Shown here piece by piece: positions 1 through 64,000 of a stretch of DNA of 64,000 nucleotides (its first letter is position 1; each line of letters begins with the position of its first letter). The stretch is from contig QYRS01000002.1 in NCBI GenBank assembly GCA_006503535.1, positions 4,092,001 to 4,156,000 of the forward strand, in the 5' to 3' direction. Both the position numbers and the translations under genes were made by a program. This stretch comes from Arthrinium phaeospermum (lineage: Eukaryota > Ascomycota > Sordariomycetes > Amphisphaeriales > Apiosporaceae). Below the pieces are notes generated by a model. That model had not been told where the DNA came from and searched no databases. It saw only the letters and a list, made by a program, of their open reading frames with translations.

Positions 1-1572
1 AGTACCGCAAAAAGCAGTCACTTGATATTATCTGGAAATTATCGGAGCTGCATACATCCGTCGGGAGAACAGGACTCGGTGCCACGGACGAGCTATTGGT
101 GATTGGGGGCTGTCGAGGGGGGCTGATTCTCCAGAATTCGTCGGATGTCCCCGCACTACTCCAAACATCGTGAAGGTCAGCTTGTACACCTAAAGTCAGC
201 TAGTATTGGAATCACTTCACTGTTTAACAACTCCAGCATCTCAGACATCATATTATATTTTATATTCTGGAATGTATTTTCTGTTTACTACTGTAATTGT
301 ATACGAGCTATTGAGCTATTGAATCATCCATAATCAACATAGTCATCGACAGTAGAGAGCCGGAGGCTCATAATAGTTCATCAGAGCCAATCATCCCTTG
401 GTTACACAATGGGGGCTGAGGAAGGGCTATCACCAGTAACTTAATCACCGGCGTGCCTTCAAGACTGAATATACACATAAACTTACCTGCAGTACTTTCA
501 GTCCTGTAGCGCTATTAGCAAATGAGTACCCTCCAAGAATCATGTATGCCGGAAAGGGCAAATGAATCACAGGCCAAACAACCTGGGGAATATCAACAAC
601 AGAGGCTAACCTGATATGATGGCGATGATACCTCTGACAAGCCACAGCAAGTGGTGGAAAGGCATACAAGGGCTTGGGGGTTATGTGTGAAGATGGACAT
701 CTAAGTCCCCGTCCTTGATCCAGCGTCTACCCTGACCGTTGGACCATCTTTTCCACACTTACATGGCTGCCAGCCACTTAGATCATCTTTTCTCGAGCCG
801 ATGTCCTTGCGTATCTGCTGGAACCCTAACGTGGGTGATGGTTAGGTAGGTAAGTAATCAAGGCGGAGGAAGTGGCTGTTCAGTAGTTTAGAGACTAGAA
901 AAATGGGCAGGGAGAGTGTATGAAGTCCGTGAATGTCTTTAGGGTCATGGTGTTTCCGTTGAGAATTTCCCCAGACAGAATAGCAGTCTGCGGCTTACAT
1001 GTTTCTCAAGCCCTTAACGTATAACAGCTGTATGTCCATAGGGTGAAGTACTTCTATGCCATGCATAGGATATTATGAATACCAAATTCTGAGCATCAGG
1101 ATCATTTTATCCAAGATGTCTCTCTGCTTCTTTTGGGACAATAAAAGGGGATTAGCATATCGGAATGGAATGGGATATTCATATTGGAGATATGCCGCAT
1201 ATGATTGCTGTTGGCGACTGGACGACATTTGTAGACGCTTACAATTGTGAAAAAATATTGGGTCAGTAGGGAGATGATGGAATGTAGTAACTTGATATTC
1301 AATGGGGATAGATCCAGGCAAAACCAGGCTAACACCGTTCTCTAAAAGTTCAGAGCGCAGGAGAGAAGAAATATTACTTTGACAAGACATCATGATGCCT
1401 ACCACCGATAGATATGTATGATGCAGTCAGTAGGGGGCCGGGGTTTGGTGGTGATACATTCTTTAACCCGCTATTATCCGTTGGTCCCCGCGAAGGGCGA
1501 CCCCGGGCTCCACCCGAGCCTGACTTCCCTGACGGTGATTGGCACCTATCCCACCCAAGTCGCACTGCCAAT
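1..1572. other. Upstream intergenic region, no gene seen
   Basis: Both strands hold only short overlapping open frames without domains, codon bias or splice structure. The last few hundred bases, with the GC-rich block near 1430-1540, probably hold the promoter and 5' leader of the TSC1-like gene that starts at 1573. No repeat or RNA gene was recognised. Confidence 0.5.
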
Positions 1573-4500
1573 ATGGCGTCAGCTCCGTAAGTGTACCTTA
1601 ATCGGCATTAGCCATCTGTCGCACGCAGACCCTCAAGCGCCACGAACTGACACCTTCTCGCTCGATATCAGGTCCTTCAAGGAGCTGTCCAAAGCCATCA
1701 GCTCCTTCATACCCACCGCACGATTACCCCTCCCCGACGACCTCATCGAGATCATCGAAGGCTACCTCGAGAAGCATGAAAAGTTTGACGAGAGCGTCGC
1801 CGACAGGCTCAACGATGACCTCATCGCCATATACCAGAAGGATGTCAAAGGCACCCAGGCCCGCTACGGGCCCTTCCTCAACATCCTGCGCCGATTGAGG
1901 CCGCTGATCGGACCGGCAAAGATCATACAATGGTGGGAACAGCTTCTGCCAATGCTGGACCTGCTCAACCAGGAGAAGGATCTGGCGTCGGAGGCTCAAA
2001 AACTGTTCCTGGACGTCCTGACCTCGGATGATGGAGACAGCGCGGAGGATCCCGTTGCTGGCGCCGCAGTCGCTTTGGCGGAAAAAGTCATGGCTTTCTG
2101 GGTGCAAGACCGTTGTTCCGCTATAACGGCGGACGCGGGTCTTGCAGTCTTCAAGGAAAAGCAACTGCGGGGGTATTGATCATCTACGGGAAAAGACACC
2201 CGCGGGATTTCATGGGCCTCCTGGACAAATACATGGTGGACAAGAAATGGCGACCCCACGCGCTGAACTTGATGGGCGACTATATACAGAGCCAGCCGCC
2301 TCACCTTCACCAAATCCTACAAACCCCCATCTTTGGGACCTTGATCAACATTCTTCAACTAGATACGTCTACAACTGTGGTGACTCTGGCCCTGACGGTA
2401 TTGACCATGATCTTGCCGCATATGCCGTCCTCGTTAGTCCCTCACTTGTCCACCCTGTTCAACGTATATGCCCGGATACTATTTTGGGAGCGTGAGCTCT
2501 CTGCCATCGAGCTAGGAGTCAGTGCCCACGCCGAACAGAGAATGTCCCCAAGTGCGACGGGGTGGCAAAAGATGTCGTATGCGCCAGAAATCGAGGAGAG
2601 AACTATACCCCAGCTTCTGAACTACTTTACCATCTACGGGCTATATCCTATCAACTTCATGGACTACATTCGGAAGCCTCAGCGCTATCTTCGTCATGCG
2701 GATGCTCCGGACTCAGACGACATAGAGGTGCAACCCACAGAGATCAGACATGCCTCGGAACCGTTCCGCCAGTGCCACTTGCTGCACGAGAACTTCTACA
2801 CTCTGACTATTGACTCTGAGAAGACCGACTTTGGTAGGTGGATCAAGAGTGAGCCGCGGAGGTTGTGGCGAACTGCATAGCCCTGCGTCATTCCATCGAC
2901 ATGGAAGGCGAGACCGACATGCCGTTCGGCCAGCCTGGCGTCCGAAACCCCTCGGCAAGAGGTGACTTTGAGAAGGACGCGCAGGATCATGCTCTTCTAA
3001 GCACGTCTCTCTCCAGGGCGAACTCGAGTCTTGGTGGGCCGCAACGAGAGAGCTCGCAGACGGCGTTCGTCGAGTCGCCCACCAGTGGTCGCTCTTACCC
3101 TACAATAATCCGCCAGTCGTCCCAGAGTAGCCGTCATTCTCTGCATGACGGTTCGAGCGCAAGGCCGTCAAATAGGGGTGGTGATAGCCCAGCATTACAG
3201 GCGCAGCTGACCTCCTTTGGTTCACAGACGCATTTGCAGGACATGATCAACTCGAACAAGGCTATCAAGTCAGAGTTGCACCAATCGCTGGCTAACGACA
3301 GCGTCCCGTCACTAGCTTTGAGCCAGCAAGAGTCCAACTCGGAGCTGGCTAACGACAGCGTCCGTCACTAGCTTGAGCCAGCAAGAGTCCAACTCGGAGG
3401 AGGCCGGGGCTTTGACCCATGGGACTACTCAATATACCAGCACTCCCGTGTCTACAACAGCCGTTAACGATGAACAACAATACTACCACCTCTATCGGCA
3501 AATCATTACTTCACAACGACTTGGCGTTTGAACGTTTCATGAAACAACACAGCACTTAACACATATGGGCGAGCGAAGCAGGCTAGTCAGGGAGGCGGCT
3601 TCCGAAGCTGAAGCGCAAAACATCCTCGCCACACGGCAGCTAAAGCAAGGCTGGAGGAGGCGAAGAAGATCGAGGTTCAGACAAAGAAGGATTCAGAGCG
3701 GAGTCGCACTTGCTAAGAAATGGGAGGCAGATCTGTCTTCCAAGCTGCGTGTTCTTCGGGAAGAACAAAGAAAGTGGAACGCAGAACGAGACAGTCTTAT
3801 GCGGACTTGGAGGTGATCAAGGTCGAGACTGATAAGCTTCGCGTTCTCGTCTCCGAAGCAGAGACGAGAGAACTTGGCTGGAAACAGGGGTCCAGTCAGT
3901 CGAAGCAGACGCGAGCGAGCTGGAGCACTTGAAGAAAGAAGTTGAGCGGTTGACCGTCTCTGAGCGCAACTACCAAGCCCAGGAGAAATGAGCGACAAGC
4001 TGCCATGGCGGGAGCAAAGCCGATAGGAGGCCGAGATGCTAGAGATGAAGCTCAAAGCCCGTGACGTCGAGATACAGCAGGCTCATGATCTTTACAAGTC
4101 TCAGATTGTGGTGCTGAACACGAAACTGCAAGATGCCCTCAAGAGCGGGTCCGAAAGAAAGCGGACGGGCTCAAGTCCCAGTCGAGAGCATGATGGCTGC
4201 GAGCAGGGCTCAACAAGAGGAGTTGAAGAGACGAATTGCTGACCTGACAAGCAAAAACGCCGCTCTGAACGGAACCATCCTGGAGTTGCAATCACAGATC
4301 CCTCATCGGTCTTCAGCCGAGTTCCCACGTCCGACATCGCCCGACACAGGCATGCCAGTCTGCTACTCGGTGGATTCAGGCAGCCCTGTGAGTTACCGCA
4401 ACCGACAGCATCGTGGGTCGGACCCGGAGAATTACGATGCCGATACTGAGCACCACGGAGCCTCTGGAGCCTTACAGCTCCTCGTTACACATGGGCACCC

Positions 4501-4749
4501 AGTCGCCCGGTCATCTACGCCATCTCTTGCCGAAGGGTCCGACTTTACTGGCAGGGGCAGTCCCACAGGGGAACGTCACTACGGAAGAGGTGCGTCACAG
4601 CGCATCATGAAGATCTGGAAGAAAATAACCTCTAACTCGCGGCTTGTAGGCAGCGTTCAAAACATTCTACGGAAGGACAGGAGGGACAGCAGCAGGAGTA
4701 AGGACAGGAAGAAGTCGGGGGTATCCGGGGCATTCGCGGCTTTGTTTAG
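1573..4749 (+). pseudogene. tsc1: TSC1 (hamartin) homologue, many frameshifts
   Basis: Hamartin pairs with TSC2 to form the Rheb GAP complex that restrains TORC1. The start is ATG 1573. A four-codon exon ends at 1586, and an intron 1587-1671 (GTAAGT...ATATCAG) joins to SFKELSKAISSF. The N-terminal alpha-helical core follows, with motifs such as PFLNILRRLRP, YIQSQPPHLH, LTIDSEKTDFGRWIKSEP and later HNDLAFERFMKQQH, then a coiled-coil region and a basic C-terminus. The reading frame is lost in the G run 2169-2173 and near 2853. After 3345 it breaks about ten more times, including a 57/55-base tandem duplication. The final stop is either TAG 4747-4749, reached after one more shift, or 4868-4870. 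Identity is clear from motif order. Whether it is a true pseudogene or a badly sequenced gene cannot be decided here. Confidence 0.78.
3288..3399 (+). repeat. Tandem 57/55-base duplication inside TSC1
   Basis: Copy 1 (3288-3344, 57 bases) and copy 2 (3345-3399, 55 bases) both begin CTGGCTAACGACAGCG and end CCAACTCGGAG. Copy 2 differs only by losing one C from a CCC run and one T from a TTT run. Copy 1 is a multiple of three. Copy 2 breaks the frame and brings in the stop at 3369-3371. Confidence 0.9.
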
Positions 4750-6692
4750 CACGCCAGCACGCGTTGAGGCTTCGGACTCTTTACAGCCATGGTCACTACT
4801 GAAGCCCATGGGAGGTTTTGTACTAGTAACTCTGTCGCAGGAGGTTAACTACGTTTTCACTCAACTATGACTGACCATCAGTGTTCCAACAAGACTGTAA
4901 TACTTTTGAGAGGTATTACTCGTCCAAACATAACATGAATGCAAAATGAAGAGTGTGCCGTGGCTTGAAGCCACGGCGGCCCCCCAGCTGGGCTGAGCGT
5001 CACGTATGAGACAGCAATTACACAAGAGTTGGCAGTTGGGCTGGGTCATTCGGGGCCGTGGCGTCTGCTTACCGTCATGTACGTTGCTAGTGGCCGGCAT
5101 GCAAGAGGTGTCTCGGCCTGCATGAAGTTAGATGCAGGAACAAGCCAGTCGAGGAACGCCACCAGGCAGGGAGAGGGAGCGATGACTCTGGTTCCTTTTT
5201 CCTTCTTTCGTTCTTCTTCCTCCTCCTTTTTTCTGGTTCTGATTCTCAAGGAAAGACATCGAACGGACATGCACTAGCTTGGTGCCTGGATTAGCAGCGG
5301 AAGCAGGTAACAGTGGCAGTAGCTTTTGCGTCCTTTACGTTGACCCTTTTACATAAAAGTATTGATTCGCATGAAAACGATGCGTGCGGTAGCGGCAGCA
5401 GTAGAGTAGCAGTAGCATCAGGGAATGGTGTGGACGGAGAATACGAGGTTGGAGGTCAGCAGCAGGCGCTTGAATACATACCTAACCATTCGCGTAGGTA
5501 TGTTCCGGGCATCCGCCTGTACAACCGAAATCGACAGGTCATCCATCATCACTTCCAATTACTACCTACGCGGTACTGCAGGGCATAATCGGTCACAACA
5601 CTCAGCTGATGAATGGATTATTCCATCGACCTAATCATTTAAATCCCATACCACCCCGTGTCGGGAAGGAACTAAACCCAAAGTAAAAATTGGCATTCGC
5701 GGGAGAGAACACCCCCAAAGGCGGGAAACACGAAGGTTGACCCGAATGAGCAAGAATGACAAGGGACAAACATCAGACGGCTCAGCGTCATTGGTCCGAT
5801 CTCAACAAAACCCGGTCCTTGTCAGGACAGGAACAAGGGTGTGTACCTACGCACTTGCCTACTACGGCTGGCTGTCTGATTCTACTTACCTATGTTAGCT
5901 AAAAGTAAGCCACAGACATCTGGACCTTGCTGGCTGACTGACTGCCACGCACGCACAGGCACACACACCCATCAGAGAAGCGAGAAGCAAGATGCAGGGG
6001 GTGGGAATGAGAATAAAAAAACGAAGCGTAACGTAACGATACATCCAAAGTTCAGTCATGACAAGCCCCGGTCAGCACTCTAGCCTTCGTACCTACTACG
6101 TATCAGTTTTATGTAGTAGTCATCGGCTGTCGGTTCAGGTACACACACATACCCAAGGAAAGGAGAGAAAAAAGACGTTAGACACTGGAGGTCAGGTCCA
6201 GCCGAGAAGGGAGGGCCAAGCTAGACGCGCGCACCCATTCCATCCATCCCGTACGTACATGCCCTGAATGGGAAGGGGAAATCAACAAAATACGGACTGC
6301 GTGCCGGGTAGGTCTTGACTGCGTAATGACTTCCCTCTCCCCCTTCTCCGTCTCCTTTCCTTCCATCCCACTCTCCTCTAGTCACACCACATCGTCTGTT
6401 TGGGTTTCCTACGCAGACCTGTCGTGATATACACTCGCTTGTTGGTTGCTACTTTGCAATCCTTCTTCTTCTTAATACCTACATTATCAACTACTTTTTT
6501 GCCGCTCGCTCGCTTTGTCTCTCGTTGTAAAACCGTCCTTTGGGGCTTTCTTCTATATTACCTACTTCCACCTACATAGTCTCAGCAATTGAACCTCAGC
6601 AGCACTCCTAGTACAACCCTCTTGTTCTTTGGAAGGAACTTTGCCTGCCCTCTAATAACTACCTATCCTCGACTCATCTACCTATCGCCAAT
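4750..6692. other. Intergenic region and GH17 promoter
   Basis: No convincing gene is present. A near-perfect palindrome lies at 4957-4977. Pyrimidine-rich stretches at about 5190-5240 and 6330-6560 lie upstream of the glucanase start and look like a typical fungal promoter and 5' leader. Open frames here are short and compositionally random. Confidence 0.5.
4957..4977. repeat. Perfect inverted repeat, 10-base arms
   Basis: GCCGTGGCTT and AAGCCACGGC flank a single central G. It lies about 210 bases past the proposed TSC1 stop at 4749, so it could be a terminator-like RNA hairpin or a protein-binding palindrome. No neighbouring transposon structure was seen. Confidence 0.5.
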
Positions 6693-8266
6693 ATGCGTGT
6701 CACTGGCGGGATCTTGGCACTGGCCGCAGGGGCCTCTGCCGCCACCAAGGGCTTCAACTACGGAAGCACCTTCACCAACGGTGCGGCCAAGCAGCAGTCG
6801 GACTTCGAGGCCGAGTTCACGGCTGCCCAGAAGTTGGCCGGCGCTCCCGGCTTCACCTCGGCTCGTCTGTACACCATGGTCCAGGGCGGCACAGCCAACT
6901 CGCCCATCTCGGCCATCCAGGCGGCCATCAACACCAAGACGTCACTGCTGCTGGGGCTTTGGGCCTCTGCCGGAGATACCACCTTCGGCAACGAGCTGAC
7001 GGCCCTCAAGTCGGCCATCGACACATACGGCGACGCCTTCACCAGCATTGTCGAGGGCATCTCTGTGGGCTCCGAGGACCTGTACCGAAACAGCGCGTAA
7101 GTACCTACTACGACTGGTCAATACCAACTTTCTCAGGGCCTTGGCTAACCATGACACGCTCTTAGCATGGGCCAGAAGAATGGCGAGAACCCAGGTGTCA
7201 ACCCTGAAGTGATTGCCAACTACATCAGCGAGGTTAAGAAGTTGATCTCGGGCACAAGCCTCAAGGCCCCTATTGGTCACGTCGACACTTGGACTGCTTG
7301 GGCCAATGGTTCCAACAAGGCCGTCGCCGATGCCTGCGACTGGCTCGGCACCGACGCTTACCCATACTTCCAAGATACCATGGAAAACCCCATTGCGCAG
7401 GGTCTCCCCCTCTTTGACGATGCTCTGGGTCAGACACAGGCGGCCGCTGGCGGAAAGCCAGTCTGGGTCACCGAAACTGGTACGTTCGCATCTCCCGTTT
7501 GCTTGTGATCCCATGAGGACAACACCTGGGCGTAGGCATGCTTTCTCGGATACGAATACTAATACTACTGTCTGTCTCGCAGGCTGGCCTGTTAGTGGCA
7601 AGACTGTCGGCCAAGCCGTGCCCTCGACAGAGAATGCCAAGCAGTACTGGGACACGGTCGGCTGCGGCAAGCTCTTCGGCAACGTGAACACGTGGTGGTA
7701 CACCCTGCAGGATGCCGCCCCGACACACCCAACCCAGCCTTTGGCCTGCTCGGCAACGACCTGAACGGCAAGCCCCTGTTCGACCTCTCGTGCTCCAACG
7801 TCCAGTCCAGCTCTTCAGCCTCTGCGTCTCAGAGCACCACCATGTCGACGGCTGTCGGTGGACCTTCGGCCTCGGCCACTGGTAGCACCGGTGGCAGCCC
7901 CGGCATTGGTGGCAGCGTCCAGTCTTCGCAGCTGAGCCTGGAGGCCTCGGCTACTGGTTCCGTGAGTGTGACCGTTAGCGCTACCAACCCGGCAGCACTG
8001 GTGGCCCTGGCAGCAGCTCCGGAGGTGGCAGTGGCTCGGGCAGTGGCTCGGGCAGCGGCAGCGGCGGAAACTATGGATCAGCCAGTCCTAGCTCGGGCTT
8101 CGGCTCTGGTTCCGGTGCTGGTAGCTATGGTTCTAACAGCACCGTCACCACTGGCTCGCCCAGCCCCACCCAGGTCCCCGGCACCAGCGCTGCGGCGTCT
8201 GACATGCAGTCCGGTGCTTACGGCGCGCTTGTCGCTGCTATCATTGTCGCCCTCACAGCGTTTTAG
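6693..8266 (+). CDS. GH17 beta-1,3-glucanase (EglC/Bgl2 type), GPI-anchored
   Basis: A secreted wall-remodelling glucanase. The signal peptide begins [16 protein letters not shown] and is followed by [12 protein letters not shown], typical of the GH17 N-terminus. [15 protein letters not shown] contains the expected acid/base Glu, and [14 protein letters not shown] contains the nucleophile Glu. Introns are 7097-7165 (GTAAGT...TTAG) and 7480-7582 (GTACGT...CGCAG). After the catalytic domain come a Ser/Gly-rich linker and a hydrophobic C-terminus ending [13 protein letters not shown], consistent with a GPI anchor. Two single missing bases break the frame: near 7715, where TLQDAAP should continue [16 protein letters not shown], and near 7992, after SVTVSATNP in the Gly/Ser linker. 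Both restore perfectly with one base, so a functional gene is likely. Confidence 0.88.
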
Positions 8267-9749
8267 AGGGGAAATGGAATGGTCCCTGAGCCTGTAAGCT
8301 GAGATAATCGGTTCAGGCGACCATAGGCGTTCATGTGCACATTTACTTTCGATCCATTTGTTGTGGATATCGACATGATTGGGAATAGGGATAACGGATA
8401 TGGACATGGGCAATGGCACACCCAAAAGGCCTGAGGAACGGATACGATAGACCTGACTTTGACACTTTGACGTAACAGTTTTGTAATATGATCTCTCTCC
8501 ATCCTCCGGGGAGTGTATGCGGGGGCATTTTTGCCTACCGGGTTCTTGAACAAAGATTGGCATTCAACTACTATCATACATAAGCATGTCCCTGACTACA
8601 TACTCGCGTGTGACCTCTCTCAGACTTCTCCTAACTATCCGGCTTGGTCTTCGAGCATGGATAATTCCCGAATTAGTGTGCATTACTTGGACCAACTGAA
8701 TGTCAACGAATATAAGGGCTAACAGAGCCCACGGACTTTGGATACTGTCCTGTCCAGTGATGAAAGTACAGCAACCAAGACCGATCCTACGTTGTAAAAG
8801 CATTACTGAAGATACTCACTGATTCATGTCAACACCATGATAGTGGATAGATAATACCTGTATTTTTCGCCGTGACGTTAACCCGGTATCTTAATCGATA
8901 ACCGGCGTTGAGCTATTCCCCTTCAATATTAAGATTAAGTACTATATATAGGGGGAAATCGTATCATATAAGAAGCACATATTCGGATTATCTTTGTCTA
9001 CCACCTTAGATAGGGATATAGGATGACTGGATTTCCCTGGATTAAACCCGGCCTGGCTCATGTATATATGCTACATGGCATTGCATATGATGTGTGGACC
9101 GAGTTCAACTACAGGCGTTCGTTTTCGTCATGACACGGCAATACAAGGTCGCTGGGATCTTGGCAATCGATCTACTACTTCGCATCAGGTAGCAAATTGG
9201 GATATTTCAGGTGGAACACTTGTTCAGCTTGTGGTACATTTCCATATAACATAGAGTATATTTATTATTTAGCCAAACATGACCGGATCGAAGGGTCGCT
9301 CAGCTCTGTCGGATTCGTACAACCACAAAGCCCCTAGCCTCCAAATCGACGCAAGGTCTTCTAATGGGCCATGCTCCGTCTCTGAATATGCATAGAAGTC
9401 ATATTTTGTTACATAATCGATGCATTACACAAGCTCGACATCAACGGTTGCTCTTGAGAGACTATCCTTGAAAAACAATTAAATGTCCCAATGATAATAT
9501 TAGAACTACCTGATCTGGTTTTCGCCATGCTCTCTCTATTCCATAACAGGAGCAGCCGTGTATGGGGATGCCGAATCACCATTCCCATATAATATCAAAA
9601 CGCCATGCGATTTTCCTTCCTTCCTTTTTCTTCGTTCCCTTCCTTCCTCGCCCCAGTTCTGAAAAGACCCAATAGAGAAAATCGAAAAGGGGAGGCGTTA
9701 AGCCGCGGCGGGGGGTTCAGGGGGGCACAGACAGACAGTACTTTCATCG
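8267..9749. other. Convergent intergenic region
   Basis: This lies between the 3' ends of the glucanase and the mitochondrial kinase. It is moderately AT-rich, especially about 8820-9260. Only short random open frames are present, and no repeat, RNA gene or conserved protein was recognised. Confidence 0.5.
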
Positions 9750-11148
9750 TCATTGGATCTTACCGACGCCCTTAAGTCGGAGATACACATCCGTACCCCA
9801 GCCGTGGAGGCTCTGCACGTTGATGCCGCCGCCAAAGTACTCGGCGTAGGCCCGGCTCAGCGGCAAGCCGTACCCCAGCCCCGCGATGGAGCTGCCCCCG
9901 CCGTTGGCCCCCGAGATGAGGTTGAGGGCCTCGGAGCCCATCATGCCGCCGCCCAGCTCGCTGCTGCCGCCGCCGGGCACCTCGTCGTAGTCGGAAAACG
10001 TCGTGAAGCTGTAGCTCCAGACGTTGGGCAGCACCTCGGGCGAGATGCCGCCGCCGCGGTCCCGGATGCGGATCGTGACCCCCGGGGCGTTGTCGTCGAG
10101 GGGCTTGATGTCCTCGCTGCGGAAGGCGCCCATGTCCTCGGCGGGCGGGCGCAGCGTCACCCGCGGCGGGCCCGCGTCGGGCGGCTCAGGGGCAATGGTG
10201 ATGACGACGGGCTCGCGGTTGCGGCGCGTCTCGACCGTGGCCCGGAACGCGTTCTTGAGCAGCTCCGTGATGATGTACTCGAGGTGCATGGGCACGTAGG
10301 CGAACTGCGTGTCGGGCTCGCCGTCGATGACCCAGTGCGGGCGCACGCCGTACTTGAGCTCGCACAGCTCGGCCACCCAGTTGGCGCACGAGTCCACCAC
10401 CTGCGCCGGGCACAGCGCCGTGTCGATGACGCCGATGTAGCTGGGGTGCTCGGGCAGGGCGTCGGGCTCGAGGCCGGGTCGAAGTGCGGCGCGGAGCTGT
10501 AGTGCAGGGCAATGTGCTGCTCGGCGATCAGGCGGGTGCCGATGCGGGCGCGCAGGTGCTCGTCCAGGAAGCGCGTGACCTCATTCGGGAGATGTAGCGG
10601 CGGCACTCGAGGAAGCCCTTGGCGAGGATGGGGATGGTGTCCTGGTGGGTTGCGACGAGCTCGGCCAGGACCGAGGTAAAACGGATCTCGGCGTCGAGGT
10701 TCGCAATGGTGCGGTGCTTCCACGGGAGCAGCGTGGAGAGCGAGTGCAGGTAGTTGTTGTAGATCTTGCTGATGTTGGGGTTAGACACGACAATGAAGGG
10801 CAGGTTGCGCAGGGCCTGTATCCGTCGAGCCAGCCGGATGGGCAGCAGGCTCAGGGTGAAGTTGGCGGACTGGAAGAGGGCCTCGCTCGACAGGGGCGGG
10901 CGGCCATGCTTGACCAGGTCGGCCAGACTCAGGGAGTGCTGGTGCTTGTTGCTGAGGTCGACGATCTCGTCGTCGGTCACGGCGGCGGTGCTGGGGGGAT
11001 GAGACCATTTCTGCGGCGGCGAGACATTGGCCGAGGTGGAATAGAACGAGGCGGCGGCCGTCCGCGCCGAGTAGTAGGGCAGCGCCGTGGTCGCAGCAGT
11101 CGGAGTCGTGCTTCTCAAACGGCCCAAGGGCCTGTACAGGGCCTTCAT
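9750..11148 (-). CDS. Mitochondrial PDK/BCKDK-family protein kinase
   Basis: A GHKL-fold kinase that phosphorylates and inactivates pyruvate or branched-chain 2-oxoacid dehydrogenase in the mitochondrial matrix. The chosen ATG 11148 gives MKALYRPLGRLRSTT, an Arg/Ser/Thr-rich presequence; an in-frame ATG at 11220 is an alternative. The N-terminal helical domain (SLADLVKHGRPPLS, RIQALRNLPFIVVSNPNI) is followed by the ATP-binding lid: N-box ELLKNAFRAT, G1 box RDRGGGISPEVLPNVWSYSF, G2 box GLGYGLPLSRAYAEYFGG. Two single-base losses interrupt the frame, near 10588 (after CRRYIS, before NEVTRFLDEH) and near 10475 (HFDP, then GLEPDALPEHPSYIG). Restored length is about 466 residues with no introns. 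The substrate, PDH or BCKDH, cannot be told from sequence. Confidence 0.85.
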
Positions 11149-11976
11149 GGTGGCATTGCGTTGTGGCAGAGGAAGAGAAACACGGATTCCGTCAAGAGCC
11201 CTGGCCGTTGCTAGAGGCATTGATCATGACCTGGAGTCAATGTCAATTGGCTGTTTGCGGGGTTGACCTGTGCCTGGGATGGAAAAGTCGGTGTCGGCGT
11301 CGGTAATTGGCAATGTCATGTCGCTCTCAGTCATCCAGAGAAGGCTCGCTGCTGACTTCCAACGCAAATGCAAATACCTACGTGCAGCATCTAACCGACT
11401 TGAATAGGTACTTTCCTACCTAGGTTCTAGGCATTCCATCCCGCTAAATCATACCCCCACGTCACTGTGCATTTTGTTCCCTTATCGGAACCAATGGAGC
11501 CCGAGATAAGCGTAATCCATCACACGCTCCCCACGCCATGTGACTGCCTGTTCATGATGGTAATATCCAATGCATCCGTGACGAATGTTTGCTACAATAC
11601 TGCATGGATCATATCGAACTCTGTATTAATGTGATGTAATATTTCTTTCAACGTAGCCAAGAGAGACCGTGATAGTAACATGTATGTAGGCTATACCTTC
11701 TGATCCATCAAGATCTGCTGCTGCTCCGGGTACTACCCGAAACTGCAATTATGTCCGTGTCCTTGCTGCTCGTGTAAACAACACACATTTTTTCATAAGG
11801 AGATAGAGATAGATAGTAAAAGGAGTTTCAAATCATCTTGCCAACGCCCGCCCGAGTTTTGTAAATCCCACTGTCCAGATCCGTACGCGCTTCCGCAAAC
11901 ATCACCATTAGATCTACATGTAGTCTTTATATACACCCCCAACCCCTTTCGACACACAGACTGACAACTTCGCCAC
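11149..11976. other. Intergenic region
   Basis: This lies between the kinase promoter side and the 3' end of the class VII chitin synthase, both on the minus strand. It should hold the kinase promoter and the chitin synthase 3' UTR. No gene or repeat is seen. Confidence 0.5.
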
Positions 11977-14900
11977 TTACATGTTGGCAAGCTCGTTGTC
12001 AATCTGCTTGTCCATGTACGTCCTCCTCTCGCCCACCAGCTCCGTCTGGAGCCTCTGTTCCACCAAGGCACGTACTTGCTTCTTGGTCACCGTGTCGAGA
12101 TCGACTTCTCTCAGCACGCCTTGGATGGCGTCAAGAATCATGCCATCATCAGGACCAGCAGTGCCGCGCTGGAAGTCAAATGATGCCGTGCTCTGGTTGC
12201 CACCGTGGTGACCCAAGGCCGACCTGTGGCCTCCGCTGTAGCCCAGCGTGGCCTGCGATTGACGGTGCATGTGTTGCCCGGGCATGGGCGAGGCGTTGGC
12301 CACACTACGGAGGTTGGTCATGGAAGGCCTGTCTTGGTACGGGCTCGCCATTCGTTGGATATCACCGAACGAAGCAGTCGACTGGCGGTGCATCAGGTTC
12401 GGCTGATCGCTATACGGCGCGAAAGGTGTGCTGCGGCCATGCGGCGCAGGCGACTGCGAAGTAGGCGGCATGTAGGTGGATCCTGCGCGGCCGTTGCCCT
12501 GCAGTCCAGTGAAGACACTGGGTTGCCGGACTGACGAGTACACGCTCTTGATCTCATCCATCTCGTAGCTGTCACCGAAAGGCGTGCCGTAATCGGCCTT
12601 TTCGGCTTGCGCACCACGACGGCCAGGCAGGTTGTTCATCATGGCATAGTCGTCCCATCTCTGCAGCGGGATGCTGGAAGGAACAAACTTCTCGTCATCC
12701 ACAGCCACGACACGCTTGTCTCCCTTCTCCCCAATGACGACACGGGTGTTACCCCAACTGAAATCGTCCTGGTGCCAGAAGGAGAAGATGGGCAGGATGA
12801 AACTGTAAATGGGGAAAGCCAGTAGGTAGATGATCATCCATCCAATCTAAAGGTTGAAAAGATTAGTAAATTCACGCGAAGAAGGGATAGGGTAACGTTA
12901 GAGAAACAACATACGTGTTGCCAGCGGCGCTTGAGGATAAAGATGAGTGCCTGGAGACCATAGACGGCACCAATCATGACAATCGAGAACATGGGGAATT
13001 GACCCTGGTGAGTCGCCACGCGGTAAATAAGGTATCCGATGTAGATGGTGGTAGCCGGCAGGATGATTGTTCCCGTGAGATCGATAAAGACGACGAATCG
13101 CATCGAGAAACAACAGAAACCACACATGTTCTGGACCATCATGAGTTCGGCCAAGTTGTGAATGGTTGAGTTAATCCATCGGCGTCTCTGCGACAGAAGA
13201 ACGCTCCACTCGTCAGGGGCAGCGGTCTCGCAGTAAGCATCGGAAATGAACTTATACGCCATGTAGGGGAAGTGCTTGATCATAATGGTCGTCAGGTATC
13301 GATCCTCTCCAAGGGACAGCAGGTTCTTCTTGTGGAGCGTGTCAACGTTGCAAATGCTGTAATCCTTGATAACGGCGTCCGAGATGATGAGCGGCTTGCC
13401 CTTGTCGGCAGTTCGAAGACGGTACATGGTGAAACTGGTGGAATGTTAGCATCAGGATGGACTGAGAATTAAAGAATCATGTGGTAATACTAACCATCCA
13501 GGAAGACAAGTAACACTACCAAAGAGCGATTCGAAAGCCTTTGCCAAATGATGGGAGATGAAGTATTCGTAGACCTGGATCATACTCCACCACGAACGCT
13601 CTTCGTTTTGCAGACCAGTCTCGCCACAGATACCAGCAATCTTGGCATTGTTTGCACATGCGGCGACCAGACGGTTGAGAGAGTCCTCGCGAACGCAAGT
13701 ATCGGCATCAACCATCATCAGGTACTCGTACAGCTCAGGATCAACACCGATGATGTTGTTGATCTGGTGGAAGATTTCAAGCTCGAGAGGGTTCATGGGG
13801 GCTCGGTGATGGACGCGGTTCAGGAAGCTCATCAGCAGAATCTGCGAATCACGCTTACCACGGTTACCAGGCTTAGACTTGCTTTGCTCCGACTCCTTGC
13901 CGACCTTGACAATGACGATATACGGGACAACATTGCCTTCGAACTCGTATAGACCCGAATAGACCTTTCCGTAGTTAAGCTGTTCGGCGCCAGTTCCAAT
14001 CGACTTGAAGGGTAACGCCGGAGGATCAACCTTGGGTCAACCCCCAAGATGTCCAGTACAATCTTGGGCGTTGGCCGGTCATTGCCCTGTCCAACGATAA
14101 CACCATCGCAAATGACGCAGATCAGTTTACGCTTGTTATCGTACTGAAGCGCAGTGAGCGAGTCCAGAGCCTTCCTGAGAGAGTCTTCGCCTTCTGTGTA
14201 CGCGGGAACCTGGCAGATAACAAACTTGTCTTGAGGCGAGGGCTGTCTCTTTGAGCCGAATTGGAGGGCAGACAGAAACTTGATCACGATAACCGCGCAG
14301 AGAAGAATAGTGAAGGCCAACAGGATGTAGTTGTTAACCTGGCATCTGGCGGAATAACGGAAGTCGGGAATACCGACGTAGAAGAGGTTCTTGACGCAGT
14401 TGACGGTGTTGCCCATTCGGGTAGATTCGGTGGCATTGCCCCCTGCGTTGGTAATCGCACTATGCCACGAATCTGTGAGGTCCTCTCCCGGGTGGTTCTG
14501 GACAATTTGCATGAGTTGCGGGTCCAAAAATTTGTACTTGTCTTGGTTCTTCATGAAGTCGAGCGTGTGGAAGTAGTCAGTGAGATCGTAAATGGCATCT
14601 TCGTAGATGAACCACGGGTGGTTCGACTTTTGCCCTTCGTCGGTCACCTTCTTGGTATCCCAGACAACGTCACCATGGTAGTAGTCCTTCATCCGGGGCA
14701 AGAAAGTATCGCGGTACCAGTTGGGGTTAGCCAACTTTGAGCGAGGGTCTGGTTGGAGCTTGCCGCTGATGTGGTTGCCCAATGGGTCCGGGGCAGTGGT
14801 GTTGGGCATAAGAGTCTCGTCGGAAAGGCCAAGGCCGGGGCAAACCAGGGGCAGGGGAGGAACAAAGTACGGGTCGAGGTTCTGGCCTGCGAAGGGCATC

Positions 14901-17526
14901 ATGTTCTCGGAGGTGGTTTGAATGTTGCTGTCACTGTGCTGCAGCCTGTAGAAAGGCGTCATGTCGTAGACCTTACCCCGAAGACTGATCCAGTAATCAT
15001 CTTCACCCAAGTGTGTCGAGATTTCCTCTTGACTCCATGCTTTATCAGAGTTGGGACAGAGCAGGTGACCGAAACCAATAATCCAGAAGAGAATGAAGGC
15101 ATTGGCAAGCATGATCAAGAACACCAAGACCAACTTTTCACGCCAAGCCAGGCGGACGTCTGGCCGCTTCATGCGTCCAACAAAACTGAGAAGAGGGGAC
15201 GGGATCCAGAATGTAAGAGCCCAGACAAGACCAACCCAGAGTCGACGAGTGAGCGTGGACTCGACCGTCTCCACATGCTTCCCCTCGGCCAAGTCAGGGT
15301 CCAGGTTGTTGATGAATTCACCTTCTGCGGTATAGTAAACTTGGTCACGCTGGCTGTCGCCTTTGCGGCCAAGACCATAGTCACCAGGGGTGGCGTTGCG
15401 GAGGCCGCTCGGGGCGATGGAAGGAGCGCCGGCTGCCATGGGGTTGAATCCCAAAGACATCTGGCTTTGGTTCTGATCATGTTGCATGATATGATCGCGG
15501 CTCCCATTGGAGCCGTAATCGAGGGGCGTGGCACCGGCACCAAAGTAGTTGCTGCCCGTATTAGAATACCCGGTTTCCATGCCCATATTATTCATGTTCA
15601 CCATGCCAGGTAGGTTGTTCTCGGGCTTCAGGTCAAGCATGCTCTCTGCCTCCCACCATGCGCCCTCGCGCATCCAAACACGCTCCTTGCCGACCACGAC
15701 CTCGCCATTACTCCAGCCACGCTCGAGGATCCAAGTTTCAATCCCGTCGCGGCCATCGCGGCAGCCCAGGGGAGCAAAGCGCTGGGAGAACTCCTCGAGA
15801 TCAAAATCGGCAGTGAAATCTAGGTTCTTGTTTCGGCGGTTGGCCCATTCCGGCAGTCTCCATGCTCGGAGCTGGCGCGAAACGGTGCCTGCAGACCAGG
15901 CCGACGTAACAGACGGCAGGGCTGCCAAGCTGGAAGGGGAATCGTCGGTAGGATGGATAGATAGGTGGTACCAGACTCGGCTGCTGTTCAAAACAGCTGA
16001 CAGGTCGAATCGTCCAGTTCGGCCAAGGTTGATACCTTGGCCAGCGACCGGGAACAGCAGCTTCTTCAGGAAGCCGTCATCCTCGCTGGCAAGACCGACC
16101 TTCTCCAAGACTACTTCCCGCTTCTCGAGCTCATGTTGCCGCTCTCTGCCTACAGGACCGGACATAATGCCCAGCTCAGGGCCAACGTCCGAGACGGCAT
16201 TCTGCATCTCGCGCAGAACGGAGCTTCCGGCGCCAGTCACATCCACGCCGTCCTCCTTCATCTCAGCGTTGATGCCCGCAGTATCGTCGAAAATACCACG
16301 CATGGCAACAGCCTTGCCGAGAGCCGGATCGGGCATCTCAACAACAGTGATGCAGACGGTGTCACCGTTGTCCTCATTGGATGTGGGTGTTCGTACACCT
16401 CGTCCGTCGACGGATTCGGTTCCGTCTCGGATCCGGTTCATTTGAAGCTCGATTGCCTCATTTGCCCGAGAGATAACCCAGTCAACCAGTGCCTCGTAGA
16501 GACCTCCGACTAGTGTTTTCCGGTCCTCTGTGCTGCATTGTCTGGCCAGAACCTCGGGGTCGAGACCCAGGAGGCCACTGACATCCTCACAAATGTCATC
16601 GAGAGACTCCTCATCAACGCCATAGTCGAGGGTATTTCCGAGCTTCAACAGGCCAGCAAGGGTAGAAATGAAGTCGCGATGGGACGCGCCCTTGATGCCG
16701 ATTTCTTTCAGAGCGGCACGGAAATCGTCGGCGGCAGCAGCATCGTCGGCAGTTGGCAGATAGGAAGGCGGATCGTAGGTCCCGGATCGTGCAAGCAAGG
16801 TATATGCGGATGCTGGTTTCAAGCCTAGGAACTCCCGCTCCGCAGGGGTGGATGCGGATGTCAGAAGATAGTAGAAGACGTCGAATGCCCGGTGCCCTGG
16901 CTCCGAAGGGATGCTGAGAAGTCCGCGGAACGTGTCGATGCCTCCCTGGGAAAGCGCGACCGAGGCCGCCGTCAGGTTACCGGCCAAGTTGAGCGTGAGC
17001 GTGACCCCGAGAGCTGCATGTCGACCCGTAGCATGGTTGTTGGGAGTAACACATTCCACAAACGGCCGGATCACCCCGAGAGCAGTGTGAACGGCAGTAG
17101 GCACGGTCAGTGGAAGAGACGAGAGGAAGGGAGACAGAACCGAAGGCGCGGATGTGTGCAGAGACCTAAGTGGGATTAGCAAGTATATCTAATTGTAGAA
17201 CAAAATTGTCAGACCTACCCCAAGATTATACAGCCGTCCTCGGCACGGCGGCGAGCATGTTCCCAAGCTCTAGCCGCGAGAGCCTGGTCGACGGTGGCTC
17301 CGCTCTGGCCGTTTGGGCCTGCATGTTGGGCAGTGAGCCAGGTATTGATCACGAGACTCGTGCCGGCGTCCAGCTGATACGGCTGGGACGAGAGGTAGAT
17401 GTTGTGGATGCCGTTGAGGAGGGTAGTCGCCGAGACCTGAGAAGGCTGTTGACCGGCTCCGCGTCCTCCATTGCCAGCCTCCGAGGCCACCGAGTACATG
17501 GACATGCGGCCCTGTTGGTGTGCCAT
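11977..17526 (-). CDS. csmB: Class VII chitin synthase with degenerate myosin-like domain
   Basis: A membrane polymerase making beta-1,4-GlcNAc chains for the wall. Exons (minus strand) are 17526-17219, 17165-13495, 13434-12915 and 12846-11977, joined by GTAGGT, GTTAGT and GTATGT introns. The N-terminal myosin-like head has lost the P-loop: the segment aligning to GESGSGKTT of the neighbouring class V enzyme reads GSLHTSAPS. This matches class VII. A membrane region, a cytochrome b5-like domain and the chitin synthase core ([30 protein letters not shown]) follow, then a cytosolic tail with a DEK-C-like end ([20 protein letters not shown]). One missing base near 14036 breaks the core after LDILGVDP. 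Restored length is about 1789 residues. It is head-to-head with the class V gene, an arrangement known in other filamentous fungi. Confidence 0.92.
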
Positions 17527-20500
17527 GATGGGCTATCGCTGGCTCCGTGTTGTCCTGGCGGACAAGCACGAGTGGTGGGTGAATGTCTGGTCCGGACTGG
17601 ATGCTAGCAGAGCAGCAAACAGCAAGAGCGAAAGCGTGTGCTCTTCTTAGCTACGGCACCCCGAGAATTACTGACTCGCGGCGTCCTACGATGAACTGAT
17701 TGGGGTTCGAACGGGTTGGGTTGGAGGTGAACGAAAGTCGGTTGTGTGTATGTGTGTGTGGTGTGACGTGGGATCGGATTAAGAGGCGTAGGAAACGATC
17801 GTCGCTGGGCAACAACAGACAGCCAATATGCACCTCCTGAATCGCACCCGAGATAGTAGAAACGAATGAAGAGATTAAAGAAACGATAGAGTATTAGGCC
17901 GCCAAAGCGAGTGAGGCAGGTCGAAGGGCGATAGACTAACTAGAGGAAAAGGCGAAGAAGGTGGAAGGCGTCTAGGATACTTCCAAGCCAATGTAATGTG
18001 TAGGGAGAGTTAGAAACGCTCGCACTCTTTTGCCCACGACAGCAGCAGTCAAGAAAAAGATCACCACCAGGTTACAGAGCAGCAGTTGGTCCCCTTTGGC
18101 TGGGCCGGGTCTAACTAGCAGACTGCATACCGCGTTCGGGGTTCTCGTTTTGATGTGGTACGGCGGGCGGATTAGGACAACTGCGCATTTGCACCAAACC
18201 CAAACAGTATATTTGCATGAGAGTATTAAGGTAAATAAGCGCACGGCTTTGGAGGCATAGCGTCGATCTGGTTGTTCCCCCGTAAGGGTAGTGATGTACC
18301 TGTCGGGCTGCCTGGTATCTATTTTTTTTTTCTTTGCTTCTTCCCTCCCTATTTTCTCTACTGTCCACTTAGTGGCACTCGCCGCAGAACTCGCCGGCCA
18401 GCACGCTCACCTTGGCGGGCTCGTCGCACCCCTCGCACTCTCAGCGGAACGCCTGGCTGAGCTAGACCCAGCCCAGCCTGGTTTTGAGGCGGCTGATCCT
18501 TGACGAGCCAGTAGACACCCCTGAAAGAAATTGAGACGATCCCTGGCGCACGTACATAAGCCTCCTTCTGGCCCTGCTGCTGCCCCCCTCCGCTTGTCCA
18601 CCTCGGTCGGCAACACCATGCTCTTTCCATGCCCTTTCCCAATGGCCATCCGAGTTGGTGTTTGTGCATAATAGTCAGACCTTTCGGCATTAGGCGGCCC
18701 CATCCTACTGGGAAATACGAAGCGGCGAAATGGGTCCCTCCTTTGACATCCAACCAGCGAGGCCTTGATTTTGTGCGTTTCGTGAGTGGACAGAAGGCCG
18801 GCTGCTTCTCCATTCTCCATTCTTGTCCGAGGCTCATGTTCTCGTTCTTGACAAAACATGCACCCGTTCCAAAGTTAGATCATACTGTACGTACGTACAG
18901 CACCCAGCAATGACTTGCACTGCCACACGCCCATGTCCGCGACAGTGGTGGGCCGACGGCCATCCAGGGAGACAGACAGTATCGTGACAGTTTGACAAGT
19001 CTGTTTGAGGTTGATCAAGTCAAAAGAAATTGATTCTTGGTGGTGTGCCCACGAACGATCCAAGGTTTGGTCATGGCATGCGAGTGCGTACTCAAAGGAG
19101 TAATGAGCATTAATGGGCTGCAACACTGCGCCGTCCTGCTCTTCTGCTTCATTTTTAGGTGTACAAGTTGCATTCGCTCATGGGCTCCCAGCCATCGATG
19201 AAATGCCCCTCCACCTCTGCATATCTCATGTGACAGTTTATGTAGATAGAATGACCTCAAACACATGCAGCGTCTCGAAAATTCGGATCCTCTCTGATAC
19301 CACTCTGGCTGATGAGTATATCAGGGCATGGTCGCCTTCACGCCATGCGGCTTCATGATACTCTATTAGATGTCCGAGTCAGTATGCTCTACCGGTCACA
19401 GCCTTCAAAGCTGTTGGCTCTTTAACTGCAGCTAACCCGCTGATCCCATACGTGTTATTACCTTTACCGTGTTTTCTAGGCAGTGCCACTTTTCGGGGCT
19501 GGCCGCCTCTGGCGTTGAGATCGTTGCCCGCATACCAAATACGTAAGAAGCACTTTGTTAGTTCTCGAGTTGTCCCTGCCAAAGAAGGGTTCAGGATTCT
19601 GTGGATGCAAAGCCGGCACTTGAAGTGCCATACTTGTAGTAGTATCTTGAAAATTCACCGTTAGGCCAAGTAAACAATGGGGGCCTGTACCGAGTGGACG
19701 GCGTTGGTATATGATGCGATATGGTAATGGATATTTGATATATCTCGATTCGTGCCAAGTGCGCCCGGCTCTCGCCAGGTATATCGCGGTACGGAAGTTT
19801 GGGTACTCTATGGGTTCTGGGTTGCTGCCATCTGGGGTACTCTAATCGATCAGCGACATGTAATGCAGATCATTTTCGTGATTTTGTCGAATGATGGACA
19901 GGACTTGGACTTGTCTCGAATCTACCCTCCGACGATTGCATTTGCATGGCTGCATGCTGCATACACATATTCAATGTCTAACAACATTAGCCAGTCTGGT
20001 AGATATTGTGCACGGTGTGAATGAAGGTCGCATTGAGTTCGTAGCGGTCGCGCACACCCGCCCAAAATCAAGGTTCGCCGCAGACCCTCGCCGCAAATCC
20101 AGGGTGCAGTTGCACTGTGGGTGCAACCTCGGACACTTACTTGACTTGAGGTGGTGCGGCGTCCAGCTCGGAGCCAGTCAGGCTAATTTACAACGGCAGG
20201 ACGCGTCAGAAAACTAAAAACATGTCTGTCTGCTGTACGGAGTAGATGAGCAAGTTGGTAGGCGGAAATCCGAATGCGATTTTACTTTTAGTGGCATTCG
20301 TGTTGCTTGTGCATCGTATGCATTTGAACAGCAAAGATCATCAAGTCTGCTGACTGGTCAGCACGTCGCAAGAGAATTCTCTGCTCTCTTCCTACTGCTA
20401 CCTACAGCGGCATGGGATCGCACAAGCCGGCAGGAAGCCCCTGAAAAGCATGTTGTCATCGTCCGATCGGGAAGCAAGGGTATCGACACACTTTGGGCCG

Positions 20501-21512
20501 CCTCCTGGGAACGTCTCTGTTCTGGAACTCTCGAGTCCCAGTTTCTTTTCTTGGGCAAGCCCCGCCGTCCCCCGTCAGAGCTGATGGGCGTCCCTGCGCA
20601 GACCCAAGCACACTCGCACAGAACTAAACACATGGACAACAGCAGTCAGGGCAGCAACCGAGTCAAGCTGCCATAAACCCGAGATGGATGAGGGTCGACC
20701 ATCGCTGGTATTCAGAGCCATCCGACTCGAAACATCGCAGCGAGAAAACAGAAAACAGAAAACTAAACGAGGGTCGGGTTTCTGCAAGGTCATGTCGTGT
20801 TTGTGCATTGTATATCCTAGGCGGGTACTTTGTGTAGTAGTAGCAAGTAGCGGGCACTTGTGACTTATTATTAGGTGCCCCCAGTTGGGGCCAGTAGGTG
20901 CCTACTTTTACTTGGAATTGAGCGTACCCTCCCGAGCGCCCAGGGCTTATACGAAGTGGGCGTAGATCCGGCCATCCCAGCCAGGTCCAGCAGGGGTGCG
21001 ACTTTCCCACCTCAGTTCGTATGCGCGAACTCTGCGTCTTTGGTCCTCCGCGCCCGCCGGACCCAAATAGCCTCGACGCTGCCGCAGGGAGCCTCCCGAG
21101 AAAACAGTCCCTATTCCAGTAACACTGGGAGCCCGCGAGATCTTGGAGCTTGTTCGACACCTGTTGCACATCATCAACAAGAGAGGTAAACGTTTGAGAT
21201 AGCTTCAGCACCAGCATCGCTTTCTCTCTCTCTCGCCGTCTTGTGGCTTTTCCTCCTTCACTTCCTCTTCCCCTCCACGTTCGCTTTTGTATCTTTATAC
21301 ACTTTGCACACATTCGCTTGCATTGCCTACCTACCTTAATACCAGCCAGTCTTTTTGGAGTGACCTCTTGGGAACTTTAGAGCCAGGGGCAATTCGAACA
21401 ACTAATACACCCCCAATCGTATCACAGTCTATATCACCAACCGACCGGGCTGACTGTCAACGCTAATACCCGAGTCTGATCAAGAGCGCCAGTCTCTGGC
21501 CATCTCTTCGTC
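17527..21512. other. 4-kb bidirectional regulatory region between chitin synthases
   Basis: This separates the divergent class VII (start 17526) and class V (start 21513) genes and should hold both promoters and long 5' leaders. Pyrimidine-rich tracts near 21220-21290 precede the class V start. One possible small Cys-containing coding segment lies on the minus strand near 18360-18860 and is listed separately. Nothing else convincing was seen. Confidence 0.6.
18376..18859 (-). pseudogene. Possible small Cys-rich protein, broken frame
   Basis: A minus-strand open frame from 18859 runs toward RSSARRSAE. If one base is missing near 18443, the pattern of other breaks in this window, it continues into CEGCDEPAKVSVLAGEFC and then GECH with a stop at 18376. 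This C-terminus has two CxxC pairs like a small zinc ribbon. The upstream part is low-complexity and may contain introns. It could equally be chance. I do not recognise a family. Confidence 0.25.
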
Positions 21513-24500
21513 ATGGCTCTGAATCTGCCCCAGGGCGGCAGCGGAGGGGCCCATACCCAGCCTTCGTTGCCCTCGCTGCCGGCCCATCTGCAGTCAGACA
21601 CCCATATCACAGCACACTTGGCCAGTCGTTTCCATGTGTCTGTACCGACAGCACGACTCGCTTCTCATGCTATAGTCTCGCTCAACACCTACACGTCCTC
21701 GACCAAGGGACTCGATGGCGGCAAAGAGGGCAGTGCCATGGCTGCCGCCGAGGACATGGCAGACCGGGCCTTCATTCGACTGGGACACCGCTCTGAAAAC
21801 CAGGCTATTCTCTTCCTGTACGTCATATCAACACGACAAAAAATTGCAAATCATAGAATATCTGCTGACTGCCCCCTAGTGGTGAATCGGGTTCTGGAAA
21901 GACCACCATCCGTGCCCATATCTTGACAGCACTGCTGAACAAATCCTCGACTCCTCTCTCTACGAAGGTCTCCCTGGCCGCCTACGTGTTCGACTCGCTC
22001 ACTACCACAAAGACAGCCACCACCCCGACTGCTTCCAAGGCTGGACTTTTCTACGAACTCCAGTACGATACCGCGTCGACTACGAATCCCTTGTTGATTG
22101 GTGGAAAGCTGCTGGACCATCGTCTGGAGAGAAGCAGAATTGCCGATGTCCCCACTGGCGAGCGCAACTTCCACGTTCTCTACTATCTCCTGGCCGGAAC
22201 GAGTGAGGCTGAAAAGACCCATCTCGGTATCGACACCCCCAGAGACGCTGCGGGACAACGCAGGTGGAAATACCTGGGTCATCCCACGCAACTCAAAGTT
22301 GGCATCAACGATGTGGAAGGATTCCAGCTCTTCAAGACTGCTCTACGCAAGCTGGAGTTTCCCAGGAGCGAGATTGCCGAGATCTGCCAGATTTTGGCCT
22401 GTATCTTGCACATCGGCCAGCTTGAATTCGAGACCACCTCGAGCACAACCGCCACGGGAGATGACAGTGGTGGCTTCTCCCACGAGGGTGGTCAAATGGT
22501 GACGGCCGTCAAGAATAAGGATGTCTTGGGCATCATTGCAGCCTTTTTGGGTGTCAGCGCGCCAGATCTTCAGACGACAATGGGCTACAAGACCAAGATG
22601 ATCCATCGCGAGAGGGTGACGGTCATGTTGGATCCCAACGGAGCCCGCGCCAATGCCGATGAGCTGGCGCGTACGCTCTACTCTCTGATGGTCGCTTATG
22701 TCATTGAAACCATCAACCAGAAGATTTGCGCCCCTGAAGAGTCCATCTCCAACACAGTCTCCATTGTTGATTTCCCTGGCTTTGCCCAACAGTCTTCAAC
22801 TGGCTCGGCTCTTGACCAGCTTCTCAACAATGCTGCATGCGAGTCCCTGTACAACCAGGCCCTCCAAAACTTCTTCGATCGCAAGGCCGACTTGCTGGAG
22901 ACGGAAGAAGTGACGGTTGCCGCCACGAGCTACTTTGACAACTCCGATGCCGTCAAGGGTCTGCTCAAGCCAGCAAACGGTCTGCTCAGCATTCTGGATG
23001 ATCAGACCCGCCGACACCGTACCGACATGCAGCTTCTTGAGAGCTTCCGCAAGCGATTCGAGGGCAAGAACCCCTCCGTCACTGTGAGCTCAGCTCAGGC
23101 CAAACTGCCTGGTAGCAACTTCTTCACCGAGAACACTGCGGCCACATTCACCGTCCGTCACTTCGCCGGAGAGGTCGAGTATCCGATCAAGGGTCTCGTA
23201 GAGGAGAATGGTGAGATCATCTCTGGTGACTTGATGAATCTCATCAACTCGTCCAAGAGCGAGTTCGTGGCGCGTTTGTTTGGCCAGGAGGCTCTTCAAG
23301 CCGTTATGCACCCACAAGAGCGTACCACTGTCATGCAGGCATCGGTCAGTTCCAAGCCTATGCGTGCTCCGAGCGTGATGTCCCGCAAGACGGGCAGGAC
23401 GGGGCGCTCCGCCCGCGTGACCCGCCAAGACTCTGTGGAAGAGTACGGCAGTGAAGAGGGCGCTCGCCCGGAGACCAGGGGCGGCGAACCAAGGAAACCG
23501 AGCCGTGTCTCGGAACAAGGGGCTTCGGGTCAGTTCCTGGCCTCCCTGGACAACGTGAGGCAGTCCATCACGGCGCCCAACACCAATACGTATTTCGTGT
23601 TCTGCTTGAAGCCAAACGATCGACGCATCGCCAACCAGTTTGACAGCAAATGCGTCCGAACTCAAGTGCAAACGTTTGGCATCGCTGAAATCAGCCAACG
23701 TCTACGAGCTGCCGACTTCAGTCTATTCTTGCCCTTCGGCGAGTTCCTGGGGCTCGCAGACGCCGATACCATCCTCGTTGGAAGCGAGCGCGAGAAGACG
23801 GAGATGTCAGTCCACGATCGACAGTGGCCTAGCAATGAAGTCTTGATTGGCTCGACCGGTGTGTTCCTCAGCGAGCGTTGCTGGATGGAAATCGCACAGC
23901 TCGGGGACGGTGTATCAGCATCCGGCCGCGGCTATCCCTCGGAAGGCGGCGACGGCATTACGCCGTCTCCGGGAGATCCTTTCCTTACCTCCAAGGAGCG
24001 ACTTCTGCACTCTGTGGGCAACACCCCGCAGTTCAACGACAAGAGCAGAACCGGTTACTTCGGCGCCGCAGATGCCGATACCCGCTCGGAGGCGGGTGTA
24101 TCCGCTTTCGGCGGCGGCGACATGTTCAAGAACCTCGATACCCGAGAGCAGATGGCGGAGCGAGGTAACGAGAAGTCTCTGGTCGAGGTTGAGGAATACA
24201 AAGACAGCCCATCGCGTAAGCGCTGGGTCTTTACCACTTATGCCTTGACCTGGTTCATCCCGGAGTTCTTGATCAGATGGTGCGGTATGCCTCGCAAGGA
24301 TGTCCGCATGGCCTGGAGAGAAAAGCTGGCGATCAACATGATGATCTGGCTCAGCTGTCTCATCGCTGCCTTCTTCATCATCGTCTTCCCTATGTTGATC
24401 TGTCCCAAACAGAACGTATACAGCCCGGACGAACTGACCTCGTACAACGGTAAGGATGGGGCTGCCGCCTATGTCGCTATTCGCGGACAAGTCTTTGATC

Positions 24501-27272
24501 TCGGCGCCTTCTCTCAACATCACTACCCGCCCTTCGTTACGGACAAGGCCCTAAAGAAGTACGCTGGTCTTGATGCCACCGGCATTTTCCCCGTTCAAGT
24601 CTCGGCTCTGTGCCAAGGAGTCAATGGCCAGATCGACCCTGCTGTGCAACTGGATTACAAGACCGTTAACCAGTCTGGCCAAAACGACATCCCTGACTTG
24701 ACTCAAGACTTCAACTGGAAATACCATGACTTCCGCTACAGCTCAGATCTCTACCAGCCCGACTGGTTCTACGAGAAGATGGTCATCCTCAAGTCGAACT
24801 GGAAGAAGGGTAACGTCGGCTACTCTCCCAAGTACGTGGGAACTCTGGCAGACAAGAAACAGCTCATGGCAATGCTCAACGGTCGTGTCTACGACTTGAC
24901 CAAGTATGACATGGGCGGTCGAACCGTTGCCGGTCCTAAGGGGAAGGACCTGCCGACAGATCCCAAGGTCACCGACTTCATGTACCCCCTTGTGGTTGAT
25001 CTCTTCCGAGGAAGATCAGGACAAGACATTACCAAGGCCTGGGATGCTTTGAACATGGACCTGGGAATGCGCCAGCGGATGCAACTGTGTCTCGACAACC
25101 TCTTCTACGTGGGAGATGTCGATACCAGAAACTCGATCCGCTGCCAGTTTGCCGACTACCTCATTCTCGCTGTCTCCATCATGCTGTGTACCATCATTGG
25201 TTTCAAGTTCTTGGCCGCCTTGCAATTCGGTGGCAAGAACATCCCGGAAGACCTGGACAAGTTCGTCATGTGCCAGATTCCTGCCTATACCGAAGACGAA
25301 GAGTCGCTCCGCCGTGCCATCGATTCTGCTGCCCGTATGAAGTACGACGATAAGCGCAAGCTCATTGTCGTTATCTGTGACGGTATGATTATCGGTCAGG
25401 GTAACGATCGTCCCACCCCTCGCATCGTGCTCGATATTCTTGGCGTCTCCGAGACGGTCGACCCCGAGCCTCTCAGCTTCGAATCTCTCGGTGAAGGTCT
25501 CAAACAGCACAACATGGGCAAGGTCTACTCTGGTCTGTACGAGGTTCAAGGTCACATCGTGCCCTTCCTCGTTGTCGTCAAGGTCGGTAAGCCGTCCGAG
25601 GTCTCGCGTCCTGGAAACCGTGGTAAGCGAGACTCGCAGATGGTCATCATGCGTTTCCTCAACCGCGTCCACTACAACCTTGCCATGAGCCCCTTGGAGC
25701 TGGAGATGTACCACCAAATCCGCAATATTATCGGCGTCAATCCAACGTTCTACGAGTTCTTGTTCGGAATCGACGCCGATACGGTGGTCGCCGCCGACTC
25801 GGCAAGCCGCATGGTTTCTGCGTTCTTGGATGACACGAGACTGCTCGCCTGCTGCGGTGAAACAGCCCTTACCAACGCCAAGTCCTCGTTCGTTACCATG
25901 ATTCAAGTGTACGAATACTACATTTCTCACAACTTGGCCAAGGCCTTTGAGAGTTTGTTCGGCAGTGTCACCTGTTTGCCCGGTTGTTTCTCCATGTACC
26001 GCATCCGTGCCGCCGAGAGCGGAAAGCCGCTGTTTGTGAGCAAGGAGGTCGTGGAAGCCTACTCTACCATCCGTGTCGATACGCTGCACATGAAGAACTT
26101 GCTGCATCTCGGTGAGGATCGATACCTTACCACGCTGCTCCTCAAGTACCACGGCAAGTACAAGACCAAGTACATTTTCGCTGCCCACGCTTGGACTGTC
26201 GCCCCCGATTCTTGGGCCGTCTTCTTGTCTCAACGTCGACGATGGATTAACTCGACGGTGCACAACCTGATGGAACTGATCCCTCTGGGTGAGCTGTGCG
26301 GTTTCTGCTGCTTCAGTATGCGTTTCATCGTTTTCGTCGACTTGCTTTCCACCATTGTCCAGCCAGTCACCATCGCTTACATCGTCTACCTGATCGTCCT
26401 CGTCGTCACCAAGGCTACTGTCATTCCGGTCACGGCCTTCGTCATGCTGGGTGCCATTTACGGTCTGCAAGCCATTATCTTCATCATGCGCCGCAAGTGG
26501 GAGATGATCGGATGGATGATCCTCTACGTCATTGCCGTGCCTGTATTCTCGTTCGCGCTGCCCCTGTATGCCTTCTGGCACATGGACGATTTCTCGTGGG
26601 GTAACACTCGTGTGGTCACGGGTGAGCAGGGTAAGAAGGTTGTCGTCACCGACGAGGGCAAGTTCGACCCGGCCTCTATCCCGCGTAAGAAGTGGGAGGA
26701 GTACCAGGCCGAGCTCTGGGATGCCCAGACTGCCCGCGACGACGCGCGCTCCGAGATCTCGGGCTACAGCTACGCCACCAAGCACAACGCCATGCCCATG
26801 TCTGAGTATGGCGGTGGCGGTAGCCACAACGGCTCTTCGTACGGCCAGATCCCGCCCTACGGTGCTGGTGGCCTGGGTGCCGGTCTCGGCGGAGGCCACA
26901 TGTCTCGCATGTCGCTGGCCCCTTCGGAGATGATGGGCGGCGCCGGCAACCGCATGAGCCAGTTTGGCGGATCCCAGTTCCTCGGCAACCAGGAGATGGA
27001 GATGTCGAATCTGTCGGGCCTGCCTAGCGACGACGCGCTCCTGGCCGAGATCCGCGAGATCCTGCGGACGGCCGACCTGATGTCAGTCACCAAGAAGGGC
27101 ATCAAGCAGGAGCTGGAGAGGCGGTTCGGTATGCCGCTCGACGCGAGGAGGGCATATATCAACAGCGGTAAGTCTTTTTCCCTCCACTCGCTTGCCACGA
27201 ACATTCTGAAAAGCTCTTTACTAACTTTTGCGTTCAATAGCTACTGAGGCGTTGTTGTCGGGTCAACTGTAG
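21513..27272 (+). CDS. csmA: Class V chitin synthase with myosin motor-like domain
   Basis: A polarised-growth chitin synthase of hyphal tips and septa. Exons are 21513-21817, 21880-27167 and 27241-27272 (introns GTACGT...CCTAG and GTAAGT...AATAG), giving 1874 residues with no frameshift. The myosin head keeps the P-loop GESGSGKTT at about residue 103 and switch-II-like VDFPGF at about 400. The switch-I position is unusual (TPTASKAGL). Membrane segments (about 885-930), a cytochrome b5-like domain (about 970) and the GT2 chitin synthase core follow: DADT about 1400, GEDRYLT about 1514, QRRRWINST about 1552. Further membrane helices, a Gly/Ser-rich tail and a DEK-C domain (about 1815-1865) end in [10 protein letters not shown]. 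Actin binding through the head is known for this class. Its neighbour is the class VII partner. Confidence 0.96.
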
Positions 27273-28130
27273 AGAAACAGTAGTTTGTGATCTGGAAACG
27301 ACATATTTCCCTTCCCCTTTTCGTCAATTCTAAGCGTGGGTCGGAGCATCAAATCAAACTTGGAGAATCATGTTTTTTTTATATAATATAATGGCACGTT
27401 GCATATGCTGGGCAATCGGCAGAAGCATAAGTTATCACGGATTTACGCACACATGATGTGTGTTTTGGATATGTGTCGGGACTGATTGCCAACCTGTGTT
27501 TTTTTTTTCTCTCTATTCTTTCTTTTTGAACGGTCATCAAAAAAGAAGAAGAAGCGGAAGAAGAGTTATGTGACACGGCAGGTTGATATGTGTGTGGTGT
27601 GTGTATGTATGTGTTTCGGAAGAAGGGGGCAAAGCAGAAAAAAAGGGTTTAAACACACATATTCTACCATAGCATAATCAGGGGTTCTGAATCTACTCAC
27701 ATATGGGAAGAGAGAAGAAAGTTCGGTTACTTACAGTCACGGCTTATCGGACTCTCATCACTGACTGGGTGTGTGGGTGTTTCTTCGTTTTGTGTGTGGT
27801 GGGCGATACGGTGGTATCCAGGAGTTCGTTTGCGTTATTTCTGTTGGATAGGCTGGGGGCGAGTAGATACAACATCATTTTTGAACAAATCTCTTGCTAC
27901 TCTAGACCTGGCCTTGATCGTTCCCCTTGCCCCTGGCATGGGCTCGTTTTCGTAGAGCAACACCAGTTTTCCGATGATATCACATGCAGCAATGACAGAA
28001 GATAATGGAATGATAGTTAAGAGTTTTATATTATTTCGCTAAGTACATTTTCATCTTGCCAAGTAAATGGATGTTGTCATATAACCAGTATATCTATCAC
28101 ACGCATATCCCTCCCAAGAGAGCAAGTGGA
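27273..28130. other. Convergent intergenic region
   Basis: This is shared 3' flanking sequence between the class V chitin synthase and the minus-strand hydroquinone reductase. It contains A- and T-rich runs and GT-rich simple sequence near 27570-27620. No gene seen. Confidence 0.55.
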
Positions 28131-29536
28131 CTAGACCTTGGCGGCAACGGCCGCCACCTCCTCGTCGAGCGGCAGGATGTTGGGCACGGGCCCGACGGGG
28201 GTGATGGAGGGCGGGTTGATCTGGGTGTGGCTCTTGGTGTAGTGGGCCTTGATGTGCAGGAAGTTGGTGGTGTCGCGGAAGGCGGCGTGGTTCCAGTACA
28301 GGTTGCGCATCCAGCGGTGCGTGGCCGGGTAGCCCGAACGGATGTCGCGCAGGTTGCACTTGAAGTGCTGGACGTAGACGGGGTCGAAGCGGATCAGGGT
28401 CACGAAGAGGCGGATGTCGGTCTCGGTGAGGCGGGCGCCGAAGTAGAAGGGGCCCGGGTTTGAGGAGAGGTGCTTCTCGACTCGGTCTAGGGCCGCGAAG
28501 AGGGCGACGACGTTGCGTTCGTAGGCTTCTTGGGTCGTGGCGAAGCCCGACTTGTAGACGCCGTTGTTGATCTGGTCGTAGGTCCACTCGCCCACCTCGT
28601 CGATGTCCTTTCGCAGGTCCGCCGGGTACAGGTCCAGGTTCTTTCCGCTATCGCTGCCGCTGGATTCGGGCAGCTGCGAGTCGAAGGCGCTGCCCAGCAT
28701 GCGCAGGATCTCGGAGCTCTCGTTGCTCACAATGGTCTGGGCGACCTTGTCGTACAGCACGGGCACGGTGAAGCGGGCGGCGTAGTCCTTGTCGACGCTG
28801 AAGTAGAGGTCGCGCAGGTGGGTGAAGCCCTCGTGCAGCGGGTCGGGCACCACGTTCTCGCCCTCGGCGTCGGTGTCTTGGGCGGTCGGGAAGCGCCAGC
28901 CTGTTTTGTTTTCGGAAGTCAGTATTGCTAGCTATATATAGTCATGCAAGAGCTCGTCCGCATCAGAGGAGTAGTTCACTCACCCTTCTCGCCCATGTGC
29001 CAGTGCACGACCGAGTAGCTAATGTAGTCCTCGAGCCCCTTCAGCTTCCGCGCGATCAAGGTCCGGTGAGCCCAGGGGCAGGCGTAGGAGACGTATAAGT
29101 GGTAGCGGCCTTTCTCGGCCGGGAACTTGGCACCGGGCTCATTGCTGATCCAGTCGCGGAAGGCGCTGGTCTGGCGCTTGAACTCGCCGCTCTTGTCGCC
29201 GGGCTTGACCCATTCCGTGATGTTGGCTCCGGAAGAAGACTACATACATAATCATAGGTAAGCTTTCGTCGCATGGCGTACACGGAGACTAACCAAGTAC
29301 ATGTAGCCAAGCAGAGAAAAGAAAGCGGGAAGGAAGAAGCTACAGACAACAAGGTACTTGGATTGGGGACTCACCATTCTAATCTGGGACTTGTGCAGCA
29401 GAGATGCAGCTGGAATTGGTGTGGGACGGGTCGACAAAGCTCTACGACGGATAGCTGCGATTGAAGATGGGGATATGGGAATAGCAGTAGTAGTCTTATA
29501 GATCAATTGGACCCGAGGGACGAGTCTAGAGTTCAT
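28131..29536 (-). CDS. ecm4: Glutathionyl-hydroquinone reductase (ECM4/omega-GST), mitochondrial
   Basis: Reduces glutathionyl-hydroquinones using glutathione. Exons (minus strand) are 29536-29375, 29239-28984 and 28900-28131 (395 residues, intact). The start at 29536 (MNSRLVPRVQLIY) gives a basic, Ser/Thr-rich leader of about 54 residues typical of mitochondrial import. An upstream in-frame ATG exists at 29665, but it adds no recognisable domain. The thioredoxin-fold N-domain carries the active-site motif YACPWAHRT with the catalytic Cys, preceded by ITEWVKPGDKSGEFKRQTS. The C-terminal helical domain contains GFATTQEAYERNVV, LTETDIRLFVTLIRFD and YPATHRWMRNLYW, all diagnostic of the ECM4 family. 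It is transcribed away from UBA1 on the same strand. Confidence 0.93.
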
Positions 29537-30348
29537 CGGTCTGGGATTGGAAGCTTGGATGGCGGGATGAGGGGTTCGGTTTTTTGGCGATGCGGGCCGG
29601 GACGTCACGATAGCTTTATATACTTTAGGTGGTTTGCGTATGTAGACAATACAGTTGACACTCAATTGCCAAGCTGACTATTTCTTGACTCGATTACACT
29701 ACAGCCCCTTGAGCCTCTTGCTACGTAGTAAAAGGCTTATCAAAAGTGGCTGTTGGTGCTTTGTAATAACCCTTGCGGCGGTTTCTAGTTCGCGAGATGT
29801 TTACAAAACAGAAAATGGCGAACCAATGGTGACGTAAAAGAGGCATTGGTGGGGTTGATCCTCGCTTGCTCATGCTGACTGGCCTTCATGTAAGTCATCA
29901 GTAATGGAAACAGCACCACCTGCTGGCAGAACTAGTGGGGACCGTAGCTACCGACATGACCAGAACCCACCCACTGCCCACTCTCCATACCTAGTCCACC
30001 AACCCGCTTACATACTCATTTCTCCATCCTATCAGTATGGCCAATGTGCGTATCACAACGTCTGAGTATTACAAATAACTACAGCCGGGAAGAGACGCTT
30101 AAACACTTGCGAGTATTGAAGATGGCTGTCTAAAGTATTCATGTGACTCAACTTGGCTTTGTTGCTTATTGTCCTACTATCCTCAAGGCGCCAATGCCTA
30201 GAATAAACATGCATAACAGTGAGTAGCAAAATCTACCGGCGGCGGACTTGTCTGTCCTTCGCCTGACCAAACATCTATCTTCGTTCGCTACCGCGTAATA
30301 CGGTCTGCGTACAGAAAGAATACTATTCGCTTTTTTGTTTGGTCTCGT
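29537..30348. other. Intergenic region
   Basis: This spans the promoter of the hydroquinone reductase and the 3' flank of UBA1. No open frame with protein-like content was found. Confidence 0.5.
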
Positions 30349-33300
30349 CTACCTTATCTTGACCTTGATGTAAGGCACCTCGACATCTTCCTCGTCCATG
30401 TCCTCGGCGACCATCTCGAAGATGACGTCCTTCTGGTGCTCCGGAATCGGCTTCTTCGAGATCGTCTCCACCAGCTGGCTGAGCTTCATGCTGAGTCGGT
30501 CCTTGAGCTTGGCAGGAGGGAAGAACGACGCGTACAGAAGGCTCACGCCCGAGCTCAGCATGCTGATGTTGAGGCCACGCTTCTCAAACGTCTCGATAAG
30601 CTCCTTGAGTGTGATGTCCTCGACCTCGAATCGGTCCCAGATCTTGTCCAGCGTAACCTTGCCGTCGGGGCCCTGGTACTTCACCTTGGGGCTGGCAATA
30701 GGCTCACTGAATCCAAAGAAAGGCAGCGCCAGGTTGATGAAGCCGTTCTTGTACTGCTCAATGTCCGTCTTGCCATCGACGATCTTGTAAAGCTCCAGAA
30801 CAACCAAACCCGTCACAAGAGCCGTCGTGGTCGCAATAGCCGGAATGATCTTGCCGGCGATGAACTTGGTCTTGTGGCGATCGGCTTGCTCAATCTTGTA
30901 GTTCTCGGCACGCAAGTTGCTTGCCGACGTGATGAAGTCGATGTGGTGGTTGGTGTCGTCGTCCTTCTCAAACTCGACCGGAGTCAGCTTGAAACCAGCC
31001 ATCTTGTTAGGCGCCGGAAGACTCTCCGTGAGCTTCTGAAGCTCTCCCTCGTCGTCAAAGCCAGTGTTGGCGCTTGGGTCCTAGAGTCCAGCCAGTCAGT
31101 ACAGCTGAATAGCCAACAGATATGTTCGTTTCTTTTACTTACAGGATCGCTGTCCTTCTCCTGGATCTTGACGCCCGAGTCGGGAGCAAAGTCGGGCACA
31201 ATCATGTTCTCGAGCACCTTAAGGTACGTGTCCTTGTTGACGCCGCTCGCGTTGATGTTGTAGTTGAACGCGTGCAGGTTGGCGGCAGAGACAACGAAGC
31301 CGAGATGGGTCGGGTTCTTGGGGTCAAACTTCAATGGGTCAGGAGCTCGCTTGGGGCCGGACCAGAATGGCTGGCCGCTGGACGAGGTCGAGTCCTTGGG
31401 GAAGTTGTACAGAAGCTGCTGGATGGCGTTGTTATACTGCTTCTCAAACAGCATGCGTGCCCAGATAACGCAGTCCTCGAAGCTGAGAGGCTTGTCCGAC
31501 ACAAGGTAGTCCCGGAGCATCTCCAGAGTTGCCTTCTCGTTGCCGCCCTGCTTCAAGGTGGTCTCCAAGTAGTTGGTCTGGGTCAGATACAGGTTGACCG
31601 TCTCGGCAGACTTGACGAACGAGGTCTCGAAGAGCTCACGGGCCCACGCAATGGTGTGCTCGATCTTGTTGGGAAAACTCCTCAGTGTGCACATGGGGAA
31701 GGACTCCTCGGGCGGGTCGTGAGAAGAAGAGTAAGACTCCGTCAGGTTGGGGAGGACGACCTGAGTGTTGCCCTTGGTGCCCAGCGTACCGCTCTCCAGC
31801 AGCGGCTTGTGGAAGAAGACGCATCTACGGTCAACGTAGGTACGGGCCTCGACATTGTCCAGAGCATTGGTAACACCGTCCAAGGCATTCCAGAAGTCCT
31901 CGTTGAAGGTGTGCTCGGTCTCGGGGCTTACGCGGTCCTTCATGCATTCAATGTGACCGACGAGGTCGGGGTTCATTGCCTGCACGGCCTTGGCTGCGCA
32001 GTCACTCTTCATCTGACCGACATCCTTGGGTCGGAACAAGAACTGACGATTGAGGTTACTCTTCTCGATCGAGTCCATATCGGTAATGGTAATCTTGCCC
32101 TTGGGGCCTACACCAAGACCAATCATGGCCCAGTTCTTGAGCATCTCACAACCAATGGCACCTGCACCGACGAGGAACTGCTTCATGTTGGCTATCTTCT
32201 CCTGGTACTCTCTTCCGAACACGGCAATCTGGCCGTCATAGCGAGAGCCAATGGGCTTGCACAGATCCTCAGACCGCTTTGTGCTGGTAGGAAGCGACTC
32301 TAAGGAGTCCAAGTAGAACCATTGCTGGATGGGGTTGAACTTGCCCGACACAGCCTTGAGGACTTCCTGCGCTGTCAAGCCTCCAAACAGAGCAGCCATG
32401 GGGCTCAGATCACCAGCTGCTTGATAGCTAAGCTCCTTGATCAGCTTCTCGTCAAGCTCGACCTCCAGCTTCTGCTGCGCCACAAAGGCCTTGGCCGAGG
32501 CGACGAGAACGGTTGCGTCTTCGTCGTTCATTGGCCGGGGCATGCGGCCTTGGGCCTGAGCGAAGGCATGCAGGGCTTCAAAACCCACGTGCAGTTGTTG
32601 AGGACGGTCGAACTTGGCAAAGTCGGACATGACGAACTCGGGCTCCCTCATGGCGGTTGAGATAGTCTTGAAGTTCATGATCTTGGGCATCTTGACCTGC
32701 TGGTAAAGACCACCTCGCTTGTACTGGCCCAGTCCCGACACATCACCAATGGAGAAAGTATAGGGGCCCTTGACTGTAACCTTTCGAGGCTCGCTGCCGT
32801 TCAAGGCCTCCATTCCCTCGACCTCGGTGAAGGTGACGTAGTCACCGTCTTCCAAGCCATGTCGTGTCTCGTCGAGAGCGGACACCAAACCTTCCTCGTC
32901 GATGCCGGCAACGATTCCGTTGACGGCATTCTCGCCGGTGGGGTCCAGGCAAGTGAACTTCTCACCGAAATCGCAGAAAATGGATCCGAAAAGACCGAAA
33001 GTGTCGGCGCAAACAACGTAGATGCCCTTGGAGTGGCAGTAGTCGCCGATGGCAAGTTGTAGGTTGAGAGGGGTATCGGTCAGGACGACGACCTGGTATT
33101 TGTCGAACTGGGAGAGGTTTTCACCGAGACCGGCGGACTGGTGAACGCTGACGGGGGTGTAGGCGTTCAGCTCAGCGACGCGCGGGGCGGTGACGGCATC
33201 TCGAGGCTTGCCGGTATCCTCCGGGCGCAGGAAGAACTGTGAAGAGAGATCGGGCAGGGTGACGGGAGTGGGATCGTAAAGTGTCAGGCTCTTGACACCA

Positions 33301-33718
33301 GCAAGCGCGATGTTCTTGGCGATCTCGACACCCAGGCCCTTCATGCCGACAATCAGGACGTTGGATGCGCCCATCCGTCGCATGGCCTCGTGGCCCAGGA
33401 CATAGAGCTGTCGGCTGTAGAGGGACTCATCGATTTCGGTTTTGCCCACGACCGAATCGTCAACCTGCACCCGGGTCACAAGGTCGACCTGGGGCGGCGT
33501 CGGGGTGGTCATGTTGGTATCCTACAAATAGACGACGTTGTCAGTATTGCTTCATCGCGAAGTGGCGGCGGGGCGACTTGGCAGTGAACCAGCCAGCCAC
33601 GGCGGTCCCAAACAGTCGCCTTGGCCAGGCAAGTATCGAGCATTATCATGGGAGGCATAAGAGGGAATGGGATCGCGGCAATGGAGAAATCGCGAGGGAG
33701 TGAAGGACTTACCGACAT
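30349..33718 (-). CDS. uba1: Ubiquitin-activating enzyme E1
   Basis: Adenylates ubiquitin and passes it to E2 enzymes. The proposed start is the two-codon exon ATGTCG (33718-33713), spliced over 33712-33522 to GATACCAACATGACC. An alternative start is the downstream ATG at 33512. The main exon is 33521-31143, with a second intron 31142-31081 and a last exon 31080-30349. The total is about 1038 residues, the usual E1 size, with no breaks. Features in order: inactive adenylation half ([27 protein letters not shown]), four-helix and FCCH regions, active adenylation domain ([37 protein letters not shown]), catalytic Cys in [17 protein letters not shown] (about residue 613), and a C-terminal ubiquitin-fold domain ending VPYIKVKIR. 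Confidence 0.96.
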
Positions 33719-35280
33719 GACTCTTTTGGGGGAGAGAGGCGTGTCTCCGTTCGAGAGCTTACGCTTCCCCAGCTTGGCAGTATGCACTTTCTCTCAAGCT
33801 GCTAGCGCTTGAGAAAAAGGCGATCGTGGATAAAAAGAGAGGAAAAGTCGTGGGATTCGTGTTGTGAAAATGCGGTCCAATCAACAGACCACGAAGATGT
33901 TGTTTTCGCGGAGAGATGGATGGGGGGATGGGTATGATGTAGATGTAAGGAAGTGTTTGTTGCTGGGCTGGAGCTCTCCAGTAGGCACTTGATGGAGAGG
34001 TGTGTTGTCGAGTCGAGGATTAATCAATCACCCCACCACGGCCACTGTAGCTAAGTACGTAGGTACCTCTTTGGGGTACCTGCCTGCCTGCTCTCTGCCC
34101 GCCTTCAAAAAAGCGGCCCGCGATTATGATGTATCGAGTAAAGAGCACTTGGCCTAATGACGTATTTCCAGGCAGAATTTGACATGGGACATCTGTTAAT
34201 CGTCAATAAAGGCAAGCAGATACCACTATGATGGGCCAGGAGGGACTGACTCATTCTTCGGGCGACAGTGGCTCTTCTAGAATGAGCTCTCTATTACAAA
34301 GCCGGCTGGTTGTGTGGCTATGGATGCATTTGCCTTATGCACCTGAGGCCTCATAGTAGCACCCAGATATGAGACCTGCCGGCCGCGTTCGATGAGGGGT
34401 TGAGGGGCCTGAACCATGCTTCTTCTGCATTACTTATCGTACCAATACCTACTCACTACACGGCTTACTGGAGCGTGATGGGTTACTTAGGCACGAGCAA
34501 TCTGTAGCAAAATGCAGGTCCTCCATCTATCATGAGTTCCTATCATAGGTGGGCTCATCGGTCGAGAGATCTATATCAGCGAGAGCTCGCAAGTCACTAC
34601 TGGTATTCATAACCGTCCTTTGAATGAAGTTTCATCAAAACGTAGAATTACTCAATTCAACTTCACCAATCGTTTTCTCAACTAAACAGCATCTACCCCT
34701 CGAGAATTAGAATCCCGTTGGGCTGTCGGAGCCTCAACCGTTTTCGACCTCATTGTGATTACATCCCCCGAGATCTGCGACGCGTCCAGATCCCTCCAAA
34801 CCGTGCTGCAGAATTATATAATCGCCAACACCAGCCGATGTGGCCCAGAAGATTAACATCGAAAGTGTATATAGATCCATGCAATATGTCTTCATTTCTC
34901 ATATCTCGCCCGCCCATCCATCCATGTATCCTCGCTCGCAAACATTCGTGTATAATGCGAGGGGTGAGGTGCAAAATCAGGGGTATCCATCCTCTTAGCC
35001 AGGTGTGCGCGCCGCCGGGGGACTCTTTCGTAAAGATCGTGCCATTTGGGTATCATGTTCCAAGATGAGAGAAAGAAAGAAGAAATAACCAAGTCCGGAA
35101 ACCTTCCGATCTAAATCCTGACCAAAGGAGTGTGTAGAGTCCCACCTGCTAGTATCCGCGCTGCCTTCCCATCCATAATATGCCGTAAAGAGCGTGGTAA
35201 AGCCATTCAAATCATAAGTTCGTAAAGGAGTGATAGAAAATTAGTACTAGCTAATATGTTCAAACATTAATATAGATGTA
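33719..35280. other. Intergenic region
   Basis: This contains the UBA1 promoter and 5' leader (CT-rich in transcript sense) and the 3' flank of the cell-wall protein gene. Short frames only. No repeats or RNA genes recognised. Confidence 0.5.
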
Positions 35281-38200
35281 TTAGAATGCAAAGATTGCGG
35301 CGATGATTGTCAAGAGCAGCGATCGAGTGCTTGGAGACGACGCGAAACGAGATGCGGCAGCGCCTGTGGCCGGCTCTGTAGTCGTTGGAATTGCACTCGT
35401 TGTTAATGTGGCGGAAGAGCTGACATCAGGTGTGCTCGCAGGGCTGGAGCTTGTTACCGGGGCTACCGTGCTGCTCTCGCTGTCGGTACTGGCAATAACG
35501 CTAGTACTGGTAACGTCACCGGTGCCGCTACCGACACTGGCACTGGGGCTGGGGCTGGGGCTGCTACTGGGGCTTGTGGTAGTACCGGGGCTTGTAGTGG
35601 TACCGGGGCTGGTGGTGGTGCCGGCGCCGGTGTCAGTGCTTGTTTCGGTGCTGGTTGTTGGTGAGGTAGCTATCGAGCTGCTTGTGGGGGTGGAGACCAC
35701 TGTAGAACTGGGAACGGTAGTCGTGGTCGGCGTCGAAGACGATGGCGTAGAGGAAGGGGAAGAGGTAGGGGAGGAAGTGATCGTCGCGGAAGTTGGAGAC
35801 GGTGAACTAGTTGGCGTGGTACTGGTGCTGGATGTAGGCGTAAGTACAAGAACAGACGTGTTCGGGTTGGTTGGTCGCTGGGAGACTGCTGTCCGGCTTT
35901 CCATGGTCGTAAGCTCCTCAGCGGCCGACGAGCCGACAGATGTTAGCACCGGGGAAGATCTTATGGAGCTGCAAAAGCCAAGGAATTGTCTGAAGTAAGG
36001 CTCCATCCCGCGTGCAGTCGTGACCTTGAAGCTTGATCCATGCTCTGCGCTACATGAGTTGCATGTATCGACTGACTCTTGGAAGGGGGAGCCTGGGCTG
36101 CACAGAGTCTCATCCTTGCCAATCTTCTGGGCTTCGAGATATGCGTCGTTGCATGTCGCATAGCAAACAGCAGGGGCTGTGCCTTGGGGCAGGTCTCCCT
36201 CCGCTTGCCTCAGCCGCAAGACTGGTGATCGCTTCACGTAGCTTGGCACCGCTGCGACATAGGTAGATGCGGGCGGATATTGTGTTATGGAGGTTTGAGA
36301 TTCCCAGTTGCCTGTGAAGAATGTGCTCGTGAGCTTTTGGCCGGCCGAGTCCGTGCAAGTAGTTGTGGTGAGCTCCTTTTCGAATATGTCGTAGCTCAAA
36401 CCAAATGCAATCGGCGGCAGGTTGTAATAGTATTTTGTGGGTGGGAAATACCCTGTTTCATCAGATTTCCAATTTGCTGTCTTGTATTCCGGAGCGTCGA
36501 CACAGAAATCCTGACTCTCACACACATAATCTTCTGCAGGGGGCGAAGCCCAGAAGACACACCCAGCTGGCTTAGGAGGGGAACAGATCTTGCCGGGCGA
36601 GCAGCCCCATGTCTGGTTTGAAGCAACATTGTAGGCTGGCAGGTTCGCCTTGAAAGCAGGATTATTAGTGGGAGCAGCGCAAATCGAAGAAGTTGTGACG
36701 GTTGCCGTGAGCGTTACTGGAGGCACGACGATTGTTGTGGTTAAGATAGAGGTCGTGCCCAGCTCTGTTACTGTCACAAGCGAGGTAACAGTCGACCCAG
36801 GAAGCGTTGTCACCGACCCGGGCAGTGTCGTGACAGACCCTGGCAATGTGGTCACCGCTCCAGGTAGTGTTGTTACGGAGCCAGGCAATGTGGTCACCGA
36901 CCCAGGCAGCGTCGTTACCGAGCCAGGAAGAGTTGTTACAGACCCTGAAGCTGTAATTGTAGTCGGTGGCAGAGTAACGGTAGTCGGCGGTATTACGACT
37001 GTACTTGGCGGCAGAGTTGTGACAGACCCCGGCAGTGTCGATACTGATACCGAAACCACTGTTGTGACTTCTCCAGGGAGCGTTGACACGATTGTAGGCC
37101 CTAGTACTGTAGTGGTATCGACGATGACCTCTGTCGTAGTGTATGTAGAGAACACCGAGTCGGTGGTTATATACGTTGTGGTGTACGTTGTCACAACAGT
37201 GGCAGTAGTGGTGTCCGTAATGTTCCGTGTGGCTGTAGTAGTGTCCGTCAAACTGCGAGTGACTGTGGCAGTGTCCGTGATCTTTTCAGTCGCGGTAGTG
37301 CCAGAAACCGACACAGAAAACTCCGTCTTGGTTACCGTAGCAGACGTCGTAGTTGTCACTGTCTCGGTCACGGTAGACCACTTGGTGCTCACGACACAGG
37401 TGACAGGCGTGTCATGGTCATGGCAACCTTTCGTGCAAGCTGCAGTTATGCCGTAATCCGTCGGATAGTCATCCGTTGGAGAGTCCGAGGGTACTGGTGT
37501 TGGTGACCCTGCGCAGACAGTGATATAGTAGGGGTATGACTACAAAGAGATTAGCATGGGCATTTGCAGTTGTTTATGACCAGGTTAAGCGTACCCTTGT
37601 GGTAGTAGTTGTGATTGTGGTCGGAATTACTTTGATAATTGTAATGAGAGATGCTGACGCCGTCGCCGTCGCCGTCGCCGTTACTCTGCTTTAAGTCAGT
37701 CGAGATCCCACTTCAGGTCTTGTGCGTTGGGGGCCATACGTATCTGTCTCGGTTGTGGCTATTGTAGAGTAGTCACTGTAATCATATTAGCGCGGTACTT
37801 GAGTGTTTGGCGCAGTGTTCATACCGTTCCGTAGTGTAGACAGTCACGTAGCAAGTCACAGTAGAAACCGAGGTCTCCGTCTCCGTCTTGGTCTTGGTCT
37901 TGGTCTTCGTAATGGTGTCAGTCTCAGTCTCTGTTTCTGTTTCTGTTTCCGTACAGGTTGAGACTGAGGTGACCGTCACAGTGCTGACCTCCGTGACGGT
38001 AGAGTCGCCAGCCGGGTAGCAGTCACCATTCGAGCTGGCTGTTGTGGAAGTAGACGATGCCTTTCTTGTTGAAGTTGGCGAGGTTATCGGGATGGATGAC
38101 GCCTTGCTTGATGAAATTGGTGCGGTTGGGGAGCTAGAGGGTGCCTTGCTTGTCGTAGTTGGTGAGGTTGATACCAATGTTGAAGTCGGACTTGATGTGG

Positions 38201-38411
38201 TTATGACCGAGCTCGTGACGATTGTACTAACGACAGTAGAGCCTGCAGGGCAGTCTGTAACATAGTCGCTGCACGAGGTGACGGTGATGTGAGTGGTTTC
38301 GAAAACAGTCGAAGTTGATGCTCCACCGTATTGCCTGGCATCAACTCTGCTGGCCGACACAACAGCAAGCGGCATGGCCGCCAAAGCCCACAATCGCCTA
38401 CCAGCAACCAT
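35281..38411 (-). CDS. Ser/Thr-rich, probably GPI-anchored cell-wall protein
   Basis: Four exons (minus strand) fit one continuous 990-residue frame: 38411-37825, 37775-37740 (a 36-base microexon), 37685-37595 and 37539-35281. MVAGRRLWALAAMPLAVVSA is a signal peptide. It is followed by Thr/Ser-rich, presumably O-mannosylated stretches with KTKTKT/ETETET runs, a CHDHD-containing segment, seven to eight tandem TLPGSVT heptads (minisatellite), then a Cys-containing globular part (about ten Cys, with WGCSPGKICSPPKPAGCVFW and CYATCNDAYLEAQ). A long Ser/Thr/Pro linker and the hydrophobic end SLLLTIIAAIFAF suggest a GPI signal. It resembles fungal adhesin or glycoprotein-X-like wall proteins. No enzyme domain is evident. 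Confidence 0.82.
36795..36950 (-). repeat. 21-base minisatellite encoding TLPGSVT heptads
   Basis: About seven consecutive 21-base units encode Thr-Leu-Pro-Gly-Ser-Val-Thr, with one Ser-to-Ala change. Units vary at synonymous positions, so the array is old rather than newly expanded. Copy-number change would alter stalk length of the wall protein without breaking the frame. Confidence 0.85.
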
Positions 38412-41400
38412 TGCAACGAACGTATGTCTCGACTTTGTTATACAAGGTCAATTGGTCTTTGCGGGAGCCCTTGATGAAGAACGAGTGCTGATGGGACACC
38501 GCTGAACGAGGGAAAACACCTGACTTCTTTGCCGGGGAAGGTTGGGGGTGAGAGGACCTCCTGCAACGGAACGAGTGCCCCTTCACAAGTATATAGCTCC
38601 CCACATGGGATTTCTCCGAGAGTCAGCTCTAAGCCTCGCTGCAGTGGGCAGCTTCGGAGCCACCAATGGGAGAATACCCTGCGAGCCGTGCTGGTAAAGA
38701 GAGTAAACAAACTATGGTGGCAAGCCAACGCACAAGTTGTTCTGCTGACGCTCTAGCGAAATAGCCAAGCAGGTTGCGAAGTCAGTCCCAAGGTAAGCAC
38801 CAACTCCGAGAGAGGGATAGAGGGGACCGAGCCGGGACTCAGCTTCTTGTAAGTCTGTGGAGCGGGCAGAGGTGAATAAGGCTGCTGGCGGGCAATATGG
38901 CGTACCAACCTGCAGGGGATACCTTCTAGACGGTATACCGGGACATGGTTGCACAGAGCTAGCTCTCTGTCGACCCATTGCATACGAAAGGTACCCACAG
39001 AGACAGGATGTAACCAGACATCCTTGCTCATGGAACCTCGGGTGGGATATGTACTATGTGATGACTGCCACGCTATTCTCCCACTTACAGCCGGTCCGGA
39101 TCCCATCGGCGGCTGGGCATACCACGATTCTAGGCCTGAGGCCTGGCTCCCAAGAAGCCGATCCAACCTCAACGCCTCTGGCCATCGGTGAGATCTGAAC
39201 GGCAATATTCGGAAATCTAGTCGTCGCGTAAGATACTTACTAGGTCTGAGTACCGCACCAAGCTACTTGTCCACCACGACAGAGGTAAGGTCTCTCATGA
39301 GGTTGTTTTGTGTGATTGGCTGGTAGACTTTATGTCGGTGTTGGAATTGTCACCTGAGCTGAGCTTGGCACTTTATTGAATCGTGATCTTTTACCTGTGT
39401 GGGAAGCCATGCCCACAGCTACGTTGTATGTTGGTTGGGCTCTGTAGTAGAGAGAAATGATACCCTCGACGAATTTCGACCGGGACTTTTTGCACAAGAG
39501 CCGCTAGACGATGCGGCTTTGTGGCGTCGAGTGATGGTGCGAAAACGCATCCCAAGAGACAGAATACAAGATAAGTTCACTTTCGTATCGGGACCCAGAG
39601 CAGGCTTCAGGGCAATACGAGTGCCTCCAACGTAATGGGTTCGCAAACGTGGTGGAGTTGCAGCAAAGTCGTTGGGCAACCTGGAGTAAGCCGAAGCGCA
39701 AATGTACCAACGTATCAAGCTGCGGCGGCACATCTAGATCACACCATGGGATTCCATTTGGCCAGTCGATGGATAGGGAAGGTGGTCCCATCCCGTTCAC
39801 CATTCTAGGCCGTCCTCAGTATCGAAAACTTAATTGTCCCGTTCTATTTGGGCAATAATCGTCGCTTTCGAGCATATTGAATATGGGTATGTCCGTCTTT
39901 GCAGGAAATCCGCTCGACTGCCGCCATAGAGAGAGGGAAGGGTAACAACCCCCCTCTCGCTTCACAGGGGAACAAATTAGCTAGGCAGGAAGCGAGGGCG
40001 AGAGACCCCTCTCGGTGCCGATGGGTGTGGTGCCATGAGTGACATAATGGCAAAGGCAAGCGGTATTCGAAAATTCGTATCTGGCCGAGGCGGCTTGACG
40101 ACTGCATGCCTGCTGTCTGCATGCCGGGCAAAAGAGGTGCGTGTTATGCAGCAGGCAAGCCAAGTCACTGCCGGCTGACCTGGCCGGTCGAGGCTGGGAG
40201 GCAGTGGGCTGGTGGGAGCGGAGAAGACTTGGAGAAGGTGTTGGTGGTGGGTGAGATTGTCAGATTGAACAGACAAGGATCGCAGGCGGGGTAACTAGGC
40301 GATATTGTCTGCAGGCGGGCATTCTCGGTTCTCGAAGCTCAGCCTTCTCAGACCTACATGTACGTGGTACTCACTCCTCCAACAGCAGCAGCAGCATCAG
40401 CACCAACACAACACCCCCTCCCGTTTTTCTTCTTCTTCTCTTTTCTTCTTGTAACGGGGCGAGACCGACGCCATGTTTAGCTGCCCAACGTCTGTATCAT
40501 TATATGAAAGAAGGAGAAGAAGAAGACGATGAAAGGGTCAGGACTTGGCACCCAGCAACGGTGTAAGAAGCAAGGGATCATCAGGCTGGCATGTGGAGGA
40601 AGGAAGTCAAAAATAGCTCCGTCTGCTACAACGGTCCTTTGGTGACAGCTGCCTAGGGAGGTACTTTATCGTGCGGGGCTCATGTTGGTAACACTAAAAT
40701 CTGACCAAGCCCCTGCTGGTTATATGTAGGTCTTCAAATAGCGCGACCCGGCCTGGGGTTTTCTCTGTAAGTTCAAAGTTGTGGTCAAGTGATTGGCCAA
40801 TGGTCCGGGAAACGGGAAGGTGGGGACATCTTGGTGTTTGTGCGAACCCGCGAGCGATCATGACTGGAGCCACCCGTCGGACAACATACCAGAACTTGAT
40901 ATAACCTACTTTATCCCTTGTACACAAGCTCGTCGTACCCCTGCGGGTAGGGCCTAGTGCAACTCATCAATCTCGCCCAGAACCTCGTGTGTACTGGATT
41001 GTGCTAGGTTACTAGATTGATTGATTCACTTCACCCGACGAGGATGTGGTCGCACTTGATGGCCTCCCGGGTCTCTTCAGACGGCCTCCTCTTCCCGATC
41101 AACTCGATTCCGTCTTGCATCTGGCCGTCGACTCTCCGGCACTCGAATTGAACACTGCTCGCAGCTTACCATCGCTACCATTCTCGAGCAGCTTCTCCGC
41201 CGAGATGAATGCCCAGGAGGGGACAAGACCGACCTGCCAAGGCTCCTGCTAGGCGCTTGGGTCTGCAGGTGTGATAGGAAGACGATTTCGATATTGTAGG
41301 GATCGACTTTTCCCTTTCTGCCCTCGAAAGGCACAAAGGTACCCAGCAGATATTAAGTAACCCTCGACCATCCCAGCCACCTGCAAGTCGAAGGAAACTT

Positions 41401-42541
41401 GGACCAATCACCTTCGCCCAGCCGTATACTTTCGAGTGGGGCAAATGCAGGTTGATATGGGCAAACATACGGTCCTACGGTTACGGTCGAGAATGTGAAT
41501 CACGTAACTTCCTGCTCTTCATCAGCTTCTGCTTCCGGAGCGACGGCTTCGAGTTGCTTGCCCGTCTCGTCAGCGCCAAGTCTCCCGTTCTGCGCACCGG
41601 GGCGACACAGCAGAATGGTCTTGTCCTACAACCACTGTAAGCCACTTCGAGTGCAATGCCGTGCCTTTCCAGGTACCAACCATGGATTCTCTCAGGCATC
41701 GGGTATGTCCCACCTGGGTTGGTATCTTGCTTTTGCGCCTTTGGGCAAGTACGCCAGACTCGAACAACAGTCCTCAATGAACGACTCTCGTAGTCCATAT
41801 ACGGACTCTGCCTCTAAGTGGTAAGATGGCCAGACGATACTATAATCTCACCTAAAAAGGTCGAGCTCACTGTCTCTGGTCAGAGTGAGACGGTACCACA
41901 CCATTTAATATGTTCTGACAATCTGAGGCCATATTGGGCCAGGCTAGTCCCAGAAACGTGAGCTGACATCCATAGCCACGAAGAATGTCACCTCTGCAAG
42001 CCTCGTTCCGCTTGGCTGTACTGCATCGATCCTCGGTGCATCCGTACTATTGGAAGTTTTGCCCGTTCTGATTTGCTCCCTCCGAGTTGGAGGGTAGCAG
42101 CATGCTCCGAATCCCATTCTGCCATCAGCGCCTCTGGAATCTTTGTCGCGGGGCATTTGCCACACGACCTATCCCTTGTTCGATCGGGCCGCTCGCTGAA
42201 TGATCTATGGCATCCCGTCATTCCCATACCCACAAAGGAGTCTTCGAAGCCACTTCCAGATCCGTTTTGCGCATCGCTTTGATCTGCTTCGAATCGAACT
42301 GACACACTGACTCTTGGCCACGTTCGCTCAGCTAATCAGACGCGGCCATAGTACATTCCAGCCATTGACACAACCCTCTTTGTCTCGTGATATTGCCTCA
42401 AGCCGCTTCTATCAAGGGCATACCCGCTTCGAGCCATACCCTGGGCCATGTCGTGAGCCTCATTTTGTCTGCTCCTATTCTTGCCCTGCATTATCTCTGC
42501 GACCGCATTTATCATCGGTCTTTTCAATCACGACTGTCAAG
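38412..42541. other. 4.1-kb gene-poor region
   Basis: No complete gene was found on either strand. Around 41050-41830 several short plus-strand frames have protein-like stretches (for example near 41420-41640) but with stops and no domain I recognise. They may be remnants of an eroded gene. The final 200 bases are the promoter and leader of the kelch gene. CT-rich simple sequence occurs at 40410-40450. Confidence 0.45.
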
Positions 42542-45500
42542 ATGTCCTGGCTATCTATAGCATGGTTGGCTGTCGGGGCCAACCTTGCCATAATTGTGGA
42601 TGCGCAAGCATCAGGATGGGTTCCCGGTCAAGTCAATGCCACCATGTGCCAGTGGCAGGCGCCTCGTGGTAAGTATAGGACATGACCTCGCGCTTCGCGA
42701 TATCCAGACACGTTGGCGCCGTTTACTCACATAACGTGCGCATAGTTGCCGCAATCAAGGATACTGTCTACATGGACGGAGGTTACCTCTGGTGGTTTCC
42801 CGGCATGAGCGATGGGTCGTATGGTCTCCCGACCCAGGATGGTGAGCCTCAAAAATGATATTCCAAAGTCCATGCCAACAACTGACAACCTTGCTAGGCA
42901 ATCCTCTTGGTATAATATATACCTTGAACTTCAGCAAGCCTTCGACGTTAAGAACAACGTCAGTTCCATTTTTGGGACGATATCTCTTACCGGCGGTAAT
43001 ACTGCTGCCAACAGTTTCGCTCCAAATTATCTCGATGGTGCCATGCTGGCCAATGATAACGAATTCTTCCTGTACGGAGGTCTAACTACCAAATCAGCTG
43101 CCAACTCAGACCCTCCGGCGAATGAGGTCATTGTGAACCGCTTCAGTCCATACGGATCAGATAAGCCAGGCTTCAAGCCTGGGTTCGATAGGAAAACGCT
43201 GCCTGACGGCATGACGCGCTACGTTACTTTTGGCGGAGCTGCCAGTAGTCCGTCGGAAAATAAAGCTTGGTACTTCGGTGGCATGCGCTCGCCGTCCGCA
43301 GGGCCCATCTACGTTCCGCGCTTGAACGACTCACTCAACCCTATCAACGTATCGAACACACTAATTACGCTGGACATGACAGCCCAGTACGACGAGAAAT
43401 GGAGCAATGCAACCTTACCAGATACCATCAAAGGGCGGGCGAGCCCTGAACTCGTCTGGGTACCTGTCGGTGAGCAGGGCATTCTGGTGGCGCTGGGTGG
43501 TGTTACCTACCCAGACTATAGTAATGGAAAGATGTCATCACAGAATGAGCCTCAAAGTGTAAGTTGAAAGACATCTTGCGGACCATCGTATAATTACATG
43601 TATAACTGACAACTGTACAGAAAATTGAAAGCCCATCATTTATGTCCGACATCGATATATACGACATCGCGAACGACAAATGGTACAAACAATCTACTAT
43701 CGCCGGCCCTGGACAGCTTGCCCGGGGCTGCGCCGTCGTTGCTGCCGCCCAAGATTATTCGAGCTACAACATTTACTATTACGGGGGGTTCAACGGTCTG
43801 AACGAGGACTCCGATTTCAATGATGACGTCTGGATTCTCTCCCTTCCATCCTTTATGTGATGAAGATCGCTTCTGGAAAGACTGACCATGCGCGCGCCGC
43901 ACACAAATGCGTCACACCCTACCCAGACCAGATGATGGTAATCGGTGGTTACCCCTCTCTGAAGGGCGGAAACACCGTCCCCTGTCTTAAGGAAAACCAG
44001 ATTATACAGCTCTTCAACCTAACAGAAGGGAAATGGATGAACTCGTATGACCCAGCAAGTTACCACGACTACGGGGTGCCTGAGATGATCCATCTCATGA
44101 TAGGTGGCGATTTCAAAGGTTCCGCGACTATGTCAGTACCTACACCAAGCGGCTGGTCGGATGATGGGTTGAAGAAGGTCTTCGAGACCAAATACCCAAC
44201 GTCCAAACTTACGCATTACTATCCGTACACGCCGGATCACTATATTAACGGCACAAGGCCCGGCGTCTCAGGAGATGGCAACGGCTTGCCCTCATGGGTC
44301 GCCCCGGTTCTCGGGGTGGTCTTAGGTCTAGTCTTTATCACGGCTGTCGTGGTGCTCGTGATGCTGTACAGACGCCGCAAGCTCCTGCGGAAGGGCGGCA
44401 TGAGCGACAGAGAAACGGACGAAAATGGCAACCGAATCCTGTCCTGGATTCGGGGCCAGGACAGCAACGGCAAAGCTCCGACCGTCACGACCTCGGACGA
44501 CACCCCCAACATGGATGAAATCGACAATCGTGGAGCGATGCCGCCATACGCGCATCAACAGGCTTACACACAGGCGCGGGCACAAAACTTGCGGCCGGAA
44601 GTGGTGTCTCACGAAATGCCCGATACACCTTTGTTCGAGATGATGGGTGAGTAAACAATTCCCTTGGGAGAACCTTGCTCTCCCACCCGGGAATTATCTC
44701 CAGGTAGAGCTAACTTTGTCAATGTAGATACGTCGGCCCGTGTTGAACTTGATAACACAGGATTAACGCCTGTGGAAGTCATCAACAAGCATACCCACTT
44801 TGGCCGCACACCGCACTCGGCGACCACTCCCACGAACCCCTCATCTCTATCACATTATACCGTATCGCAAGACCACGGTAGTATATCGTCCAACTCGGCC
44901 CACCGCGGCGTCGGGTCCGTCAGCTCAGGACGGCCCGACTCACCAGCCTTAGGGGGGCGGTGGAGGTGCGGCGGCGGCGGCGGCGGCTGGTGCCACTGCT
45001 GCAACAGCAGCTGGCTCTGGACATGCTGGGACCCCGTCGCAGCCTTCGTCCCCGCGACCCCTTCCAGGGCGCATAACCAGCCAGGTGTCGAACCTATCGA
45101 GGGGCGAAGCCGCGCATCTGCGTAACACCAGCGATGCCAGCGTGAGCTCGATCGGGGTCGGGTCGACCGCCGGTGACAACAACCACCAGCCCACACGGTC
45201 GAACGCGCCGTCGCCCGACCCCGTGCTGAGTCCACTGGGCGAGAACGGCACCCTGACGATGGGGCCCGCAATGCCCTCGCCGCCGATGGCCGTGAGCCCG
45301 CCCAGCACCGACGAGCAGCACGTCTCCGACTACATGACGTGGTGCCCAATCAGGGTCGGAACCTGACACCCGCTGCTTCAACGCTCGCGGGCACGGTGGT
45401 TGGGGGTGCGAGCCCGGGCCAACAACCATCGCCGTCACCGCCGCCGCCGGCAGCTGCGAGCCCGTTGCGAAGAAGCTACTTCCATGAGAGTTCGGATGAC

Positions 45501-45548
45501 TTAGGGGAGAGGGCTGCTAACGATAGGGATACGCCACATCGGCGGTGA
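42542..45548 (+). CDS. Kelch-repeat single-pass membrane protein
   Basis: A signal peptide (MSWLSIAWLAVGANLAIIVDAQ) is followed by an extracellular beta-propeller with kelch-type blades (VYMDGGYLWWFPG, NEFFLYGGL, YYYGGFNGLNEDSDFNDDVWILSL, MMVIGGYPSL). A transmembrane helix follows (WVAPVLGVVLGLVFITAVVVLVMLY), flanked by basic RRRKLLRKGG, then a disordered cytosolic tail. Exons are 42542-42668, 42746-42841, 42898-43558, 43621-44646 and 44728-45548. Single missing bases break the frame near 42938, near 43858, in the G run 44951-44955 (a poly-Ala stretch after repair) and near 45333. All restore with one base. Family members are common in filamentous fungi and their role is unknown. A wall or signalling role is inference. 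Confidence 0.82.
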
Positions 45549-45620
45549 TGACGGCAAAGGGGAAAATGGTGTGAATAAGCAAAGCAGTATGACGATACCA
45601 TGGCGTGTAATATTTTCGGG

Positions 45621-45665
<45 letters not shown>

Positions 45666-46357
45666 AATGTGTCTGGTCTTTTCCTCCCATTTCCGTTCGT
45701 TTCCGTATCAGAAAGTCATCTACGACATTGCAAAAAAACCCTTCATTTTTGGAGAAGCAATCGAAAAGGGGCGCAAACGGGAATGGAACAGGAGGTCTCT
45801 TTTTTAGCGTATATAGAATTTCACTGGGCAACGGCGGGCGCAGGCGAAGCAGAGTCTATAGGTCGGTCTTTGAGGCAATGCATGCTATGAACATGGAGGA
45901 GTGAGTGAGTGAGTTGAGGAAGAATTCCATTCGGTATCTAGCCTGCACTGGAGTTCCCAATACATGACAATCAATACCCATAATTGCCTGCTTGTATGAG
46001 GTGACTTCTTCAGACAACTCCTTTTCATCCATCAATGAACCAGTCCATGCGTGGACTCTGGCCAGAATTCGCTTGTCGTTCGCTATAATCCTTGCCCTCC
46101 CTCAGCCTGGAACAGGTTTCTCAGCACCAGCATTGTATAGTCTGCAGTGCGTGTGATTTCGGCTAACTGGGTGTTAATAGTAGATTAAAGCATCATCGGG
46201 CGGCTGAGCGTTAGAAAAGGAGTGGAGAAGACGCTGTCTTGTAATTAATGCATTCGGTTTCGTGAACCCGCGACCTCGGAAACGCATATCCGCAGATCTA
46301 AGCGATTAGTTTTATGTTTCGTGTCAACATGCAAATGTTTAGAAGGGCTGTCTTCTC
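45549..46357. other. Convergent intergenic region with poly-G tract
   Basis: This lies between the kelch gene 3' end and the EAF7 3' end. It includes a 43-base uninterrupted G run (45622-45664) and GAGTGA microsatellite units near 45899-45915. No gene seen. Confidence 0.6.
45622..45664. repeat. 43-base homopolymer G run
   Basis: An uninterrupted run of G following CGGGC. It lies about 70 bases past the kelch gene stop. Such length is rare in fungal DNA. It could be a real mononucleotide repeat able to form G-quadruplexes, or a sequencing or assembly artefact. Confidence 0.95.
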
Positions 46358-47450
46358 TCAACCACGACCGCGTCCACGCCCACGGCCCCGACCTCGCCTC
46401 GCGCCGCGTGTCGATGTGGATCTTGACTTTGCGGCACCTCTGCCTCTAGCACCTCCTCTCGTGGATCTAGTCACGGAGGAAGCGGGAGTCGCAGCCTCTT
46501 CAGCACCGCTCTCTTCTTGCTCTTCCTCCTCGCCATTATCGTCGTCCTCGTCATCTTCTTCCTCGTCCTCGTCGTGCTCTTCTTGCTCGCCTCCATCGCT
46601 CTCGTCGTTGGCCTCGGGCTCGGTGCTGTCGGCCTTAGCGTTACGGGCAGACCGCCTCTGGCTACGGGCACCGCGGGCGCTCTTTGCGACAGGACTACTG
46701 GGCAAAGGGGTGTCCTCCTCGGTCGACCGTGCTAGAGCGAGTCTTGATGCCACTGCCGGCGACGCTGGAATCGTCGGCGGCCCCGCCGCCTGTGGTCCTC
46801 CGTCTCCGCTTCTGGGTGCCCGACGTGGAGGGCGCGCCACCTTTGAGCGCTTCTTCGAAGTCGAATTGGGGCGGCGACGAGGGCGCCTCGCTGGGGTCCC
46901 TCAGTCGACGTGCGAACATGGCCTCCTGGTACTCCGCGGGCAGCCCGAACTCCTTGTAGTTTTTTCCACGGCTCTTTCGGGTCGTCCGCGTTGAAGGCAT
47001 AGTCGTTGTCTCGCTCGTCAATGGCGGCGAGGTTGTACATCTGGCTCAGCTTGGCCCATATGCCGGGAATTCGATGGGTGTGGACTTCGGGTTTGATGCC
47101 ATGGTTGCGCAGATGCTCAGAGATTGCTATCACTCGAAATGTTTGTGCATCCCTACAGGCAGGGGAAGAGTAAGCAGCAGACTAAGGAAAGAACAACTGG
47201 GTTGCGCTGACTGACCAGTGGGTTTCCAACGAATAATTGCTTTCAGCAGGGAAGCCACCTGGTCATCGGTCCATGCATCGCGGGGCACGGGTTGGCTGGG
47301 CTGGGTCGCGACGGGGGTGTCTGCCGCTCTCGGTGTATCGGTATCTTGTGGTGTGTCGACATCCATAGCACTGTCGTCGGCGAAGGGGGTCGGCGTCTTA
47401 GGCGTCGAAACGCTTGCCAGACTGTTCCGGTTCTTGCGCTTGGGAGGCAT
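46358..47450 (-). CDS. eaf7: EAF7, NuA4 histone acetyltransferase subunit
   Basis: A chromatin protein of NuA4. Exon 1 is 47450-47216 (MPPKRKNRNSLASVSTPK), the intron 47215-47153, and exon 2 runs 47152-46358. The CT20/EAF7 domain is clear: WTDDQVASLLKAIIRWKPTG, then MHKHFEVIAISEHLRNHGIK, then TRIPGIWAKL-type HRIPGIWAKLSQMYNLAAID and FNADDPKEPWK. A lysine-rich nuclear segment, a long Asp/Glu-rich acidic region and an RG-repeat C-terminus follow. Two frame breaks interrupt it: an A-run length error near 46966 (one extra A, or two missing) and a missing base near 46730. It is divergent from the GCP gene, with about 540 bases between starts. Confidence 0.88.
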
Positions 47451-47990
47451 CGTGAGTGCAACTTTTTATCTTGCCCGGGACTGTGATGCGACAATCGAGT
47501 AGTCTCGATGATATGATGCAAAAGACTGTATTGAATGTTGGCTACCAAATGTTGGGACCCTGCTGGAGACCTACGACGGCTTAAGAATGGTGTCTTGTTG
47601 GCCAAAAAGGTGTAGGTTTGGATGTTTGTGGAATCAAGCTCGAAGCCTCGCAGCCAGAGCTCGGATACGATAGCTCCAAGCTGGAGAGCTTCCCTCAAGG
47701 TCGTTCCTACCGATCGTTTATCTTATCGACCGACCCATTGCCTCATACATGACTGCCATCAATGGAAGCTACAGCTGCTGGCGCTAGTGGCTAGTGGGCC
47801 TGCGGGGGAAACCACAACCGCGCCCAGCCCAGTCAGTCGCGTCGCACTTTAACGTACATGTATCAACCCCGCAGAGCCTCAGGCATAAGTTCATTGGACC
47901 ACTTGATGACTTACCAACAAGATGTGAAATCTCATAAACGATGAGAGCGATGCAAACTGAACCCCAACATATGCCCATCTTCTCATTATA
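47451..47990. promoter_or_regulatory. Bidirectional promoter region, EAF7/GCP
   Basis: A 540-base spacer between divergent starts at 47450 (EAF7) and 47991 (gamma-tubulin complex protein). It should hold both promoters. No specific factor site was recognised. Confidence 0.5.
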
Positions 47991-50844
47991 ATGTCGGACG
48001 AGGATGCAGCCGACGTCTTCGCAATACCGGACTTCTGGAGGGCGTCGCAATGGGTAGACCTATCTCAAAACTCCCAGAGCGAGTTCTTTGCATCCGGCGC
48101 ACAACCACAAGTATTGCCTGATTGGGCGCGCGAAGGCCTTGAGCCAGCCCAATTCAAGTCCGATGAGTTCTTCAGCATTCCCTCTGCCCTGGAGGGTCTG
48201 CCCGACTTCAGTGGCTGGGAACAAAACAAACCCGACGCACACTTGGAGGAAGAAGACTATGAGAAGGATAGCCTATCCAATGTCGACTTTTTCAGCGATG
48301 CCTGGGTAGAAACGAGGGAGTTTGCATTGCCACGTCCCGCATTTAAGACGTGGGATGGCTTCGCCCCAACAGAGATACCCCGTTGGAGCCCCTTTTTCTC
48401 TCGGAGGCTGGGCCTGCCACCTACGATGCCGCATTGCAGACGGCCAAAGATCCATTGCAAATCAACAACAGCACTTCCAATCTCGTTGAGACCAACCCCT
48501 ATGCGGCATCACTGCTGGCCCTCCTCTTGGGAGGGCGTCCATTTTCTTCAGCTGGGATGAACAGAAATCGTCATTCATCCCGGAGCTTGACAAAATCCGG
48601 GTCTCGGGGTATTCTGTCCAAGTTCTGGGAGGTCTCCAAGAACAATGCTTACAATGCGCCAATATTTCACGCTACTTTTCCATGTTTGTCCAGATCACCT
48701 TCCGGACTCACCCCTCTCCAGTAAGAGTAGCATTGGCCAAAGCCATTGACGGCCTTTTGCTCGCTATCCAGGCGAAGTTGGGAATCCACGCCAGGGACAT
48801 CCAGTCCTTATTACAACTTCAGTCGCTGGTTCAGCCGGTGCATAGTCTCCTGACATACTTCAAATCGCTCGTGTCCCGGCTGAATAAGACAAGGAAGGAC
48901 GAACACTTACTGTCCAGATTATTCGAAGAGACGCAAGCACTAGAATACGGCGATGACCTCCTGAGCGAGATCATGCGAGAGATCCTGCGCAGGGTTACGG
49001 AGCCTTGGACCGATTTCGCACAAAAGTGGATTGGCGTCAAACCTGAAGGCGGCAACCCTATGACCAAGAGTGGCCCAGGGAAGAGCTTTGTTAAGGTCGA
49101 GAACATGCCATTCGTGGACGATTTTGGTCAGATGAACGAGGCATCCGACTACGTCCTCGACGACGATCGTATGCCGGCGTTCGTTCCTCCCGAAGTTGGT
49201 CGCAAACTGTTTGAAACCGGGAGAACACTGAGGCTCTTGCGGACTCACCACCCAGATCATCCGCTGTGCTCTGCAGAACCCGTCCAATCCATAAAAGTTC
49301 CAGAGCTACAATGGCACTATGACTGGAAATCTATAGAGGCACTGCAGGAGGATGTGCAGGCGTATGAGACCAGTCTCGTTAAGGTAATTCGTTCAGGTGG
49401 ACAAGGCGATATCACTGCCCGGCTTCCTTCTGGTTCAGCCTATGAGCTACAGTTCTTCGGCGGAGAGGAACAGCAGCTTAAAAATCGTCTCTTGGCTTCA
49501 ATGAAGCAGATGAGTATGCCTTTTCAACCCACGAGCGAGACAGATCACCTATCACAGCTTCTCCACGAACGCCTGTTTGACGCAGTACGTCTTCCAGAGG
49601 GCTCAGGGGTTGCTTTATCACCACACTGGTCGCTCTTACCTCTGCTGTCATTCGGCCCACTAGTAGAGGCACAGGCACGATTGGTGAACAGAGAGTACAT
49701 GAGTCTCCTGTTCAAGTCGCATAATCTTCGAGAACACATTCGTCTGCACAAGGAGTTCCATTTGCTCGGGAATGGGCTCTTCTGCAGCCGACTCTCGCAC
49801 GCGCTTTTCGATCCCAACCTGGAGACGGCCGAACGACAGGCGGGAGTTGCGCGGGGTGGCGGCGTGATGGGTCTACGCCTTGGGGGCCGAGACAATTGGC
49901 CACCTGCAAGTTCGGAATTGCGCCTGGCCTTGATGGGGCTTTTGTCCGAAAGCTACTCTTCCCGTCCCAAACAAAGACCGTCGGCAAGAGAAGGCCACGA
50001 AATGCCGGGCGACCTGAGCTTTGCGGTCCGCGATCTCTCGGATGAAGAGATTGAAAAGTGCATGAACCCAGACTCCCTCGAGGCATTGGACTTTCTCCGG
50101 CTTTCCTACAAACCCCCAGCACCACTGGCGCCTATTTTCACCCCCGTCATCTTGCTCAAGTACGACAGGATCTTCAAGCTTCTTTTACGAGTTTTGCGGC
50201 TACTTTACATCACGAGCGAGCTATTTCGCGACACCAACTTGCGGACTTTGCAACGGTCTGGTACGACCAACGCATCCCTCCGCTTCCGTATCGAAGCGCA
50301 GCATCTCGTGGCGAGCGTCGTAGCGTACTTTTTCGATACGGGCATCAATCTCCGTTGGAAGTCGTTTCAAGAATGGCTGGGCCAGGTCGAGAGGAACCTC
50401 CGTGATCGCAACGCAGGTCACATCATTAGTCCAGAGGAGCTGCGCGAGCACCACGAGGAGGTCCTGGACGAAATCATGCATACGCTTTTCTTGCGAAAAC
50501 GCCAGCAGCCGGTGCTCAAACTGCTCGAGGACATATTCGCTCTCATTCTTACCTTTGCCAAGCGCGCTCACCAGCTGGCTTCGGGCAAGGCGCGACAGGG
50601 AGCAGACGAGCCGACAGAGGTGCAGCTATACAACGCCTTTAAGAAGAAGGTCGATGTATTCATCACTGTTTGCCGCGGGATGACTGAGAAGGGAGGGGCA
50701 GCTGCTATATCATCAAAGATCGGGGTGACGGTTGACGAGGGAAAGGGGCCAGCCGCAAAAGAGGAAAGCACGGTAGATCAGTTACTGCTGCAGCTGGAGA
50801 TGTCAGGCTACTATGGGGGAGTCAAGAATATGAGGTTTCTATAG
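47991..50844 (+). CDS. Gamma-tubulin complex component, GCP5/GCP6-like
   Basis: A Spc97/Spc98-family protein of the gamma-tubulin ring complex, acting in microtubule nucleation. ATG 47991 begins MSDEDAADVFAIPDFWRAS. The N-terminal grip region includes the restored segment FFSWDEQKSSFIPELDKIRVSG and SRYFSMFVQITFRTHPSPV. The C-terminal grip region includes ILLKYDRIFKLLLRVLRLL, RHEM-equivalent RFRIEAQHLVASVVAYF and HHEEVLDEIMHTLFLRKRQQ. With about 951 restored residues and no introns, it fits fungal GCP6 (Alp16) or GCP5 better than GCP2/3. Two missing bases break the N-terminal third, near 48385 and in the GGGAGGG stretch near 48530-48536. The final 720 codons are open. Confidence 0.85.
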
Positions 50845-51180
50845 ATAGGCGCATTAATGATACCCGATGGAACAACACCAATAACATTTCAATTGACGTC
50901 TGCTTGTTGATTCGATCCAGTTTCTTCAATTCGTAGAGAATTATGTTCAGCCCCTGGATCTTGTTGACATGGTCTCCTTTATTTAATAAATCACTTTATT
51001 GACTTGGTGACTTGGCAACCCCGCATCGCGTTTAGCTGCCAGACCAAGAGCGCGCCCATTGGGATTTAGCGACCCCACCAACAGTCAATACAGTAAACCC
51101 GAGATACTTACCGAGAGGCCGACTTTCGCATTGCTACAGATTCGTCCCATCACCACATAGGAAATCCGCAAGCCGTCGCC
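50845..51180. other. Short intergenic region
   Basis: A 336-base spacer between the GCP stop and the ASK1 start. It should contain the ASK1 promoter. Nothing else seen. Confidence 0.5.
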
Positions 51181-52762
51181 ATGTCTCTCCCGGGCCCTTC
51201 GAGGAACCTGACCCTGACCGAAGAGCTCGAGAAGCTCGAGCAGTCCATCACCCTGACCCTGCAGGAGATCGACCACAACTTCAGCAAGGCACACCGCATC
51301 GTCACCTCGAGCATCCTGCCCTTGGTCGAGCAGTACGGCGAGCACTCCAAGAACGTCTGGGAAGCTTCCAAGGTAAGTGATCGCGCACACAAGTTCCCCT
51401 GGAACATGGTAGAGTGATCGCAATTGGCTAATTGGGCCCGATGCTATAGTTCTGGAAGCAATTCTTCGAGGCCTCGGCCAACGTCTCCCTCTCCGGCTAC
51501 GAAGAGCTGGCCAACGAGGGCGACACGACCACCGCCGAAGAGACGACGCGCCTGGCCGACACGACCACCGCCACCTCGGACGGCGGCTATGGCGACCCAA
51601 CCAGCCAGTCCGTCGTGGCCGACGACCCGTCGACCTACCACGGGCATCAGCAGCAGCAGCAGCAGCACTCCCACCACCGCGAGATCGAGGACTCGTTGCT
51701 GGACGACGGCACGCTGACGGGTAGTACCCCGCGCCCGCCCGCGACCAAGTCCCAGATGCAATTCGCCAACTTCGGGTCCCCGTACGAGAACCTGCGCCGC
51801 GAGCTCAAGGGTGAGGAGGACCAGCAGCAGGGCGAAGACCACACGGCGGCCGGGAGCGACATCTTCGCCCAAGACCCGGACGAGACGACGCAGCAGCTCC
51901 AGCAGGACCGCCTGCCCGACATGTCCATGACCCCGCACGACGACTCGTCCGCGCTGCTCGAGGCGCCGACGCCGATGCAGGGTGGAATGCGCACGAATCT
52001 ATTTGGTACCGCCACGAAGGACAAGAACAATAAGGACCCGCTCCTGCATCGTTTGCTGGACAAGAACTACCGCATCCAGGCCACGCCCACAAGGGCGGCG
52101 CGCGCAGCGGCTTCACGCCGAATAAGGCGGGCGCCGCTGCCGGCTTACCGGAGGCGGACAACACCCGCCGCGCGCTCTGGCAGGACAGCCCCCAGAGCTC
52201 GCCCGAGATGGCGGCCCCGACCCTGCGGACCAACCTGTATAGTGCCATGTCTCCGCTCAAAGGTCAGCGAGGCCGAACCGGCGCCGCTGCCCCCGCCGCC
52301 GGTGGAAGTGGCGAAGCGCCGCGCACGCCCGGCGTCAGCGTGCAGACCCCGGCTAAGAAGCGGGATGTGTTCGCCGAGTATCGGAGCGGCGGCGGCGATA
52401 GTACCGGCAAGGGCAAGGGCAAGGGCCTGGCCAAGTACGACAACGACGAGATCACGTGGGACAGCGACGACGAGGACGACGGCATGTTTGGCGGCATGAG
52501 CCCGCCCAAGACGATCCAGTTCGCCCTGCCCCCGAGCAAACTGATGCAAACGCCTGGTAAGTTCCGGCTACATTATCGGACCCTACCTCATGTACCAATT
52601 ACTTGGAACTGACCCAACACGTCTACAGCACGTGAGGCAAGCAAGCGGATCGTCGATGATATCCTTCTGACCGCCGGGGCTGCCCCGGAATATGGCTCGA
52701 CCCCCGAGCACAGTCCCACCATGGTCCAGATGAACCACGATATTCTGGACGACACCTTTTAG
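51181..52762 (+). CDS. ask1: DASH complex subunit ASK1
   Basis: An outer-kinetochore DASH/Dam1 ring subunit coupling chromosomes to microtubules. The conserved Ask1 N-terminus is LTEELEKLEQSITLTLQEID followed by HNFSKAHRIVTSSILPLVEQ and FWKQFFEASANVSLSGYEEL. Exons are 51181-51372, 51450-52556 and 52629-52762 (introns GTAAGT...TATAG and GTAAGT...CTACAG). The middle is disordered, with Gln-rich and Ser/Pro motifs and a typical SPYENLRRELKGE stretch. The last exon encodes ASKRIVDDILLTAG and ends MNHDILDDTF. One missing base near 52088 breaks the frame (QATP, then HKGGARSGFTPNKAG). ASK1 is the known Cdk1-regulated subunit; several SP/TP sites are visible. Confidence 0.9.
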
Positions 52763-53300
52763 ATGTTGCCGTGGCCCAGCCTAGACAGCGCAGTGCCCTG
52801 GTTCTTTGGCGGCTAATGGGACATAACGAGAACCATGACTCCCGTATTTTTCTGGTTGCAGGTCACTGATAGAGAGAAACAAGATACCCAATTGAAGATT
52901 CTTTTTGCCGAGAATGGCGGATCAGCATTACACATTATTGCGTCCCTCTTCACGATTTACAATGGCGCTGTGCGAGGTGAACGCTACAGGATATCCAAAC
53001 TTCCAAGGAGCACGCTCCATATATCAGTCTGCCCAGTACTGATTTCTCCTCATCTTTTGTTTCTCGGCTTTCATGCGCTGGTCCTATTAACCAACGCCCG
53101 CATGGGCTGGTATCATTGGTCTTATGGCGGATTCCCGAAAGCACCTCGACTCAGGCCGCCTGCGCTGCTCATCGAAAGTTTGGGAGCTGTCCAGAGATAT
53201 CAGCACTACTGCTTGTAGCATGGCATCCGATGCCGCCCCGATTCAAGAAGTGTCCTCGGACTCCATGTAGCCCCAAAAGTATATTGTCAGGCCCTCCCCT
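52763..53300. other. Convergent intergenic region
   Basis: Sequence between the ASK1 stop and the stop of the F-box-like gene. One 127-codon open frame (52835-53218) lacks any protein signature and is treated as chance. Confidence 0.5.
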
Positions 53301-54609
53301 TCACCACCCATCTGATGAAGAATTCCCGGGATCTTCTGAGGAATCTGTGTCATCCTCCTCCCCTACTTCTTCCTCCCGCCGAAAAGGTCTATGATCCTCC
53401 GTGCTCACACACCACTCAACCCCCTTCAAGATGTTCCTCAACCGGCCCCCGTACTTCTTGACGGGTCCATCCTGGCTCCGAAACTCGTTGATGAAGCAAT
53501 GGACGCACCACTTCTGGTAGACTTCTTTCCTCTTCTTCTTGTGGCCGTCGTTAGCCTCCTCCGTCGAAGTCTCTAACTTGACCGCCACCATAAACCCGAA
53601 AGTGAAGTCGTCGCGCTTGGGGACCATGGCGGCGCTATGATGGTGTTTGCCGGGGACCCGGTTCCGCAGATCCGGGATGGCGATCAGCTCGCGGATGACG
53701 TGCTTGGTCACGGGCACGACGCCCAGGGAGCGCGCCGTGTGCCAGGAGAAGATGATGCGCAGCTGCTTCAGCCGCGGCAGGACCTCGGGCAGCGCCGCCA
53801 CGATCAAGCCCGGGTCCGGCGCCGTGGCGGGGACATCGCGGGCGCCGATCAGGACCTGGAAGGCCGAGGAGGTGTGGTACAGGTTGCCAGGGCAGTTGAC
53901 CATGACGCGGCGCGGCTCGAGGTCGACGTGGGTGATGAAGTGGCGGGCCCAGGCCGGGGTGGCGCGCACAAAGTTGTGCAGCACGAGGGGCTCGTCGAAC
54001 TCGAAGTGCTTGTCGTGCTTGTAGAGCAGCGGGTGGCTCCGCAGCTCGTAGTACATGCTCTTGCAGGTGCGCAGCAGGCAGGCGAAGGCCCGGGCCCCCT
54101 CCGGGTGCGAGAACCGGAAGGGCGCCTCCCACTGCCGCGCGGCCGTGCTGTCGACGGTGACGTGGGTTCCCTGGAAGCAGGCTTCCTCGTATACCTTGTA
54201 CCGCAGCTGTAGAGGCACCGGGAGGGCTCTTGTCAGTCATCGTTCACTTGAATTGACTACAGCTCATCCATCGATGGGTGTGTGAGAGAGGGGGAAGGCA
54301 AGGGAGAGAAAAAAAACAGCCAGTACCTACCTCGAGGGGCAATTTATACCACATGCATTTCTGGGATGTGAGTTGTTGTTTCTTCGCGGTTTTGCCAGTA
54401 CGTCGTGTCTTGGTCACCTGCGATAGTCAGTGGGTGCTTATATCCTCATAACGAGTGGTAACTGGGTGAAAACCGACCTTGGCGTCAAACACTCCTCGTG
54501 CCTGGTGCCTGGGCCGTGGATATTCCAGTTTTACCCGCGGGATTCTGGCCCGGCTGCGGGCGAGAGCAGCGGCCTCTGGATCTAGAACTTGACTTGTTGC
54601 GTTGACCAT
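53301..54609 (-). CDS. F-box-like (2EXR-type) protein, function unknown
   Basis: Three exons (minus strand) join in frame: 54609-54478, 54417-54331 and 54206-53301, giving 374 residues without breaks. Splicing across exons 2 and 3 creates WYKLPLELRYKVYEEACFQG, the leucine-rich opening common to the fungal 2EXR/F-box-like family. This supports both splice sites. Downstream are LLRTCKSMYYELRSHPLLYK, typical of that family, and PEVLPRLKQLRIIFSW. The last 30 residues are Glu/Asp/Ser-rich. Such proteins are large expanded families in Pezizomycotina with no established role; substrate adaptors are suspected. Upstream exon 1 (MVNATSQVLDPEAAALARSR) has no domain. Confidence 0.8.
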
Positions 54610-55904
54610 CGTCACTCCTTCTGAGGAACCTCAGGCCGGAAGGGATATGAGCGAGTGAACGGACGGCAAGCCTCTTCTTGCCTTTGGGAAAAATAAGCGA
54701 ATGGTGCCTACTTGTCTCGGATAGACGAAGAGAGGCAGTAGAGAGGCGGGAGCGAGGGTAAAGCTGTGTCAGAAGACCGGACCGGGTAGCTATAGATTTG
54801 ATTTCATTCTGGTGGCAGAAGCTCGAGCATTGTGGTGTTTGTCGTATGAAGCACGATCCGTTCAATGTGCTCAAGTACAATTGTAATGATACGGGTCCTA
54901 GGTAGAACCAAGATATCACGCGGCAACCCCAGCCATTCAAGATAACAGAGTTGCGTATCTGCAAGCACTTTTGCTTCACGTTGTTTCGATCCAGACGGTG
55001 GCTTGCATTGGTGAATTCAAACAGAGGTTTCAAAATTGCGGAAAAGTATCTATAGCACGGCGCTCTATTGGTAGTGACATCCATTGATTGTATGCACCTG
55101 CCAAGCCGGTCGTTTGGTTTTGGGCAATTTAAGGTTATCCGTCACTAGTAGCTACATATTTCGATCCCGTCAGCAAACGGGAGGGGATTGATCATGATGA
55201 TGCATCATGCACGAGCTCCTTCCCGCGGCTCCAAATCAACCCCTTTCTGGAGTAAACGGGATTCGTGGGGACCCCACAGATGCCAGCCAGCCTGATGACA
55301 GGGCAGGGGGGAGAGACACAATATTAACTTTTTTGATTGATGTCAGACGGCTTCTTGCAGGTTTATTCAATAAGTGTGGAGGGGCCGGCGATCTAATTCA
55401 TCTTCCCATCTGCAGCCTGGTGCGAGATCCGTTTGTTCAGGATCGGACTCTACGGCATCTCGGCTCTCTGAAATTGGCAGGTGCTCTTTTTTTTTTTTTT
55501 TCGGGACTTGTCACTGCCGTATTTCAAAGACATTCTCTTAACACTTGCGCCCTAATCCGTTTGCTGCCGCCGCATCGGGGACATCATGCTAGAGCCTCGC
55601 TGGTTGCTGTGCCATTTATTGACTACCCGGCCCTTGAGACCTTGATCCTTGTTTCGGGCTAACTGGCTTTCAGTTCCTGGGAATTTCATCCCATCATATT
55701 ATGGATGTTCTGCCCCCATCACCCTCTTTAGGGTCTCGTCGATGCTGAGTCCCCTCGGATCCTACCTTGGCAGTTCATGTTTTATAGCTGACATCTATTC
55801 ACCTCTGCATATGTACACTCAGGCTTGAAGTGACTTGAATCTTATGTGGTGTAATGACCTTGACATTTATGTATGTGTATATTTTTATCAAATGTTCATT
55901 CAGG
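54610..55904. other. Intergenic region
   Basis: 1.3 kb containing the F-box-like gene promoter and the 3' flank of the oxygenase. It includes a 15-base T run at 55487-55501. The long open frames on both strands lack domains and look random. Confidence 0.5.
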
Positions 55905-57050
55905 TCAGCCGTTCGCCATGGTACACAGCCCATCAATAGAACACCAAAGCCCTGACTTCGATACTCTCTCTCCGCTCTGGCTCGTGCCACCCTCGTTTCC
56001 GCCTACGCCGTTATCGGGGTGCGCAGGGTCCTCAAAGGCAGAGTGCGGCGTCCGCCTGGCCTCGTTGGCCGTGTCTGAGTCGAAACACTTGATCAGCATC
56101 ACCTCGTCCGGCCGCTGCGCGTTCTTGTAGTACCAGCTGTGCTGGCGCTGCGTTGTGGGGTTGCTGCTCGGCGGTTTGACGGCCCACGTCTCGGCACGGT
56201 GTCCGGACGGGGTGTATAGCACTTCCGCGGCGACGAGGTCTTCGTCGGACACCGAGCGCGCGTCTGCTACGGCTAACGGGCTCTGATAGACTGTCTTGAT
56301 AGGACGCCAGACCTGAAAGAGTGTCAGTTGGTTACACCGGAGGCCCAGCATGTTTCTTCTCAGTAGGGTTCGAAGAAGTGACTATAGCCTACATTGATGA
56401 TTTGCCACCGTCTTGCTCTCATCTCGACGACCTTTTCGGGGAAATGTCGTCGCAGAACAAGGACGGCGCCGTCGTACGACTGGTCCACGTGCACGCAGTT
56501 CAACGGGCCGCGTGATGCCGCGTTATTATCACCAAGTTGGTGCCAACCGGATGGACCTCGCCGTACTTTGTGGTCGAATATTTTGACCAATGCTGCCCCT
56601 GTTCTAGTATAGAAGAAGGTATGAGTTAGCCCAGTCCACTTCGCTACATATGTCCCCTTTCTGCTGTCAAACATGGGTAGTCAACCAGTCTGCCTGTAAA
56701 TCATCTACTTACACGTTTTTCAGCAATTTCTCGGTCTCGGCAAAGTACCCAGTTATGATCGTTTTCTCGTCCAGAAAAAGCTTTTCGGCGCTTTCGTGGT
56801 GGTGAAGTTGAAACCCATGCGAATCGAGACTGTACAGGCTCTCTCTACCAGATATGTCTTTTATCGTTGTCGAAATGGCAACGGTCGGCCTTTCGTTGGT
56901 CACGCTGCCTGGACTGACTACCACCGGCATTGGCGCAGATCCGTCACCGGGATCGCAATAGTAGTTCAGTGTAGTCACAACATCATGTCCACCGAGGGAG
57001 TGTCCTTCCGCAGATTGAAGCTGCGCATTGGCTGCATCTTCGGACATCAT
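55905..57050 (-). CDS. AsaB/CmcJ-type hydroxylase/desaturase
   Basis: Exons (minus strand) are 57050-56713, 56603-56393 and 56312-55905 (introns GTAAGT...ACTAG and GTAGGC...TTCAG), giving 318 intact residues. Splicing yields LLKNVTGAALVKIFDHKVRR, then CVHVDQSYDGA, VWRPIKTVYQSPLAVADARS, and near the end HSWYYKNAQRPDEVMLIKCF with ARRTPHSAFEDP. These are diagnostic of the fungal family named after aspergillic acid AsaB, related in sequence to cephamycin CmcJ and gibberellin desaturase annotations. HVDQS and the later His residues could supply iron ligands; a 2-oxoglutarate-type oxygenase mechanism is inference. No other secondary-metabolism gene is adjacent. It is tandem with the HELL gene. Confidence 0.85.
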
Positions 57051-57437
57051 CGCTTGATGTTGAACGCTTCTGAGTCATCTTTTAACAGCCAGAATTTGAA
57101 GCCTGTCTTGAGTCTGGCTCTCTTATTGTAGGACATGGAGCTGTCTCTGAGCAGGCATAGTTCCGCGGGATACAACCTGGGAATCAACCAACCCCGCACA
57201 AAACGGGAGACAGATATAGAGGTAAGTGCCCAAAGATTCGGCAGTTCTTACATGACTACATTCACATGAAAATGATGGCTTGACAACTTATACCGTATTC
57301 TTATATCGTCTATTGCTTGTGGTATCTATTCATCTACGAAACAAAACACGCATCCCATGTATTCTTTTTCGCCTTACACCATTAGTGGTAACTGACATGA
57401 TGTTTCGGGCTCTTCAAGTTCTTATCTCATGCTCGTC
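57051..57437. other. Short intergenic region
   Basis: A 387-base spacer between the oxygenase start and the stop of the HELL-domain gene, both on the minus strand. It should hold the oxygenase promoter. Confidence 0.5.
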
Positions 57438-58461
57438 TCAGATGCCAGCCATTTCAACTGCCGGCTCCTGTAGTGGTGGGCAGGGCAGCTCTGTGACCAG
57501 GGCCGCCAAATGGCCAGGAACCGGTGCCTCCACGGCGCAAGGGGGGAAACTCGCCAAATGCGGTGCACCATAAATACCAGCCCGGACTCCGGGCGTCTGG
57601 CCGGAATCAGAGAACGGGCGTGGTGACTGCGCCGCCTCCTTGGGGGCGTTTCTGTGCGCCGCCAGGGTCTCGTTGAAGTCGCGCCTGGCAACACTACCCA
57701 TCTTTAGGGTCGCATAGTCCCGGGTCTCGTTATCCTTGAATATGATCGGACCTTCTGGTGCTCTGTTTTGGCTGCATCTCTCAACAACGGCGTCGTTGCC
57801 AATATCCACCAGCGCGTTGTACCCGATCTTGTTGCCAACTATCTCGAATCTGGCTTGGCGTCGCGGTTGGCTTGACTTAGCCGTGTCCCTCGAGAGCCCC
57901 TGAACCGGGCAATCTTCCTGCCCAGTGTCCTGTCTGGTATTTCAGCTTGTGTATCCAGAGGTTCTGCAGATATGCTATTGGTTGTCTCACCGGACTCTTC
58001 GGGCTTTCCACACTATCGATCCTGAGGTGCTTGTATGCCTGCCCCGTCCCCACCTCGAGACACGCCCTCACATCACGACTGAGCATACATGATATGTGGA
58101 AATGCAGCAGTTCGCGCGTGGCATACAATGCCCGGAAAGCCTCCGCTAGCGCTCGGTGCCGTGTGATGGCGGAAACGACCCTGTGCAGCAAAGACGACGA
58201 CGTGCCTTGGAGCAGCTGCAGAATCTTCTGCGCCATGGTGTCGACCCTCCCGAAGAGCTCGAGGAACTCGCGGGTGTAGCAATCCTTCTCGGTCGAGATC
58301 CGGCGGACCAGGAGAAGCAGGTGGCGGACGTTGGTCTCTTCGTTTTTGTAAATCACGGGGCCGCGGCTGATGTCCCTGATGAGTCGGATCAGCGTCATGG
58401 TCACCGTCCCTCCGAAATCCACCAGTTGCCCAATGCTGGCGGCCGCCGAGACGCCGTCCAT
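57438..58461 (-). CDS. HELL/HeLo-like domain protein with HET-s-like amyloid repeats
   Basis: Exon 1 is 58461-57991, intron 57990-57918 (GTGAGA...GGGCAG, 73 bases), exon 2 57917-57438; 316 residues, no frameshift needed. Residues 1-135 are helical, with a hydrophobic N-terminus (MDGVSAAASIGQLVDFGGTV) and LLLLVRRISTEKDCYTREF, resembling the HELL/Fungal_N class related to HeLo and MLKL-type membrane-disrupting domains. After a polar linker come two aligned 19-mers, FEIVGNKIGYNALVDIGND (181-199) and IIFKDNETRDYATLKMGSV (215-233), sharing hydrophobic-x-x-N-x5-A-x-[VL]-x-[IM]-G with 34-residue spacing. Known HET-s repeats are 36 apart. This is the architecture of amyloid-controlled cell-death effectors such as HELLF. 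A Pro-rich 80-residue tail follows, which is unusual. The neighbour at 59188 carries a matching motif. Confidence 0.68.
57690..57746 (-). other. Putative amyloid pseudo-repeat R2
   Basis: Encodes residues 215-233 of the HELL-domain protein, IIFKDNETRDYATLKMGSV. It aligns without gaps to R1: Asn220, Ala226, Leu228, Met230 and Gly231 match the key positions, 34 residues downstream. Confidence 0.6.
57792..57848 (-). other. Putative amyloid pseudo-repeat R1
   Basis: Encodes residues 181-199 of the HELL-domain protein, FEIVGNKIGYNALVDIGND. It has Asn186, Ala192, Val194, Ile196 and Gly197 at the positions shared with R2 and with the neighbour's N-terminal motif. Confidence 0.6.
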
Positions 58462-59187
58462 CGGCAGTAGGCTGTCCTTTCCGTAATCCTGTGTGTGGTA
58501 GGGTATACAAGTTGGGGGTCGAAAGGCGTGGGTGTGGCGGTCAAGTCACGAGACCACTCATTAATGCCATGGGCGCAGTGAAGCCAGAGCAGAGAGGTTT
58601 GTTCAGCTGCCAGGGGAAAACGAGTGAATGTCAAGGATCTTGCCGGGCTGAGGTTTTGAGCTGGTATTTACAAGAACTTGGTTGCCAGCGTGCAATGTCC
58701 CCTCGCTTTCCTACAAGATTATGGGGGCGTCGAGAGTGGCAATACACTGAATGGCAGCATCCTTTATGCAACTTGCTGAGACGAACCGTCGCTATAAGTG
58801 TTATGTTATACGCATATATTATGTAAGTCATATATCTCCCAGCCAGTCACCTGAAGGGGGCCGTATGCAGACTTCTATTTTGATGCTGGGGTCCAACAGG
58901 GGGCTGAGCCTCAATCCCTCATCCGCCTCTGCAACATTGAATGATGACCGGTTTTGTGTATATTGTGTGGGAGTCTGAGTAAGGGGGCTTGGAGATGTTT
59001 AGTTATCGGTGCCCTCAGCGCAACATCATATGGACATTTTTCTTCCATCTTCGACCCCCGAGCCAAAAATATGTTGCCGCTGCATTCCTATCCAGCTCGG
59101 TGCTGAGTGTACCGCGTTCAGACTCCTTTCCACTTCTTATTGTTGGCTTATGTAAATCTTGAAGTTCTATAGGGAAAGTCACAGGCT
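58462..59187. promoter_or_regulatory. Shared divergent promoter region of the amyloid-motif gene pair
   Basis: A 726-base spacer between the two divergent starts (58461 minus, 59188 plus). The head-to-head layout would permit co-regulation, as expected for a sensor-effector pair. No specific binding site was recognised. Confidence 0.5.
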
Positions 59188-60061
59188 ATGTTACCAGAGC
59201 CTGCGGAGCGAAACCACGTTGACGGGAATCAACTGGCAGCACACTCGCAGATGAGGATCGGGGACACGATCACCAACATTTACCACCTCTCGCATGGACG
59301 CAAGTCGTATATCAGAGCCCACGCGGCTTTGCACCAGGAGAAGCCACGGCAATACCAGAAGAAACAGGTGTGGTGTGTTGTGGTTGGGGCGGTTTTTCTT
59401 GTCGCGGGGATGACAGTAGCCATCGCTCTGCCTCTCGTCCGTTCATCGCAGGTCAGTCTACATCCGTCAACCGCGCCAGAATATTTCTCAGATGCTGTTC
59501 CATTTGCGGTGTAAATGTATGGTGCTGTAAACAACTGACGGTGAATTTCAGTCCCCATCAAACTCGACGCCTGCCGTGTCGTCAACCATGGCACCCAACT
59601 CGCTAGCTGGATTTCCCACCACCGCCCCATCCAATCCTCTTCCCACATCGCCCAGCAGCACGATAGTCGGCCAACCAACTCCCTCGCCCACAGCAGTAGG
59701 CACGCCTATCACTACACACACGGGCGGCGGCAGACATATCACGTCCGCAACCGACGACCGCGGCCAGCTGATCAGGGGTCTCGCGCCCGGTGAGAAATGC
59801 ACAGCCGACTCGGAATGTCTTGCGCCCAACTTCTGCTACACCGAGACGCACTCGCCGGCATCGACGACTTGCTGCGGGCCCGGCAACTGGGGCTGCCCGG
59901 GGGCCTCGTGCGGGAGCCACGACGACTGTCTCGATCCCTTTCCCTGCCACACGCCGGCGCCCGGCAGCGGCGCCACCTGCTGCGGTTACCCGCCGTGGAC
60001 CGTGTACCGGGGTGCTAGTTGCTGGTCTACGTACCCCGCGACGATCACAAAGGCTGTTTAG
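59188..60061 (+). CDS. Single-pass membrane protein: cytosolic amyloid motif, Cys-rich ectodomain
   Basis: Exon 1 is 59188-59451, intron 59452-59551 (GTCAGT...TTTCAG), exon 2 59552-60061; 257 intact residues. Residues 9-27 (NHVDGNQLAAHSQMRIGDT) align gaplessly with both 19-mers of the divergent neighbour: Asn14, Ser20, Met22, Ile24, Gly25. A Lys/Arg/Gln-rich segment precedes one transmembrane helix (about 61-84, VWCVVVGAVFLVAGMTVAIA), so by the positive-inside rule the motif faces the cytosol. Outside lie a Ser/Thr/Pro stalk (about 89-160) and two tandem modules G-x2-C-x5-C-x5-C-x10/11-CCG (168-201 and 205-237), 12 Cys in all counting one between the modules and one after. There is no signal peptide, as expected for N-in topology. 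I know no named family; a cell-surface sensor is inference. Confidence 0.7.
59212..59268 (+). other. Putative amyloid motif R0 in the membrane protein
   Basis: Encodes residues 9-27, NHVDGNQLAAHSQMRIGDT, matching R1 and R2 of the adjacent HELL protein at the hydrophobic minus-3, Asn, plus-8, plus-10 and Gly plus-11 positions. It has Ser where R1/R2 have Ala. Confidence 0.55.
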
Positions 60062-62875
60062 ATGGGAGTGTGCTGATGATGGGGAGACACAATTACAAAT
60101 ACCACACTGTTCTATCACTGTATTATATGGGTATCTATTTATCTGTTACTAGACCGATATTAGCATGCTTGGCTCTGCTGTCATTAATAATGAATTCCGC
60201 CTGCTCAAGTATAACGGACGCGACAACGGTTATCAAGGCCAGGAGATTACATAAAGGGGCTACTGCCGGATGCCTTGGTGGTAGGTAATTGTGCTGTAGG
60301 TACGGAGCATCAAAGCTTCTTACAAAACTTGACTTGTTTGCGAGCAAATTCTCGGATCAGACAGAGACCCTTGGCTTTGAGATTACCCTCCCGTCATCCT
60401 GCCTGACATGGTGCGGTGCGACCCCTACACAAAATGCACGTTTGCCGGTAAGGCTGATTGATTTGATTGTTGGGCACCTTCTCGCCCCGAGCGTCAAAGT
60501 CGTCATGAGGCCTTATTGGCGTCCAAGCGCTGGGCGCCCTGGTCACTCGCTTGCCTGGGGGGTCTACAGTACCAACCAAATTGGATGAACCTTTCATTTG
60601 CCGTGCGGACAGCGGTCACGGTGCCCATTCCTTCTAGGTCGGATCGATGGTCGCCATGCGCGGCTTTTTCACTCTAGCGGTCGCCGTCGCCGTATCGCGT
60701 CCACGCCAAGCGCCGACTGCTGTCAAGTGCGCCTACATAATTCCAGAGGCTTCCTTTGGTGGTTAATTACGGCAGTGCCACATGGCAATGATTCTAATTT
60801 AATATCTCCTAGTCTGCTAGTTCGGAGATGTTCAGCATACTACACGAGCTGCTAGTATATAAACCACTGGAGGAGTTCCAACTAGACTAGCCCCGAGATT
60901 TCGGGGCTGCAAGCAGCAACTCTCGGGCCTAGGGCAAGCAAACACTCGACTCAGGCGACCTGCGTTGATATGTCTATCGAGTCAGTCCCGTACCGCACAA
61001 TCTTTAGCCAGGCTGCCAGGCACGAACCACAATCGCATGCCCCGGGACTGTGGTCGTGGAGGCAGTCGGTATCCGTCGCAAGACGGGACGAGGGGAGGGG
61101 ATTTGTCGGGGAGTACAAGAAACCCGGCGCCCCGGCACTTTAAGTCGGAGACTGACTGGTGGAATGATGCTTGTCCCCGTGCGGGTATGGCATCCTTCAT
61201 CGCGTCTTTTTTAAATCGCGGAGAGTTTAGAACGCGACGTCCGCGGTCCGCCAATTGTTGGTGGTGACTGCGTGATCGGGTGGGGTATCGTATTCGTATT
61301 CTTCAAAGGGTACGTACCTCGCATGCGGCACCTCGGGCTAAGGTGAGGAATTGCATCAATGGAGCGAGTGTAAGTGGGCTTCGATCAACCTCTCACCGGG
61401 GACATTTGTCATGATCAGCGCAAGACCAATGACCGTTTGGATACAAGACGAAGCTCAATTCGCGAAAGCTGGTGCAAATGCGATTGGGTGCCCGTGATGT
61501 AAGCTCTGCGCCTGATCCCTGGTAGCGAGATCGCTGTTCAGATTGTTGCAGAAATTACGCGAGGCCTGTTGTTTTTGCTTGTTTGAACTTCGAATTGCAT
61601 TGTTGCAGAAACGATCCCTGCCTATCAGATAGCGTGCTATGACTACTACTACTACTACCTGTACCTCGGAGGACGGCGAACAGGTACAGTCCACCATTAT
61701 CTACCCTAGACTAGCCGATATGCTTAAGATGCTGCCACTCTACAATTCCGATTTTCTCCAGTCGGTCAGCGTTGGAGGGCCAAATGGATTTTCGCTGGCC
61801 CGAGCTGCGGTATGGGGGTGCAGATGTGCGTATGTATTGATCGTAAGACCTGAGAGGTTCCTGGAGGTGCATGGCGTGTTGCAGCTGCTCAACCGGGTTA
61901 TCTTCCGTCACCTATCGACCCTTCTGACCACATGCTGTGCCTTTTCTAGCTTTATACCCGCCACTAGCAGCCACTCAAAAAACTCAATGGGCGCGACAGC
62001 TTCGAAATAGGCAATCGATTGGGGTGGACTGAGTGGGGTAGCTACGGCTTGACTACCCGCCCCTGACAAGAATCCTCTTATGCCATTGGTTCCTGGGCCA
62101 ATCCAGTAACATGAAAAAAATAAAAGCACTGTAGCAGTGTCGAGGCCATCTGCCTTTTTTTTTTTCCTGGCGGGCTTTTGGGGCCGAACTAGGTCCTCGG
62201 CCACTTGACTGATACCAGTAGCCTCCGGCGAGCCCAGCAGGCGACGTTAGGAATCCTACATGTAACCGGATTTTTGGGAGGGAAAGAAGTGAAAAATAGG
62301 GCCCTATGCCTTCGATGCTTTCCAGAAAGATGAGATAAAAGGGGATCCATAGGGACCATAGGGAAGCGGATCGCCTGCCCAGAAGCCTGCCGTTTGGTGT
62401 CAGGGTCCGGGACTTCCTGCGGAGTGCTGCTAATGTGTCTACTTGGGATGATAGCAATTTAAACGCAAGCAAATTTCGACCGCTGGGACGCCTGTTTTAC
62501 TCGAAGTAGTGTCGTGCCCGCTCATCTCTCCCTCGCTCTGCCCAGTGACAGTGCCAGAATATAGACCAGACCCTTGGCAGCCCTTTCCCGTTGCGACTCT
62601 GGGAAGCCGATCTTCCTTAAGCAGGATCTACCCTCTTCCTCTTCTCCCAATCTTTTCCTTTCCGTGTTGGCGGACTTTTTCCTATTTGACCTGTCGGCGA
62701 CACCCTCGCGGCCCTTTCCTCTCCTTACGAACCTAGTTTCCCTGCCAGGTCACCCCTCCAGCAGCAGCGCTTTTACTCCTCTCGCCGCCGTGACCAGCCC
62801 GTTACCGTAACCCGCCCCCGGAAACAACAACAACAAACCACCAGAATAGCGGGATCCACGAACATTTCCTAGAAC
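60062..62875. other. 2.8-kb intergenic region
   Basis: No convincing gene. It includes a hairpin-forming inverted repeat at 60889-60908 and CT-rich sequence upstream of ERG5 (about 62510-62780), probably its promoter and leader. Open frames at 60965-61267, 61639-62010 and 61908-62204 (minus) lack recognisable features. Confidence 0.5.
60889..60908. repeat. Inverted repeat, 8-base arms
   Basis: AGCCCCGA and TCGGGGCT separated by four bases form a perfect GC-rich hairpin. No transposase or second copy was noticed in the window. Confidence 0.45.
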
Positions 62876-64000
62876 ATGGCTTCCAACGCCAGCAGCTTCA
62901 CGTCGCCCCTGGCCGAGAAGTTTGCCGCCGTCAACCTCAACCTCCCGCCGCACATCGACTTCGTCGTCGACACCATCTCCAATGCCGGCATCCTGACCTG
63001 GCTTGCCACCCTGCTGGCCCTGGCTGTCGCCTACGATCAGAGTATGCGCGCCCTCCTCCGCACCCAACAAACCATTGGACGACCATTGCTACTCGTGCAT
63101 ATGCTGACTCTTCTCTCCCCACTGCAGTAAGCTACCAGCTGAACAAGGGCTCAATTGTCGGCCCTGCGTTCAAGGAGCCCTTCATTGGTCCTTTCCTCCA
63201 GTCGGTGAACCCCAAGTTTGAGGAATACTACGGGAAATGGAAGAGCGGCCCTCTCAGCTGCGTCTCCGTCTTTCACAAGTACGTGTCCACCCCATAACAA
63301 CCAACCCCCTTCCAGCGCGATGCATTCCCGAGATCTAACCCACCGCCGCCGCTTTGCAGATTTGTAGTCATTGCGTCGACCCGTGACTTGGCCCGCAAGG
63401 TCTTCAATGCGCCCGCCTACGCCAAGCCCTGCGTCGTCGATGTCGCCCACAAGATCCTCGGCGCGAAGAGCTGGGTGTTCCTGGACGGCAAGGAGCACGT
63501 CGACTACCGCAAGGGTCTCAACGGCCTCTTCACCCGCAAGGCCCTGGAGTGCTACCTGCCCCGCCAGGAGGACGTTCTGCGCCACTACTTTGCCCGCTGG
63601 ACGGACATTACCAAGCAGAACAACGACCAGCCCATCCCCTTCATGCAGGAGTTCCGTGAGATCATCACCGCCCTCTCTTGCCGCACCTTTGTCGGATACT
63701 ACATCTCGGAGGAGGCCATCAAGCGCATCACCGTCGACTACTTCCTCGTCACCGAAGCTCTGGAGCTCGTCAACTTCCCCATCATCATCCCCTTCACCAA
63801 GACGTGGCGCGGCAAGAAGGCCGCCGACATGGTCATGGGCGAATTCGCCAAGTGCGCCGCCAAGGCCAAGGTCCGCATGAACGCCGGCGGCGAGGTTACC
63901 TGCATCATGGACGCCTGGATCAAGGACATGATCAACTCCCGCAAATGGCGCGAGGCCACCGAGCAGGGCCTGTCCACGGAGGGTCTTGTGAAGCCCATGC
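62876..64000 (+). CDS. erg5: C-22 sterol desaturase ERG5 (CYP61), 5' part
   Basis: A cytochrome P450 introducing the C-22 double bond late in ergosterol synthesis, anchored in the ER. ATG 62876; exons 62876-63041, 63128-63278 and 63360 to beyond the window. The N-terminal anchor ([16 protein letters not shown]) is followed by [20 protein letters not shown], a canonical ERG5 start of the P450 fold. Further conserved stretches are [60 protein letters not shown] and [16 protein letters not shown]. The window ends before the oxygen-binding helix and heme Cys, so activity cannot be judged. The visible part is intact. Confidence 0.93.

Follow-up and report, generated by a model that had tools for sequence, protein, structure and literature searches.

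The window, by which we mean the whole 64,000-nucleotide stretch of DNA analyzed here, contains two divergently transcribed genes whose ATGs are separated by a single 726-bp intergenic (promoter) region shared by both (58462-59187). The minus-strand gene, likely a cell-death effector, has a predicted product of 320 aa and is made up of exon 1 (58461-57991, residues 1-157), an intron with GTGAGA...CAG boundaries (57990-57930), and exon 2 (57929-57438, residues 158-320), which is modeled with the help of aligned relatives and bears two repeats, R1 and R2. The plus-strand gene has a predicted product of 257 aa, referred to here as the receptor. Its first exon (59188-59451, residues 1-88) encodes a cytosolic tail carrying a third copy of the repeat, R0, and a transmembrane helix, an arrangement conserved in the A. 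arundinis relatives P0003 and P0004; after an intron (59452-59551), the second exon (59552-60061) encodes a Ser/Thr/Pro-rich stalk and a 12-Cys ectodomain. Both gene models are predicted from the DNA, and the splice sites are our choice among several in-frame candidates. They agree with the coordinates and the 726-base separation given in an earlier note on this DNA. Ten of the 13 relatives used for comparison carry an organism name, and all ten are Apiospora.

The N-terminal part of the effector (residues ~1-140; 58042-58461, minus strand, within exon 1) had been read in the earlier note as HELL/HeLo-like. Pfam gives no direct domain match for the window effector, HeLo-like (PF17111) included, nor does it match PF17111 in the effector relatives P0008, P0011, and P0013; a PDB profile search with the HELL region likewise returned no match. 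The assignment is instead supported, tentatively, through a HELL paralogue on another contig of the same genome (C9), which matches PF17111 with an E-value of 3.9e-5 and 23.6 bits, below the cut-off of 27.2. Aligned with this paralogue by hhalign, the window effector family scores 33.6, compared with at most 23.1 across 60 shuffles and at most 22.8 across 74 other window ORFs, at an hhalign probability of just 31%. Comparison with 10 PF17111-type proteins (10 of the 18 PF17111 matches) yields an alignment confined to columns 1-37 (E 0.0019, probability 14.5%). For the relative P0006 from A. marii, a low-confidence AlphaFold2 model places four helices across residues 3-142.

The receptor is predicted to be a single-pass type II protein (N-in/C-out), which would leave R0 in the cytosol. 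This call is based on hydropathy, which reaches 2.58 over the 21 residues of the transmembrane helix (residues 64-84; 59377-59439), and on flanking net charge, which is +3 in the 15 residues before the helix and +1 in the 15 after it. The corresponding values are +5 and +1 in the A. arundinis receptor P0004; in the receptor on C9 they are 0 and +1, values from which the charge rule yields no definite orientation. The ectodomain spans residues 168-245 (59789-60022), and all 12 of its cysteines are invariant across five aligned ectodomains. The partner is not an NLR; its best Pfam match is CwsA at 14.2 bits, under the cut-off of 26.7. The description of it in the earlier note as a single-pass membrane protein with a Cys-rich outer domain fits the predicted helix and the 12 cysteines. 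The three top PDB matches of the ectodomain profile are Dickkopf-type cysteine-rich domains, those of Dickkopf 4 and 2, although the likeness is not significant (best E 0.11) and gives no sign of a common function.

The two genes are tied together by a shared motif. R1 occupies effector residues 183-203 (57792-57854, minus strand) and R2 residues 217-237 (57690-57752, minus strand), separated by a 13-residue loop, while the gapless third copy, R0, lies at receptor residues 7-27 (59206-59268, plus strand). The two effector repeats had been described as 19-residue units; both are present, but reading them as 21-mers suits them better and puts Gly at position 19, in line with the published numbering of HRAMs. 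The search pattern of the earlier note occurs exactly three times in the 80,529 residues of the window's six-frame ORFs of at least 40 codons, each time inside the effector or the receptor gene, and is recovered in 9 of 200,000 shuffles of the first 60 receptor residues and 6 of 20,000 shuffles of the whole receptor. This pattern was defined post hoc from copies already seen and proves overly narrow across the family: among eight effector relatives, P0006 is matched at both repeats and P0007 at one, with the remaining six missed altogether. It does match both receptor relatives that possess an N-terminus (P0003 and P0004); P0001 and P0002 begin within the stalk, at a point encoded here by exon 2, and are uninformative on R0.

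An independent test is provided by a 21-column profile built solely from R1 and R2 of effectors, comprising 14 repeats from 7 of the 9 effectors (the window protein and P0006-P0013, excluding P0010 and P0012) and no receptor sequence. This profile picks R0 first in the receptor, scoring it at -0.7 when the runner-up position in that protein reaches -18.6, an 18-bit lead, and gives the R0 of A. arundinis P0004 +5.4. Against a background of 187,727 sequence windows, drawn from the window and other, partly overlapping loci minus L002, L003, L005, and L006, R0 ranks 12th, ranks 1 and 2 being held by the effector's own repeats. In gapless comparison R0 is much closer to R1 (score 23, p 0.0005 from 4,000 shuffles) than to R2 (score 4, p 0.015), and the window R1 and R2 show little mutual resemblance (score -1, p 0.044). 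The R1/R2 pairs of the A. arundinis effectors score 19 and 36 (p 0.0005 and 0.0002), and A. arundinis R0 scores 32 with R2 of P0013 (p 0.0005). Taken together, the sequences support a motif shared by R0 and the effector repeats beyond chance. It is very improbable that the likeness reflects chance or generic composition in genes adjacent for unrelated reasons. The motif is short, its pattern was drawn up after the fact, window R1 and R2 are barely alike by score, and R0 of the C9 receptor is weak (85th of 187,727 under a two-row profile); against this, a profile of effector repeats alone singles out R0, R0 is kept in A. arundinis, and, as described below, the same two kinds of gene adjoin a second time.

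Conservation of the motif among the relatives is uneven. P0006-P0009, the four nearest effectors, are identical to the window protein at 18-20 of 21 positions in R1 and at 15-19 of 21 in R2, and the repeats stay while linkers and loops diverge, so that in P0008 only 3/13 loop and 15/42 linker residues match. Identity falls to 12/21 (R1) and 6/21 (R2) in P0011 and to 6/21 and 4/21 in P0013; in these two A. arundinis effectors the repeats are poorly kept though the HELL part retains 95/139 and 94/139 identities. The shorter P0010 (218 aa) was considered as a case of repeat loss and rejected, since its end looks like an out-of-frame reading of the same exon, and P0012, which lacks part of R1, looks like a gene-model error. 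On the receptor side, R0 of P0004 is identical to that of the window at 14/21 positions, compared with 14/32 in the juxtamembrane segment and 29/71 in the stalk, but is no better conserved than the transmembrane helix (16/25) or the ectodomain (61/89). The expectation of conserved aligned positions thus holds for R0 in A. arundinis and for R1 and R2 in the four closest effectors, but not for the A. arundinis repeats. No clear covariation of R0 with R1 and R2 emerges between species: the comparison covers just two distinct window-type R0 sequences, and A. arundinis R0 also scores well against window R1 (27, p 0.0002).

The adjacency of the two genes recurs. In A. marii they carry the consecutive locus tags PG985_005213 and PG985_005214, and the only other copy of the ectodomain found in the genome, on C9, is arranged head-to-head with a two-repeat HELL gene, so that both members of the ectodomain family found there (2/2) adjoin a gene of this kind. 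The C9 pair matches the window pair in gene order, receptor architecture, and a GTCAGT donor just past the transmembrane helix; in both effectors an intron separates the HELL part from the repeats. The C9 motifs themselves score poorly under the window-type profile (-14.3, -16.7, and -22.5), and the C9 R0 carries His at position 19 in place of the arch glycine. A protein search with the C9 ectodomain region found no candidate relative, and the DNA repeats around the window locus are only short, chance-like families.

Quite improbably, the true trigger would be an NLR elsewhere in the genome, with the membrane protein as a second output recruited by R0 to the same amyloid. A single NLR has been described as clustering with one or more execution proteins (PMC7889193), but a Cys-rich outside domain would be an odd output. 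Six ORFs scanned on the effector side of the window (48.5-57.1 kb) contain no NLR domain, and whole-genome searches using a 37-aa R0 query and a 60-aa R1-R2 query (E <=10) returned only the window pair, although such short queries are insensitive and missed the C9 pair.

How far the motif belongs to the HET-s canon is less uniform. HRAM systems are described as having two 21-residue effector copies separated by a loop of 6-18 residues, Gly at position 19, and a single copy in the partner, with hydrophobic residues at positions 5, 8, 10, 16, and 18 and Lys or Arg preferred at 15 (PMC4518210). The 13-residue loop of the window effector, matched exactly in the C9 effector, falls within this range. 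R0 starts at receptor residue 7, and NLR-borne HRAMs mostly begin at residues 5-9 (PMC9815663). Gly occupies position 19 in 14/14 effector repeats, 2/2 window-type R0 copies, and 2/2 C9 repeats, a count that is partly by construction because the alignment rows were anchored on this glycine; in a MAFFT alignment, which is not so anchored, the glycines of R1 (G201) and R2 (G235) are invariant in seven effectors. In window R0, R1, and R2, positions 5, 16, and 18 are hydrophobic and position 10 is hydrophobic or Thr (Thr in R2), but position 8 is Asn and position 15 is Gln, Leu, and Thr, respectively.

Profile searches give a correspondingly mixed picture. The HRAM profile check proposed in the earlier note gave no match with PF11558, which leaves the window pair unmatched and finds only the C1 gene; of 155 double-repeat proteins in the literature, the same profile fails to detect 117 (PMC4518210). 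The same genome holds a canonical HET-s gene head-to-head with a NACHT ORF carrying a presumed r0. An HRAM1 profile built from this HET-s r1 and r2 and the presumed NLR r0 finds the window R0 only at p 0.05, does not select R0 in the receptors P0004 and C9, and selects R1 and R2 in register in none of six effectors (0/6; window, P0006, P0008, P0011, P0013, and C9). In the reverse direction the presumed NLR r0 scores -27.7. Agreement across leave-one-group-out profiles is partial, being stronger for window R0 (p 6e-5), window R1 (1e-4), and the genome's own HET-s r1 (2e-4), weaker for window R2 (0.002), HET-s r2 (0.012), and the C9 repeats (0.015 and 0.019), and weakest for R2 of P0011 and R1 of P0013 (~0.05). 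AlphaFold2 models, with a mean pLDDT of 41 on the effector side (P0006) and 46 for the other, are too poor to reveal a β-solenoid.

These results bear on whether R0 and R1/R2 might pair by an ordinary fold or a short linear contact, as a real homotypic motif that is not amyloid. Such a reading would accommodate effector repeats unmatched by canonical HET-s profiles and Asn at position 8 where HRAMs are usually hydrophobic. It sits less easily with a layout, repeat number, spacing, Gly-19, hydrophobic positions (5, 10, 16, and 18), and HELL association that mirror HRAM systems, or with the rank of R0 under a profile of the genome's own HET-s r1 and r2 (6th of 102,935 sequence windows), and we regard it as rather unlikely. 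The amyloid receptor/effector reading of the earlier note keeps its shared motif, its gene pairing, and a predicted cytosolic R0, but the motif is not recognized as canonical HET-s.

The reading that we favor, and think somewhat probable, is that the window pair is a HET-S/NWD2-like two-gene module whose NLR is replaced by a type II membrane receptor, which activates a HELL effector through R0 by amyloid templating. The sequence shows a shared motif, conserved adjacency, and a second such pair, along with a predicted gene structure and a predicted membrane topology; the amyloid fold, templating and its direction, the ligand, and cell death are what we infer from them. The receptor would expose its stalk and an ectodomain of tandem six-Cys modules outside the cell and keep R0 in a short cytosolic tail. 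Binding of a ligand or clustering of ectodomains would gather R0 copies, which could then fold as a β-solenoid amyloid and template R1-R2. Conversion of R1-R2 would free the HELL domain, leading to membrane damage and death of the hyphal compartment. The opposite sign is conceivable, with the membrane protein as an inhibitor or anchor whose R0 binds R1/R2 and keeps the HELL effector inactive at the membrane, pending engagement, cleavage, or loss of the receptor. The divergent promoter and the pairing suit such toxin/guard logic equally, and the sequence results give no direction of signal. However, the single N-terminal copy activates in NWD2/HET-S (PMC4518210) and R0 sits where NLR activator motifs mostly sit (PMC9815663), and we consider inhibition unlikely.

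With R0 on the inner tip of a membrane protein and matching the effector motif, a surface receptor, not an internal sensor, may therefore trigger amyloid death. We see an even prospect that fungi possess a class of cell-surface receptors signaling by HET-s-like amyloid templating, in which an outside Cys-rich sensor nucleates R0 and converts a head-to-head HELL executioner, as a convergent counterpart of insect PGRP-LC/Imd. Fungal amyloid signaling has so far been described as NLR-driven, and we found no comparable fungal system within the literature searched. One survey began from HeLo-type proteins and checked for a neighboring NLR (PMC4518210), and another began from NLRs (PMC9815663); because of these starting points, a small membrane receptor would be easily missed. 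Among published HRAM effectors, 98 of 155 have an NLR in adjacent position and 57 of 155 do not (PMC4518210). If real, the surface-receptor class could explain some of the latter, and HRAM effectors without an NLR beside them are where else to look. It would also mean that an outside signal, such as a neighboring hypha, a bacterium, or a host molecule, is coupled directly to prion-like death via one membrane helix, and what sets off amyloid cell death would become testable with small proteins.

Among known systems, the window pair resembles the Podospora anserina HET-S/NWD2 system and the HeLo/NLR pairs of HRAM1-5 in having a HeLo-type effector whose C-terminal part holds two 21-residue repeats, an adjacent partner with one N-terminal copy, Gly-19, and a loop in range (PMC4518210). 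The differences are that the place of the NLR is taken by a predicted single-pass type II membrane protein with a Cys-rich ectodomain, and that the motif falls outside PF11558 and departs at positions 8 and 15. The Podospora systems HELLF/FNT1 and HELLP/PNT1 also combine a HELL effector with an adjacent partner through a common amyloid motif (PMC7889193, PMC12881547), but there the partner is an NLR and the motif is HRAM5 or PP. The likeness to insect PGRP-LC/Imd would be one of function only. PGRP-LC is itself a single-pass type II protein. It differs from the window receptor in its RHIM-type motif, its peptidoglycan-binding ectodomain, and an NF-kB output rather than a membrane-attacking effector. 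What the two would share is a receptor whose cytosolic amyloid-forming motif, the cRHIM in PGRP-LC, is common to the downstream protein, and in PGRP-LC aggregation of the receptor is supposed to be sufficient to recruit that protein (PMC9496462).

The genome around the window comprises 48.4 Mb in 19 contigs, and within it the two genes diverge with 726 bp between their start codons. The effector gene (58461-57438, minus strand) and the receptor gene (59188-60061, plus strand) each contain one predicted intron and encode proteins of 320 and 257 aa, and both the coordinates and the motif pattern reported in the earlier note were correct. The effector carries a HeLo-like (HELL) domain and two C-terminal repeats, R1 and R2, while the receptor carries a single copy, R0, near its N-terminus. 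Relatives of the two proteins number 13, and all 10 that bear an organism name come from Apiospora, which makes Apiospora the probable source of this genome. Elsewhere in the window are a gamma-tubulin complex component gene (48490-50841; PF04130, E 1.1e-75) and a 1,792-residue ORF (21869-27244) with a GESGSGKT P-loop at its start, which we take to resemble a myosin-motor chitin synthase.

Across 80,529 residues of six-frame translation, the window has three matches to the earlier pattern, all inside the effector and receptor genes, from which that pattern had itself been drawn; of 8 effector relatives, 6 lack a match. For these two reasons a 21-column profile was built from effector repeats alone (14 repeats, 7 proteins). 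In the window receptor this profile chose residues 7-27 at -0.7 bits, the next-best stretch scoring -18.6, and in the Apiospora arundinis receptor P0004 it chose the same place at +5.4, followed by -11.1. R0 ranked 12 among 187,727 background windows, with both repeats of the effector itself and nine other windows above it. That one motif is common to both genes is thus borne out by a profile in which the receptor had no part.

Conservation agrees in part with a shared motif. Alignment of the window effector with its relative P0008 gives identities of 18/21 in R1 and 16/21 in R2, against 15/42 in the linker, 3/13 in the loop and 37/74 in the tail, and in P0006, P0007 and P0009, too, only the HELL domain is better kept than the repeats. 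On the receptor side, P0004 is identical to the window protein at 14/21 positions of R0, 14/32 of the juxtamembrane segment, 16/25 of the transmembrane (TM) helix, 29/71 of the stalk and 61/89 of the ectodomain. The A. arundinis effectors depart from this conservation of the repeats, P0011 retaining 12/21 of R1 and 6/21 of R2 with 95/139 of the HELL part, and P0013 retaining 6/21, 4/21 and 94/139. Compared with each other, these two share 117/144 residues of the HELL part, 6/21 of R1 and 5/21 of R2; judged from these alignments, some homologues have drifted apart far more quickly in the motif region than in the killer domain. The contrast looks as if signalling specificity had been swapped or were fast-evolving.

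Adjacency of the two genes is indicated in A. marii, where their locus tags are consecutive (PG985_005213, effector; PG985_005214, receptor). The longest contigs listed for their clusters differ (9.8 vs 7.9 Mb; effector on two contigs, receptor on one), so the case for adjacency there depends on the tags. The source contigs of P0004 and the effector P0012, both from A. arundinis, are equal in size, which fits adjacency but is not proof of it. The public gene models P0001, P0002, P0010 and P0012 look truncated or mis-spliced, with receptor exon 1 absent or effector exon 2 cut or in the wrong frame, faults that hide the motifs from protein searches.

A genome search with the receptor returned a single further gene, which lies on contig C9 (E 1.1e-9), and the search back found only these two below E 0.8. 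Its predicted 207-aa product has the same architecture, with a short N-terminal tail, a TM helix, a Ser/Thr/Pro stalk and 12 Cys; a GTCAGT donor directly follows the TM, the splice having been picked among ten in-frame candidates. A divergent neighbour 794 bp away encodes a predicted 306-aa effector with a HeLo-like match below the curated cut-off (PF17111, E 3.9e-5), two repeats with a 13-residue loop between them, and an intron that separates these repeats from the HELL part. By profile comparison the window effector family and this C9 protein are related at the domain level (hhalign 33.6, against at most 23.1 in 60 shuffles and 22.8 in 74 other ORFs, at an hhalign probability of just 31%). 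A profile of the two C9 repeats placed its top C9-receptor window at residue 6, homologous to the R0 place, at rank 85 of 187,727, with His rather than Gly at position 19. Support from the C9 pair is therefore strong for the pairing and moderate for the motif. A single ancestral pair may have given rise to both pairs, so that they count as less than fully independent; the extent to which they differ (about 21% identity across effectors, 45% across ectodomains) suggests that the arrangement has long been kept. About 3 kb separate the C9 pair from a HET-domain (heterokaryon incompatibility) gene (L007:2613-4289; PF06985, E 1.7e-24). Genome-wide there are 18 PF17111 matches (L011-L028, E up to 0.01), 7 over the cut-off, the C9 pair being L022.

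In the available text of a 2015 survey (PMC4518210), a system built on HET-s-related amyloid motifs (HRAMs) has a HeLo-type domain followed by two repeats of 21 residues with Gly at position 19, and a single N-terminal copy in the neighbour. The window pair likewise has two 21-residue repeats, a 13-residue loop, Gly 19 and one copy at its neighbour's extreme N-terminus, and R0 begins at residue 7, where NLR-borne HRAMs start mostly at residues 5-9 in the available text of PMC9815663. The same genome holds a canonical HET-s gene (PF11558, E 6.9e-17), head-to-head with a NACHT/NPHP3_N ORF on contig C1 (L009:6345-8360). A profile of its r1 and r2 repeats ranked R0 6th of 102,935 windows, behind r1, r2, two unrelated window frames and, in 4th place, a motif beside the HET-s gene. 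This motif lies in a separate frame directly upstream of the NACHT/NPHP3_N ORF and is presumably the r0 of that NLR, thereby serving as a positive control. With this r0 added to the profile, R0 was still the top window in the window receptor, though only at p 0.05, but was not the top one in either the C9 receptor or that of A. arundinis. Nor were R1/R2 chosen in register in any of 6 effectors; in reverse, the window-family profile scored the NLR r0 at -27.7. The window motifs also depart from the HRAM pattern at positions 8 (Asn) and 15. Judged on layout and pattern the motif thus works like an HRAM, yet is not an HRAM1 member, and it may be a further HRAM subfamily.

The receptor is, as the earlier note had it, a predicted single-pass membrane protein with a Cys-rich ectodomain, having one TM helix (residues 64-84) and a 12-Cys region (59789-60022) that is a tandem duplicate of a six-Cys module, C-x5-C-x5-C-x10/11-CC-x6/12-C, with all 12 Cys invariant in 5/5 aligned sequences. 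Net charges before and after the TM are +3/+1 in the window receptor and +5/+1 in P0004, both predicted to be N-in/C-out, which would place R0 in the cytosol alongside the effector; the charges of the C9 receptor (0/+1) give no orientation. In all three, an N-glycosylation sequon lies C-terminal to the TM. The ectodomain has no Pfam match above cut-off, and its nearest solved structures, Dickkopf domains, bear a faint, non-significant likeness (E 0.11).

Past this sequence anatomy, we infer each step by analogy. The ectodomain would cluster receptors and bring R0 copies together; by analogy with NWD2/HET-S, the gathered copies would adopt a solenoid and convert R1-R2 of the effector, and the HELL domain would then become active. 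No fungal membrane receptor with such a motif is among the literature matches listed, most subscription papers and bioRxiv preprints lying outside that scope. In the available text of the 2015 survey, 98 of 155 HRAM effectors have an NLR neighbour, and for the other 57 that text names no partner (PMC4518210). Clustering of this kind has been proposed for insect PGRP-LC and Imd, in the available text of PMC9496462, and the window receptor would resemble that system in having its ectodomain as the proposed source of clustering.
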